Origin: Desulfomicrobium sp.
Lineage (GTDB): Bacteria > Desulfobacterota > Desulfovibrionia > Desulfovibrionales > Desulfomicrobiaceae
NCBI GenBank assembly: GCA_024709365.1
Contig: JANJWV010000039.1
Coordinates: 1-50,718, forward strand
Length of the DNA stretch: 50,718 nt
Direction of reading: 5' to 3'
Under the pieces are notes generated by a model. The model had not been told where the DNA came from, did not search any database, and saw only the letters and a list, made by a program, of their open reading frames with translations. Below are positions 1 to 50,718 of this stretch, piece by piece. Made by a program: the position numbers and the translations under genes. Positions within the stretch are counted from its first letter, which is position 1, and each line of letters starts with the position of its first letter.

Positions 1-212
1 GGCTCGCCCACAGCCTGAAAGGCTCTTCAGCCATGATCGGCGCCCTGGATATCCATGTCCTGGCCAAAGAACTCGAAGCTTCGAACAACGAAAACGCCGA
101 CCCGGCACGAAACGCCGACCTCTTTCAACGTCTCGAAACGCTCATTCTCAGGGCAAACCAAAGCATTGACGCCTGCATCAAGCGTCAGCACAGACTCTTC
201 CGGGAACCCTGA
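1..212 (+). CDS. C-terminal end of an Hpt (histidine phosphotransfer) domain protein, partial
   Basis: The reading frame enters from before the window (first full codon at base 3) and ends in TGA at 210-212, giving 69 residues. It contains AHSLKGSSAMIGA, the Hpt signature in which the His accepts a phosphoryl group from a response-regulator aspartate. The rest is helical, as expected for the last helices of an Hpt bundle. Such domains usually sit at the C terminus of hybrid histidine kinases or stand alone in a phosphorelay. Which applies cannot be seen here. The nearby LuxR-type and HD-GYP regulators are possible partners (inference). Its 3' end overlaps the convergent TPR gene by 35 bases. 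Confidence 0.75.
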   Translation, partial: LAHSLKGSSAMIGALDIHVLAKELEASNNENADPARNADLFQRLETLILRANQSIDACIKRQHRLFREP

Positions 213-864
213 AACGATTCCGCCCGCCCGGAGCGACAGGCAGCTGCTTCAGTATCCCCTCGCTCCGCAGATACCTTTCGGCCACCATACTCTTGCCCAT
301 GGGGACATCGTCCTCAAGCAGTGTCGGTCGCGGATATCTCCGGTCCAGTTCATAGGCGCGCAGAAAGTCCCGGTATGCCTCCCTGACGCTGTTCAGTTTC
401 AGCAGCATCCGTCCGCGTTCGTAATGATACTCGGCCCTGCCCGGCATGAGTTCGATCAGCCGGCTCAAATCCTTCAGCGCCTGACGATGCAGCGAAAGCC
501 GCGAGCACAACTTCCACCGCCCCTGGAGGGCCCCTGCGTGATCCGGCTCAAGGGTGATGGCCAGGGTATAGCTCGACAGGGCGGCATCAAGACGTCCGGC
601 CTGCGACAATGTCTCCGCAAGCCGGAAATGGGCGGCCGCCGATCCGCCCTCCATGGCAACGGCGGCGGACAAGCCGCCGACCCCGTTCCATCCGCCCCGA
701 TTGCGCTCCCGCCCACGCACGTCATCCTGACAATTCCCTTGTCGGCTTGAAGTCAGACCGCCCTCTCCCCGCCCAGGCGACCCGACGTCGCCGGCCGTGC
801 AGACCAGCGGCATGGCCACCACGACGGAGCACATCCATACGCACAATCTCTCTGACATAGCCAT
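178..864 (-). CDS. exported tetratricopeptide-repeat protein
   Basis: This encodes 228 residues. The ATG at 864 is chosen because GGAGG lies 8 bases upstream; in-frame ATGs at 885 and 879 lie upstream of that site. The N terminus is signal-peptide-like: a short basic start, a hydrophobic stretch and a likely cleavage near Cys-Thr-Ala. A low-complexity Gly/Arg-rich linker follows. From about residue 75 there are two to three TPR-like helical pairs, with motifs such as AHFRLAETLSQAGRLDAALS and YHYERGRMLLKLNSVREAY. TPRs are protein-interaction scaffolds; the partner is unknown. The AT-rich DNA at 886-960 probably holds its promoter. The C terminus overlaps the Hpt gene tail to tail. Function beyond a periplasmic or cell-envelope scaffold is not supported. 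Confidence 0.65.
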   Translation of the reverse strand: MAMSERLCVWMCSVVVAMPLVCTAGDVGSPGRGEGGLTSSRQGNCQDDVRGRERNRGGWNGVGGLSAAVAMEGGSAAAHFRLAETLSQAGRLDAALSSYTLAITLEPDHAGALQGRWKLCSRLSLHRQALKDLSRLIELMPGRAEYHYERGRMLLKLNSVREAYRDFLRAYELDRRYPRPTLLEDDVPMGKSMVAERYLRSEGILKQLPVAPGGRNRFRVPGRVCADA

Positions 865-885
865 GACATATACCTCCATATGCAT

Positions 886-1757
886 ACTTATCTATATATC
901 GAAATGAAATTTATAAATACTTACTACGTATAAATTATTTCTTCGAATAGTCATTTATACTAACATACACGCGCAAGCATATCATGTGCCATCGTTATAG
1001 ACGCGATAGCTCCACCACAACGTCGCAGCGCCCCAGGCTTGATGTCCCCAACATTGCCGCCTCGCAACGACCAATCCCGCTTGATCGGGTCAGACTGCGG
1101 CTCTCTGCCGAAAGAGCACTCGGACGAGCCGCGCGGCAAAAAATTCCCGCCTTCACGCCGGGACAGGAACGCCAAAATTACCGGACACGACACGGCACGA
1201 CGAGGCGAGGGACGGCTTCGAAAATTCAGGAAGCAAACGGGACCAGGCCGCAGGAAATGCCGCCTGCTGCCCAGCAGGGGATTCCGGGCCGCGCGGACGG
1301 TTGATGAGCAAACGGGACAGAGCATCGACAGGGGAGAAAGGAGGGGACGCATGTTCCCTGGTCGTCACGGGGAGGAAGCAGACAACACGCAGGAAGGCTT
1401 CACGAGACGCGGCGAGAATCCGTGCCGAAACGTCCACGACGAGCTGGACGCAACTCATTGAATTCATTCAAGATATTTGGAGGTCAGACAACGTCAACCA
1501 AGCCAAAAGCAAAGAAAATACCATCATACTCAAAAATCATTACAGAGCGATGAGCATTATGCGCAACAATATATACTCATTAATACCTAGCATAGAAAAC
1601 AAACGAACACAGAAATACTTACTAAATAATGCAACAAATACTCAATAACTTCAATTAATCGAAAACCATGAATCACGTAAAGACTCAATACGGATACGAA
1701 GAGGCACAGCACAGGCGACCATTCGCATCAGAATCATTCAGATAATAAGGGGTATAC
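886..1757. other. long intergenic region without a convincing gene
   Basis: About 870 bases separate the TPR gene from the response regulator. The ends (886-980 and 1480-1750) are AT-rich and the middle is GC-rich. Open frames exist on both strands in the middle, but their translations are Arg/Pro/Ser-rich, lack recognisable domains and lack good ribosome sites, so I treat them as chance frames or decayed sequence. The AT-rich flanks probably carry the promoters for the TPR gene (minus) and the response regulator (plus). No tRNA, clear terminator or repeat was seen. Confidence 0.5.
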
Positions 1758-1760
1758 GTG

Positions 1761-2426
1761 ATGATGCACAAAATTCTGCTCGTCGAGGACGACAACCTTC
1801 TGCGCATGGGACTCAAATCGATGCTTGAAATGCAGGGAGACTATGTCGTTGAAAGGCACGTTGCGACAGGCAAGGAAGCCATTCAGGCTTGTCAACAGAA
1901 CGCTCCGGATATCGTCATACTCGACTTGCGCCTCCCTGACGAGGCCGGCACTGCCGTGATGAAAAAAATCAAGAAAATGCAACCTGATATAAAGGTGATC
2001 ATCCTCTCTTCACATGATGACAATGAATTGATATACGAAACACTGGAATGTGGCGCCAACGCATACATCCTGAAAGGCGCGAACCCCGAAGAACTTTTTC
2101 TCGCCATAAAATATGCATTTACGAACGATCTGTTCATCAGTCCTAAACTCGCAAAGATAATTGTAAAAGATTATTTATTCGTCAACAGGCAGAGAAAAAC
2201 GCTTCCACCTCTCCAAAATCTCACTTCCAGAGAGAAGGAAGTTGTCAAATACATCATCGACGGAAAAAAAAGCAAAGATATCGCCGAACATCTCTACATC
2301 AGCATCAAAACTGTAAACAAACACAGGTCGAACATACTCGGAAAACTGGGAATCAACAGTTGCAATGAACTCAGAAGAGGAAGCATCCATCTATTCGATG
2401 AACTCGAAAAGACAACAAAAAAATAA
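1761..2426 (+). CDS. NarL/LuxR-family two-component response regulator
   Basis: This encodes about 221 residues. An N-terminal receiver domain carries acidic residues at about 10-11, phosphoacceptor Asp in VILDLRLPD at about 55, Ser84 and Lys105. The C-terminal LuxR helix-turn-helix has LTSREKEVVKYIIDGK followed by SIKTVNKHRSNILGKL. Phosphorylation should promote dimerisation and DNA binding. AAGGGG lies 8 bases before the ATG at 1761, which I prefer to the GTG at 1758. The next gene starts 20 bases after this stop, so the two are probably co-transcribed. The kinase is not in view apart from the Hpt fragment at the window start. Base composition is more AT-rich than the downstream metabolic genes. 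The promoter target is unknown. Confidence 0.88.
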   Translation: MMHKILLVEDDNLLRMGLKSMLEMQGDYVVERHVATGKEAIQACQQNAPDIVILDLRLPDEAGTAVMKKIKKMQPDIKVIILSSHDDNELIYETLECGANAYILKGANPEELFLAIKYAFTNDLFISPKLAKIIVKDYLFVNRQRKTLPPLQNLTSREKEVVKYIIDGKKSKDIAEHLYISIKTVNKHRSNILGKLGINSCNELRRGSIHLFDELEKTTKK

Positions 2427-2445
2427 TAGGAATAGGAGACAAAAA

Positions 2446-3606
2446 ATGTTTTCCTGCAAAACTCATCACATGTTTCCAACTCCATGCTCCGACAATAATA
2501 AAAATCAAGAAATTAGCCAGTTGAATGAAAACCTGCTTCCATTTCATGCAACAGAAAAAAAGACGATCCTCATAGTCGACGATGTCGGCATAAACATCGA
2601 CATTCTCGCTTACTGTCTAGGTGAAGGCTACAAGATTTCGGCATCGCAGGACAGCTCGATCGCGCTCAAAAGCATTGAACTGGAGAAGCCGAGCATGATC
2701 ATCCTCGACCTCTTCATGCCGGAGATCGACGGGTTTGAATTCTGCCGAATCATCAAGTCCGACGAGAATTTTTGCGATATTCCCGTTGTGTTCATCACGT
2801 CGGCATCCGATGCGGACACCCTCAGCAAGGCTTTCTCCATCGGGGCCGTCGACTACATCACGAAGCCTATCTCCGCCCTTGAAGTGAGGGCGCGCATCAG
2901 AACGCACCTGCGGCTCAAGGCCGCCGAAGACGCGCTGCGGGAACAAAACCATCTCCTGGAGATCAAGGTTGCGCAGCGCACCCAAAAAATCCAAGAAAAG
3001 CAAAATGAAATCAATGAAGTACAACACGAAGCAATCCTCAGGCTATGCCTCGCCTCCGAACTCAGGGACAAGGAAACAGGCATGCACATTCGCCGGATTC
3101 AGGAATACTCGGCCCTGCTGGGACGCAAATGCGGCCTGCCGGAGGATCATGTCGAACTCCTCTACCTGGCCAGCGCCATGCACGACCTCGGGAAAATCGG
3201 CATCCCCGACAGCATTTTGCTCAAGCCGGGCAAGCTCGACGCCGAAGAGTGGGTCATCATGAAAAGCCACACCGTCATCGGCGCCCAGAGCCTTGCCAAC
3301 AGCCGCTTCAGGCTCCTCCAACTGGCTGAGGCCATTGCGCGATCCCATCACGAAAAATGGGACGGCAATGGGTACCCAAGCGGTCTCAAAGGTCTTGAAA
3401 TCCCCATGGAAGCCAGGATCGTGAGCATCGTCGACAGCTTTGACGCCATGCTCTCGCAACGGCCCTACAAAAAACCGATGCCTCTCGATGAAGTCATGGA
3501 GATCATTCGATCCGAAAGGGGCCGGGCGTTTGATCCGGCCATCGTGGACATCTTTCTCGCCAACATCGCGGAGTTCCAAAGCGTCGCGACGGCCTTCGCC
3601 GACTGA
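2446..3606 (+). CDS. REC-HD-GYP protein, cyclic-di-GMP phosphodiesterase response regulator (RpfG type)
   Basis: This encodes 386 residues from the ATG at 2446, which has AGGAG upstream. An earlier in-frame ATG at 2365 would overlap the previous gene and adds a Lys/Asn-rich tail, so it is unlikely. Residues 40-155 form a receiver domain (Asp45/46, phosphoacceptor Asp88, Lys140). A coiled coil (about 158-195) links it to an HD-GYP domain with His246-Asp247 in AMHDLGKIGIPD, His301-His302 and the Gly309-Tyr310-Pro311 motif in HHEKWDGNGYP. All metal-binding signature residues seen are intact, so hydrolysis of c-di-GMP is expected. It follows the LuxR regulator directly, suggesting one stimulus drives both transcription and c-di-GMP turnover (inference). 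Confidence 0.93.
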   Translation: MFSCKTHHMFPTPCSDNNKNQEISQLNENLLPFHATEKKTILIVDDVGINIDILAYCLGEGYKISASQDSSIALKSIELEKPSMIILDLFMPEIDGFEFCRIIKSDENFCDIPVVFITSASDADTLSKAFSIGAVDYITKPISALEVRARIRTHLRLKAAEDALREQNHLLEIKVAQRTQKIQEKQNEINEVQHEAILRLCLASELRDKETGMHIRRIQEYSALLGRKCGLPEDHVELLYLASAMHDLGKIGIPDSILLKPGKLDAEEWVIMKSHTVIGAQSLANSRFRLLQLAEAIARSHHEKWDGNGYPSGLKGLEIPMEARIVSIVDSFDAMLSQRPYKKPMPLDEVMEIIRSERGRAFDPAIVDIFLANIAEFQSVATAFAD

Positions 3607-3984
3607 ACTCCCTGCTGCCGCGACAGCCCGACCGACGACCAGGCCGGATCAGACACGGCGGAGCGTCATGACCGCCTACCCCCGGTTATGCTTCTTTCGC
3701 CCGTCAATTCCGACCTCCGCACTCCTCCCGGGCCCGTTCATCCCGTATTCCGCCTGCCAGGGCGACTCCGCGGCTGGCCCGTGAGGCATCGGGCCGACCG
3801 CCGGTTGAGCGGCGCGATTCCCACGATGAGCGGCATCGCCCTCAACCCCGCCGCAGACCACGCCTTTCGCCTGACCAATGACCGCTATCCTCCGCCATTC
3901 ACCTGAAACCGGATGCAAAGCCCCAAAAAGCGTGTCAAAAGGAGGCATCATCAACCCCGGAACAAGGACAGCATGGAGGGAGAA
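3607..3984. other. intergenic region upstream of the symporter operon
   Basis: About 378 bases lie between the HD-GYP gene and the symporter small subunit. Open frames here give no recognisable protein. There is an AAAAGGAGG motif near 3938-3946, followed by ATC codons rather than a start codon, so it does not mark a gene I can support. The region presumably holds the symporter promoter, but no clear -35/-10 pair was seen. Confidence 0.4.
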
Positions 3985-4236
3985 ATGGAAAAGTCGATGC
4001 AACGGTACTGGAAGGCGAACCTGACCTACATGGTCGTGCTTCTGTCCATTTGGGCCCTGGTTTCGTACGTCTTCGGCATCATCTTCGTGAACGAGCTCAA
4101 CGCCTTCCACCTCGGCGGCTTCCCCCTGGGCTTCTGGTTCGCCCAGCAAGGGTCCATCTTCGTATTCGTCATCCTCATCCTCGCCTACTTCCTGCTCATG
4201 GACCGGCTGGACAAGAAATTCGACGTGCACGAATAA
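3985..4236 (+). CDS. DUF4212 small subunit of a sodium/solute symporter
   Basis: This encodes 83 residues. The ATG at 3985 is chosen because GGAGG lies 5 bases upstream; an in-frame start at 3913 would add a basic, non-conserved tail. There are two transmembrane helices (about residues 14-36 and 50-72). The first is preceded by a typical motif, YWKANLTYM, and the inter-helix stretch has FPLGFWFAQQGS. The C terminus is charged and cytoplasmic. DUF4212 proteins are encoded directly before an SSS-family permease and are treated as its small subunit. That is the arrangement here, with only 24 bases to the large subunit. The substrate is not evident; acetate or another short organic acid is commonly proposed for this family. 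Confidence 0.88.
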   Translation: MEKSMQRYWKANLTYMVVLLSIWALVSYVFGIIFVNELNAFHLGGFPLGFWFAQQGSIFVFVILILAYFLLMDRLDKKFDVHE

Positions 4237-4260
4237 CCTACGCCATCACGGGGAAAGCAT

Positions 4261-6036
4261 ATGTCACTGCAAATCTGGACCTATCTCATCGTCGGGGCGA
4301 CCTTCGCACTCTACATCGGCATCGCCTGGAGCGCGCGGGTCAAGGACACCAAGGGCTTCTATGTGGCCGGCGGCGGCGTGCCCCCACTGGCCAACGGCAT
4401 GGCCACGGCCGCGGACTGGATGAGCGCGGCGTCCTTCATCTCCATGTCCGGCATGATCGCCTTCATGGGCTACGCCGGCTGCATGTACCTCATGGGCTGG
4501 ACCGGCGGCTACGTGCTCCTGGCCCTGCTCCTGGCCCCCTACCTGCGCAAGTTCGGCAAGTTCACGGTGCCGGACTTCGTCGGCGACCGCTACTACTCCT
4601 CGGCCGCGCGCGTGGTGGCCCTGGTCTGCGCCATCTTCGTCTCCCTGACCTACGTGGCCGGGCAGATGCGCGGCGTGGGCATCGTCTTCAGCCGCTTCCT
4701 CGAAGTGGACGTCAACACGGGCGTGATCATCGGCATGGTCCTGGTCTTCTTCTACGCCGGCATCGGCGGCATGAAGGGCATCACCTGGACCCAGGTCGCC
4801 CAGTACTGCGTGCTCATCACGGCCTTCCTGGTCCCTGCCATCGCCATTTCCGCCAAACTGACCGGACATTTCCTGCCCCAGATCGGATTCGGCAGCACCC
4901 TGGTCGACGGACCGCATTCAGGCAAATACCTGCTCGACACCCTGAACCAGATCGGAACGGACCTGGGCTTCGCCGAATACACCTCGGCCTTCGGGGCGGG
5001 CTCCAAGCCCATGATCGACGTCTTCGCCATCACCATGTGCCTCATGGTCGGCACGGCCGGGCTGCCCCACGTCATCATCCGCTTCTACACCGTGCCCACG
5101 GTTCGGGCGGCGCGCATCTCGGCCTTCTACGCCCTGATCTTCATCGCCATCCTGTACACCACGGCCCCGGCCCTGGGCGCCTTCGCGCGCTACACCCTGA
5201 CCAACGTGCTGAGCGACACCACCTACGCCACGGCCCCGTCCTGGTTCAAGAACTGGGAGAAGACGGGCCTTCTGGCCTGGATGGACAAGAACAACGACGG
5301 CGTCATCACCTACCGCGCCGGCGCGCCCTTCAAGGGCAAACCGGTCTTCAGCGGCGAAGCCGGGCCCGCCGGACAGCGCATGCTCAAGAACGAGGCCACG
5401 GACAACGCCAACGAACTGTACATCGACAACGACATCATGGTCCTGGCCACGCCCGAGATCTCACAGCTCCCGAACTGGGTCATCGCCCTGGTGGCGGCCG
5501 GCGGCCTGGCCGCGGCCCTGTCCACGGCGGCGGGGCTCCTGCTGGTCATCTCCTCGGCCATCTCCCACGACCTCTACTACCGCATCATCAACCGCGAGGC
5601 ATCCGAGCAGAAGCGCCTGGCCATCGGACGCATCATGATGGGCATCGCCGTCATGGTGGCCGGGTACTTCGGCATCAACCCGCCCGGCTTCGTGGCCCAG
5701 GTGGTGGCCTTCGCCTTCGGCTTGGCCTCGGCGTCCTTCTTCCCGGTCATCGTACTCGGCATCTTCTGGAAGCGGGCCACTAGGGAAGGGGCCATCAGCG
5801 GCATGGTCACGGGCATCGGCTTCACCATGTTCTACATCGTGCAGACCAAGTTCATGGGCGTGGCCCCGTGGTTCATGAATATCAGCCCCGAGGGCATCGG
5901 CACCGTGGGCATGCTCATCAACTTCGCGGTGACCATCGTGGTGTCCCTGTGCACGGCAGCCCCGCCGGCCGCCGTGCAGGACATGGTCGAAAGCGTGCGC
6001 ATCCCCCGCGGGGCCGGCGCGGCGGTGGACCACTAA
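4261..6036 (+). CDS. sodium:solute symporter (SSS family), large subunit
   Basis: This encodes 591 residues with about 13 predicted transmembrane helices. Family features include the N-terminal SARVKDTKGFYVAGG segment, the ATAADWMSAASFISMSG helix that contributes to the sodium and substrate sites, and the MRGVGIVFSRFLEV region. It matches the TIGR03648/VC_2705-type subfamily that pairs with DUF4212. An insertion of roughly 80 residues (about 325-405), probably an external loop, contains DKNNDGVIT (342-350), which resembles a calcium-binding EF-hand loop. GGGGA precedes the ATG. It is followed by a GC-rich hairpin and then the cNMP/CBS/DUF294 gene, suggesting one transcript. Likely role: sodium-driven uptake of an organic acid at the inner membrane; the substrate is inferred only. 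Confidence 0.9.
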   Translation: MSLQIWTYLIVGATFALYIGIAWSARVKDTKGFYVAGGGVPPLANGMATAADWMSAASFISMSGMIAFMGYAGCMYLMGWTGGYVLLALLLAPYLRKFGKFTVPDFVGDRYYSSAARVVALVCAIFVSLTYVAGQMRGVGIVFSRFLEVDVNTGVIIGMVLVFFYAGIGGMKGITWTQVAQYCVLITAFLVPAIAISAKLTGHFLPQIGFGSTLVDGPHSGKYLLDTLNQIGTDLGFAEYTSAFGAGSKPMIDVFAITMCLMVGTAGLPHVIIRFYTVPTVRAARISAFYALIFIAILYTTAPALGAFARYTLTNVLSDTTYATAPSWFKNWEKTGLLAWMDKNNDGVITYRAGAPFKGKPVFSGEAGPAGQRMLKNEATDNANELYIDNDIMVLATPEISQLPNWVIALVAAGGLAAALSTAAGLLLVISSAISHDLYYRIINREASEQKRLAIGRIMMGIAVMVAGYFGINPPGFVAQVVAFAFGLASASFFPVIVLGIFWKRATREGAISGMVTGIGFTMFYIVQTKFMGVAPWFMNISPEGIGTVGMLINFAVTIVVSLCTAAPPAAVQDMVESVRIPRGAGAAVDH

Positions 6037-6046
6037 CCTCTGACGC

Positions 6047-6068
6047 GGGGGCCGGGCGACCGGCCCCC
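6047..6068 (+). promoter_or_regulatory. GC-rich intercistronic hairpin with GCGA loop
   Basis: GGGGGCCGG (6047-6055) pairs perfectly with CCGGCCCCC (6060-6068) around a GCGA tetraloop. No T-run follows, so it is not a standard terminator. It sits 11 bases after the symporter stop and just before the downstream ribosome site. It may stabilise the upstream mRNA or reduce expression of the next gene. Confidence 0.55.
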
Positions 6069-6084
6069 GGACAAGGACGGCGCC

Positions 6085-7998
6085 ATGAACGCGGGAATCC
6101 AGCCTGCGGGGTACGACAGCATCATCACCTTCCTGGAGGGCACCCTGCCCTTCTCGGAACTGGACCGGCCCAGCCTGGTCCGCATCGCCAGGCACTGTCT
6201 GGTGGACTTCTTCCCGGCCGGAACCCGCCTTCTTCGACGGGGGGTGAGCGAAGTGGACGGACTCTACCTGATCCAGAAGGGGGCCATCCGCCTCTTTCAC
6301 GAGGACGAGGGCGTCCTGGTGGACATCCGCACCGACGGGGCGTCCCTGGGCGCCCTGTCCCTGTTCAACGGGGAGAAGGCAGCCCTGGACGCCGAGACCG
6401 TCGAGGACACCTTCCTCATCAAGATCCCTCGCGACAAGTTCTTCGAGGCCGTTCACCTGAACCCCGCCATCCCGCGCTTCTACCTCAAGTCCTTCGCCGA
6501 CACCTTCCTGTCCAAGGCCTTCGAGGAAATGCGCTGCAAGCCCGCGGCCCAGCACGAGGACCACAGCCTGCACCTCTTCAGCAACCCCGTGGGCGGCCTG
6601 GTCAGCCGCGAACCCGTCAGCGTCCCCTTCGGCCTGAGCATCCAGGCCGCGGCCAGGGAGATGATCCGTCACAACACCGGTTCCCTCCTCTTCCGCGAAC
6701 CGTCGGGGGAGATCTGCGGCATCGTCACCGACACGGACCTGCGCAAGGCCATGGCCCTGGGCCTGGACCTGCAGGCCCCGGCCGAGACCATCATGTCCAC
6801 GCCCGTGGAGAGCATCGACGCCTCGGCCGTGTGCTTCGACGCCCTCATGACCATGATGTCACGAAACATCCACCATCTCGTGGTCAAGAGCCACGACAAG
6901 GTGCAGGGGGTCATCAGCTCCCACGACATCATGCTCCTGCAGGGCCGCTCGCCCATGTCCGTGTTCCGGGAGATCGCCTCGCGCACGACCATCGCCGGCC
7001 TCTACCCCCTGCACGACAGCATCACCCCGGTCATCCGCACCCTGGTCCAGCAGGGGGCCAAGGCGGGCAACATCACGCGCATGATCGCCATCCTGAACGA
7101 CCAGATCATCACGCGCCTGATCGAACTCATGCTGCGCGAACTGGGCCCTCCGCCCGTCAAGTTCTGCCTGCTGCTCATGGGCAGCGAGGGCCGGCGCGAA
7201 CAGACCTTTGCCACGGACCAGGACAACGCCCTGATCATCGACAACTGCGGGGTGGATTTTCTGGAGCGGGCCGCGGAGACGTACTTCTCGGCCTTCACGG
7301 AGCGCATGGTCGGCCACCTCATCAACTGCGGCTTCCCGCGCTGCCCAGGCGACATGATGGCCTCCAACCCCGCCTGGCGGGGCAGCCTGGACACCTGGAA
7401 AGGGAGGGTCGACACCTGGGTCGCCGCGCCCGAGCCCCAGCGCGTGCTGGCAAGCTCCGTCTTCTTCGACTTTCGCGGCGTCGCCGGCCACAAGGAGCTG
7501 GCCGAGAACCTGCGCCAGCACGTCACCAGCGCCTGCGCCGGCAAGGACCTCTTCCTGCGCTACCTGGCGGCAGACTGCCTGAACGCCCGCCCGCCCCTGA
7601 CCTTCTTCAAGAACTTCATGGTCGAGAAGGACGGGGAGCACAAAAACACCCTGGACATCAAGGCCCGGGGACTTCTGCCCTTCATGGACTTCGCCCGGGT
7701 CATGTCCCTCTACCACGGCATCCGCGAGACCGGCACCCTGACCAGGCTCGACCTCCTGCACCAGGCCGGGCACCTCTCGCGCGACCTGTACCACGAAGCG
7801 CGGGAGGCCTTCGAGTTCCTGCTCCACGCCCGGCTCATGCACCAGCTCGAACAGATGGAGGCCGGGCAGAAGCCCGACAACCGCATCGACCCCGGCACCC
7901 TCTCGGCCCTGGAAAAGCGCACCCTGCGCGAGGCCTTCGGGGTCATCACCGCCCTGCACGGCGTGCTGCGCGAAACCTTCCGCCTGAACATGGGGTGA
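6085..7998 (+). CDS. cNMP-binding / CBS-pair / DUF294 putative nucleotidyltransferase
   Basis: This encodes 637 residues. Domains in order: cyclic-nucleotide-binding-like barrel (about 15-140), two CBS motifs (about 170-295; e.g. GIVTDTDLRKAMALG and GVISSHDIMLL), a GlnD-like nucleotidyltransferase (DUF294, about 325-470) and a helical DUF294 C-terminal domain. The nucleotidyltransferase signature is Gly366-Ser367 followed by Asp378-Gln-Asp380 in ATDQDNALI, so the metal-binding acids are present. The family is thought to transfer a nucleotidyl group to a protein in response to adenine nucleotides sensed by CBS. The target here is unknown; the neighbouring symporter is a candidate (inference). 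AAGGA lies 7 bases before the ATG. The exonuclease gene starts 5 bases after its stop. Confidence 0.9.
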   Translation: MNAGIQPAGYDSIITFLEGTLPFSELDRPSLVRIARHCLVDFFPAGTRLLRRGVSEVDGLYLIQKGAIRLFHEDEGVLVDIRTDGASLGALSLFNGEKAALDAETVEDTFLIKIPRDKFFEAVHLNPAIPRFYLKSFADTFLSKAFEEMRCKPAAQHEDHSLHLFSNPVGGLVSREPVSVPFGLSIQAAAREMIRHNTGSLLFREPSGEICGIVTDTDLRKAMALGLDLQAPAETIMSTPVESIDASAVCFDALMTMMSRNIHHLVVKSHDKVQGVISSHDIMLLQGRSPMSVFREIASRTTIAGLYPLHDSITPVIRTLVQQGAKAGNITRMIAILNDQIITRLIELMLRELGPPPVKFCLLLMGSEGRREQTFATDQDNALIIDNCGVDFLERAAETYFSAFTERMVGHLINCGFPRCPGDMMASNPAWRGSLDTWKGRVDTWVAAPEPQRVLASSVFFDFRGVAGHKELAENLRQHVTSACAGKDLFLRYLAADCLNARPPLTFFKNFMVEKDGEHKNTLDIKARGLLPFMDFARVMSLYHGIRETGTLTRLDLLHQAGHLSRDLYHEAREAFEFLLHARLMHQLEQMEAGQKPDNRIDPGTLSALEKRTLREAFGVITALHGVLRETFRLNMG

Positions 7999-8003
7999 CG
8001 GAC

Positions 8004-8738
8004 ATGGTCCCTTTCGCCATAGACAGCCTGCGCCGCCTGCTGGGCCTGGCCCCGGAAGTCTCGACCCTGCCCGCCCTGGACGAGAACAACCGCCTCTGCC
8101 GGGAACTGGACCAGAACCGCCCCCTGAACGACTACGTCTACACCGTGCTGGACACGGAACTGACGGGCCTCTCGGCGCGCAAGGAGGAGATCGTGTCCGT
8201 CGGCGCCGTGCGCGTGCGGGGCCTGGCCATCGTGCCCGGCGAAAGCTTCTCGGCCCTGGTGCGGCCGAGCATCCCCCTGCCCAAGGTCAGCACCCTCATC
8301 CACCGCATCACGCCCGAGGCCATCGTCGAAGCGCCGCCCCTGCGCGAGGTCCTGCCCGGCCTGATCGAGTTCTGCAAAGGCACCCTCATCGTCGGGCACC
8401 ACATCGGCCTGGACATGTCCTTCCTGAACCGCGCCTGCCGCAAACACCACGGCCTGCCCCTGGCCAACCCCTGCCTGGACACCATGCGCATGGCCATGCT
8501 CTGGCGCGAAAAGCGCAGCCCGGCCCACTACGAACGCTTCAGCCTGAACATCTCCTACGTCCTGACGGACCTGGCCGAAGAGTTCGACCTGCCCCGCTTC
8601 ACGGCCCACGACGCCCTGGGGGACGCCCTGCAGACGGCCTACCTCTTCGTCTACCTGGCCAAAAAAATTGCCCGGAACACGCCCCTCACGCGGAAGGAGC
8701 TGTTCCGGGCCGGCCAGAGCTGGCGCTGGTACATGTAG
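8004..8738 (+). CDS. DnaQ-like 3'-5' exonuclease (DEDD superfamily)
   Basis: This encodes 244 residues. Exo I is Asp50-Thr-Glu52 in VLDTELTGLS, Exo II includes Asp137 in GHHIGLDMSF, and Exo III is His202 with Asp207 in AHDALGDA. All four catalytic acids and the His are therefore present, giving the DEDDh type. It is only slightly longer than the catalytic domain, with about 40 N-terminal residues rich in Leu and charged residues. It begins 5 bases after the DUF294 gene, and this pairing beside an SSS symporter recurs in Proteobacteria. It is annotated in such clusters as a DNA polymerase III epsilon homologue, but a replication role is doubtful. A nucleotidyl-removing role opposite DUF294 is a hypothesis. 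The start is fixed by close spacing; the ribosome site GGGGTGA is weak. Confidence 0.88.
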   Translation: MVPFAIDSLRRLLGLAPEVSTLPALDENNRLCRELDQNRPLNDYVYTVLDTELTGLSARKEEIVSVGAVRVRGLAIVPGESFSALVRPSIPLPKVSTLIHRITPEAIVEAPPLREVLPGLIEFCKGTLIVGHHIGLDMSFLNRACRKHHGLPLANPCLDTMRMAMLWREKRSPAHYERFSLNISYVLTDLAEEFDLPRFTAHDALGDALQTAYLFVYLAKKIARNTPLTRKELFRAGQSWRWYM

Positions 8739-8819
8739 ACGACGCATTTCAATCTGGACGCGCGGGAAAAGGACATTTACGGGTAATCATCCATACTGAG
8801 GACCAATCCCTGCGCACCC

Positions 8820-9539
8820 ATGAAAAAAATAATCTGCTTCGCCATGTTCCTTGCCCTGTCCCTGCCCTCGCTCGGGGCCTGCGCTCTCACGCTGGCCGTG
8901 GAGGACGCCTGGGAGCCTTACGCCAATCCCGATGGGACGGGGATGTCCGTGGAAATCGTGACCGCGGCCTTCAAGTCCGTCGGGGTCGATGTGGTTCTTG
9001 AAGTCCTGCCCTATGCGCGTGTCCTGCATGAGGTCAAAAGCGGGAAATACGTAGGGGGACTCAACGTCGCAAGGGAAACGTCAAGGGAAGACGACTTCCT
9101 GTGGGGCAGGGAGATGCTTTTCCTGGCCCATGCGCACTACTACCACCACAAGAGCAGGCCCCTCCGGGTCCAGGAACCCCGGTCTCTGCAGGGCGGGGAA
9201 AGGATCGGCGTGATCCGTGGCTACGAGTACGGAAACCTGTTCCACGACCACGAGGGGATCGTCAGAGTATGGGCCAACAGGCACGATCAGATCATCGACA
9301 TGCTCAGGCTCGACCGAGTGCAGGCGGTCATCATGTTCGAGAAAACCGCAGGACTATACCTGCGGGAAATGCACCTGGAAGACGAGATCCAGGCAGCCTT
9401 TCCGAGTGAGCCGAGCAGGATTTTCGTCGCCTTCTCCAAGCATCGCCCCGAAGCCCCGCACTATCTGGAACTGCTCGACGAGGGGCTCCGGCGCATCAAG
9501 GCCGACGGCACCTACCAGGCCATTCTGGACAAGTACTGA
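8820..9539 (+). CDS. periplasmic solute-binding protein, family 3 (PBPb fold)
   Basis: This encodes 239 residues with a signal peptide: two Lys, a hydrophobic core and cleavage near SLGACA (about residue 22). The mature protein starts LTLAVEDAWEPYANPDG, typical of amino-acid-type PBPs. Later features are GMSVEIVTAAFKSVGVDV, the DMLRLDRVQAVI lobe and a C-terminal LLDEGLRRIKADGTYQAIL, which matches the SBP_bac_3 ending. No permease or ATPase lies beside it. Orphan proteins of this length in this group often act as sensory or stray binding proteins. The ligand is unknown. Only short gaps separate it from the exonuclease gene (same strand) and the TauE-like gene (convergent). Confidence 0.85.
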   Translation: MKKIICFAMFLALSLPSLGACALTLAVEDAWEPYANPDGTGMSVEIVTAAFKSVGVDVVLEVLPYARVLHEVKSGKYVGGLNVARETSREDDFLWGREMLFLAHAHYYHHKSRPLRVQEPRSLQGGERIGVIRGYEYGNLFHDHEGIVRVWANRHDQIIDMLRLDRVQAVIMFEKTAGLYLREMHLEDEIQAAFPSEPSRIFVAFSKHRPEAPHYLELLDEGLRRIKADGTYQAILDKY

Positions 9540-9577
9540 CCATCGGCAGGCGGCTTCCCTCTCACTGACCATCCCGC

Positions 9578-10375
9578 TCAGAACAGGGAGAAGAGCATCT
9601 TGGTGCCGACCACGAAAAGTATCACGGCGAAGGCACGCTTCAGCTTGTCCACGGGCAGGCTGTGGGCCAGGCGCACTCCCAGGGGCGCCGTCAGCACGCT
9701 CATGACCGCGATGGCCACCAGGGCCGTCAGGGACACGTAGCCCAGGGAGAAGGGCGGCAAGTTCTCCACGCCCCAGCCGTTGGTGATGTACCCCACGGTC
9801 CCGGCCACGGCGATGGGAAAGCCGATGGCCGCCGAGGTGCCGATGGCCCTGTGGATGGGGATGTTGTGCCAGACCATGAAGGGCACAGACAAGGTGCCGC
9901 CGCCGATGCCCACCAGGCTCGACACCACGCCGATGACGTTCCCGGCCCCGAACATCCCGGCCATGCCCGGCAGCTGCCGGGAAGGCTTGGGTTTCTTGCC
10001 GGACAGCATCTGGTAGCAGACGAAGTAGAGGAAGACGACGAAGAAGCCCTTGAGCCAGGCCGTGCTCAGGCCCGCAGCGATGAAGGTGCCGAGGAACGTG
10101 CCGACCAGGATGCCGGCCACGACCCGCCGGACCACGGACCATTCCACCGCGCCTCGCCGGTGGTGGGCCATGAAACTCGAAACCGAGGTGAAGACGATGC
10201 TGGCCATGGACGTGCCCAGGGCCAGATGCATGATGAGCTCGTTGGGAAGGTTCTGCAGTTCCATGCAGAACACGAGCATGGGCACGATGACGAGCCCGCC
10301 GCCGATGCCCAGCAGACCCGCCAGCACCCCGGCGATGGCGCCCACGACAAGATACAAAGCCAGCACTTCCAACAT
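9578..10375 (-). CDS. TauE/SafE-family membrane permease
   Basis: This encodes 265 residues with about 8 transmembrane helices. The ATG at 10375 is chosen for its AGGGGG site; the frame stays open upstream without membrane character. The two halves each begin with the family's glycine motif: GLLGIGGGLVIVPML near the N terminus and SSLVGIGGGTLSVPFM in the second half. The family exports or imports sulfite, sulfoacetate and related anions, or is of unknown specificity. It is divergent from the Fe-S protein at 10552, and its promoter (-35 TTGACA) overlaps a palindromic operator. In a sulfate reducer a sulfur-oxyanion or small organic-acid substrate is plausible, but the sequence alone does not show which. 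Confidence 0.9.
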   Translation of the reverse strand: MLEVLALYLVVGAIAGVLAGLLGIGGGLVIVPMLVFCMELQNLPNELIMHLALGTSMASIVFTSVSSFMAHHRRGAVEWSVVRRVVAGILVGTFLGTFIAAGLSTAWLKGFFVVFLYFVCYQMLSGKKPKPSRQLPGMAGMFGAGNVIGVVSSLVGIGGGTLSVPFMVWHNIPIHRAIGTSAAIGFPIAVAGTVGYITNGWGVENLPPFSLGYVSLTALVAIAVMSVLTAPLGVRLAHSLPVDKLKRAFAVILFVVGTKMLFSLF

Positions 10376-10415
10376 GGTTCCCCCTGGTGGCGACCGGGAC
10401 GTGGCCCGGAGCCCT

Positions 10416-10436
10416 GAAATTGGTAGGACCAATTTC
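10416..10436. promoter_or_regulatory. GntR/FadR-type palindromic operator
   Basis: A perfect inverted repeat: GAAATTGGT (10416-10424), spacer AGG, ACCAATTTC (10428-10436). The core TTGGTnnnACCAA matches the operator form of FadR-subfamily GntR regulators such as PdhR and LldR. It lies between the divergent TauE-like and Fe-S genes and overlaps the likely -10 of the TauE promoter. Confidence 0.75.
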
Positions 10437-10461
10437 TGAACCACTCCGGCGCGCTTGTCAA
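10432..10461 (-). promoter_or_regulatory. probable sigma-70 promoter of the TauE-like gene
   Basis: Reading the minus strand, a perfect TTGACA -35 sits at 10461-10456. About 18 bases on is AGAAAT (10437-10432), a weak -10. The -10 overlaps the operator, so a bound repressor would block transcription. The start codon lies about 57 bases downstream of the -10. Confidence 0.5.
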
Positions 10462-10551
10462 CGTCCGTGTCGCCACGCGCGACAAAGAGGCTTGCATTTC
10501 GCCGCCGGGCGATGGATGTGCACCCCAAGGAAAGTCGCAAGGAGAGGACAC

Positions 10552-11832
10552 GTGGGACACATCGTCGGCAAGGACATCTACCGCAAGCTGGGCCGCCGCC
10601 TGGATCAGGCGCCGGTGCGCACGCCCTGGACCCCGGTCTTCCGGGAACTGGTGGAATCTCTCTATTCCAGGCCCGAGGCGGAGCTCGTCTCCCGGCTGCC
10701 CTACCGGCCCTCAAGCATGCCGCGCATCGCCCGCATGCTCGGCGAGCCCGAGTCCGCCCTGCGCCCCATGATCGAGGGGCTGTGCTCCAAAGGCTTGGTC
10801 CTCGACATCTGGGACGGCCGCCAATACCTCTACATGGTCAGCCCCATCGTCATCGGCTTCTTCGAGTTCACCATGATGCGCACGGGCCCGGATCTGCCGC
10901 GGGCGCGCTGGGCCGAACTCTTCCAGGCCTACATGTTCGGGGAGAAGGATTTCCTGCACGCCAATTTCGGCGACGGGCAGCGGACCTCGGTCATGCGCGC
11001 CCTGCCCCACGAGGAGGCCCTGGGCGAGCACGTCGAGATCCTCGACTACGAGAAGGCCTCGGCCCTGATCGAGGAGCACACTGAGTTTTCCCTGGGCCTG
11101 TGCTCCTGCCGTCACGAGAAGCACCATCTGGGGCACCCGCCCTGCCCCACGCCCATGGAGACGTGCACGTCCATGGGCACCGGGGCGCGGTTTCTCATCC
11201 GCAACGGTTTCGCCAGACCCATCGACAAGGCGCAGATGCGCGACATCCTGGCCAGCTCCCGCGACCGGGGTCTGGTCCTGTCCGCCGACAACGTGCGCCG
11301 CGACGCCGGCTTCATCTGCCACTGCTGCGGATGCTGCTGCAACCTGCTCCAGGGCGTGCGCGACACGGGCTACACGGGCATCCTGGTCACATCGAGCTTC
11401 GTGGCCGTGGTCGACGAGAGCCTGTGCATCGGCTGCGGCCTGTGCGCCAAGGCCTGCCCCGTGTCCTTCGCAACCATGCGCGCCAAGGCGCCCGGGGCAG
11501 ATCCCCGGACGCCCGCAAAGGTCGCGCAGATCGACCCGTCCTGCCTCGGCTGCGGCGTCTGCGCCCTGAAATGCCCCACCGGGGCCCTCAAACTCCATCC
11601 CCGCCCGGTCCGGGTGCATCATCCCGAGGACAGCTTCGAACGCGTCATGCTCCAGGCCCTGGAGCGCGACACCTTCCAGACCTTCCTCTTCGACAACCCG
11701 CAGAGCCGCACCCAGGAATTCATGCGCGCCCTGGTCGGCGGCTTTCTGAAACTGCCACCGGTCAAACGTGCCCTGCTGGGCGAGAGGCTGCGCTCACGCT
11801 TCCTCTCGGCCCTGCGCAGGCTGGCGGGCTAG
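10552..11832 (+). CDS. multi-cluster Fe-S protein with C-terminal 2x[4Fe-4S] ferredoxin domain
   Basis: This encodes 426 residues from a GTG at 10552, chosen because AAGGAG lies 12 bases before it and the upstream frame is not protein-like. The first ~120 residues resemble a winged-helix-like fold (short helices, SMPRIARMLGEPESALRPMI). A cysteine region follows with CSCRHEKHH (from Cys184) and downstream CPTPMETC. Then comes a dense cluster CHCCGCCC (256-263), and two ferredoxin motifs CIGCGLCAKACP (292-303) and CLGCGVCALKCP (331-342). At least two cubane clusters are expected. It is soluble, with no membrane helices. It is likely an electron-transfer or redox-sensing protein; the electron partner is unknown. 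It is divergent from the TauE-like permease and may share its regulator. Confidence 0.82.
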   Translation: MGHIVGKDIYRKLGRRLDQAPVRTPWTPVFRELVESLYSRPEAELVSRLPYRPSSMPRIARMLGEPESALRPMIEGLCSKGLVLDIWDGRQYLYMVSPIVIGFFEFTMMRTGPDLPRARWAELFQAYMFGEKDFLHANFGDGQRTSVMRALPHEEALGEHVEILDYEKASALIEEHTEFSLGLCSCRHEKHHLGHPPCPTPMETCTSMGTGARFLIRNGFARPIDKAQMRDILASSRDRGLVLSADNVRRDAGFICHCCGCCCNLLQGVRDTGYTGILVTSSFVAVVDESLCIGCGLCAKACPVSFATMRAKAPGADPRTPAKVAQIDPSCLGCGVCALKCPTGALKLHPRPVRVHHPEDSFERVMLQALERDTFQTFLFDNPQSRTQEFMRALVGGFLKLPPVKRALLGERLRSRFLSALRRLAG

Positions 11833-11867
11833 ACGCAGACCCCGACGTCGGCAGGCTCATAAAGACT

Positions 11868-11890
11868 GAAGCCGCCCCTGGGACGGCTTC
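11868..11890 (+). terminator. weak hairpin after the Fe-S gene
   Basis: GAAGCCG (11868-11874) pairs with CGGCTTC (11884-11890) around a 9-base loop, 35 bases after the stop. The following bases (GTAACTCCTTCC) are only modestly T-rich, so termination would be weak. Confidence 0.35.
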
Positions 11891-11960
11891 GTAACTCCTT
11901 CCACGCCTGGTGGCCGAGCTGTCAAAATCGGCAACACAATCGACACGTTCGTCAACCGCC

Positions 11961-12368
11961 TCACTCCATCGCCCAATTCTCCATTCGCAACTGCGGAACA
12001 CGTCCGAACTCTTTCCCGTTGTTGGTCACCAGGATGCAATCAAGGGCCAAGGCGTGGGCTGCGATGAGCATGTCCAGGGAGCCGATGGGTGTGCCCCGGC
12101 GATCCAGGCAGGCCCGAAGATCCCCGTACCACTGCGCCGCTACGTCATCATATGGAATGATCTCCAGCGGGGCCACGAATTGCGTCAGGGCAAACCGATT
12201 CTGTTCCGGGCGCGAGCTTTTGGCCGCCCCGAACATCAGTTCGCTGAAGGTGATGGACGAAATGCCGATGCTCGACACGTCCGCCCGCCTGAAACGCTCC
12301 AGCACCTGCGGCGGCCTGCGCTTGATGACGTAAATGCAGATGTTCGTGTCGAGCAGCCAGGTGATCAC
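11961..12368 (-). CDS. vapC: VapC-type PIN-domain ribonuclease toxin
   Basis: This encodes 135 residues from a GTG at 12368 that overlaps the stop of vapB (GTGA). The PIN-domain acids are present: Asp7 in WLLDTNICIYV, Glu43 in ITFSELMFG and Asp99 in GSLDMLIAAHAL. The last site is VTNNGKEF, the usual VapC form with Asn. VapC proteins cleave RNA, often initiator tRNA or 23S rRNA, and are neutralised by VapB. Length and layout match the family norm. The open frame continues upstream past the GTG, but the operon overlap fixes the start. It is most likely a stability or stress module; whether it is active cannot be told from sequence. Confidence 0.93.
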   Translation of the reverse strand: MITWLLDTNICIYVIKRRPPQVLERFRRADVSSIGISSITFSELMFGAAKSSRPEQNRFALTQFVAPLEIIPYDDVAAQWYGDLRACLDRRGTPIGSLDMLIAAHALALDCILVTNNGKEFGRVPQLRMENWAME

Positions 12369-12592
12369 AGCTCTTCCCGCATGTCCTGCGGCGGCTGCTC
12401 CCTTGCGCTCATGAAATCGTCGGAGAACTGATCCAGGCTGTTCATAAGCGGCGACCACGGGTCGTCCTTGGGCAATAAAACGACCATGTTGCCGATCTTT
12501 CTGACGAACACGTCCTCACCGGAAAAGCGCAGTTCCTTGGGAAGCCGGACTGCCTGGCTGCGGCCGTTGTTGAAAAGCTTCGCGGTCTGCAT
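12365..12592 (-). CDS. vapB: VapB-type antitoxin (AbrB/SpoVT swapped-hairpin)
   Basis: This encodes 75 residues. The ATG at 12592 follows GGAGG; upstream in-frame codons run into the operator. The N terminus, AKLFNNGRSQAVRLPKEL, is the classical VapB AbrB-like DNA-binding hairpin. The acidic C-terminal region (DPWSPLMNSLDQFSDDF) should wrap and inhibit VapC. The stop overlaps the vapC start by 4 bases, so translation is coupled. VapB with VapC should repress the operon through the tandem GTATATAC sites just upstream. Confidence 0.93.
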   Translation of the reverse strand: MQTAKLFNNGRSQAVRLPKELRFSGEDVFVRKIGNMVVLLPKDDPWSPLMNSLDQFSDDFMSAREQPPQDMREEL

Positions 12593-12611
12593 GTGGCACC
12601 TCCGCACAGTA

Positions 12612-12636
12612 AGTATATACCACCGTATATACCACC
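12612..12636 (-). promoter_or_regulatory. vapBC operator/promoter: tandem GTATATACCACC repeats
   Basis: Two perfect 12-bp direct repeats, GTATATACCACC, occupy 12613-12624 and 12625-12636. Each begins with the self-complementary octamer GTATATAC. On the minus strand the proximal copy overlaps TATACT (12617-12612), a good -10, about 20 bases before the vapB start. GTATAC-like sites are typical VapB/FitA targets, so autoregulation is expected. Confidence 0.7.
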
Positions 12637-12828
12637 GAGGCCACCCTGGCAATTCGGAGAACTACCCAGCCGTGAAGAAATCCGGAATTGCCGAATTTCA
12701 GCCAAACGTGCGGAACAGACCCCTGCAAAGGGCCGCTTTCCCGTTCAACCTTGACCTTCCCTGCAAGACAACACCAGCGCTTCTCGTCCGGCGTTGGCAT
12801 TTCCTTCCGCCCACGACCTGGTTCCGTT

Positions 12829-12850
12829 CAGGGGGCTGCAACGCCCCCTG
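12829..12850 (-). terminator. GC hairpin after the 12855-13106 gene
   Basis: CAGGGGGC (12829-12836) pairs with GCCCCCTG (12843-12850) around TGCAAC, immediately after the stop of the minus-strand gene. No T-run follows, so it may be a Rho-dependent or partial terminator. The remaining DNA to the vapB promoter (about 12640-12828) holds nothing recognisable. Confidence 0.4.
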
Positions 12851-12854
12851 CGGC

Positions 12855-13106
12855 TCACTCCTCGGGTTCCGAACTGAAGGTGCGGATGGAGGCGATCTCC
12901 TCCCAGCCGTAATAGGTGTTGACGGTCTGGCCGTCCTCCTTTTCCGTGACGCGCAGGAAGTCGGAGCCCAGGAACAACGCGGCCTTCTCGTAAATCCTGC
13001 CTTCGTTGATCTGAATCTTCAGGCCCTTGCGCAGCTTGCGCGAAAGGGTGCCGTGCAGGGGCATGGAAGCGTATTCGACGACTTTTTCCAGACAATTGAC
13101 GTTCAT
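12855..13106 (-). CDS. small hypothetical protein, possible beta-barrel fold
   Basis: This encodes 83 residues. The ATG at 13106 has GGAG 5 bases upstream and is preferred to a longer frame that overlaps the preceding gene. No known domain is recognised. The sequence alternates charged and hydrophobic residues in a strand-like pattern (LKIQINEGRIYEKAALFLG, then TYYGWEEIASIRTF) and ends in acidic residues. The pattern recalls a small five-stranded barrel such as LSm/SH3, but this is speculative. It lies 22 bases after the repeat protein at 13129 on the same strand, so the two probably form an operon. Confidence 0.6.
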   Translation of the reverse strand: MNVNCLEKVVEYASMPLHGTLSRKLRKGLKIQINEGRIYEKAALFLGSDFLRVTEKEDGQTVNTYYGWEEIASIRTFSSEPEE

Positions 13107-13128
13107 GTGCTCTCCGTTGCTGTTTGCC

Positions 13129-14079
13129 CTACCATGCGCCGGCACCCATGGTGCACAGCCGGTGCATGGCGGGCAGTGGTGGGTGGAAAGGGACCGCGGT
13201 CACGTCGGTGGCCGCGGCGGAAATCCTTGATTGCCCGGCCCTGCCGATCCAGACCCGGCCGCCGGCAAACTCCAGGGCCAGGGGCCCGACTTCCAGACGC
13301 TGCCCGTCGCACGGGTCGCGCCGCAGGGGAGGCTCGACCCGGCGCACCCTGCCGTTCTCCTGCACCACGTCGAATGCATGGGCCGTGGTGACGAGGCCCA
13401 GCAGGGACCCGTTCTCCCGGAATCGCAGGGAATTGGTGTCTCCGTTGACCCCCACCGCGTCCGGGTCGAAAGCCGTGAGCGTCCCGATGGGGGTAGGAAT
13501 GTCCGTGGGCGCGGCGGGCTCCAGCGAGCGTATTGCCCCGCTGTCGTAAAAGGACACGCCTATGCGGGCTGTCACGGAACCCAGGGGGCACGGCACCTCC
13601 AAAGTCCGACCGGGCCACAGGGTCAGACTGCGCAGTCCACCCTGCCCGGAGAAGTACAGGCTGATGATCGCTGTCTCCACGGGGCCGAGGGGCGTGTCCA
13701 GGGCAAGGGGCACGGCCATTGCGGCCTCGTCTTCCTGGGTCCAGAACCCGCTCAGGGTTCCGTTGAGGGGAAACAGGCGCTTCAGGGCGCCGCTCTCGTG
13801 GAATGTGACCTGCTCGGCGGGCAGGGGCCCCAGTGGCGTCGGCACGACGGTCTGCTCTTCCAGGGGCAGGTTGCGCAGCCTCCCACCGGGGTGGAAGAGC
13901 ATGGCCGGCAATTGCCGTTTGCGCTGGGTGTTGGCCGTGAACTGCGGAACGAGGACGCCAAGAGGCGTGTTCAGGGGGCAGGCGATGGCGGGGATGCAGG
14001 AGCGCACGGAGCCGTCCGGGTGGAACTCGGCTCCGGGCAGGGCCTCGACGGGCCCGTAAGGCGTGATGATGGTCGGCAT
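13129..14079 (-). CDS. repeat-containing hypothetical protein (TPxG...F...G.lrsL repeats)
   Basis: This encodes 316 residues, with no signal peptide and no membrane helix. The chain is built from about six imperfect units of 35-45 residues. Each unit has a TP(L/I/Y)G motif, then a strand with F-x-x-x-G (FHPDGSVRS, FHPGGRLRN, FHESGALKR, FYDSGAIRS, FRENGSLLG), then a short hydrophobic end. This resembles MORN- or WG-like beta-repeat proteins but does not match one cleanly. GGAGG lies just before the ATG at 14079. The small gene at 12855-13106 follows in the same operon. The function is unknown; a binding scaffold is a reasonable guess. The last ~30 residues, rich in Pro, Met and Ala, fall outside the repeat pattern. 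Confidence 0.72.
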   Translation of the reverse strand: MPTIITPYGPVEALPGAEFHPDGSVRSCIPAIACPLNTPLGVLVPQFTANTQRKRQLPAMLFHPGGRLRNLPLEEQTVVPTPLGPLPAEQVTFHESGALKRLFPLNGTLSGFWTQEDEAAMAVPLALDTPLGPVETAIISLYFSGQGGLRSLTLWPGRTLEVPCPLGSVTARIGVSFYDSGAIRSLEPAAPTDIPTPIGTLTAFDPDAVGVNGDTNSLRFRENGSLLGLVTTAHAFDVVQENGRVRRVEPPLRRDPCDGQRLEVGPLALEFAGGRVWIGRAGQSRISAAATDVTAVPFHPPLPAMHRLCTMGAGAW

Positions 14080-14201
14080 GGCGGCCTCCTCGTTACGAGG
14101 GGCAAAGCAGACCTCATGCCATATGCATCCTGTTGAAATACCGGGGATTCAAGAAAGGTTGACCGACATTTTCGTCACAGGCTACGCGACAAAAACGTGG
14201 G

Positions 14202-15182
14202 TTATGTCGGCTGGTCTGCACGAAGCATCCCGCCGTGGCGGGCCGCGCCGTGCAGACCGGTGTCCGGCGCGGTGACGAGGCGCACGGGAATCCCGGCCAG
14301 CTGTGCGCCGTAGGCCGGGCAATCCCGGAATTCCCTCAGGAATTCGGCGTTGTCGACCAGGAACGGGTTCTTGGCCGCCAGGCCTCCGCACAGGAAGAGC
14401 CCGCCCCAGGCCAGGACGTGCAGCGCGTAGGCCCGGCAGGCCCGCGCGTAGAACCGGGCGAACCAGCGCGTCGTCTCGCTTTCCGGGCCGATCTCTGCGG
14501 CGACTTCGGCCGGCGTGAGACGCCTGCCGGTCAGGAATTCGTGCAGGCTGGAGAGGCCGGACCCCGAAACCACGACATCCCCGAAGGCGTGGGAGTGTCC
14601 CGTGCGTTTCTTCAGAAAGGCGAGAAAGGCGAATTCTTCCTCGTCCACGAAGGCCAGGGGCGCATGTCCCCCTTCGGAGGGTACGGGCAGAACCCCGCCG
14701 CCGGGCAGGGGGACGAGGGCGCAGTGCCCGAGGCCCGTCCCTGCGCCGAGGGCGGCCGTGACTCCGCGGCTCCCCCCGGAGTGCCGAGCATCCCCGGACT
14801 GCACGTCCAGCGCGGTCCGCGCCGCGTGGGCCGTCCCGCAGCCCAGGGCCTGGGCCACGAAATCGTTGATCAGAACCGTGCGGGCGCGGGGCAGCCCCGT
14901 GGACGGGTCGTCCAGGTCGATGCCCCACGCGGCGTTGGTCAGCCGGCAGCGGGTCCCGTCAAGCACGGGACCGGCCACGGCCAGAACGATCCGGTCCGCG
15001 GCCGCGGGCGTCAGGCCGAAACCTGATTCCGCCAGCATCCGCAGCAGTTCCGGCAGGGAGCGGACCGAAGACGTCGGGAAGCTCCGCGACTCGACGAGCC
15101 CCGCCTCGCTGCCCGGGATCGCCTCGAAATGCCCGAAGCGGCTGTTCGTGCCGCCGATGTCCGCCGCCAGGATAGTCGCCAT
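14202..15182 (-). CDS. glk: glucokinase
   Basis: This encodes 326 residues. The ATG at 15182 has GAGGAGG upstream; the longer frame would run back through the preceding terminator. The N-terminal phosphate-binding loop is LAADIGGTNSRFG, followed by LAVAGPV, the sugar-binding region LINDFVAQALG, the second phosphate motif GAGTGLGHC, and VPSEGGHAP, in which Glu contacts glucose. This order matches the Glk/ROK-related glucokinase family (Pfam Glucokinase). It should phosphorylate glucose to glucose-6-phosphate in the cytoplasm. A phosphofructokinase gene lies about 9.6 kb away in this window. It stands apart from its upstream neighbour by a strong terminator and so has its own promoter. Confidence 0.92.
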   Translation of the reverse strand: MATILAADIGGTNSRFGHFEAIPGSEAGLVESRSFPTSSVRSLPELLRMLAESGFGLTPAAADRIVLAVAGPVLDGTRCRLTNAAWGIDLDDPSTGLPRARTVLINDFVAQALGCGTAHAARTALDVQSGDARHSGGSRGVTAALGAGTGLGHCALVPLPGGGVLPVPSEGGHAPLAFVDEEEFAFLAFLKKRTGHSHAFGDVVVSGSGLSSLHEFLTGRRLTPAEVAAEIGPESETTRWFARFYARACRAYALHVLAWGGLFLCGGLAAKNPFLVDNAEFLREFRDCPAYGAQLAGIPVRLVTAPDTGLHGAARHGGMLRADQPT

Positions 15183-15215
15183 GACCGCCTCCTCTGCACT
15201 GCCCGTCAAAACGAA

Positions 15216-15236
15216 AAGCCGGGTCAAACCCGGCTT
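15216..15236 (-). terminator. rho-independent terminator
   Basis: Read on the minus strand, AAGCCGGGT pairs with ACCCGGCTT around a 3-base loop and is followed by the T-rich TTCGTTTTG. It lies 3 bases after the stop of the 15240-15650 gene and upstream of glk, separating the two units. Confidence 0.85.
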
Positions 15237-15239
15237 CTC

Positions 15240-15650
15240 CTACTTCGTCGCGCTTGCCCCCGCTTCGCGGATGCGCTCGGCCACGTAGGCCACCAGATCC
15301 TCGTCGAGTTCGTCGACATTGAAGCACCGCGCGTCCTCGCCCATGAGGCCGCCGGGCACCCAGTCGCCCTGCTCGTCGGGATCTGTGATCATGTCGTCGT
15401 AGAAACAGACCGACAGCCAGCGCTGTTCGGGATCGTCGTCGATGACGTCGATGAGCGCGAAAAGATCACGACCCTGCTGGGAAGGGTGTGTGCCGCGCAT
15501 GGAATAGGTGATGCCCGGCCGGGCCTTGAAATCAAGCACCACGCCCTCGACGGACTCCAGGGCCTGCCTGCAGGCGAGAAAAGCCTGCTTGGAGTCGCAG
15601 GACTCCCAGTCCGCGAGAAACGCTTCCAGTTCCGCCACCGAATTTTCCAT
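15240..15650 (-). CDS. hypothetical acidic protein
   Basis: This encodes 136 residues and is strongly acidic (many Asp/Glu; C-terminal NVDELDEDLVAYVAERIREA). No domain, signal peptide or membrane helix is recognised. The middle has FKARPGITYSMRG and LFALIDVIDDDPEQRWLSVC, which look like alternating strands and turns of a globular fold. AGGAG precedes the ATG. It ends at a strong terminator and follows the DUF3124 gene on the same strand by 23 bases, so it is probably the last gene of the unit starting at 16566 or 17120. Confidence 0.7.
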   Translation of the reverse strand: MENSVAELEAFLADWESCDSKQAFLACRQALESVEGVVLDFKARPGITYSMRGTHPSQQGRDLFALIDVIDDDPEQRWLSVCFYDDMITDPDEQGDWVPGGLMGEDARCFNVDELDEDLVAYVAERIREAGASATK

Positions 15651-15673
15651 GATCGCTCCTTAGATTGGAAGAA

Positions 15674-16120
15674 TTAACGAATTTCCCTGGCCTGCGAGGT
15701 GAAGGAAATGCCCTGACCGGACTGGGCCCCGATCATGACCGACTCGACCACCGGGGCGTTGATGGGCTTGGCGGCTTCCCAGCGCACCAGGAAATTGGCC
15801 CCGGACCCGCCTTCGACGTCCCGCTCCGCCACGACGTAGCGGATGGAGGCCAGGGGGCCGAGTTCCCGGGGCGCATCGAGATATTTCCGCACGAGCCGGC
15901 CCTCGGTGTCGTAATAGTCCACCGCCGTCAGCCGCAAGGCGGACCCGGGGTCCGTGTTGCGGACGGACAGGGTCACGGCCAGGTTGAAGGGCCGTTCCTT
16001 GTCGCCGGTGTAGATGTGCGAATAGACCGGCACATAGAGGTGCTGTCCCGCGGACAGTTCCGGCCCGCCGCACAGTCCGGTGGCGGGCATGAGAAACAGG
16101 AGAAGGAAGAGCCAGCGCAT
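15674..16120 (-). CDS. DUF3124 exported protein
   Basis: This encodes 148 residues. The ATG at 16120 has GGAGG 5 bases upstream, and the frame upstream is not protein-like. It begins with a signal peptide (RWLFLLLFLMPATGLCGG); the Cys before GG could make it a lipoprotein, but the -3/-1 residues are not a strong lipobox. The mature part has AGQHLYVPVYSHIYTGD, then NLAVTLSVRNTDP and a later VEGGSGANFLVRWEA, the pattern of DUF3124. The family is periplasmic and of unknown role. It is flanked on the same strand by two hypothetical genes. Confidence 0.82.
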   Translation of the reverse strand: MRWLFLLLFLMPATGLCGGPELSAGQHLYVPVYSHIYTGDKERPFNLAVTLSVRNTDPGSALRLTAVDYYDTEGRLVRKYLDAPRELGPLASIRYVVAERDVEGGSGANFLVRWEAAKPINAPVVESVMIGAQSGQGISFTSQAREIR

Positions 16121-16155
16121 GAGGTCCTCCGCGGCGCAGCACGGGCTGCGCAAGG

Positions 16156-16566
16156 CTAGGATTTGACGTCGTCCATGCTGGGCAGGAGGTCCGCAGGGGC
16201 GCCGGACTCGTAGCGGAAGGTATGGCTGAAGGGCGTCATGACCTCCAGGGCCTGCTCCAGGGTCGCGCCTTCGGCCATGAGCTTCTCGATCTTGGCCTTT
16301 TCCCGCCACATGTCGCCCAGGGGATCGTGCTCCTTGTTCTTGATGGGGCCCACGACCTTTTCCCAGTCATAGGGGTCGGCCTGGTCCTTGGCCACGATCT
16401 CCCAGTACTCCCCGGACTTGCGCGCCTTGTCCGCCCTGGAGGCCGTGGCCTCGTCCAGTATCTCGGAGAACCTGGGCACGTCCTCGTCCCACAGGTTGAT
16501 GACGGCCTCGGGCTTCTTCAGAACTTCCCCTTCCTTGCAGCGATAGACCAAATATGCTCGGGACAT
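16156..16566 (-). CDS. hypothetical protein
   Basis: This encodes 136 residues from the ATG at 16566, which has GAGGAAAGC just upstream. The open frame reaches much further upstream, but only as the antisense-type shadow of the NTPase gene. The product is soluble and mixed alpha/charged (SRAYLVYRCKEGEVLKKPEA at the start, and ASRADKARKSGEYWEIVAKD). No family is recognised and no catalytic motif is apparent. It sits between the YjjX-like NTPase and the DUF3124 gene on one strand and is likely co-transcribed with them. Confidence 0.65.
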   Translation of the reverse strand: MSRAYLVYRCKEGEVLKKPEAVINLWDEDVPRFSEILDEATASRADKARKSGEYWEIVAKDQADPYDWEKVVGPIKNKEHDPLGDMWREKAKIEKLMAEGATLEQALEVMTPFSHTFRYESGAPADLLPSMDDVKS

Positions 16567-16604
16567 GCTTTCCTCGTTGTCGTAAGTGTTGCGAAATGAA
16601 AATC

Positions 16605-17120
16605 CTAGAGGCCCATGCGCACCAGGGCCATGGACACGGCCGGACGGCTGTAGTCCATGCGCGTCACGCGCCCCCGGCTCAAAATGCCGATGATGCCCTG
16701 GGCGTAGCCGATGCGGTCGTTGTCCGTCAGACCGGCGCGGCGCACGGCCGGGTCCAGTTCGAGGCCGTCCTCGACCACCAGGCGCGTGACCTCGGCCGGC
16801 AGTTCGAAGGCCGGGCCCAGGCCCAGATACATCTCTTCGCCGTCGAAAATGGCGCAGGCCGTGAGGTTCATGAAGCCCGTGGACGTCTCCGGCACCGGCA
16901 CGAGGCCCGACTCCAGGGCCACGGCCAGGGAGCACCCGTCAAAGGCCGCGCGGGCCCTGTTCTTGGCCCCGCGCATTGTCTCCTCCAGCCCGACGGGCTG
17001 GACGGACACGCCCGAGTCCACGCTCACGGGCACGAATTCTGCCTCGGGGAAGCGCGTCTCCATGACGGCGCGGATGGCTCCGAGCTTGACCGGGTTCATG
17101 GACCCGACGTTGATGATCAC
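16605..17120 (-). CDS. inosine/xanthosine triphosphatase (YjjX/DUF84 family)
   Basis: This encodes 171 residues from a GTG at 17120 placed 5 bases after GGAGG. The sequence opens with INVGSMNPVKLGAIR, the DUF84 nucleotide-binding start. It continues with MRGAKNRARAA, ALESGLVPVPETSTGFMNLT (the family's VGxExG-type strand) and GLGPAFELP. The enzyme class hydrolyses non-canonical ITP and XTP to their diphosphates, protecting nucleic acids from deaminated purines. It is divergent from the DUF2905 gene, with 66 bases between start codons. It may head a unit running to the terminator at 15216. Confidence 0.85.
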   Translation of the reverse strand: MIINVGSMNPVKLGAIRAVMETRFPEAEFVPVSVDSGVSVQPVGLEETMRGAKNRARAAFDGCSLAVALESGLVPVPETSTGFMNLTACAIFDGEEMYLGLGPAFELPAEVTRLVVEDGLELDPAVRRAGLTDNDRIGYAQGIIGILSRGRVTRMDYSRPAVSMALVRMGL

Positions 17121-17186
17121 GAAAACCTCCGCACGGTCCTTGCCAGGGCCTTGCATCCTCTGTCACGGAGCGGACAGGAGGAACCC

Positions 17187-17387
17187 ATGCAACGCGCCCT
17201 CATCCTCATCGGACTCGTCATCCTCGCCGTCGGGCTGCTCTGGCCGCTCATCGCCAAGCTGCCCCTGGGGCGGCTGCCCGGCGACATCGTCATTGACCGG
17301 CCGGGCTTCAAATTCTTTTTCCCGCTGACCACGGGGATTCTCGTCAGCATCGTGCTGAGCCTCATCGCCTGGCTCTTCAGAAAGTGA
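17187..17387 (+). CDS. DUF2905 small membrane protein
   Basis: This encodes 66 residues with two transmembrane helices. The family signature lies between them: GRLPGDIVIDRPGFKFFFPL. AGGAGG lies 5 bases before the ATG. DUF2905 proteins are short inner-membrane proteins of unknown function, often near ruvABC or queA in other bacteria, which is not the case here. Its 3' end overlaps the convergent DsrE-like gene by 11 bases. Confidence 0.9.
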   Translation: MQRALILIGLVILAVGLLWPLIAKLPLGRLPGDIVIDRPGFKFFFPLTTGILVSIVLSLIAWLFRK

Positions 17388-17721
17388 CGACCTGCCAACC
17401 CGCTTCCATGTAGGAAGCCATGGACGGATGCCCGCTCATGTCGCCGATGAGCGGCACGCCGACGGCCTCGACCTCGGCGGCCACGCCCAGCTTGACGGAA
17501 CAGGCCTTGCAGGCGCCCGCCAGCAAGCCCTGCTCCCGGACCTGGGCGAAAAGCTTGGCCAGGGGATGATCGGGCTTGACCAGGGCCGGAGGCAGGGCCA
17601 CGGAGGCCCCCTCCATGACGATGGTCGCCTCGTGGCCTCTGGCCTGCAGGTCCAGGGCGTTCAGCAGCACGTGGATGAAGCACATGGGGTCGCCGTTGAA
17701 GACGAAAAGGGCTGTTTTCAC
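17377..17721 (-). CDS. DsrE-like family protein
   Basis: This encodes 114 residues from a GTG at 17721 with AGGAGG 6 bases before it. The fold signature is KTALFVFNGDPMCFIHVLLN, then a strand EATIVMEGAS and a C-terminal HPSMASYMEAGWQVVTF, as in DsrE/DsrF-like proteins. Two Cys sit in GACKACSVKLG; the second or both could carry sulfur, but the sulfur-relay Cys of true DsrE is not clearly matched. In a sulfate reducer a sulfur-trafficking role is attractive but unproven. The YdcZ-like permease gene ends 11 bases upstream on the same strand. Confidence 0.75.
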   Translation of the reverse strand: MKTALFVFNGDPMCFIHVLLNALDLQARGHEATIVMEGASVALPPALVKPDHPLAKLFAQVREQGLLAGACKACSVKLGVAAEVEAVGVPLIGDMSGHPSMASYMEAGWQVVTF

Positions 17722-17732
17722 GGTCCGCCTCC

Positions 17733-18176
17733 TCAGAATTTGCGGATGAGGATCACCCCGGCGAAAAGCAGCACCGCGCCCGCAATCCTCCCCGGGGAAA
17801 TGGGCTGTGACGCGACGCCCAGCCACCCGTAGTGGTCCATGACCAGGGACGCGGCCATCTGGCCGGCGATGAGCAGGGCCATGACGCTCATGGTCCCCAG
17901 ACGGGGCACGGCGACGATGGTCATGGTCACGAAAAACGCGCCCATGGCGCCGGCCGTCCAGGCCCACCACGGCAACTCGGCCACGACCCTGGCCCCGGGC
18001 CAGGGCAGGCGCAGGGCCAGGCAGAGCAGGCCCAGGGCCACGGTGCCCGTCAGGAACGAAAAGAACGAGGCCAGGTACGGACTGTTCATATACACGGCGG
18101 TGACCGCGTTCACGGCCGGCTGGACCGGCATGAGACACCCGGCCAGCGCTGTCAAGGCGAGAATCAGTCCATCCAT
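17733..18176 (-). CDS. DMT-superfamily inner-membrane protein, YdcZ/DUF606 type
   Basis: This encodes 147 residues. The ATG at 18176 has GGAGG 4 bases upstream. There are five predicted transmembrane helices. Family features include AGCLMPVQPAVNAVTAVYMNS at the N terminus (only part is strongly conserved), PWWAWTAGAMGAFFVTMTI and the C-terminal GAVLLFAGVILI. Half-size DMT proteins of this type form dimers and are thought to be small-molecule exporters. The substrate is unknown. It is co-directional with the DsrE-like gene and divergent from the nitroreductase gene 134 bases away. Confidence 0.88.
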   Translation of the reverse strand: MDGLILALTALAGCLMPVQPAVNAVTAVYMNSPYLASFFSFLTGTVALGLLCLALRLPWPGARVVAELPWWAWTAGAMGAFFVTMTIVAVPRLGTMSVMALLIAGQMAASLVMDHYGWLGVASQPISPGRIAGAVLLFAGVILIRKF

Positions 18177-18310
18177 CTTTCCTCCGGGGCGGTCCGGGAA
18201 TAGACAATTGCCGCCCACTGAGGGCTTTGATACGGTATGCGTCCGCGCTGATCAAGAAGCGCGGAAAACTCTGCCGACCCGCCTCGCGACGGGCGACGAA
18301 GGGGGGAAAC

Positions 18311-18832
18311 ATGCTCGAAATCCTGCGCAGACGGCGCAGCGTCCGCCACTATACGCCGCAGCCCATCCCGGCCGATGTCATGGACCAGCTGAAGGAGGCC
18401 GTGCTGCGCTCCCCGTCGTCCCGCGGCCTCGACCCCTGGGAATTCATTTTCGTCACGGACAAGGCCCTGCTGGCCGGGCTCGCCACGGCCAAGCCCCACG
18501 GCGCCCATTTCCTGCGCGGCGCGGCCCTGGGCGTGGTCATCCTCGGCGACGAGGCCAGGGCCGACACCTGGGTCGAGGACTGCTCCATCGCTTCCATCAT
18601 CCTGCAGCTGGCCTGCGAGAGCCTGGGCCTCGGGAGCTGCTGGGTGCAGATCCGCATGCGCGCCTGCGACGAGTCCACCTCGGCCGAGGCCCGCGTGCGG
18701 GAGATCCTGAACATCCCGGCCCACTTGCGGGTCGAATCCATCATCAGCATCGGATACCCGGCCAAAGCCCCCAAGGGCCATCCCCGCGAAACCCTCAAGG
18801 ATCACACGATCAAGACCGACACCTACGCATGA
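18311..18832 (+). CDS. nitroreductase-family flavoprotein
   Basis: This encodes 173 residues. The ATG at 18311 follows a G-rich ribosome site. The FMN-binding start is EILRRRRSVRHYTPQPIPAD, followed by LRSPSSRGLDPWEFIFV, and later LACESLGLGSCWVQIR and a C-terminal IGYPAKAPKGH. These match NAD(P)H-dependent nitroreductase/oxidoreductases, which bind FMN at a dimer interface. The physiological substrate is not evident. The Nudix gene overlaps its last bases (ATGA), so the two are translationally coupled. Confidence 0.88.
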   Translation: MLEILRRRRSVRHYTPQPIPADVMDQLKEAVLRSPSSRGLDPWEFIFVTDKALLAGLATAKPHGAHFLRGAALGVVILGDEARADTWVEDCSIASIILQLACESLGLGSCWVQIRMRACDESTSAEARVREILNIPAHLRVESIISIGYPAKAPKGHPRETLKDHTIKTDTYA

Positions 18833-19431
18833 CCCCCACCACCGGCCCCATCCGCCACGACCGCTACCGCTTCTGCCCGGCCTGCGGCGCCCCCCTGGAA
18901 CCCGGACGCGTCCATTCCGACGGTCCGGACCGCCTGATCTGCACCGCATGCTCGGGCGTGGTCTATTTCGACCCCAAGGTCGTGGCCTGCGTCATCCTCG
19001 AAATCGGGGGCAAGATCCTGCTCATGCGCCGCAAGCGCCCCGACGACACGGAAAAATGGCTCCTCCCCGGCGGCTACGTGGACGAGGGCGAACCCGTCGA
19101 ACAGGCCGCCATGCGCGAGATCCGGGAGGAGGTGAACCTCGACGTCCGCCTCGACGGTCTGGTGGGAGTCTTCTCCTACGCCGGATGGCCGCCGGTCATC
19201 GTCGTCTACAGCGCCCGCCTGACCGAGGCCGCGCCGAGCCCCGGCGAGGAGACCGAGGACCTGGCCCTCTTCGCCCCCGAGGACATCCCCTGGCCGAAGC
19301 TGGCCTTCCCCAGCACCCGCGACGCCCTGCGGGCGCACCTGCAGGGCAGGGCTTGCCAACCCATGCCCCTGACCGTATTCACAGCGGCTGCACACGAACT
19401 CGAGACATCCCGCACCACCACGACAGACTGA
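18829..19431 (+). CDS. Nudix hydrolase with N-terminal zinc ribbon
   Basis: This encodes 200 residues; its ATG overlaps the nitroreductase stop. The N terminus has a zinc ribbon, CPACG...CTAC (about 16-43). The Nudix box, GGYVDEGEPVEQAAMREIRE with EEV following, is intact. The layout resembles NudC/zinc-ribbon Nudix proteins, although the NADH pyrophosphatase SQPWPFPxS motif is absent. It should cleave a nucleoside diphosphate linked to another moiety; the substrate is uncertain. glnS starts 9 bases after its stop. Confidence 0.88.
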   Translation: MTPTTGPIRHDRYRFCPACGAPLEPGRVHSDGPDRLICTACSGVVYFDPKVVACVILEIGGKILLMRRKRPDDTEKWLLPGGYVDEGEPVEQAAMREIREEVNLDVRLDGLVGVFSYAGWPPVIVVYSARLTEAAPSPGEETEDLALFAPEDIPWPKLAFPSTRDALRAHLQGRACQPMPLTVFTAAAHELETSRTTTTD

Positions 19432-19440
19432 AGGACCATC

Positions 19441-21111
<1,671 letters not shown>

Positions 21112-21123
21112 GGCCTGCGGGCG

Positions 21124-21198
21124 ATGAACGAAATGGACGCTATGAACGGCATGGACGGGATGGACCGGGCGTGCCGTTCTTTTTTGGGGCGGACGTGA
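21124..21198 (+). CDS. short Met-rich leader ORF coupled to bpt
   Basis: This encodes 24 codons beginning ATG at 21124 and ending TGA at 21196-21198. Six of the residues are Met (the start reads MNEMDAMNGMDGMD). The stop overlaps the GTG at 21195 that I take as the bpt start, giving a GTGA junction. The ribosome site before it is poor (GCGGGCG). Because the bpt frame has no ATG and no strong ribosome site near its start, coupling through this leader is a plausible explanation. It could also be a chance frame. Confidence 0.35.
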   Translation: MNEMDAMNGMDGMDRACRSFLGRT

Positions 21199-21950
21199 TC
21201 CTGTACACGCGGCCCGAGTTCACGCCGCCCATGCCGTGCCCCTACCTGCCGGAGAAGGTGCTGGTCTACGCCTCGTTCTACGCCGACAGCCTTGATTGCC
21301 GCGAACTGACCTGGCTGCTGTCGCGGGGGTGGCGCAAGTTCGGGCACAACTTCTTCCGGCCGGCCTGTCCGGGCTGCAGGGCCTGCATCCCCCTGCGCGT
21401 GCCCGTGGAACGCTTCCGGCCGAGCAGGAGCCAGGAGCGGGTCCTGCGCCGCTGCGCCCATGTCCGCGTGTCGTTCGGCCCCCTGCTCTACGAAAGCCCG
21501 CTTTTTGACCTGTATCAGAGACATTCGCGGGTCCGTTTCGGACAAGAGCACAGCTTCGAGGATTTCGCCGCCAGCCTCCACTCGCCGTCCTGCCCGGCGG
21601 TGCTCTCGCGGTACGAGGTGGACGGCCGCCTCGTCGGCGCGGGATACCTCGACCGCGGCAGCGACGGGCTCAGTTCCGTGTACTTCGTCTTCGACCCGGA
21701 CGTCTCGCGCCTGAGCCTCGGCATCTTCAGCGTGCTGCGCGAGATCCGGGAGACGGCGCGGATGGGGCTGCAGCACTACTATCTGGGGTATGTCGTCCCG
21801 GGGTGCGAACGCATGGCGTACAAGTCCGGGTTCGCTTCCCATCAGCTCTTCGATTGGGACGACGGACTCTGGCACGAGACCGGCAGAGCGCCGGAACATC
21901 CATCCCCGGGCATGATTCCCCTCGTATCGGGGTGGACAGGTCCGGATTAA
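21195..21950 (+). CDS. bpt: aspartate/glutamate leucyltransferase (arginyltransferase family)
   Basis: This encodes about 251 residues. The start is uncertain: no in-frame ATG exists, and I choose the GTG at 21195 because the conserved part begins soon after; GTG at 21171 is the alternative. The family motifs are PCPYLPEKV, FFRPACPGCRACIPLRVPV (the N-terminal ATE/Bpt Cys cluster), FRPSRSQERV and the acetyltransferase-like VYFVFDPD and YYLGYVVPGCERMAYKSGF. Such enzymes transfer leucine or arginine from a tRNA to N-terminal acidic residues as an N-degron for ClpS/ClpAP. It lies between glnS and nifS on one strand. Confidence 0.88.
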   Translation: MILYTRPEFTPPMPCPYLPEKVLVYASFYADSLDCRELTWLLSRGWRKFGHNFFRPACPGCRACIPLRVPVERFRPSRSQERVLRRCAHVRVSFGPLLYESPLFDLYQRHSRVRFGQEHSFEDFAASLHSPSCPAVLSRYEVDGRLVGAGYLDRGSDGLSSVYFVFDPDVSRLSLGIFSVLREIRETARMGLQHYYLGYVVPGCERMAYKSGFASHQLFDWDDGLWHETGRAPEHPSPGMIPLVSGWTGPD

Positions 21951-21995
21951 GCATTACAGAATTGATCGTTCTGATCGAGAACAAAGGAGCTTTCC

Positions 21996-23180
21996 ATGGA
22001 ACATCGTACGGTCTATTTCGACAACAACGCCACGACGCCCCTGCATCCGGAAGTCAAGAAGGCTCTGGTCGAGGGGCTTGAGATATTCGGCAACCCTTCC
22101 AGCATGCATTCCTTCGGCCGCGAGGCGCGGGAAAGGATCGAGGAGGCGCGTGAACAGGTCGGCACGTTCATCGGCGCCAAGCCCGAGGAGGTCCTCTTCG
22201 TCGGCAGCGGGTCCGAGGCCAACAACACGGTCCTGTCCCTGCTGCACTGCGACAGCACGACCTGCGCCTGCTCCCTGAGCGGCCGGCACGACCTGGTGAC
22301 CACGGCCATCGAGCACCCCTGCGTACTGAACACGGCCCGCCACCTCGGCCGCAAGCAGCACGGCGTGCACTACCTGTCCGTGGACAAGTTCGGCCGCATC
22401 GACCTCGACGACCTGCGCCGGGCCGTGACGGACAAGGTCGGCATGGTCTCCATCATGATGGCCAACAACGAGATCGGCACCATCCAGGACATCAGGGAAG
22501 CCGCCCGCATCACCCACGAGGCAGGAGCCCTCTTCCACACCGACGCCGTGCAGGCCGTGGGCAAGATCCCCGTCGACGTGCGCGACCTGGACGTGGACTT
22601 CCTGACCATGTCCGCGCACAAGATATACGGCCCCAAGGGCGTCGGCGCCCTCTACGTCAAGAAGGGCGTGCCCTACTGCCCGCTGATCCTGGGCGGACAT
22701 CAGGAGAACGGCCGCCGCGCCGGCACGGAGAATTCCCTGGGCATCATCGGCATGGGCAAGGCCGTCGAAATGCGCGCCATCGAGATGGACGCCGAGGAAC
22801 GCCGTCTTCTGCACCTGAAGAACACCCTGCGGGACGGCATCGAGAAGGCCATCCCCGACGTGCTCTTCATGGGCCATCCCGAGCACGGTCTGCCGGGGAC
22901 GCTGAGCGTCTCCTTCATCGGCGCCGAGGGCGAGTCCATCCTCCTCTACCTGGACCTGGCCGGCATCGCCGTATCCACGGGCTCGGCCTGCGCCTCGGGC
23001 TCCCTGGACCCGTCCCACGTCATCCTGGCCACGGGCGTGCCCGTGGAAAACGCCCACGGCTCCGTGCGTATCAGCCTGGGCCGCGAGAACACCATGGAAG
23101 ACGTGCAGTACATGCTCTACCACCTCCCCCCCATCATCGACCGCATCCGGACCATGTCCACTGCGTACAGGAGAAGATAA
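21996..23180 (+). CDS. nifS: cysteine desulfurase NifS
   Basis: This encodes 394 residues. Features are YFDNNATTPLHPEV at the start, the aldehyde-binding SAHKIYGPKG with PLP-Lys209, and the persulfide loop STGSACASGS with catalytic Cys332. This is the group I NifS/IscS type. It provides sulfur for Fe-S cluster assembly on the NifU encoded right after it. AAAGGAG lies before the ATG. With no nif structural genes nearby, it is probably the general Fe-S assembly system rather than one dedicated to nitrogenase (inference). Confidence 0.96.
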   Translation: MEHRTVYFDNNATTPLHPEVKKALVEGLEIFGNPSSMHSFGREARERIEEAREQVGTFIGAKPEEVLFVGSGSEANNTVLSLLHCDSTTCACSLSGRHDLVTTAIEHPCVLNTARHLGRKQHGVHYLSVDKFGRIDLDDLRRAVTDKVGMVSIMMANNEIGTIQDIREAARITHEAGALFHTDAVQAVGKIPVDVRDLDVDFLTMSAHKIYGPKGVGALYVKKGVPYCPLILGGHQENGRRAGTENSLGIIGMGKAVEMRAIEMDAEERRLLHLKNTLRDGIEKAIPDVLFMGHPEHGLPGTLSVSFIGAEGESILLYLDLAGIAVSTGSACASGSLDPSHVILATGVPVENAHGSVRISLGRENTMEDVQYMLYHLPPIIDRIRTMSTAYRRR

Positions 23181-23783
23181 ATGACCAAATGGACATATTC
23201 AGACAAGGTCAAGGACCACTTCATGAACCCGCGCAACATCCTGCGCGAGGACAACGAGGCGGACTACCACGGCATAGGTTTGACGGGCAACGTCAAGTGC
23301 GGCGACGAGATGATGGTCTACATCAAGGTCGACCCCGAGAAACTGACCATCACGGACTGCAAGTGGCGGACCTACGGCTGCGCCAGCGCCATCGCCAGCA
23401 CCTCCATCCTCTCCGAGATGGTCATCGGCATGACCCTCGACGAGGCATACGGCATCACGGCCAAGGACATCCTGAAGGAACTGGGCGGCCTGCCGGACAA
23501 CAAGGTGCACTGCTCGGTGCTCGGCGACAAGGCCCTGCGGGCCGCCATCGACGACTACTATCGCAGGAACGGCATGGAGGACCGCATCAAGACCCAGGGC
23601 GCCAAGGTCGTCTGCGAGTGCATGCAGGTCACGGACGAGGACATCGAGCACGCCGTTCTTGAGGGGGCGCGCAGCTTCCACGAACTGCAGGAGATGACCA
23701 AGATCGGCACGGGCTGCGGCGAGTGCCAGGAGAACGCCCAGGCCGTCATGTCCGGCTACATCCAGAAGCATTTCGGACTGTAA
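23181..23783 (+). CDS. nifU: Fe-S scaffold NifU (IscU + BFD domains)
   Basis: This encodes 200 residues, starting right after the nifS stop. Residues 1-130 form an IscU-like scaffold with Cys40, Cys67 and Cys111, the three scaffold cysteines. Residues 141-185 form a BFD-like [2Fe-2S] domain with Cys145, Cys147, Cys179 and Cys182 (VVCECMQVT...GTGCGECQ). The C-terminal Nfu domain of full-length NifU is absent, as is common in epsilon- and delta-proteobacterial forms. It should receive sulfur from NifS, assemble clusters and pass them to apoproteins. Confidence 0.95.
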   Translation: MTKWTYSDKVKDHFMNPRNILREDNEADYHGIGLTGNVKCGDEMMVYIKVDPEKLTITDCKWRTYGCASAIASTSILSEMVIGMTLDEAYGITAKDILKELGGLPDNKVHCSVLGDKALRAAIDDYYRRNGMEDRIKTQGAKVVCECMQVTDEDIEHAVLEGARSFHELQEMTKIGTGCGECQENAQAVMSGYIQKHFGL

Positions 23784-23797
23784 GCGGAGGGGCGGCC

Positions 23798-24703
23798 ATG
23801 AAGATTCTGGCCTTTGGCGCGACGGGTTTCGTGGGGGCGCACCTCGTGCCCCATCTCGTGGAACGCGGCCATGAGGTGACCGTGGCGGCCCGCTCCGGAA
23901 AGGCGCGCTTCGCCCCGCCCGTGGTCGTGCTCAAGGCCGACCCCACCGCGCCGGGCCCGTGGCAGGAACTGGTCGCGGAGTACGACGCGGTGGTCAACCT
24001 GACCGGAGCCCCGGTCACGGTCCGCTGGAACGAGGCGGGCAAGCGGAGCATCCTCGAGTCAAGGGTGCTCAGTACCCGCAACATCGTGGACGCCTTGTCG
24101 CACACCGCGGGCAAGACCTTCCTCTGCGCCAACGCAGTGGGCTACTACGGCGACGGCGGGGACGCGGTGCTGACCGAGGACGCGCCGCGAGGGTCGGGCT
24201 TTCTGGCCGACGTGGCCGCGGCCTGGCAGGCCGAGGCCCTGCACGCCGAGAGCTTCGGGCACCGCGTGGTCATGCCGCGCATCGCCGTGGTCCTCGGCAA
24301 CGGCGGCGCCCTGGCCAAAATGCATCTGCCCTTCTCCCTGGGCCTGGGCGGCCGCCTCGGCAGCGGCAGGCAGTGGTTCCCCTGGATTCACGTCCTGGAC
24401 CTGGTCCGCGTCATGAGCTTCCTGCTGGAAACCCCGACGGCCAGGGGGGCCTTCAACGCCTGCTCGCCCGAAGCAGTGACCAACGCCGGCTTCACCGCGG
24501 CCCTGGCTCGCGCCCTGAAGCGCCCGGCCTTCCTGCACGTCCCTTCCTTTGCCCTGCGGCTGGTGCTGGGAGAGGCGGCGACCATCCTCCTTTCGGGGCA
24601 GCGCTGCGTCCCGGCGGCCCTGCAGGCCCTGGGCTTCTCCTTCGAGCTCCCGAACCTGGGCCGGGCCCTGGCGGACATCGTCCCCGCCCTGAAAAAGGCC
24701 TGA
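23798..24703 (+). CDS. TIGR01777-family NAD(P)-dependent epimerase (SDR39U1/YfcH-like)
   Basis: This encodes 301 residues. The ATG at 23798 has GGAGGGG upstream. The Rossmann motif is GATGFVGAHLVPHL, followed by VVNLTGAPVTVRWNEAGKR, the SDR active-site region with ANAVGYYGDGG (Tyr-x-x-x-x type) and VVMPRIAVVLGNGG. The C-terminal DUF1731 segment includes VPSFALRLVLGEAATILLSG, where LGE...LLSGQR is characteristic. The reaction is unknown for this family. It is the last gene before a strong terminator, 14 bases after nifU. Confidence 0.9.
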   Translation: MKILAFGATGFVGAHLVPHLVERGHEVTVAARSGKARFAPPVVVLKADPTAPGPWQELVAEYDAVVNLTGAPVTVRWNEAGKRSILESRVLSTRNIVDALSHTAGKTFLCANAVGYYGDGGDAVLTEDAPRGSGFLADVAAAWQAEALHAESFGHRVVMPRIAVVLGNGGALAKMHLPFSLGLGGRLGSGRQWFPWIHVLDLVRVMSFLLETPTARGAFNACSPEAVTNAGFTAALARALKRPAFLHVPSFALRLVLGEAATILLSGQRCVPAALQALGFSFELPNLGRALADIVPALKKA

Positions 24704-24746
24704 CACCGCCGATTTGCCCCGCGACCCCATGCTCCTTGTATTTTGA

Positions 24747-24779
24747 GGCTCCCTGGCTTACCAGACAGGGAGCCTTTTT
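24747..24779 (+). terminator. rho-independent terminator closing the glnS-SDR unit
   Basis: GGCTCCCTG (24747-24755) pairs perfectly with CAGGGAGCC (24766-24774), and a five-T run follows. It lies about 45 bases after the SDR stop and ahead of the phosphofructokinase gene. Confidence 0.92.
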
Positions 24780-24810
24780 CGGCCGTCCGCACTCACCCCA
24801 AGGAGACGCC

Positions 24811-26136
24811 ATGGACAACGCGCCCATCTTCGACACCGCCATCCCCAGCCTGGGCCCGTGCAGGGTCGACAACCCCCTGCCCTACTGCCACCATATCGAC
24901 GACACGGCCAAGATGCGCATGTTCCTGTCCGGGGACGTCATCGAGGACGCCTCCGGCTCCGATGCGCTGTGCGAGTTCGAGGAGGCCGGCCCCAGAAGGA
25001 TGGTCTATTTCGACCCGCCCAAGACCAAGTGCGCCGTGGTGACCTGCGGCGGCCTTTGCCCGGGCATCAACGACGTCATCCGGGCCATCGTCATGAGCGC
25101 CCACCACAACTACCACGTGTCCGGCACCTTCGGCATCCGCTACGGGCTGCAGGGCTTCATCCCCAAATTCAAGCACGACATCATGGAACTCACGCCAGAG
25201 AGCGTGTCCGAGATCCACGAGTTCGGGGGCACGGTCCTGTCCTCGTCGCGCGGGCCCCAGCCGCCCGAGGAGATCGTCGACGCCCTGGAGCGCATGAACA
25301 TCTCGGTCCTGTTCATGATCGGCGGCGACGGGACCATGAAGGCCGCCGACATCGTCACCCAGGAGGTTCTGCGGCGCGGCCTCAAGATCGGCGTGGTCGG
25401 CATCCCCAAGACCATCGACAACGACATCAATTTCGTGACCCGTTCCTTCGGCTTCGACACGGCCGTGGAGAAGGCCACCGAGGCCATCCGCTGCGCCCAC
25501 GTCGAGGCCCTGGGTTCCCCCGGCGGCATCGGCATGGTCAAGCTCATGGGCCGGGAGTCGGGCTTCATCGCGGCCCAGGCCAGCCTGGCCCTGAAGGAGG
25601 TCAACTTCGTCCTCGTGCCCGAGGCTCCCTTCGAGCTGCACGGGCCCGAAGGATTCCTGGCCCAGCTGAAACAACGCCTGGAGCAGCGGCAGCACGCCGT
25701 CATCGTCGTGGCCGAGGGCGCCGGACAGGATCTGTGCCGCGCGGACAACGGGCAGGATCTGTCGGGCAACCCCATCCTCGGCGACATCTGCGACGTGCTG
25801 CGCAGGGAGATCAAAAAGTATTTCGGCGAACTGAACTTTCCATACACGCTCAAGTACATCGACCCGAGCTACATCATCCGTTCCATACCGGCCAACTCCA
25901 ACGACCGCATCTACTGCGGCTTCCTCGGCCAGCACGCCGTGCATGCCGCCATGGCCGGCAAGACGGGCATGGTCGTGTCCAAACTCCAGGACCGCTACAT
26001 CCATCTGCCCCTGCACCTGGTCACGTCCAAGCGACGCAAGCTGAACATCTTCTCCAACTACTGGCGGTCCGTGATGGAATCGACCGGACAGCCCCAATCC
26101 ATGTTCACCTGCATGAACAAGGCGGATAGGCCATGA
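24811..26136 (+). CDS. ATP-dependent 6-phosphofructokinase (plant/Clade X-like)
   Basis: This encodes 441 residues. AAGGAG lies 5 bases before the ATG. The N-terminal ~70 residues are an extension typical of this clade. Motifs: CGGLCPGINDVIR, GGDGTMKAADI, GVVGIPKTIDNDI and VKLMGRESGFIA. The GGDGT glycine is the residue usually linked to ATP use; PPi enzymes have Asp there. The PKTIDND lysine is shared with plant-type ATP enzymes, so phosphate donor is best called ATP with caution. It catalyses the committed step of glycolysis in the cytoplasm. Its stop overlaps the next start (ATGA). Confidence 0.92.
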   Translation: MDNAPIFDTAIPSLGPCRVDNPLPYCHHIDDTAKMRMFLSGDVIEDASGSDALCEFEEAGPRRMVYFDPPKTKCAVVTCGGLCPGINDVIRAIVMSAHHNYHVSGTFGIRYGLQGFIPKFKHDIMELTPESVSEIHEFGGTVLSSSRGPQPPEEIVDALERMNISVLFMIGGDGTMKAADIVTQEVLRRGLKIGVVGIPKTIDNDINFVTRSFGFDTAVEKATEAIRCAHVEALGSPGGIGMVKLMGRESGFIAAQASLALKEVNFVLVPEAPFELHGPEGFLAQLKQRLEQRQHAVIVVAEGAGQDLCRADNGQDLSGNPILGDICDVLRREIKKYFGELNFPYTLKYIDPSYIIRSIPANSNDRIYCGFLGQHAVHAAMAGKTGMVVSKLQDRYIHLPLHLVTSKRRKLNIFSNYWRSVMESTGQPQSMFTCMNKADRP

Positions 26137-27209
26137 AACGCGCCCTCATCGTTCTCGTCATCCTGGCCCTGGCCGGCGGAGCCTACTGGTTCCTGCAGAA
26201 CCGCGAACAGTTCTTTCCCAAGCCCGAGGCCAAGGAAGTGGCGCCCCAGCGATGGCAGGTCAGTACGGGCAAGGCGCCCGAGCCTTCCAACGCCACGGCG
26301 ATGCTGCCCGTCAACGCGACCAACGCCAGCGTCGAGACGAACGCCACGTCCAATGCCACGGCCCCCGAAACGCCCGTGGACGAAATCGTCCGACACGACT
26401 TCGTCAAGGATGTCAGCGCCTACCTCGTTGCGCGCTACCTCCCGGGCGGCACCAAGAAGAATCCCGGCCCCCAGGGCCGCTTCGACCTCAACGTCAAGTC
26501 CGTGAACATCCGTTACGGCGTCGATTTCCCGGGCCTGAACGTGGACCCGGCCGACACGCTGGGCGCGCGCAAAATCATCTTCGGGCACGTGCTGCAGGGC
26601 CCGACGCTCGATTTCCTGCACGCCGCCTACACGCCCCTCTTCCTGGACAGCCTCGACGAGACGCTGCGCTCCACCACCCACACCCTGGCCTCGGGCCAGA
26701 ACGTGACCGTGACCGAGGCGCAACGCGCGGAAATGCTGACGCTGCTGGCCTCCCGCCTGCGCACGGTGGGACGGACCGTGTCCGTCCTGGCCAGGACGGA
26801 CACGATCAAGCCGCTGGTGGCCAAATATCTTCAGGACATCGACAATGTCGGCCAGGCCCATCTGGCCTTCTGGAACCTGCAGGGCGACAAGGCGTCGCCC
26901 GCAGCCCGCGACGAGGCCGGCGCGCGCATCAAGACCACGATCCAGACGCGCGAGATCTCGCGCCAGCGTCTGCTGCAGGCCATCGTCAGCGCGGCCGACC
27001 CCCAGGGGCTGGACGCTTCGGAACTCATCTATCTGGCGCAGTGGATATACCGTCGCGGCGAGGAGAACCCCCAATGGGCCGGGGCCACGGGCAAGGCGGG
27101 AGAGCTGCTGGCCAGGGTCGCGGAAGCCGTGGAGGAACGTTCGCGTCAGCCGTGGCCGGAAAGCGGCGGAAACGCCACGTCGGGCGATCCCGCCGAGGCG
27201 GGGCAGTAG
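26133..27209 (+). CDS. membrane-anchored hypothetical protein with NAT-rich linker
   Basis: This encodes 358 residues. An N-terminal helix (KRALIVLVILALAGGAYWFL) is probably an uncleaved anchor. A linker of about residues 50-80 follows, rich in Asn-Ala-Thr/Ser units (NATAM, NATNAS, NATSNAT), and then a mostly helical periplasmic domain. No family is recognised. The helical part includes LTLLASRLRTVGRTVSVLAR and a C-terminal amphipathic stretch. The ATGA overlap with the phosphofructokinase gene implies co-translation, but a functional link is not evident. It ends at the exact base before the convergent gene at 27210. Confidence 0.7.
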   Translation: MKRALIVLVILALAGGAYWFLQNREQFFPKPEAKEVAPQRWQVSTGKAPEPSNATAMLPVNATNASVETNATSNATAPETPVDEIVRHDFVKDVSAYLVARYLPGGTKKNPGPQGRFDLNVKSVNIRYGVDFPGLNVDPADTLGARKIIFGHVLQGPTLDFLHAAYTPLFLDSLDETLRSTTHTLASGQNVTVTEAQRAEMLTLLASRLRTVGRTVSVLARTDTIKPLVAKYLQDIDNVGQAHLAFWNLQGDKASPAARDEAGARIKTTIQTREISRQRLLQAIVSAADPQGLDASELIYLAQWIYRRGEENPQWAGATGKAGELLARVAEAVEERSRQPWPESGGNATSGDPAEAGQ

Positions 27210-27545
27210 TCAGGACAGGAAGGACTTTTCGAGCCGGCACGTCTGGACGACGTCACCGCCGGCTTCGTGCAGGACGAACTCTATGGAACCCCGGGCACCC
27301 AGCCGGGGTTCGCATTTTTCGTTGTTCCAGAGCGTCAGCCAGCCGGGCCCCCATTCCGAATAGGGAAAGGACAGGGTCCCGACGCGGTAGAGTTCGGGTA
27401 CGGTCCAGCCGGCCTCGGCCAGCTGTGCGGCATGCGCCCGGAACCAGGCCAGGGACCGCGCATGGGCCCGTCCCTGTTCCTTGGAAATTTTTCCGCATTT
27501 CAGCAGCTCCGCGCTGCTCTCGAGTTCCTGTTCGAATGTCGGCAT
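27210..27545 (-). CDS. hypothetical protein
   Basis: This encodes 111 residues from the ATG at 27545 with AAGGA upstream. The N-terminal half is helical (EQELESSAELLKCGKISKEQ) and the C-terminal half is strand-like (WGPGWLTLWNNEKCEPRLG, then SIEFVLHEAGGDVVQTCRLE). There is no signal peptide or known domain. It follows the PilZ gene by 17 bases on the same strand, so the two are probably co-transcribed. Role unknown. Confidence 0.65.
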   Translation of the reverse strand: MPTFEQELESSAELLKCGKISKEQGRAHARSLAWFRAHAAQLAEAGWTVPELYRVGTLSFPYSEWGPGWLTLWNNEKCEPRLGARGSIEFVLHEAGGDVVQTCRLEKSFLS

Positions 27546-27562
27546 GTTCCTTCCTGCGTGAG

Positions 27563-27889
27563 TCATGGTCGCGAGACGGGGCGGGTGTACTGCACGCCGA
27601 TCCCGTAGCGCGTCTTGTCGGTGCATCCCAGGTCCCTGGTCCAGCGCACGCGGCCCTGGAAGCTCCGGTGTGCGGCCAGCCCCGGTTTTTCGGGATGAAG
27701 GTTCAGGAGCTGAAGGTAGATGATCTCGCCCGTGCGCAACGGGGAGCGGGTTTCCATGCACAGTCCGCCCTCGCCCAGGTCGATGAGCCTCGCGTCGAGG
27801 TACTCGTCGCTGTCCAGCCGGCTGTACCTGACGCTTTTTTCCATGCGCTGGCGCTGAAACTCGCGCCTGTTCATCGAGCCGTTTGCCAT
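27563..27889 (-). CDS. PilZ-domain protein
   Basis: This encodes 108 residues. GGGGAGG lies just before the ATG at 27889. The PilZ pattern starts with RREFQRQR (Arg9 and Arg13 as the RxxxR pair). The second motif is Asp37-Leu-Gly39-Glu-Gly-Gly42, where the usual form is D-x-S-x-x-G; Ser is replaced by Gly. The C terminus, TRYGIGVQYTRP, fits the last strand. PilZ domains bind c-di-GMP; with the altered Ser position, affinity may be reduced. It could respond to the c-di-GMP pool set by enzymes such as the HD-GYP protein at 2446-3606. Confidence 0.8.
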   Translation of the reverse strand: MANGSMNRREFQRQRMEKSVRYSRLDSDEYLDARLIDLGEGGLCMETRSPLRTGEIIYLQLLNLHPEKPGLAAHRSFQGRVRWTRDLGCTDKTRYGIGVQYTRPVSRP

Positions 27890-27966
27890 CTTTGCCTCCC
27901 CGTCCCGCCATGGCGGATACTCATTTCATTCTATAGTAGTCCTTTGCGGGGAAATGAAAAGAGGTC

Positions 27967-28428
27967 TCAGGCAAGCACGTCGATCCCATCGGGGGTGCAC
28001 AGGAGAAACCCTTCTTCCGCCAGCCGCCCGGCCAGCATGCCGTGGCCATCGATGCGGACGCCGGAAAACGTGCCGTCATAGATCACGCCGATGCCGCAGC
28101 TGGGCGAACGCGGCTGCAGCACCGCAGCCCGGGCGCCGGTCAGGGAGGCGATGCGCAGGACCTGCTCCACGCCGCGGCAGAAGGCCTCGGTCACGTCGGC
28201 GCCGCTGCGGGACAGGGCCTTGTCCCCGTTCAGTTCCACGGCATCGCGGGGAGTGGGCAGCCCGCCGAGCTGTTCGGGACAGACGGGGATGAGCGTGAAG
28301 CGCGAAGCCAGGTCCGCGACGCGCCCGTCGGTCTCCATGCGGCCGTCGTAGCGGCAGTACACGCCAAGCAAACAGGCGCTGACCAGCAACGGCTGCCGTC
28401 CTTTTCCCTGGAAATCGTCCCTTGTCAT
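27967..28428 (-). CDS. DUF523 family protein
   Basis: This encodes 153 residues. The ATG at 28428 has GGAGG 5 bases upstream, and the conserved domain starts directly after it; longer starts would overlap the divergent cobT. The motifs are LLVSACLLGVYCRYDG, IPVCPEQLGGLPTPRD, and AAVLQPRSPSCGIGVIYDG. The conserved Cys residues in SACLLG, PVCPEQ and SPSCG suggest metal or Fe-S binding, but the function of DUF523 is unknown. It may share a promoter region with cobT. Confidence 0.9.
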   Translation of the reverse strand: MTRDDFQGKGRQPLLVSACLLGVYCRYDGRMETDGRVADLASRFTLIPVCPEQLGGLPTPRDAVELNGDKALSRSGADVTEAFCRGVEQVLRIASLTGARAAVLQPRSPSCGIGVIYDGTFSGVRIDGHGMLAGRLAEEGFLLCTPDGIDVLA

Positions 28429-28495
28429 CCAGCCCTCCGCCCTGTAGCCGTTGAACTCTTCATCCATCAAAAAAACGTGACATTCCGGAGGCTTC

Positions 28496-29560
28496 ATGTC
28501 CACTCTCCAGTCCGCCCTCGACCGCATCAGCCCCCTCGACCCGACATATTTCGATCAGGCCCAAGCCCATCTCGACACGCAGACCAAGCCCAAAGGGAGC
28601 CTCGGCACCCTGGAACGCATCGCCTGCCGCCTGGTGGCCCTGGCCGACGGCCAAGCGCCGCGCGTGGACCCGGCCCGCGTCTACACCTGCGCCGGCGACC
28701 ACGGCGTGGCGGCGCAGGGCGTGAGCCTCTTTCCGCAGGACGTGACGCGGCAGATGGTCGAAAACTTCGTGCGTGAGGGCGCGGCCATCAACGTCCTGAC
28801 CCGCACGGCCGGCGTGGACCTCAAGGTCGTGGACGCCGGCTGCCTGGGCGGCCCCTTCCCCGAACACCCGGCCCTGGTGCAGTGCAAGGTCGCCCCCGGC
28901 ACCCGCGATTTCACGACGGGCCCGGCCATGACGCGCCAGGAGTGCCTGACCGCCCTGGAAAACGGGGTGCGCCTGGCCCTTGCGGCGCGGGAAGACGGCA
29001 TGAAAACCCTGTGCACGGGCGAGATGGGCATCGCCAACACCACGCCGGCCACGGCCCTGTTCTGCGCCTACCTGGGCCTGGAACCCGAGGCCATCACCGG
29101 CCCCGGCACCGGCCTCAACGCCGAAGGAATCCGCCACAAGATCCGCGTCATCGAACGGGCTCTGGCCCTGCACGCGCCGGTCGTGGCCACGGGCGACCCC
29201 ATCGACATCCTGGCCTGCCTGGGCGGCTTCGAGATCGCCACCCTGGCCGGGATGATCCTGGGCGGGGCGAGCCTGGGCATGGCGCTGGTCATCGACGGAT
29301 TCATCTCGTCCAGCGCCTTCGCCGCGGCCAGGGCCATCCACCCCACCGTGGCCGAATACGCTTTCTTCGCCCACGCCTCGGCCGAGCCGGGCTTTGCCGC
29401 GGTCATGGACGGCCTCGGAGCCGCCCCGCTGCTCAACCTGGGCATGCGCCTCGGAGAGGGCACGGGAGCGGCCATGGCCGTCTTCATCCTGCGCTGCGCG
29501 GCCAACATCTACAACGACATGGCCACGTTCGACTCCGCCGGCGTGGACTCCGGAAATTGA
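28496..29560 (+). CDS. cobT: nicotinate-nucleotide-dimethylbenzimidazole phosphoribosyltransferase
   Basis: This encodes 354 residues. It transfers the ribose phosphate of nicotinate mononucleotide to the lower ligand base for cobalamin assembly. Conserved segments are DTQTKPKGSLGTLE, YTCAGDHGVAAQGVS, TGEMGIANTTPA (phosphate loop region) and the catalytic Glu321 in GMRLGEGTGAA. Length matches CobT. GGAGG lies 4 bases before the ATG. No cobalamin riboswitch is seen: the upstream gap to DUF523 is only 67 bases. A terminator follows directly. The B12-dependent-looking radical SAM protein at 39421 may be one user of cobalamin. Confidence 0.95.
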   Translation: MSTLQSALDRISPLDPTYFDQAQAHLDTQTKPKGSLGTLERIACRLVALADGQAPRVDPARVYTCAGDHGVAAQGVSLFPQDVTRQMVENFVREGAAINVLTRTAGVDLKVVDAGCLGGPFPEHPALVQCKVAPGTRDFTTGPAMTRQECLTALENGVRLALAAREDGMKTLCTGEMGIANTTPATALFCAYLGLEPEAITGPGTGLNAEGIRHKIRVIERALALHAPVVATGDPIDILACLGGFEIATLAGMILGGASLGMALVIDGFISSSAFAAARAIHPTVAEYAFFAHASAEPGFAAVMDGLGAAPLLNLGMRLGEGTGAAMAVFILRCAANIYNDMATFDSAGVDSGN

Positions 29561-29561
29561 A

Positions 29562-29591
29562 AAAGGGCGGGCGGAAAACCGCCTGCCCTTT
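29562..29591. terminator. bidirectional terminator between cobT and hemC
   Basis: A 13-base stem (29562-29574 with 29579-29591, one G-T pair) has an AAAA loop. On the minus strand it ends in a five-T run after the hemC stop. On the plus strand it ends CCCTTT after cobT, so it can serve both convergent genes. Confidence 0.85.
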
Positions 29592-29611
29592 CACGTCGAA
29601 AGCATTCCCGC

Positions 29612-30547
29612 TCAGACGGCCGCGCCGCTCCTGTACACCGCGTCCAGGATTTCCTGCCCGCCGCGCTCAAGGACAGCCCGGGCCACTCCCGCGCCCAGGG
29701 CCACGGCTTCGGCGGCCGGGCCCGAGGCTTCCTGACGGATGACCCGCTCGCCGCACAGGTCGGCCACCAGGCCCGTCATGGTCAGGGTCGACCCGGACAG
29801 GGTGGCGAAACCGGCGATGGGCACCTGACAGCCACCGTCCAGGCCGAAAAGGAAGGACCGCTCGGCCTCGACGCAGGCTCTCGTGGGCGCATGGTCGAGG
29901 AAGGCCAGCAGCTCGTCCAGCTCGGGCCGGTCGGTACGGAACTCGATGCCCAGGGCCCCCTGGGCCACGGCCGGGAAGAAGGACGGCGGGGCCAGCTCCT
30001 GCATGTGCGGCGCGCCGAGGCCCAGGCGGTTGAGACCGGCCATGGCCACGATAATGGCGTCGAACTCGCCGGCCATGAGCTTGCTCACGCGGGTGTCCAG
30101 GTTGCCGCGCAGGGAGACGATGCACAGGTCCCGGCGCAGGCCCATGAGCTGGGTCTGGCGGCGCAGGCTGCTGGTCCCGACGCGTGCCCCGGCCGGCAGG
30201 GAGGCGATGTCGGGATAGTTGGCGCTCAGGAAGCAGTCCGTGGGCGCCTCGCGCTCGGGGATGATGCCGAGCTTGAGCCCCTCGGGCAGTTCGGCGGGCA
30301 CGTCCTTCATGGAGTGCACGGCGATGTCGGCCTCGCCGGCCAAGAGCGCCTCCTCTATCTCCTTCACGAACAAACCCTTGCCGCCGATCTTGGCCAGGGG
30401 GACGTCGAGAATCTTGTCGCCCTTGGTCTTGATGATGTTCAGCTCGACGTCGATGCCGGGGTACTGGGCCTTGAGGAGGGCCGAAATGTGGTGCGCCTGC
30501 CACAGGGCGAGCTTGCTCCCGCGGGTGGCGATGCGAATGTTCTTCAT
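29612..30547 (-). CDS. hemC: porphobilinogen deaminase (hydroxymethylbilane synthase)
   Basis: This encodes 311 residues. The ATG at 30547 follows AAGGA; the open frame extends upstream through the fmdB and gmhA region but is not coding there. The order is [43 protein letters not shown] (active-site Asp region), [12 protein letters not shown], and [14 protein letters not shown] with the dipyrromethane-binding Cys. It condenses four porphobilinogen molecules to hydroxymethylbilane in tetrapyrrole synthesis, which also feeds sirohaem and cobalamin in this group. It is followed by a terminator shared with cobT. Confidence 0.96.
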
Positions 30548-30563
30548 CAATGATCCTTGGAAG

Positions 30564-30806
30564 TTAACCGCAACTGGAGCAGTTGCCGCCGCTGCAGGAA
30601 CCGCAGCCGCTCTTGCCCCTGGTGGTGATGGCGCTCGCGCTGGGCGAGCCCGCGACGATGGGGCCTCCGGTGCGGAAGACGCCCCGGGACATGAGCTTGG
30701 CCGTGTCGGCGGAGCCGCAGGCCGGACACACGGGCTGCTCGCCGCCGAGGACGATCTCCTCGAACTCCTTGTGGCAGGCGTTGCAGACGTATTCGAAGAT
30801 GGGCAT
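30564..30806 (-). CDS. FmdB-family zinc-ribbon protein
   Basis: This encodes 80 residues. The N-terminal ribbon [17 protein letters not shown]...CPACG gives two CxxC zinc ligands. The tail is Gly/Ser/Cys-rich ([14 protein letters not shown]), typical of FmdB-like proteins from anaerobes. The name derives from a proposed regulator of formamidase genes; the actual role is unknown. It lies between gmhA and hemC on the same strand, 10 and 16 bases from them. Confidence 0.88.
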
Positions 30807-30816
30807 ATGTCCTCCT

Positions 30817-31440
30817 TTACGGTTGTTCCGAGCCCAGGAAAGGTTCGAGTTCGGAAACCGCCTCGAAAAGATAGTAGTCGATCAGCCCGCAGAGCAGGTG
30901 GCCGATGGCCGCGTGGATCTCCTGCACGAGGGGCGTCCTGGTGTCGGGGACGATGAGGGCGTGGTGGCAGTGCCGCGTCATCTCCCCGCCATTGCCCCCG
31001 CCCAGCCCCACGGTCACCAGTCCGTTCTCCATCCCGAGGCGCAGGGCCTCGTTGACGTTGGCGCTTTTGCCCGACGTGGAGATGCCGACCAGCACGTCGC
31101 CCGGCCGCCCCAAGGCGCGGACCTGCTTGCTGAAGATCTGATCGAACGAATAGTCGTTGCCGATGGCCGTCAGGGCCGAGGAGTCCGTGGTCAGGGCGAT
31201 GGCCGGCAGGGGTGGGCGCTCCATCATGAAGCGATTGACCAGCTCGGCCGCGAAATGCTGGGCGTCGGCCGCGCTGCCGCCGTTGCCGCAGAAAAGGATC
31301 TTCCCCCCGCCCGTGAGACACAGGGCCATGGCCCGGGCCGCCTCGGCGACCTGCGGGGCGTGGGCGGCGAAAAACGCCGTGCGCAGCGCGGCTCCGTCCT
31401 CCGCGTGGGTCGTGATGATCCGCAGCACCTTGTCGGTCAT
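30817..31440 (-). CDS. gmhA: phosphoheptose isomerase (sedoheptulose-7-phosphate isomerase)
   Basis: This encodes 207 residues from the ATG at 31440. The SIS fold has [20 protein letters not shown], the GmhA N-terminal phosphate loop, [19 protein letters not shown] and [12 protein letters not shown], with a C-terminal [13 protein letters not shown]. The enzyme starts ADP-heptose synthesis for LPS inner core, showing a Gram-negative envelope. It heads a minus-strand unit gmhA-fmdB-hemC, probably transcribed from the AT-richer DNA upstream that also carries the liv promoter. Confidence 0.94.
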
Positions 31441-31880
31441 GGCCTGGCCCTCCCCCTCATTCGTTGAACAGGACCATGGTTTGTAAGTTCCCACCAGCCC
31501 TTTGGCAAGGGTTTCTTCCCCCGCCGCCGCCGGCGCATTATACAAAATTGCAAAATCTGGGCAGCACCAACCGCGAGGCTTTGACAATTTCGAAATTCGA
31601 AGCGGTGTCGCAATCAATCCACCTCAAACGCTGGTTCGGAGCGAATTAACGCAGCGCAACGACTCCGAACTTCGTCGAAAATTCGCCAACCCCTCCCGGC
31701 CGGAGAAGGCACGATGATTGCACAATCAAACCGCATCTAAGGGGCTCGAATCACGCGCTTCTTTGCGCCGCGCCGCAACTTCTTACAAAACGGGGTGCAC
31801 TCCCCTCAAATACCTTTCTTTTTTTGGTTTTCTCATTTAGAAAACCGTCACTTTGTAACACTTACTCATGGAGGTTGTTT
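31441..31880. promoter_or_regulatory. divergent promoter region between gmhA and livJ
   Basis: This 440-base stretch has no gene and is more AT-rich than its neighbours. It contains a 12-base palindrome AATTTCGAAATT (31586-31597), right after TTGAC, and an inverted repeat at 31826-31846. The livJ and gmhA promoters should lie here, but no clear -35/-10 pair can be assigned with confidence. Confidence 0.5.
31826..31846 (+). promoter_or_regulatory. inverted repeat in the livJ leader
   Basis: GGTTTTCT (31826-31833) and AGAAAACC (31839-31846) are perfect complements around CATTT. The element is preceded by a T-rich tract and lies 24 bases before the livJ ribosome site. It could be an operator or an mRNA hairpin controlling livJ. 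Confidence 0.5.
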
Positions 31881-33047
31881 GTGAAGAAATTTGCTCGTGT
31901 TTTCCTGACCCTGGTATGCGTGCTGCTCTTTACTGCGGCCGCGGGGGCCGAGACCATCAAGCTTGGCTTCAACATCCCGATGACCGGCGACATTCCCAAA
32001 GTGGGTGAGATGGCAAAGCAGTCCGCCGAAATGCTCAAGGAGCAGGTCAACGCCAAAGGCGGCCTGGACGTCGGCGGCAAGAAGTACCAGCTCGAATTCG
32101 TGTACGTGGACAACGAGACCAAGCCCGAGTCCGCCGTCAACGCGGCCCTGAAGCTGATCGAAGGCGAGAAGGTCCTGGCCATGGTCGGCCCCATGGGTTC
32201 CGGCCGCGCCGTCCCCGCCGGCGAAGTGGCCAACAACCTCAAGACCGTCATGCTCGCCCCCTGGTCCACCAACCCCAAGACCACCCTGGACCGCCCCTAC
32301 GTCTTCCGCGCCTGCTTCCTGGACGACTTCCAGGGACCTGTGGCCGCCAAGTTCGCCACCAACCAGCTGAAGGCCAAGACCGCGGCCGTCCTCTTCGACG
32401 TGGCCCAGGACTACTCCAAGGGCCTGTCCGAATTCTTCAAGAAGAGCTTCGAAGAGCTGCACGGCGCCGGCGCCGTGGTGGCCTACGAAACCTTCACCAC
32501 CAAGGACGTGGACTTCTCGGCCCAGCTGACCAAGATCATCAAGGCCAAGCCCGACGTCCTCTTCACCCCCCAGTACTACAACGAAGTGCCGCTCATCGTG
32601 CGCCAGGCCCGCGAACTGGGCTTCAAGGGCCCGATCCTCGGTTCCGACTCCTGGGGCTCCGCCGAGCTCATGGGCCTGTGCGGCGACGACTGCAAGGGCC
32701 AGTACTTCGTGACCCACTACGCCGCCGCCGGCGCCAAGGGCGCGACCAAGGAATTCATCGACAATTTCAACGCCAAGTACGGCCAGATCCCGGATGACGT
32801 CGGCGCCCTGACCTGGGACGCCACCAATATGGCCCTGGCCGCCATCCAGAAGATGGGCGCCCTGTCCGGCGACCTGGCCAAGGACCGCGACGCCCTGCGC
32901 GCCGCCCTGGCCTCCATGAGCGGCTTCGAAGGCATCACCGGCACCATGAGCTACGACGGCAAGAGCGGCGACCCCTCCAAGTGCGCCGTCATCGTCAAGA
33001 TCAACGACGCGGGCGAGTTCACGTTCCACGAGACCGTCTGTCCGTAA
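31881..33047 (+). CDS. livJ: branched-chain amino acid ABC transporter, substrate-binding protein
   Basis: This encodes 388 residues from a GTG at 31881, with GGAGG 6 bases upstream. A signal peptide (KKFARVFLTLVCVLLF, cleavage near AGA-E at about 23) precedes a type 1 periplasmic-binding fold. Typical segments are IKLGFNIPMTGDIPKVGEM, VGPMGSGRAVPAGEVANN and PILGSDSWGSAELMG. It lies ahead of livHMGF and is separated from them by a GC hairpin. Ligand is most likely leucine, isoleucine or valine, though LivJ-like proteins of sulfate reducers can bind other amino acids. The mature protein is periplasmic. Confidence 0.93.
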   Translation: MKKFARVFLTLVCVLLFTAAAGAETIKLGFNIPMTGDIPKVGEMAKQSAEMLKEQVNAKGGLDVGGKKYQLEFVYVDNETKPESAVNAALKLIEGEKVLAMVGPMGSGRAVPAGEVANNLKTVMLAPWSTNPKTTLDRPYVFRACFLDDFQGPVAAKFATNQLKAKTAAVLFDVAQDYSKGLSEFFKKSFEELHGAGAVVAYETFTTKDVDFSAQLTKIIKAKPDVLFTPQYYNEVPLIVRQARELGFKGPILGSDSWGSAELMGLCGDDCKGQYFVTHYAAAGAKGATKEFIDNFNAKYGQIPDDVGALTWDATNMALAAIQKMGALSGDLAKDRDALRAALASMSGFEGITGTMSYDGKSGDPSKCAVIVKINDAGEFTFHETVCP

Positions 33048-33060
33048 CCCTGGCTGACTT

Positions 33061-33086
33061 CCGGAGGGCGGTCCGCCGCCCTCCGG
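33061..33086 (+). promoter_or_regulatory. intercistronic hairpin between livJ and livH
   Basis: CCGGAGGGCGG (33061-33071) pairs perfectly with CCGCCCTCCGG (33076-33086) around TCCG. Only two T follow. Placed between a binding-protein gene and its membrane components, it probably gives partial termination or 3' protection so that livJ is made in excess. Confidence 0.65.
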
Positions 33087-33120
33087 CCTTGTGACATTCC
33101 AACCGATTCCGGACCCGAAC

Positions 33121-34047
33121 ATGCTCGAAACTTTCATCCAACAGGGCATCAACGCCCTGCAGCTGGGCAGCTATTACTCCCTCATCGCCCTCGGATACTG
33201 CCTGGTCTACGGCGTGCTCCTGCTCATCAACTTCGCCCACGGCGACATTTTCATGGTCGGCGCCTACATCGCCTTCTTCTGCGCCACGGCGCTCATGGGC
33301 AAATACGGCGTCCTCGACGCCGGCATGTCCGGCTGGATCGTGCTCGCCCTGACCGTGCCCCTGACCATGCTCCTGACCTCGGGCGTGGGCGTCTTCATCG
33401 AGCGCGTGGCCTACCGCCCCCTGCGCCTGAAGGGAGCCAACCGCCTCTACGTGGTCATCACGGCCCTGATGATGGGCATCGTCCTGGAGTACGGCAACCT
33501 GGCCATGCTCGGCGCCACCCGCAAGTCCTTCCCGACGCTTGTGCCGCGGGCCATCTTCGAGATCGGCGGGGCCACGGTCACGAGCCTGAAGCTGGCCGCC
33601 ATCTTCACCAGCTTCGCGGTCTTCGGCCTGCTGCAGTGGATCGTGACCCGGACCAAGATCGGCATGGCCATGCGCGCGGTGTCCTTCGACAAGTTCGCGG
33701 TGCCGCTGATGGGCATACCGCTCGACATCGTCATCATCTTCACCTTTTTCCTGGGCTCCTCCATGGCCGGACTGGCCGGACTGCTCTACGCCATGAATTT
33801 CCCGGTCCTCGACCCGTTCATGGGCGCCCTGGTGGGGTGGAAGGCCTTCATCGCCGCCGTCGTCGGCGGCATCGGCGACATCCGCGGCGCCTTCATCGGC
33901 GGCTTCCTGCTGGCCTTCCTGGAGGTGACCGTGGCCGCGACCTTCAGCTCCGAGCTGCGCGACCTGATCTCCTTCACCATCCTGCTGGGCATTCTCTCCT
34001 GGAAACCAACCGGGCTCTTCGGCAAGCCCAGAACCACGAAGATCTGA
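33121..34047 (+). CDS. livH: branched-chain amino acid ABC transporter permease LivH
   Basis: This encodes 308 residues. The ATG at 33121 is chosen over a GTG at 33091, as the protein pattern begins at MLETFIQQGINALQLGSYYS. About eight transmembrane helices. Family features are YCLVYGVLLLINFAHGDIFM and the EAA-like cytoplasmic loop around MRAVSFDKFAVPLMGIP. It forms the membrane channel with LivM. Its ribosome site is weak, consistent with lower expression than livJ. livM starts 3 bases after its stop. Confidence 0.93.
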   Translation: MLETFIQQGINALQLGSYYSLIALGYCLVYGVLLLINFAHGDIFMVGAYIAFFCATALMGKYGVLDAGMSGWIVLALTVPLTMLLTSGVGVFIERVAYRPLRLKGANRLYVVITALMMGIVLEYGNLAMLGATRKSFPTLVPRAIFEIGGATVTSLKLAAIFTSFAVFGLLQWIVTRTKIGMAMRAVSFDKFAVPLMGIPLDIVIIFTFFLGSSMAGLAGLLYAMNFPVLDPFMGALVGWKAFIAAVVGGIGDIRGAFIGGFLLAFLEVTVAATFSSELRDLISFTILLGILSWKPTGLFGKPRTTKI

Positions 34048-34050
34048 ACC

Positions 34051-35067
34051 ATGAGTCCACGCCTCACCACACCAGCGGCGCTCTGCGCCATGCTCCTGGG
34101 CCTCGTCGCCATGACGCAGACCGGCCTCCTCGGCCAGTACGCGCAGACATTCCTGTGCACCATGGGCATCTACATGATCCTGGCCGCCAGCCTGAACCTG
34201 GTCAACGGCTACATGGGCGAATTCAGCTGCGGCCACGCCGGCTTCATGGCCGTGGGAGCCTACACGGCCTCCATCGTCGGCGTCATCCTCTTCGTCGGGG
34301 ACGAGAATTTCGGCCCGGCGCTCCTGCCCATGAGCCTCGCCCCCCTGGCCTTCCCGCTCATCCTGGCCACGGGTTTCGCGGCCGCGGCCCTGGTGGGCCT
34401 GCTGGTCGCCGTCCCGTCCTTCAAGACGCGCGGCGACTACCTGGCCGTCATCACCCTGGCCGCGGGCTACATCGTCAAGAGCGCCCTGGAGAACATCGAG
34501 ATCGTCGGCGGCCCCAGAGGCTTCATGGGCATGAAGAAGGTCGTGCTGGCCATCGAGGAAAGCTTGACCGTGCCCTGGATGCTCGTCTGGATCTTCATCG
34601 GCGTCGTCCTCACGGTCTGGCTGCTGCGCCGCTTCGTCTACTCGACCTACGGCAAGGGCGTCATGGCCATCCACCAGGACGAGGTCGCGGCCGAGATCAT
34701 GAGCGTCAACACCAACCACATGAAGCTCGTGGCCTTCATGCTCTCCTCGGGCCTGGCCGGTCTGGCGGGCGGGCTCTACGCCTACCTCATCGGCTTCGTG
34801 AACCCGGCCTCCTTCACCATCCTGCGCTCCACCGAGTGTCTGGTCATGGTCTACCTGGGCGGCATGGGCTCCCTGACGGGCTCCATCCTGGCGGCGGGCA
34901 TCTTCACCATCCTGCTGGAATTCCTGAAGCCCCTGGAGCAGCTCAAATGGGTGGCCATCCCCATGCTCCTCATCGTCCTCATGCAGTTCCGGCCCGAGGG
35001 CCTGATGGGCAACCGCGAGCTTTCGGACATCTTCCCCAAACTCAAGCGCTTCTACAGGTTCAAATGA
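34051..35067 (+). CDS. livM: branched-chain amino acid ABC transporter permease LivM
   Basis: This encodes 338 residues with about ten transmembrane helices. Typical segments are ILAASLNLVNGYMGEFSCGH, FKTRGDYLAVITLAAG, and the coupling loop GKGVMAIHQDEVAAEIMSVN near residue 215. It pairs with LivH and is followed by the two ATPases. livG starts one base after its stop. Confidence 0.93.
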   Translation: MSPRLTTPAALCAMLLGLVAMTQTGLLGQYAQTFLCTMGIYMILAASLNLVNGYMGEFSCGHAGFMAVGAYTASIVGVILFVGDENFGPALLPMSLAPLAFPLILATGFAAAALVGLLVAVPSFKTRGDYLAVITLAAGYIVKSALENIEIVGGPRGFMGMKKVVLAIEESLTVPWMLVWIFIGVVLTVWLLRRFVYSTYGKGVMAIHQDEVAAEIMSVNTNHMKLVAFMLSSGLAGLAGGLYAYLIGFVNPASFTILRSTECLVMVYLGGMGSLTGSILAAGIFTILLEFLKPLEQLKWVAIPMLLIVLMQFRPEGLMGNRELSDIFPKLKRFYRFK

Positions 35068-35068
35068 C

Positions 35069-35836
35069 ATGGCCCTGCTCGAAATAACCGACCTGACCCA
35101 ACGCTTCGGCGGCCTGCTTGCCGTCAACGAGTTTTCCGTACGCCTGGAGGGCCGCGAGATGTGCGCCCTCATCGGGCCCAACGGCGCCGGCAAGACGACC
35201 GTCTTCAACCTGGTCAGCGGCTTCTACCAGCCCACGTCCGGGTCCATCAAAATCGGCGGCGTCGACACGCGCGGCATGAAGCCGCACCAGGTCACGTCCC
35301 TGGGCGTGGCCCGGACCTTCCAGAACATCCGTCTCTGGAACGACATGACCGTGCTGGACAACATCAAGGTCTCCCAGCACTACCGCCTCGGCTACAGCCT
35401 CGTGGATTCCCTGCTGCGCACCCGGCGCTACGCCGACCGCGAGAAGGCCATCGACCACGAGGCCATGGAACTCCTGGAGTTCATGGGCATGCGCGACCTG
35501 GCCGACGAGGTTCCGCCGAACCTGCCCTACGGCACCCAGCGCAAGGTCGAGATCGCGCGCGCCCTGTCCATCAAGCCCAAGCTCCTGCTGCTGGACGAGC
35601 CGGCCGCGGGCCTTCCGTCCACGGACGTGGTGGAACTGATCAAGCTGGTCGAATGGATCCACAAGGAATTCGACCTGGCCATCTGGATGATCGAACACCA
35701 GATGACCGTGGTCATGAGCCTGTGCCAGTGGATCAAGGTCATCGACTTCGGCGCGACCATCGCCGAAGGCACGCCGGAGGAAATCCGCAACAACCCGGAG
35801 GTCATCAAGGCCTACCTGGGAGATGAGAACATCTGA
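35069..35836 (+). CDS. livG: branched-chain amino acid ABC transporter ATPase LivG
   Basis: This encodes 255 residues. Walker A is GPNGAGKTT, the signature is LPYGTQRKVEIARAL (the LivG variant of LSGGQ), Walker B is LLLLDEPAAGL and the switch His lies in MIEHQM. It hydrolyses ATP to drive import through LivHM. The TGATG junction with livF indicates translational coupling. Confidence 0.95.
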   Translation: MALLEITDLTQRFGGLLAVNEFSVRLEGREMCALIGPNGAGKTTVFNLVSGFYQPTSGSIKIGGVDTRGMKPHQVTSLGVARTFQNIRLWNDMTVLDNIKVSQHYRLGYSLVDSLLRTRRYADREKAIDHEAMELLEFMGMRDLADEVPPNLPYGTQRKVEIARALSIKPKLLLLDEPAAGLPSTDVVELIKLVEWIHKEFDLAIWMIEHQMTVVMSLCQWIKVIDFGATIAEGTPEEIRNNPEVIKAYLGDENI

Positions 35837-36558
35837 TGCTTTCCGTCACCAATCTCAAAGTCAGATACGGCAACACCGAAGCCCTGCACGGCATCTCCTT
35901 CACCGTGGACAAGGGCGAGATCGTGACCCTCATCGGCGCCAACGGCGCCGGCAAGACCACTACACTGCTGTCCATCGCCCGCCTGGGTCCGCCCGAAGGC
36001 CCCAAGATCATCGAGGGCGACATCACCTACAAGGGCCAGAGCCTGCTCCCGGTCCCGCCCCACGAGATCGTGTCCAAAATGAGCATGGCCCTGGCGCCCG
36101 AAGGCCGGCACATCTTCGGCAACCTGACCGTCGAGGAGAACCTGACCCTGGCCACCTACGCCCGCAAGGACATGGACAACGTCAAACGCGACTACGAACG
36201 CGTCTACGAGCTCTTCCCGCGCCTGGTGGAGCGGCGCAGGCAGCGCAGCGAGTCCCTGTCCGGCGGCGAGCAGCAGATGCTGGCCGTGGGCCGGGCGCTC
36301 ATGACCGGGGCCGATTTCATCATGCTCGACGAGCCGTCCATGGGCCTGGCGCCGCTCCTCATGTACGACATGTTCCGGGCCTTGAAGGAACTCAATTCCC
36401 AGGGCATGACGCTGCTGCTGATCGAGCAGAACGCGCGCATCGCGCTGCAGTTCGCCCACCGCGGCTACGTGCTCGACACCGGAGCCATCGTCGCCTCGGG
36501 CAACGCCCGGGAACTCATGGACAACCCCGACGTGAAGAAGGCATACTTGGGAGGTTGA
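35836..36558 (+). CDS. livF: branched-chain amino acid ABC transporter ATPase LivF
   Basis: This encodes 240 residues. Walker A is GANGAGKTT, signature LSGGEQQMLAVGRAL, Walker B FIMLDEPSMGL, and the switch region ends LLIEQNARIAL. It is the second ATPase of the LivFGHM complex. The start codon overlaps the livG stop by one base. A strong terminator follows, ending the operon. Confidence 0.95.
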   Translation: MLSVTNLKVRYGNTEALHGISFTVDKGEIVTLIGANGAGKTTTLLSIARLGPPEGPKIIEGDITYKGQSLLPVPPHEIVSKMSMALAPEGRHIFGNLTVEENLTLATYARKDMDNVKRDYERVYELFPRLVERRRQRSESLSGGEQQMLAVGRALMTGADFIMLDEPSMGLAPLLMYDMFRALKELNSQGMTLLLIEQNARIALQFAHRGYVLDTGAIVASGNARELMDNPDVKKAYLGG

Positions 36559-36583
36559 TCCCGGCACCACCCTGTTTTTGAAC

Positions 36584-36617
36584 GAAGCCCGGGCGCTCCG
36601 CTTGGGCTTCATTTTTT
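36584..36617 (+). terminator. rho-independent terminator of the liv operon
   Basis: GAAGCCC (36584-36590) pairs with GGGCTTC (36604-36610) around a loop that can pair partly, followed by ATTTTTT. It lies 25 bases after livF. Confidence 0.9.
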
Positions 36618-36630
36618 GGCGGACCAGAAC

Positions 36631-37152
36631 ATGGATTACGACAACATCATCCTCATCGGCATGGCCGCGGCCGGCAAATCCACCGTCGGCAAGAGGCTGG
36701 CCAGGGAGCTGGGCTGGGCCTTCGTGGACACGGACCTGCTCCTGGAGGCCTGGTGGGGCGCCCCGCTGCAGGCCATCAGCGACCATCTCGGCCGCGACGC
36801 CTTCGTGCAGGCCGAGGCCGAACAGATCAGGCGCACCTTCCTCAAGAAATGCGTCATCGCCACGGGCGGCAGCGTGGTCTACAGCGGCGAGGCCATGCAG
36901 CACCTGGCGACCCTCGGGCGCATCGTCTACCTCGAATCCTCCTTCGAGGACATCGCCGACAGGCTGACAAACCCCTGTTCCCGGGGATTGGCCATCGCCC
37001 CCGGACAGACCATCAGGGACCTTTACGACGAGCGCGTCCCCCTGTATGCACGCTACGCCCAGGTGCGGGTGCGCACCGACGGCCAGGACCCCGACCAGAC
37101 CTGCGCCGCCATCATCCAAGCCCTATCCGGAAACACCGAGAACCCGTCGTGA
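36631..37152 (+). CDS. shikimate-kinase-like P-loop kinase
   Basis: This encodes 173 residues. The ATG at 36631 is preferred to the in-frame TTG at 36616. The Walker A is MAAAGKSTVGKRLA, and the DTDLLLE motif (Mg and shikimate contacts in AroK) is present. Family ends match: IRDLYDERVPLYARYA, with the adenine/substrate Arg. However, the usual GGG motif reads ATGGSVV, and the Arg of the FRxxE motif that contacts shikimate is Gln (AFVQAEAEQI). The LID region reads SRGLAIAP rather than RPLL. It may therefore be an AroK with drift or a relative with another substrate. The YkgJ gene overlaps its stop (GTGA). Confidence 0.72.
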   Translation: MDYDNIILIGMAAAGKSTVGKRLARELGWAFVDTDLLLEAWWGAPLQAISDHLGRDAFVQAEAEQIRRTFLKKCVIATGGSVVYSGEAMQHLATLGRIVYLESSFEDIADRLTNPCSRGLAIAPGQTIRDLYDERVPLYARYAQVRVRTDGQDPDQTCAAIIQALSGNTENPS

Positions 37153-37745
37153 CCAAGAAACTTCTGCCCGCCCAGGCCTTCCGCAAGCTGGCCGCCCTGT
37201 ATGCCGACATGCAGGACGCCTATGTCCGGCACGCCGGCTCCCTGGGCCTGACCTGCGACAACTGCCCCGACAACTGCTGCACCAGCTATTTCCAGCACCA
37301 CACGCGCATCGAGTGGGCCTACCTCCTGCAAGGCTTGTCCGAGCTGCCGCCCGAACGCCGGGCCGAATACGAGAGAAGGGCCCGCGCCTACGTGCGCGAG
37401 GCCGGCGACGCCCTGGCCCGTGGGGAGCGGCCGCACATCATGTGCCCGCTGAACGACGACGGCCGCTGCGGCGTGTACATGCACCGCCTGATGATCTGCA
37501 GGCTGCACGGCGTGCCCAACCGCCTGCGCTACCCCAACGGGCGCAGCGTCGATTTCCCGGGCTGCTTCCGCAGCCAGGAGCTCTGCGCGTCGGCCGACTC
37601 CTTCCCAGTCCTCGACCGCACGGCCCTCTACACCCGACTCATGGAGCTGGAGGTGCAGTTCGTCGGGCCGGGGAAGATTCGTTCCCTGCCGCGGGTTGAT
37701 CTGACCCTGGCCGAAATGATAGTCCAAGGCACCCCCCAATCGTAA
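37149..37745 (+). CDS. YkgJ-family cysteine-cluster protein
   Basis: This encodes 198 residues from a GTG overlapping the kinase stop. The N-terminal cluster CDNCPDNCC and the later CPLNDDGRCGVYMHRLMICR give the YkgJ/UPF0153 pattern thought to bind zinc or iron. There is no signal peptide. FPGCFRSQELCAS adds two more Cys. The function of the family is unknown; a redox or metal-handling role is likely. It lies between the kinase and the lipoprotein gene, so the three may be co-transcribed. Confidence 0.85.
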   Translation: MTKKLLPAQAFRKLAALYADMQDAYVRHAGSLGLTCDNCPDNCCTSYFQHHTRIEWAYLLQGLSELPPERRAEYERRARAYVREAGDALARGERPHIMCPLNDDGRCGVYMHRLMICRLHGVPNRLRYPNGRSVDFPGCFRSQELCASADSFPVLDRTALYTRLMELEVQFVGPGKIRSLPRVDLTLAEMIVQGTPQS

Positions 37746-37761
37746 AACCACGGAGACCGGC

Positions 37762-38259
37762 ATGCACCCTCGCCTGAAGACGGCTCTTGTCCTGCTGACC
37801 CTGCTGGTGGTGTCCTGCGCGCACCTGAGCGTCGTCCACCTTGACAAGAAGCCCTGGACCCTGGGCCAGCAGGAAACCCTGGCCATGCGCTACTGGGAGT
37901 TCACCTACACGAGCCGCCTGGAGGACAACAGGCTGATTGTCACGGGCACCGCCAAACCCGTGGCCGGGGCCGTCCCCGAGTGGGCCACCTGGATTCAGGA
38001 TCTCTGGATGCAGATCTATCTTTCAGACGACAACAGCCGGGTCCTGGCCAAGGACCTGCGCCTCTACCTCCCGACCGCCCTGGATCACGACAAAGGCGTG
38101 CCCTTCGAGTTCCACCTCACGCCCGAGTCCCTCGGCTCATCGGGCCCCCTCTACATTTCCTTCGGCTATCGCATGGAACTGACGGCCGAGAAGAGCACCC
38201 AGGGGACCGGCAACAAGGCCGAGGTCTTTTTCGCCAGCCAGGGAGCCCTCTTCCAGTAG
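37762..38259 (+). CDS. lipoprotein of unknown function
   Basis: This encodes 165 residues. The signal peptide ends in LLVVSC, a lipobox-like sequence with Cys19 as the probable lipidation site. The mature part has strand-like segments YWEFTYTSRLEDNRLIVTG, IYLSDDNSRVLAKDLRLYLP and ISFGYRMELT, suggesting a beta-sandwich, but no family is recognised. GGAGACCGGC precedes the ATG. An 18-base-pair terminator stem lies just downstream. Confidence 0.72.
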   Translation: MHPRLKTALVLLTLLVVSCAHLSVVHLDKKPWTLGQQETLAMRYWEFTYTSRLEDNRLIVTGTAKPVAGAVPEWATWIQDLWMQIYLSDDNSRVLAKDLRLYLPTALDHDKGVPFEFHLTPESLGSSGPLYISFGYRMELTAEKSTQGTGNKAEVFFASQGALFQ

Positions 38260-38280
38260 TCCCCGCACCGGCTCAGACGA

Positions 38281-38319
38281 CGGAAAGCCCCCGGGAGCAT
38301 GGCTCCCGGGGGCTTTCCG
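38281..38319. terminator. strong bidirectional terminator hairpin
   Basis: Bases 38281-38298 pair perfectly with 38302-38319 (18 bp) around ATG. On the plus strand TCTTTC follows. It separates the lipoprotein gene from the convergent gene at 38348 and can stop transcription from both. Confidence 0.88.
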
Positions 38320-38347
38320 TCTTTCGCGTACAAAAAAACCGGGACAA

Positions 38348-38830
38348 TCAGTTCATGGTGCCGCGTTCACCCTTCATCTGGACCTGGAGGGACTGCGCCA
38401 GCTGCTTGGCCCTTTCGGACTCCTTCCACTCCCCGTAGGCGTGCATCCAGTAATCGAAACCGTAGATCTTCTGCATGAGCTGTTCCTCGTGCAGGCTGAC
38501 CCACGTATCGAAGAGATACATCTCCGTTGAAAACTCCTTGCTGTCCAACACCTTGATCACGGTGTTGGAGGGGAATTTCTTGCCCTCCAGGTTGAGCTGG
38601 AGAAACTCGACCACGGACTGCTGAGACAATTCCGGGGAAAGAGGCTGGTCTTTCACGCGCTCCACGAGTTCCCAGTAATCAGCGAACTGGGCCTGCATCT
38701 GTTTCTGCTGCTCGTCGGTCAGCGCAATGAAAAGTTTTCCGTCCCGTTCCTCGATAAAATAATAACGAAGCCAGAACTCGAAATGGAAAACGTTAGCCGT
38801 GTCAGTCAGAGCATTTTGAGGAATAGCCAT
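38348..38830 (-). CDS. conserved-looking hypothetical protein
   Basis: This encodes 160 residues. GGGAG precedes the ATG at 38830. It is rich in aromatic and charged residues (FHFEFWLRYYFIEERDGKLF, YWELVERVKDQPLS, DYWMHAYGEWKESERAKQL), predicted mostly helical, with no signal peptide or known domain. It is divergent from the MucR-like regulator gene, sharing a 161-base upstream region, and convergent with the lipoprotein. Role unknown. Confidence 0.7.
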   Translation of the reverse strand: MAIPQNALTDTANVFHFEFWLRYYFIEERDGKLFIALTDEQQKQMQAQFADYWELVERVKDQPLSPELSQQSVVEFLQLNLEGKKFPSNTVIKVLDSKEFSTEMYLFDTWVSLHEEQLMQKIYGFDYWMHAYGEWKESERAKQLAQSLQVQMKGERGTMN

Positions 38831-38926
38831 TTTCTTCTCCCTGTACCTTGGTGATCATGAAAACATCTGCGAAAAATCAATTATGAGTACGGCAAAGCAG
38901 ATCAAGATTACGTATCGCGACGAATG

Positions 38927-38956
38927 TTGACAAAAATATTTACCGACTGTAATACT
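38927..38956 (+). promoter_or_regulatory. probable sigma-70 promoter of the MucR-like gene
   Basis: A perfect -35 TTGACA (38927-38932) is followed 18 bases on by AATACT (38951-38956), with an extended -10 TGT in front of it. The start codon lies 35 bases downstream. The surrounding DNA is AT-rich, as expected for a promoter. Confidence 0.65.
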
Positions 38957-38991
38957 CCGCTTTACAAATACGCGATAGTTGGAGGTTTCAC

Positions 38992-39384
38992 ATGGAAGAT
39001 TATGTCAAGCAAGCCCTCGAAATCGTCAAAGCACAAGCCAGTGTGCGCAACATGACCGAGGAAGAGCTGACATCCATGGTTCGTTCGTTGACCGAAGGAA
39101 TCAAGAATGTCGCTGAAGGAACGCAGCCCGAGCCGGTCAAGGCTCCTTCCGCCGATGACGCCAAGAAGGCCATCCGCGAGAAGAGCATCATCTGCATGGA
39201 ATGCGAAAAATCCTTCAAGGTCCTGACCAAGCGCCACCTGGCGACCCACGGCCTCACTCCCGAGGAATACCGGGAAAAATGGGGCTACAAGAAGGGCACG
39301 TCCCTGGTGGCCAAATCCCTGGCTCGTGACCGCCGCAAGAAGATGCAGGACATGAAGCTCTGGGAGAAACGGGTCAAGAAGTAG
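38992..39384 (+). CDS. MucR/Ros-family zinc-finger transcriptional regulator
   Basis: This encodes 130 residues. GGAGG lies 6 bases before the ATG. An N-terminal helical region (about 1-60) is followed by a C2H2 finger: CMECEKSFKVLTKRHLATH, then GLTPEEYREKWGYKKG, the MucR/Ros signature. A basic tail follows (DRRKKMQDMKLWEKRVKK). Such proteins bind AT-rich promoter DNA as oligomers and control exopolysaccharide, motility and cell-cycle genes in alphaproteobacteria; in Desulfovibrio the targets are unknown. It may bind its own AT-rich promoter. Confidence 0.92.
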   Translation: MEDYVKQALEIVKAQASVRNMTEEELTSMVRSLTEGIKNVAEGTQPEPVKAPSADDAKKAIREKSIICMECEKSFKVLTKRHLATHGLTPEEYREKWGYKKGTSLVAKSLARDRRKKMQDMKLWEKRVKK

Positions 39385-39392
39385 ACTACCGG

Positions 39393-39419
39393 AAGGGCGA
39401 AGCGAGTGCTTCGCCCTTT
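39393..39419. terminator. terminator hairpin after the MucR-like gene
   Basis: AAGGGCGAAGC pairs with GCTTCGCCCTT (39408-39418) around GAGT and is followed by TCTCATT on the plus strand. It also sits at the stop of the convergent radical SAM gene, so it may serve both. Confidence 0.82.
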
Positions 39420-39420
39420 C

Positions 39421-41967
39421 TCATTCTCCCGCCTCGAAGAACTGCGCCGTCTTCACCAGGCGTCCCTGCAGCAGGGAAAAGCCCCCATCCACGGCCTGCA
39501 GCACGAACACCGGGCTGACGTACAAGGCCTGCCAATCAAAATCAATGACATACCCGTCGTCCGTCCTCTCCACGGTTCGGACCATGGGCCGCACGTCGAC
39601 CTCGCCGGGCTCGCCCTTCTTGGTCAGCTTGGGCACCTTCCACTCCTGCGCCTCCAAGAACGGCGCTAAGCGCTGCGCGAACCGCTCGCCGTCCTCCGCG
39701 CGGGCGAAGGACAGGGTGAACCGTTCGCGGTTCGAGATGGGCGCCCGCCGCTGGCAGGGCAGCTCGTCCACGCGCGAGGCGCGCATGCCGTGAGGCAGCT
39801 CCGCGTTGAGAAGCGCCGGCAGTCCCTCGACATCCAGCCGCTCGCGCACGAAGAAGTCCATCCACTCGCACACGCTGCCCACGCCCACGGGCAGGGCCCG
39901 GGCAAAGGACAGGAGCGGAATGGGGTGGAACCCGCCGCTGAAGGCCAGGGGCAGCCGCGCGCGCCGGAAGGCCCGCTCGAAGATGCGCTGCAGCTCCAGC
40001 TGGCTCAGGTACATGGCCGGGCCGGTCTTGGAATACCACAGGCGGAAGCGCTGCTCCTTGTGCTGCAGGTCCACGGACGGCGCCGGAGCCTCCTCGACCT
40101 CGCCGGGTTCCTCCTGGTCGCGGGTGGCCCGGTTGATGACGGGCACGATGTCGTGGTCCGCGGCCTGGCCGGCCAGCTCCGAGGGGCGGCCGTCCAGGGT
40201 GCAGACGCCGCAGGCGCGGCAGGAGTCGTAACGGCAGTCGGGAGTGATCGCGCCGTCCAGGGCGCGGCGACGCTCCGTCAGCAGGAATTTGCGGCTCACG
40301 CCGGAGGTCAGGTGGTCCCAGGGCAGAGGCTGTTCCGGGTCCCGCGCGGCGAGGTAGCTTTCGGCGTCCACGCCGGCCTCGGCAAAGGCTTCGAGCCAGG
40401 GCTCCAGGCGCAGGTGGTCGGTCCAGCTGGTGAAGAGCGCGCCCTTGCGGTAGGCCCCCTCCACGGCCGGGGCCAGCCGTCTGTCGCCGCGGGAGAAGAC
40501 GCCTTCGAGCCAGGTCATGTGCGAATGGTGCCACTTGAGCTTGAGCTTGCGGTAGGGCCGGAAGATGCCGCGCAGGTAGCCGAGGCGTTCCTCGATCTCG
40601 GCCATGGAGATCTGCCGCTCCCACTGGAAGGGCGTGTGCGGCTTGGGCACGAAGGGTGAAACCGCGGCCGTGATCTGCAGCCGCTTGGCGCCCCGACCCG
40701 CGCTGGCCGCCACCTTGAGGCAGAGGTCCAGGATGCCGTCCAGGTCCTCGGCCGTCTCGGTGGGCAGGCCGATCATGAAATACAGTTTGACCTGCTGCCA
40801 GCCCAGGCGGAAGGCCTTGCCGGTGTGGTCGAGCAGGGCCTCCTCGGTCACGCCCTTGTTGATGACGTCGCGCAGGCGCTGGGTGCCGGCCTCGGGGGCC
40901 AGGGTCATGCCCGTGTGGCGGATCTTGCCCATGAGGCGCATGAGGTCTTCGGAGACCGAGCCCACGCGCAGGGACGGCAGGGAGATGGAGACCTGCTCCT
41001 GACGGCAGTGGCTGTAGGAGGACAGGAACAGGGCCTCCAGGGCGCTGAAGTCGCCGGTGCTCAGCGACAGGAAGGACAGCTCCTCGCTGCCCGTATCAGC
41101 CAGACCCTGGCCGATGATGGAGGCCAGGACGTCCACCTCGCGCTCGCGCACGGGCCGGTAGATCATGCCCGCCTGGCAGAAGCGGCAGCCGCGCGTGCAG
41201 CCGCGCGCGATCTCAACGGAAAAGCGGTCGTGCACGGGCTTGCCGAAGGGCACGATCTGGCGGGTCGGGAAGGTCGTGCGGTTCATGTCCGCCACGACGC
41301 GTTTCTCGACGCGCGCCGCCCCGCCCGCGACCGGCCGCATGGCCCCGCTGCCGTCGTCCTCGAAATAGGACGGCACGTACACGCCGGGGAGCTCCGACAG
41401 GCGGCGGATCAGCCCGGCCCGGTCGACACCCTCCTCCCGGGCCTGCGCCATGACCCCGAGCATCTGCGGCAGGACTTCCTCGCCGTCGCCCAGGACCATG
41501 AGGTCCATGAACGCCGCGATGGGCTCGGCGTTGAAGGTGCAGCCGCCGCCGGCCACGACCAGGGGGTGCCCCTCGCCGCGTTCGGACGCGCGCAGCGGAA
41601 TCCCGGCCAGATCGAGCATGTAGAGGATGTTGGTGTAGCACAGCTCGTGGGTGACGCTGAACATGACCGCATGGAGGCTGCCCAGGGGCGTGTCGCTCTC
41701 CAGGGTGGCCAGGGGCGCGCCGTGTTCGCGCAGCACCGCGGCCACGTCCTCGGTGGGCGCGAAGACGCGCTCGGCGTAGAACCGGTCGTCGGCGTTGACG
41801 ATGTCGTAGAGGATCTTCTGGCCGAGGTAGGACATGCCCACCTCGTAGAGGTCCGGAAAGGCCAGGGCCACGTGGGCCCGGACCGTCGCCGGGTCCTTGT
41901 GCACGCTGTTGATCTCGGTGCCGAGGTAGTGGCTGGGCCGCGAAAAGAGGGGAAGCAGAGCCTTCAT
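39421..41967 (-). CDS. TIGR03960-type radical SAM protein with DUF2344 C-terminal domain
   Basis: This encodes 848 residues from the ATG at 41967. The N-terminal ~240 residues form the region that precedes the radical SAM core in this family (HVALAFPDLYEVGMSYLGQK, VVAGGGCTFNAEPIAAFMDL), related to a B12-binding fold. The radical SAM motif is CTRGCRFCQAG (Cys257, Cys261, Cys264). A second Cys set, CRYDSCRACGVC, follows the core. The last ~220 residues (from FRLWYSKTGPAMYLSQLEL) match TIGR03936/DUF2344. It is probably a SAM-dependent modifying enzyme; the substrate is unknown. It lies just downstream of an LSm-like gene, with an intervening terminator-like hairpin. Confidence 0.92.
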   Translation of the reverse strand: MKALLPLFSRPSHYLGTEINSVHKDPATVRAHVALAFPDLYEVGMSYLGQKILYDIVNADDRFYAERVFAPTEDVAAVLREHGAPLATLESDTPLGSLHAVMFSVTHELCYTNILYMLDLAGIPLRASERGEGHPLVVAGGGCTFNAEPIAAFMDLMVLGDGEEVLPQMLGVMAQAREEGVDRAGLIRRLSELPGVYVPSYFEDDGSGAMRPVAGGAARVEKRVVADMNRTTFPTRQIVPFGKPVHDRFSVEIARGCTRGCRFCQAGMIYRPVREREVDVLASIIGQGLADTGSEELSFLSLSTGDFSALEALFLSSYSHCRQEQVSISLPSLRVGSVSEDLMRLMGKIRHTGMTLAPEAGTQRLRDVINKGVTEEALLDHTGKAFRLGWQQVKLYFMIGLPTETAEDLDGILDLCLKVAASAGRGAKRLQITAAVSPFVPKPHTPFQWERQISMAEIEERLGYLRGIFRPYRKLKLKWHHSHMTWLEGVFSRGDRRLAPAVEGAYRKGALFTSWTDHLRLEPWLEAFAEAGVDAESYLAARDPEQPLPWDHLTSGVSRKFLLTERRRALDGAITPDCRYDSCRACGVCTLDGRPSELAGQAADHDIVPVINRATRDQEEPGEVEEAPAPSVDLQHKEQRFRLWYSKTGPAMYLSQLELQRIFERAFRRARLPLAFSGGFHPIPLLSFARALPVGVGSVCEWMDFFVRERLDVEGLPALLNAELPHGMRASRVDELPCQRRAPISNRERFTLSFARAEDGERFAQRLAPFLEAQEWKVPKLTKKGEPGEVDVRPMVRTVERTDDGYVIDFDWQALYVSPVFVLQAVDGGFSLLQGRLVKTAQFFEAGE

Positions 41968-41994
41968 GGGTCCTTGGGGTGGTCGGGATGGGCA

Positions 41995-42030
41995 GAAAAA
42001 AAGGTGGCGCGCCATGCGTGGCCGCTCCAC
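41995..42030 (-). terminator. terminator-like hairpin between the LSm-like gene and the radical SAM gene
   Basis: Read on the minus strand, GGTGG(A)GCG pairs with CGC(G)CCACC, with one internal mismatch, followed by a seven-T run (42002-41996). It lies 29 bases after the 42059 stop and only about 28 bases before the radical SAM start, so it may act as an attenuator. Confidence 0.6.
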
Positions 42031-42058
42031 CCTCTTTTCCGTCAACCCCGAGCCGGGG

Positions 42059-42406
42059 TTATTTTTTCAGGAACTTGCTGAAGTCGGACACGCCGCCGCC
42101 CATGCCGCCCAGGTTGCGCAAGCCTCCGGGGGCCGAGAGGGTCAGGTTGGTGGTCGCCTCGAGATACTTGGTCTTCAGCTCCTCGGGCACGGTCTTGTAC
42201 TGGTAGATGACGTGCCGCTGGTCGATCTCGCCCTCGATGTTCTGGTCGAAGGGGTAGCCGAAAGGCAGCAGCAGCATCTGCACGCCGCCCTGCTGGGTGG
42301 GGATGGTCTGCAGGACGGCCGGGTCCTGGATAAGGCCCTTTTCCTGGTCCCACTTGCCGAGCACCATGTCGCCGTTCACCAGTTTGACCAATCTGATATC
42401 GTACAT
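42059..42406 (-). CDS. small protein with LSm-like N terminus
   Basis: This encodes 115 residues from the ATG at 42406 with GAGGTG upstream. The N terminus, YDIRLVKLVNGDMVLGKWD, resembles the first strands of Sm/LSm-like folds found in some bacterial and phage small proteins. The C-terminal ~30 residues are Gly-rich (GGLRNLGGMGGGVSDFS). No catalytic motif is seen. It could be an RNA- or protein-binding subunit; this is an inference from a short motif. It is divergent from cvpA and upstream of the radical SAM gene on the same strand. Confidence 0.65.
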   Translation of the reverse strand: MYDIRLVKLVNGDMVLGKWDQEKGLIQDPAVLQTIPTQQGGVQMLLLPFGYPFDQNIEGEIDQRHVIYQYKTVPEELKTKYLEATTNLTLSAPGGLRNLGGMGGGVSDFSKFLKK

Positions 42407-42571
42407 TGTCACCTCGTCGAGTTTTTGGGGCCCGCGGACGCACGAAACGTGCGCTGGGCCAAAGTAGATTTGATTAAGAGCTGCGCAGGGCACTGTCAAG
42501 GTCGCCCCCTCCCGCCCTTCCCCCCCGGGATGCTTTGTGGTAGCCGACCCCAACACAGCAAAGGGGCGGAC

Positions 42572-43144
42572 ATGAACACACTCGACATCGTCTTCTGCGT
42601 CATCCTGGGCTTTCTGGGCCTGCGCGGCATCTTCCGCGGCCTGGTCAAGGAGGTGGCCTCCATCCTGGGCCTGATCCTGGGCTTCGTCCTGGCCAACGTC
42701 TTCCACGGCGAACTCGCGCCCCTGCTGGAAAAGCCCCTGGGCGGCCCCGGCCTGGCCAATCTGGTCGCCTACCTCGGCATCTTCCTGGGCACCGTGGCCG
42801 TGGTCTTCCTGACGGCCGCCCTGATCCGCAAGATCCTGAAGCTCATCATGCTCGGCTGGCTGGACAGCATCGGCGGCGGCTTCCTGGGCTTCTTCAAGGG
42901 GGCGCTCTTGTGCAGCATCATCGTCCTGGCCCTGACTGCCTTCCTGCCGTCCAAGGCCACGATCCTGACGGAGTCGCAGCTGGTGCCCTACGTGAACATA
43001 TTCAACACCATGCTGGCCGAGACGCTCCCCAAGGACATGCGCGACCAGTTCCTGCTCAAGAGCCGGGAACTGCAGCTGGAGTGGGAGAATAAAGTCAAAG
43101 AAAAACTGAAGGATATCAAGGGAAACACAGGTGCAAAAACATAA
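42572..43144 (+). CDS. cvpA: CvpA-family membrane protein
   Basis: This encodes 190 residues with four to five transmembrane helices. It starts NTLDIVFCVILGFLGLRGIF and continues GLVKEVASILGLILGFVLAN, the CvpA pattern, with GWLDSIGGGFLGFFKGALLC in the third part. A cytoplasmic helical tail follows. AAGGGG precedes the ATG. CvpA proteins act in colicin V export and envelope-stress tolerance in other bacteria; the role here is unknown. mazG overlaps its 3' end by 14 bases. Confidence 0.9.
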   Translation: MNTLDIVFCVILGFLGLRGIFRGLVKEVASILGLILGFVLANVFHGELAPLLEKPLGGPGLANLVAYLGIFLGTVAVVFLTAALIRKILKLIMLGWLDSIGGGFLGFFKGALLCSIIVLALTAFLPSKATILTESQLVPYVNIFNTMLAETLPKDMRDQFLLKSRELQLEWENKVKEKLKDIKGNTGAKT

Positions 43145-43910
43145 TTTCGACCGCATCGTCGAGGTCATCGACACCCTGACCGGACCGGACGGCTGCCCCT
43201 GGGACAAGGAGCAGACCCCCCAGAGCATGTGCGACTACCTCGTGGAGGAGTGCTTCGAACTGGTGGAGGCCATCCGCCAGAACGACCCGGCCGAGATCGC
43301 CGAGGAGCTGGGCGACGTCCTTTTCCTGCTGCTCTTCATCGGCCGGTACATGGACCGCGGGATACCGGATTTCCTGCAGACGGCCCTGGCGAACAACGTG
43401 GCCAAGATGATCCGCCGCCACCCCCACGTCTACGGCGAAAAGGCCGCCGACGTGGCCGAGGTCATCACCAACTGGGAGAAGATCAAGAAGCAGGAGAAGG
43501 CCGAAAAGGACAAGGACCCGGGCGTGTTCGCCTCCCTGCCGGCCAGCCTGCCGCCGCTTTTGCGCGCCTACCGCATCAACTCCAAGGCCGCCCGCGCCGG
43601 CTTCACCTGGCCCACGGACGCGGACCAGGAGGCCAAGCTGACCGAGGAATGGCGGGAACTGCAGGAGGCCCTGGCCGGGGACGACGCCGAGGCCAGGGAG
43701 GAGGAATTCGGCGACTACCTCTTTTCGCTGGTGGAGTACGGCCGCAGGCGCGGCATCAAGGCCAACTCGGCCCTGGCCGTGGCCAACGCCAAGTTTCTGC
43801 GCCGCTTCGAGGCCATGGAAAAACTGGCCGTCGAACGCGGCCTGGAGCTGGACCGGATGAGTCTGACCGAGATGGACAAGCTCTGGGACGAAATCAAAGC
43901 GGAACGCTGA
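43131..43910 (+). CDS. mazG: MazG-family nucleoside triphosphate pyrophosphohydrolase
   Basis: This encodes 259 residues from a GTG at 43131 inside the end of cvpA. It has two MazG halves. The first has GPDGCPWDKEQTPQSMCDYL and EECFELVEAI, with EELGDVLFLLLF supplying the metal-binding acids. The second has RVNSKAARAGF-type spacing, here YRINSKAARAGFTWPT, and EEFGDYLFSLVEYG. It should hydrolyse NTPs to NMP and pyrophosphate, including damaged nucleotides. AAGGG lies before the start. The long palindrome begins about 80 bases after its stop. Confidence 0.95.
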   Translation: MQKHNFDRIVEVIDTLTGPDGCPWDKEQTPQSMCDYLVEECFELVEAIRQNDPAEIAEELGDVLFLLLFIGRYMDRGIPDFLQTALANNVAKMIRRHPHVYGEKAADVAEVITNWEKIKKQEKAEKDKDPGVFASLPASLPPLLRAYRINSKAARAGFTWPTDADQEAKLTEEWRELQEALAGDDAEAREEEFGDYLFSLVEYGRRRGIKANSALAVANAKFLRRFEAMEKLAVERGLELDRMSLTEMDKLWDEIKAER

Positions 43911-43991
43911 AGATTTATTCTCCAAAGCGCGTGGCGACTTAAAAGGCCCACGCGCCCCAGACACAGGCAACCCAAGAGATTCCTAGCAGGG

Positions 43992-44118
43992 CTGAGAGTT
44001 GCGAGAATCGATTCTGGCAAGGCGCGAGCCGATTTTGAAGGGCGAAGTGTAGCCGTCTCCATGAGCCCTTCAAAATCGGTGAGCAACGCAGTCCAGAATT
44101 GATTCTCGCAGCTCTCAG
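43992..44118. repeat. nested inverted repeat (MITE- or REP-like palindrome)
   Basis: The outer arms 43992-44017 and 44093-44118 are 26 bases each with two mismatches. The inner arms CCGATTTTGAAGGGC (44029-44043) and GCCCTTCAAAATCGG (44065-44079) are perfect. The right arm contains the cmk stop codon. No T-run makes it a standard terminator. The GCAAGGCGCGAG and GAAGGGCGAAG pieces look like a dispersed intergenic repeat. Confidence 0.8.
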
Positions 44119-44780
44119 AGACCTTTTTCCTTGATGTGCTCCACGATCTTCTCCAGCACACGGTCCACGTCGAGGGCGCTGGTGTCGACCATCACGGCGT
44201 CCGGGGCGGGCTTCAGGGGCGCCACCACGCGGTTGCGGTCCTGGTCGTCGCGGATGCGGATCTGGGCGCGGATGCGCTCCAGGTCCTCCTCCATGCCCAT
44301 GGCCTTGAGCTGGGAGAAACGGCGCTTGGCGCGCACGTCGATGGACGCGTCCAGGAAGAACTTGTGTTTGGCGTCGGGGAAGACCACGCTGCCCATGTCG
44401 CGCCCCTCGGCCACCAGGGACGTCATGCGTCCGATGGCCTGCTGGTTGCGGCGCAGGAAGTCGCGCACCACGGGGATGCGGCCGAGGTGCGAAGCCCACA
44501 GCCCCACTTCCTCGCTGCGGATCTGCGGAGAGAGCGGGTAGCCGTTCAAGAGCAGCTCCGAATTCTTCCCTATCCCCTCCAGATCGAAATCCAGGCGGTT
44601 GAGCTCCGGCACGAGCTGGTCCACGGGCCGCTCCCAGGCGCCATCCCCGAAGGCAAATGCCACGGAACGGAACATGGCGCCCGTGTCCAGGTAGGCGATG
44701 CCCAGGAGATCGGCCAGCCGTGTGGCCAGCGTGGTCTTGCCGACCCCGGCAGGCCCGTCAAGGGTGACGATGGTTATCAC
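44115..44780 (-). CDS. cmk: cytidylate kinase
   Basis: This encodes 221 residues from a GTG at 44780 with GGAGG 6 bases upstream. It begins with a P-loop, TLDGPAGVGKTTLA, followed by AYLDTGAMFRSVAF (the CMP-binding start) and VAEGRDMGSVVFPDAKHKFF, the family signature. The RNRVVAPLKPAPDAVMVDTS segment matches the Cmk C-terminal region. It makes CDP or dCDP from CMP or dCMP. The start lies within the end of hisC (23-base overlap), so translation is coupled. Its stop lies in the right arm of the palindrome at 43992-44118. Confidence 0.94.
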   Translation of the reverse strand: MITIVTLDGPAGVGKTTLATRLADLLGIAYLDTGAMFRSVAFAFGDGAWERPVDQLVPELNRLDFDLEGIGKNSELLLNGYPLSPQIRSEEVGLWASHLGRIPVVRDFLRRNQQAIGRMTSLVAEGRDMGSVVFPDAKHKFFLDASIDVRAKRRFSQLKAMGMEEDLERIRAQIRIRDDQDRNRVVAPLKPAPDAVMVDTSALDVDRVLEKIVEHIKEKGL

Positions 44781-45873
44781 GCAGCACCTCCGCTGTTTTG
44801 ACCAGAAATTCACGGTTCTCGTCCTCGTTGCCGATGCTGACCCGAAGCTTTCCGGGCATGCCGTAGCTGGCCAATGGCCGGATGATCACCCCGCGCTGCA
44901 GCAGCCCCTCGAACAGGGTCCGCGCGTCCATGGGCGGGTCGAACATCAGGAAGTTGGCCTGGGACGGCCGGACCGTGCAGCCCATGGCCGTCAACTCCCG
45001 CGTCAGCAGTTCCCGGCCCTCGCGCACCACGCGCAGGGTCTCGGACAGGAAGATATCGTCCTCCAGGGCGGCCAGCCCGGCCTGCTCGGCCAGGATGTTC
45101 ACGCTGAAGGGCAGCTTGACCCTAAGCAGCAGGTCGGCCAGCCATTCGGGCATGACGCCGTAGCCCAGGCGCAGCCCCGCCAGCCCGTACATCTTGGAGA
45201 AGGTGCGCAGGATGACGAGATTCGGGATCTTCCCGAAGTGCGGCAGCATGGTGAACTCGTCCAAGGGCTCGGCGAAATCGACGTAGGCCTCGTCCACGAC
45301 CAGCAGCGCCCGTGAGGGCAGCTTGGCCGCCAGGGCGACCAAATCGGCCGCTTTGCAGGCATGTCCCGAGGGGTTGTCGGGATTGGTCACGAAGACCAGG
45401 GCCGTGTTCTCGTCCGTCAGGGACAGGAGCGCGTCGAAGGGAAAGGAAAAGTCGGCGTTCAGGTCGGCCTGGCGGAACTCGAGGCCGCACAGCCGCGACT
45501 GCACGTCGTAGATGCTGAAGCACGGCCTGAAGGCGACGACGTTGTCGATGCCCGGCCGCGCCACCACGCGCAGCAGCAGATCGATGATCTCGTCGGAGCC
45601 ATTGCCGGCCACCACGCAGGACGCGGGCACGCCCAGATGCGCGCCGATTGCCTCGCTCAGGGCCGGGGAGCCGGCCTGGGCGTAGCGGAAGGCCAGGGGG
45701 GAGGCCGAGGCCAGGCGCGCCTGGACCACGGGCGACGTGCCCAGCGGGTTCTCGTTGCTGGCCATCTTGATGACCCGCGACAGCCCGTAGCGTTTCTTGA
45801 TCTCGTCGATGCTCAGGCCCGGCGAGTAGGGCTTGAAGCCCTCCATCTCCGGCCGCACAGGAACCTTGGTCAT
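44758..45873 (-). CDS. hisC: histidinol-phosphate aminotransferase
   Basis: This encodes 371 residues. AAGGAG lies 5 bases before the ATG at 45873. PLP-enzyme segments are KMASNENPLGTSPVVQ, VVAGNGSDEIIDLLLR, LVFVTNPDNPSGH, LLVVDEAYVDFAEP and RTFSKMYGLAGLRLGYG with the PLP-Lys. It transaminates imidazole-acetol phosphate to histidinol phosphate. No other his gene is in the window; the neighbours are selA and cmk in one unit. Confidence 0.94.
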   Translation of the reverse strand: MTKVPVRPEMEGFKPYSPGLSIDEIKKRYGLSRVIKMASNENPLGTSPVVQARLASASPLAFRYAQAGSPALSEAIGAHLGVPASCVVAGNGSDEIIDLLLRVVARPGIDNVVAFRPCFSIYDVQSRLCGLEFRQADLNADFSFPFDALLSLTDENTALVFVTNPDNPSGHACKAADLVALAAKLPSRALLVVDEAYVDFAEPLDEFTMLPHFGKIPNLVILRTFSKMYGLAGLRLGYGVMPEWLADLLLRVKLPFSVNILAEQAGLAALEDDIFLSETLRVVREGRELLTRELTAMGCTVRPSQANFLMFDPPMDARTLFEGLLQRGVIIRPLASYGMPGKLRVSIGNEDENREFLVKTAEVLRDNHRHP

Positions 45874-45935
45874 ATATTCTCCTTGATGCGCCGCATGGGG
45901 CATGCGGCGCGCAGTGTCACGTATCCTGCCATTCT

Positions 45936-47342
45936 TCAGTCCGCATCTGCGGCCAGCACCGACCGTACGGCAGCGACCACCAGGGGGAACTCCTCGTCCA
46001 TGAGGGTCCGTGGGTCGAGACAGAAGCGCCCATCCTCCACCCGGCCGATGACCGGGATGTCCGTGGCCAGGAGCCCCTGGCGCAGGGCCTCCACATCCAT
46101 GGCGACGGGCGCGACCGTCACCAGGCTGGTGGGCAGATCCTGCTCCGGGAAGGAGCCGCCGCCCACGCGCGAAAATCCGGGTTTCACCCCGACCGTCGCC
46201 AGCCCGGCCAGGTCCTTGGACAGCCTGCGCCGCAGACGCCTGGCCCTGGCCAGCAGCTCATCCCGGCCGGCCGTGATCATGGCCAGGGTCGGCACCCTGC
46301 GCCTCGCCAGCTCCGGGTCGAGGTAGAGGCGAAGGGTCGCCTCCAGGGCGGCCAGGGTCATCTTGTCGATGCGCAGGGCGCGGTTGAGCTGGTTCTTCTT
46401 GATGCGGTCGATGAACTCCTTGCGGCCGACGATGATGCCGGCCTGGGGCCCGCCCAGAAGCTTGTCGCCGCTGAAGGAGACCACGTCCACCCCGCTCTTC
46501 AATACCTGCTGCACCGTGGGCTCGGGCATGAAGCCGTAGGGCGAGAAATCGAAGAGGTTGCCGCTGCCCAGATCCTCGAAGACCGGCAGGCCCCGCTCGC
46601 GGCCCAGGACCGCCAGATCGGCCGCGTCCACTTCCTTGTGGAAGCCGATGATGCGGTAGTTGGAGGTGTGGACCTTCATGAGCATGGCCGTTTCGTCGCC
46701 GATGGCCTCCTCGTAGTCGCGCAGGTGGGTGCGGTTGGTGGCCCCGACCTCGCGCAGCACGGCCCCGCTCTTCCGCATGACCTCGGGGATGCGAAAGGAC
46801 CCGCCGATTTCCACGAGCTGCCCGCGCGAGACCACGACCTCGCGCCCTTTGGCCAGGGTGTCGAGGACCAGCAGCACGGCCGCGGCGTTGTTGTTGACCA
46901 CAAGCCCCGCCTCGGCCCCGGTCAGGCGGCAGAGCAGCTTTTCGACGTGGGAATAGCGGCTGCCGCGCTGCCCCGTCTCCAGGGCCAGCTCCAGGTTGGA
47001 GTAGTGCCGGCAGCCCAGGGTCACGGCCTGCACCGCTTCGTCGGCCAGGATGGAGCGGCCGAGATTGGTGTGGATGACCACGCCCGTGGCGTTGAGGACG
47101 CGCCTGAAATGCGGCCGCGAGGCGAAGCGCACGTAGGCGCGGGCCCTGGAGCACAGGGCGGGCAGGGTCAGGTCGGATTCGGCGGCGATGGCCCCGGAGC
47201 GGATCTCCTCGCGGCAGAGGTCCAGAAATTCGCCCACGAGATCCTTGAGGAGCGGGCGCGGCAGACCGGCCAGGCTCTGGTCCTGCTCCAGTTCGTGCAG
47301 AAAGCGGTCCACCGACGGGATGTGCCGAAAGAGTGATGACAC
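45936..47342 (-). CDS. selA: L-seryl-tRNA(Sec) selenium transferase (selenocysteine synthase)
   Basis: This encodes 468 residues from a GTG at 47342, with AAGGAG 6 bases upstream. The N terminus (SLFRHIPSVDRFL) is the tRNA-binding region. The core has VLNATGVVIHTNLGRS, GQRGSRYSHVEKLL and VVSFSGDKLLGGPQAG with PLP-Lys294. It converts Ser-tRNA(Sec) to Sec-tRNA(Sec), so the genome should also encode selB, selC and selD and real selenoproteins. None of those was found here. The gene lies between folC and hisC, starting 10 bases after folC. Confidence 0.97.
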   Translation of the reverse strand: MSSLFRHIPSVDRFLHELEQDQSLAGLPRPLLKDLVGEFLDLCREEIRSGAIAAESDLTLPALCSRARAYVRFASRPHFRRVLNATGVVIHTNLGRSILADEAVQAVTLGCRHYSNLELALETGQRGSRYSHVEKLLCRLTGAEAGLVVNNNAAAVLLVLDTLAKGREVVVSRGQLVEIGGSFRIPEVMRKSGAVLREVGATNRTHLRDYEEAIGDETAMLMKVHTSNYRIIGFHKEVDAADLAVLGRERGLPVFEDLGSGNLFDFSPYGFMPEPTVQQVLKSGVDVVSFSGDKLLGGPQAGIIVGRKEFIDRIKKNQLNRALRIDKMTLAALEATLRLYLDPELARRRVPTLAMITAGRDELLARARRLRRRLSKDLAGLATVGVKPGFSRVGGGSFPEQDLPTSLVTVAPVAMDVEALRQGLLATDIPVIGRVEDGRFCLDPRTLMDEEFPLVVAAVRSVLAADAD

Positions 47343-47352
47343 CGGGATCTCC

Positions 47353-48579
47353 TTAGGATTCAAGATGTTCCGGGTGAAGCTCGTAGTATGCGCCCACAAG
47401 GTAGAGGGAGCCGCACACGAGGGTCTTCACCTCCCCCTGCAAGGCCGCTCCCAGGTCAGGCGCGACCCGCGCCCCGGGCCCGAGGAGCGCGGCCAAATCT
47501 TCGGGGTCGCAGGCCCGCTCCAGGGCGAGCTTCGGGACGACGATCTCGTCCGCGAGGCCCCGCAGCCTGGCGAGGATGGCCGGCTCCAGGGTCTTGTCGC
47601 GCATGGCCTGGAACACGAGGCGCTCGAAACGCTCCCCCGACCCTTCCAGGGCGTCGCACAGGGCGGCCAGACCCATGGGGTTGTGGGCGCCGTCCACGAG
47701 GATGTTGCCGTGACGGCGATATCGCCCGGAAAAACGCGTCCTGCCAAGGACTTGTGTACACAGACCCGCGTCAAATTGCCAGCCTCCGCTGCGCGCCAGG
47801 CGGCTCCAGGCCAGCAGGGCCAGGGCCGCGTTGCCGAGCTGGTACGGAGGGTGGCCGGGCAGCAGGTCCGGGGTCAAGAGGAAGGGCCCGGATTCCGTCG
47901 GGATGCGGAACCCGCCTTCGACGCGGCAATCGTCCAGACACAGGAAATCACGCCCCGCGCCCGCCGCACGGAAGATATCCATGACCCCAGGCTCCTGCTG
48001 ACCCGTCACTGCTGCGCAGCGCCCCAGGGCCCCGGCCTTGTCGCGGGCGATGTCGGCCAGGGCCGGCCCCAGGACATGCTCGTGGTCCATGCCCACCGGC
48101 GTCATGACGGCCAGATCGGCGTCCACGGCGCAGGTCGCGTCATGGGTGCCGCCGAGCCCGGCCTCCAGCACGGCCAGGTCGAGCCCTTCGAGGCCGAAAA
48201 TCCGCAGGGCCATGACCGTCAGCAGCTCGAAATAGGTCAGCCCCACATCCGCGCAGACGTCCATGACCGCATTGGCCTCCTGGAGCCAGCGTTCCTCGGG
48301 CAGCATGCGGCCCCGGACGCGGATGCGCTCGCGCACCCCGACCAGATGCGGGGAGATGTACAGCCCCGTAGACAACCCGTGCCCGCGCGCCAGGGCTTCC
48401 AGAAACCCGGACGTGGACCCCTTGCCGTTGGTCCCGACCACATGCGCGACCATCCGCCCGGGCCGCCCGAGGCCGAGCCGCCCGAGCGCCTCGTGCATGC
48501 GCGACAGCCCCAACTGCATGGAAAAAAGCCCCAGGCCGTCGAGATACTCCTCGAACCCGGCAAAAGAAACGAACTTCAT
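47353..48579 (-). CDS. folC: folylpolyglutamate synthase / dihydrofolate synthase
   Basis: This encodes 408 residues. The ATP-binding loop is VVGTNGKGSTSGFLEA, followed by GLSTGLYISPHLVGVRERI, LEAGLGGTHDATCAVD and VDGAHNPMGLAALCDAL. It adds glutamate to dihydropteroate and folates. It is the first gene of folC-selA-hisC-cmk. Its ribosome site (GCGAG) is weak. The tRNA-Arg fragment lies about 170 bases upstream on the opposite strand. Confidence 0.92.
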   Translation of the reverse strand: MKFVSFAGFEEYLDGLGLFSMQLGLSRMHEALGRLGLGRPGRMVAHVVGTNGKGSTSGFLEALARGHGLSTGLYISPHLVGVRERIRVRGRMLPEERWLQEANAVMDVCADVGLTYFELLTVMALRIFGLEGLDLAVLEAGLGGTHDATCAVDADLAVMTPVGMDHEHVLGPALADIARDKAGALGRCAAVTGQQEPGVMDIFRAAGAGRDFLCLDDCRVEGGFRIPTESGPFLLTPDLLPGHPPYQLGNAALALLAWSRLARSGGWQFDAGLCTQVLGRTRFSGRYRRHGNILVDGAHNPMGLAALCDALEGSGERFERLVFQAMRDKTLEPAILARLRGLADEIVVPKLALERACDPEDLAALLGPGARVAPDLGAALQGEVKTLVCGSLYLVGAYYELHPEHLES

Positions 48580-48751
48580 GACCGCTCGCTAGATCCAACA
48601 GTGAAAAACACGCTCCGACGGCCCGCAACCCGCCGGCAATCCCCACCCGGGCAGCTTTCATAAAAGGTTCCCCACCCGGCGGCAACTGAAATCCCGCCAG
48701 CCCCCGCTTGACTTTCAGAGCCGGAATCAATAGCCAGTTTTCCTCTCACGC

Positions 48752-48790
48752 GCGCCAGTAGCTCAGGCGGATAGAGCAATTGCCTTCTAA
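48752..48790 (+). pseudogene. 5' half of tRNA-Arg(UCU), cut after the anticodon loop
   Basis: The acceptor strand is GCGCCAG (48752-48758), then TA and the D arm GCTC...GAGC (48761-48777). The anticodon stem side is ATTGC, and the loop CTTCTAA gives anticodon UCU. The complementary 3' anticodon stem, T arm and acceptor strand do not follow; instead ACAAAATC starts unrelated AT-rich DNA. A -35-like TTGACT lies at 48708-48713 upstream. Because intact tRNA genes are needed, the complete gene is probably elsewhere, for example at the far end of the element. Confidence 0.82.
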
Positions 48791-49328
48791 ACAAAATCAA
48801 CCACTTATCTCACAATCCGCCAAGCCCGCATAACCATCTACAATTCCACCAAAATTCTCCTTGCCCTCCATTCTTGCGCCCTCTTAGAGTTGCTATTTTT
48901 TGGCAGCTTTTATCACGGTTTTTCACCCTTCACGGGAACAGAGACGGGAGTAGCTAGAGCAAAAGTTCAGGCTGCTTTACCTATTAGCACCACCTGCCGC
49001 CTTTCAAAACAGTCAATTATTTCAACACGCTAGATATTATTCTATAATATGCTGAAATTATTGACTATAACTTCACGACGCCAACCATTATCATCCTCCC
49101 CACCCCTTGAAACCATAGCTAAAAATACGACATCGTGTCACATTTATTGATTTCGTAACACAATGACTAACTCGAAAACATGCTTCCTCTCGTTGTTATC
49201 GAGAATACCCATTCACAGTGTCCAAAAAGTCTAGCGCAAAAAATGTCTGAGCAAAAAAGATACTTCCCCCGCCACGGGTTAGGGGGCCTTGGTCCCTGCC
49301 TCCCCCCCCCCCTGTGATGACGAGACCG
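48791..49328. other. AT-rich gene-free region at the start of the island
   Basis: This 538-base stretch has clearly lower GC than the backbone. No coding frame with a recognisable product or a good ribosome site is seen. It holds the near-palindrome at 49011-49066 and, at the far end, a C11 tract at 49302-49312. It may be the attachment and regulatory zone of an integrated element. Confidence 0.55.
49011..49066. repeat. AT-rich near-palindrome in the island
   Basis: The arms AGTCAATTATTTCAACA (49011-49027) and TGCTGAAATTATTGACT (49050-49066) match with two mismatches. Between them ATATTAT (49034-49040) and ATAATAT (49044-49050) are perfect complements around TCT. It could be a protein-binding site, a recombinase core or a decayed origin. 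Confidence 0.65.
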
Positions 49329-50384
49329 TTAGTGCGTTACTGATGAAGAGGTATCTCTCACGATGTCGCGCAGTTTATCTGGACTCAGAACGTCGCCCTT
49401 ACCCCTATGGATCATCCTGTGGCAGTTGGCGCACAGCGGAATAAGGTCGGTCGCAGGATTGACTTCAGCCTCCTCATCGGACTCACCCAAGGGCTTCAAG
49501 TGATGGACTTCGATGAATCCACGCCCTAGGTCGCCGTAGGTCTTCTCAAAGTCGAAGCCACATACCGCACACGTCGTCCCGTGAATCTCAATAGCCTTCT
49601 GCCTGTTGATCGCACTCCGCATCCGACGAAGATACTCAACCCTGACGGGCTTTCCCTCAACTTGTACCACGTATTCATCTGGGACGGGTTGCTCTATCAT
49701 CACACCTGCCCCATAAAATTCCACCTCGAAGAGAGAATCTGTAAGTTTACGGAAGAGCATGATGATCGCGCCCCTACCTTGCTCCTCGCCAGTCTTGAGC
49801 GTTGCCGTTTCGACAGGGAATGCTCGGGCTATATCTTCTGACAGCGCCTTGGGCCAGAATATCCGTACACGCTGGAACGGGTCGACGCTGACCCGCAAGC
49901 TTAGCTCTTTGTCTTGGTGGAGCACACGAAGCGACTTCGGCGGATTAGCATCGTCAATACCGAAGAACGGAAGCACCTGCTTTGGTACTCCTGTGCCGTG
50001 ATACAGGATGGCAGACTTATCAACGCGCTTGATGGCCTCAGTGTCACTTAGGATGGTCCAGGAGAAGACATCCTCCTTGTCGGGCATCTGGCGGAGATCA
50101 AGTCCGTGGTCATGTACGTATTTGAGGACATGATCCCTGAGCACCTTCTGATAGTTACCTCTGGGCTTGTAGCCCATAACGAACCTCAGCCCCTCCTCAT
50201 GCAAGACGGCGCTAATGTTCTGGTGCTTGAGTTCCACGGCCCCCTTTGAGCGGCCACTGAGTTTATCCATAAGGGCAGAACGATGGTCGCTTTTATTGTA
50301 GTCCTCGCCGCGCATCTCGCTAGCCAACATCGCGAAGTAATCCTCAACGGTGGCTCTAATCTCGTCTTCGCTCCAGTCACGCAT
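49329..50384 (-). CDS. HNH endonuclease with N-terminal DNA-modification-type domain
   Basis: This encodes 351 residues from the ATG at 50384, which has GGAG 5 bases upstream; a longer frame to 50480 is less likely. The N-terminal ~100 residues (WSEDEIRATVEDYFAML, HQNISAVLHEEGLRFVMGYK) match the region found before HNH domains in McrA-type or restriction-like proteins. The HNH domain (272-330) has CAVCG (Cys272/275), HHLKPLG with His294/295, and LCANCHRMIHR (Cys318/321, His326). It should cut DNA, perhaps modified DNA, but specificity is unknown. The lower GC and the tRNA edge suggest a defence or mobile island. Confidence 0.82.
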   Translation of the reverse strand: MRDWSEDEIRATVEDYFAMLASEMRGEDYNKSDHRSALMDKLSGRSKGAVELKHQNISAVLHEEGLRFVMGYKPRGNYQKVLRDHVLKYVHDHGLDLRQMPDKEDVFSWTILSDTEAIKRVDKSAILYHGTGVPKQVLPFFGIDDANPPKSLRVLHQDKELSLRVSVDPFQRVRIFWPKALSEDIARAFPVETATLKTGEEQGRGAIIMLFRKLTDSLFEVEFYGAGVMIEQPVPDEYVVQVEGKPVRVEYLRRMRSAINRQKAIEIHGTTCAVCGFDFEKTYGDLGRGFIEVHHLKPLGESDEEAEVNPATDLIPLCANCHRMIHRGKGDVLSPDKLRDIVRDTSSSVTH

Positions 50385-50571
50385 AACTACTCCGTTCACT
50401 TTGGAATGGTGGTATAAGTGCCTGGGCAGTACACTGTTGGATACGTATGACACAAGGGCTTTGTGTGATGAGAATAGCAACTTTCAGGAGTGAATAACCT
50501 ATGAACAGAAAGGATTCTTACCGTGACACTGGTTCAGGTGGAGGGTCTCCTCACCAATAGAAATCAACGAC

Positions 50572-50718
50572 TCAGCGAACAACCCAATGCTTGAAAATGT
50601 CTTTCTCGCCGATGAAGTATTCATTATTCTTGTAATCCGTCACTAAGGCTTCTATGAAGTTAAGTGGAAGAGGCTTGCGTGCGGTAATTTCGTCTCCTTG
50701 CGGAGTCGATTGTCGACA
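50572..50718 (-). CDS. C-terminal end of an unidentified protein, partial
   Basis: A minus-strand frame enters from beyond the window and ends in TGA at 50574-50572, giving 48 residues (for example LNFIEALVTDYKNNEYFIGE). The composition looks coding, but no family is recognised. It would be upstream of the HNH gene on the same strand, with about 190 bases between. It may belong to the same element. Confidence 0.4.
   Translation of the reverse strand, partial: CRQSTPQGDEITARKPLPLNFIEALVTDYKNNEYFIGEKDIFKHWVVR

Follow-up and report, generated by a model that had tools for sequence, protein, structure and literature searches.

The window analysed here is the whole of contig C116 (50,718 bp) of a Desulfomicrobium sp. 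assembly of 239 contigs, and its right end carries one half of a tRNA gene. The chromosomal side of the locus begins with a folC-type Mur ligase family gene (47353..48579, minus strand; Pfam Mur_ligase_C), which is the kept left neighbour of the tRNA locus. It is followed by a promoter read from the sequence (TTGACT, 17 bases, TAGCCA; 48708..48736, plus strand) and by the displaced 5' half, positions 1-39, of a tRNA-Arg(UCU) gene (48752..48790, plus strand). Past the junction at 48790 lie a conserved element arm (48791..48825, plus strand), a doublet of ACGGGA repeats (48932..48949, plus strand) and a cargo gene for an HNH nuclease (49329..50384, minus strand; Pfam HNH). The contig ends within the start of a transposase gene (50588..50718, minus strand), a remnant which we take to be IS256-type, with about 80% identity to short stretches in genomes G013, G002, G014 and G009 and an open reading frame in locus L074. 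ARAGORN reported no tRNA in the window, and a consensus promoter scan did not flag the promoter at 48708..48736.

The half gene (GCGCCAGTAGCTCAGGCGGATAGAGCAATTGCCTTCTAA) is identical at 39 of 39 bases to positions 1-39 of tRNA-Arg(UCU) in same-genus genomes, eleven of which have an intact gene with the identical 5' half or a variant of it differing by 1-2 bases. It breaks off where the anticodon loop ends on its 3' side, and the other 38 bases of the gene are missing after 48790. The window has a single copy of the 39-mer, where none is expected by chance, and the entire assembly likewise has one, with three mismatches allowed. The sequence-only reading had described a perfect half gene giving way abruptly to AT-richer DNA, and this description holds, with a G+C of 65-70% before the junction and 43-54% after it. 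It also suggested comparing the locus with relatives lacking the island. Across the genus the left flank of the tRNA locus is syntenic and the right flanks differ; in G013, the closest relative, the same left flank is joined to an intact tRNA-Arg(UCU) without the element. The left flank and promoter of G013 are near-identical to those of the window, with 43 of 45 bases of the stranded promoter region matching the DNA upstream of the intact gene.

A second genome, G007, came up in a DNA search of the genus; in it a half gene adjoining folC ends at the same base as that of the window, and there both ends of the island, with the integrase and the rebuilt tRNA, can be seen. Reading from folC, G007 has the native promoter, the 39-base half gene, a related arm, a KAP-family NTPase gene (its product matches PADLOC PDC-S20) and an HNH gene. 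These are followed by genes for a DUF2569 protein, a serine recombinase, a 503-residue protein, a small helix-turn-helix protein that is xis-like by size and position, and a tyrosine integrase. The integrase gene (int) is unbroken, and 158 bases separate its end from an intact tRNA-Arg(UCU), about 11.3 kb from the half gene; this tRNA, with int upstream, has a promoter that differs from the native one. The repeat common to the two ends runs from a few bases before the tRNA 5' half through TTCTAAGC. No close relatives of the G007 integrase were confirmed in public genomes, and phage records held only distant integrases, all less than 60% identical. The 503-residue protein (L088 4512-6023) is without a Pfam match, and its sole similarity is to phrog_4756, for which no function is assigned.

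On the element side of the junction in the window, the arm (AAATCAA-CACTTA ... CCGCCAAGC) is kept in the G007 attL, and its local alignment to that attL outscores 2000 of 2000 shuffles. The first 10 bases past the junction, ACAAAATCAA, equal the 10 bases past the intact tRNA in G013; beyond them the window differs from the native flank and matches the end of the G007 element, and this conserved element-end DNA reaches about 48825. The end at 48830 given in the sequence-only reading is thus arbitrary, with element-end DNA stopping slightly short of it and the probable arm repeat lying further on. That the half gene marks the border of an island with an HNH gene is supported: the HNH genes of the window and of G007 are homologous (about 82% DNA identity over 880 aligned bases), with equal order and orientation, and in G007 int and the intact tRNA lie beyond. 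The HNH protein of the window has a PDC-S36-like N-terminus (PADLOC, E=9.8e-35) and, like the KAP protein of G007, belongs to a candidate phage-defence family. The window's island matches the G007 element at the boundary and in the HNH gene only, and no further part of that element was found in this assembly, so the two elements are related but mosaic.

We consider it very probable that 48752-48790 is the displaced chromosomal 5' half of tRNA-Arg(UCU) at attL, left there by a tyrosine-integrase element that entered at the anticodon loop. In this scenario, the attP of the element would carry its own promoter together with a copy of the tRNA 5' half, and the integrase would recombine it with the chromosomal gene, presumably by a crossover within the anticodon loop. 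At attR, beside int, the element's 5'-half copy would be joined to the chromosomal 3' half, giving a functional tRNA with an element-borne promoter; at attL, the native promoter and 5' half would be stranded adjoining folC. The reversed, or 5'-fragment, class of insertion fits the arrangement, given that the native promoter and 5' half are stranded here and that the rebuilt copy is found in G007 only. The sequence-only reading had offered, as one of two options, a duplicated attachment-site end whose intact tRNA stands opposite. This is by far the better of the two and is seen directly in G007, although the other end is absent from this assembly. Its statement that the tRNA is not rebuilt applies to this border; at the far end the gene is probably rebuilt under the element-borne promoter, as seen in G007.

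The other option was a deletion. An in-place loss of the 3' half, leaving a dead tRNA gene with no tie to integration, would agree with the 10 bases past the junction that equal the native 3' flank of G013 and with the lack of an intact tRNA-Arg(UCU) in the assembly. However, past those 10 bases homology runs into the G007 element end rather than the native flank, and G007 has the same junction plus an intact tRNA elsewhere, which makes a deletion very unlikely. The junction at 48790 is genuine, because an independent same-genus genome, G007, has the identical junction. An assembly join at this point, which the sequence-only reading had raised, is not borne out: the assembly is fragmented and the composition changes abruptly, but both the junction and the arm recur in G007, and a chimera is hardly conceivable. 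Group I introns of bacterial tRNAs sit at the anticodon loop, which is also where the half gene breaks off, as might be expected of an intron or a split tRNA gene with its 3' half further on. Such an arrangement is nonetheless extremely improbable, given that there is no Rfam match in 48400-50718 and that the 3' half (GCAATCGGTCGGGGGTTCGAGTC) is absent from the whole assembly in a search allowing up to 3 mismatches.

A further alternative is that the half gene is a remnant attL, in which the far end, integrase and rebuilt tRNA included, was later lost or was disrupted by insertion sequences; the island would then be immobile and UCU decoding supplied otherwise. The transposase remnant at the contig end and the failure to find either an integrase of the element or an intact tRNA in the assembly would be in keeping with such a loss. 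On the other hand, absence from an assembly of 239 contigs is weak evidence, and loss of the gene would probably be harmful, given that AGA codons are used and there is no other UCU tRNA among the 51 tRNAs. We regard a remnant as unlikely, and an attL whose partner lies outside this contig as the better account.

The second 5' half, a close integrase and an element-type promoter were each searched for in this assembly and none was found; integrases elsewhere in it are only distant ones. The sequence-only reading had proposed looking beyond the window for an integrase and a second copy of the half gene joined to a complete tRNA; both are present in G007, and this genome's own assembly yielded neither. 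It had also taken the lack of a complete tRNA-Arg(UCU) anywhere in the genome as fatal to its interpretation. Formally this is the state of the assembly, yet the assembly is in pieces and the contig stops inside the island. The intact gene stands at the opposite border in G007, where the tyrosine integrase adjoins it, and contig C116 ends before the corresponding island end, where an integrase would be expected. Because AGA codons are in use (in five genes counted, one in a chromosomal gene that is presumably radical-SAM-type and three in the HNH gene), a working UCU tRNA is expected in this genome, and it was probably missed by the assembly.

The sole extra match in the assembly, at C59:24319-24373, comes from the 3' end of another gene, one resembling a tRNA or tmRNA, and it shows no pairing with the 5' half in the window. 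That contig ends in the 3' part of the gene (24319-24446; L178 1501-1628), which is not among the 51 tRNAs. Elsewhere in the same assembly, another integrase gene adjoins tRNA-Asp(GTC) near a contig end (C232 7094-8255; L089/L090, L018), probably in an ordinary island. The island DNA had no match among plasmids.

The orientation of the G007 element sets it apart from its integrase family. A tRNA lies no more than 600 bases downstream of int in 25 of 30 integrase loci of the order, and in 24 of these the 3' end of the tRNA faces int; G007, in which the 5' end faces int, is the sole reversed locus. The ordinary 3'-end islands resemble it in their tRNA targets (tRNA-Arg(UCU) itself in 2 of the 24), in their related integrases (29-38% identical) and in the repeat doublets, spaced 11-13 bp, beside int. 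The anticodon stem-loop is nearly symmetrical, and its 7-base loop with flanking inverted repeats resembles the standard core site (PMC8371274). Near-symmetry of this kind may provide a simple route for a flip of orientation.

The ACGGGA doublet of the window (two copies 12 bp apart) is the sole such pair in the 50.7 kb, and ACGGGA pairs with spacings of 12 and 13 bp are present at both G007 ends, attL and attR. Direct repeats of at least 7 bases with this 11-13 bp spacing occur in 22 of the 25 integrase-tRNA gaps compared with 3.7% of control segments taken from those loci, in a test devised once several of the loci had been seen to carry doublets and in which the gaps, including that of G007, are not 25 independent cases since some loci are near-identical. 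The 6-base repeat of the window falls one base below the 7-base cut-off used. The doublet is probably an arm-type binding site of the integrase.

The promoter of the rebuilt tRNA in G007 is closest to that of G001 (37 of 47 aligned bases; at most 30 of 48 in other members of the genus), and the stranded promoter of G007 is of the usual genus type, which indicates that the element brings its own promoter to the rebuilt tRNA. It is possible, though we put this forward tentatively, that such elements transfer between species the promoter for a tRNA gene which the host needs, and replace that promoter at each integration. Our guess is that the G007 element may have captured its promoter from a G001-like host. 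The converse, that the element-like promoter of G001 is the scar of a past integration, was rejected: inspection by eye revealed no further element sequence alongside it, and an element that excised precisely would give the native promoter back.

Zhao and Williams, in 2002, reportedly described elements whose recombination involves the 5' region of the target tRNA gene. The element in the window resembles them in integrating with the 5' rather than the 3' part of the tRNA, and is unlike them in host and in the element itself. A paper that cites their work states that recombination involves the 5' region considerably less often (PMC6563490). Of 3919 islands in Islander, 3760 have a 3' tDNA fragment and 159 a 5' fragment (PMC4383910). 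In the latter, as in G007, the displaced 5' fragment is upstream of the intact tRNA, with the island and its integrase between; the break at the anticodon is another likeness, whereas in this genome the fragment end alone is assembled. With the archaeal pTN3-like integrases, the integrase promoter drives expression of the rebuilt tRNA, an arrangement seldom met in bacteria (PMC8371274). Their attB is likewise the 5' half and their rebuilt tRNA is under an element-supplied promoter, but they are archaeal and their integrase gene is itself split on integration, whereas int in G007 is intact. The element in the window belongs to a known minority insertion class, that with 5' fragments, and the mechanism is not new.

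Other DNA at this locus concerns its 3' side. In G013, tRNA-Arg(UCU) is directly followed by prophage genes, including those for tape measure, capsid and a ClpP-like protease (L081 8262-15733). The first genes of a 47 kb predicted viral contig from IMG/VR (L160 1-1010) are folC and an intact tRNA-Arg(UCU), which would fit a prophage on the 3' side; the intact tRNA gene adjoining folC rules the contig out as the same element. The tRNA-Arg(UCU) locus seems to be used by elements from both sides in relatives.

What looked like an odd broken tRNA can be read as a precisely mapped island border. It adds one more bacterial case of reversed insertion, which is uncommon and would put a tRNA that the host needs under the promoter of a mobile element. 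The switch of orientation can be tested by comparison with an integrase family that inserts in the usual way in 24 of 25 loci. If the promoter was indeed captured from a G001-like host, expression of a host tRNA would be tied to a mobile element that bears defence genes.
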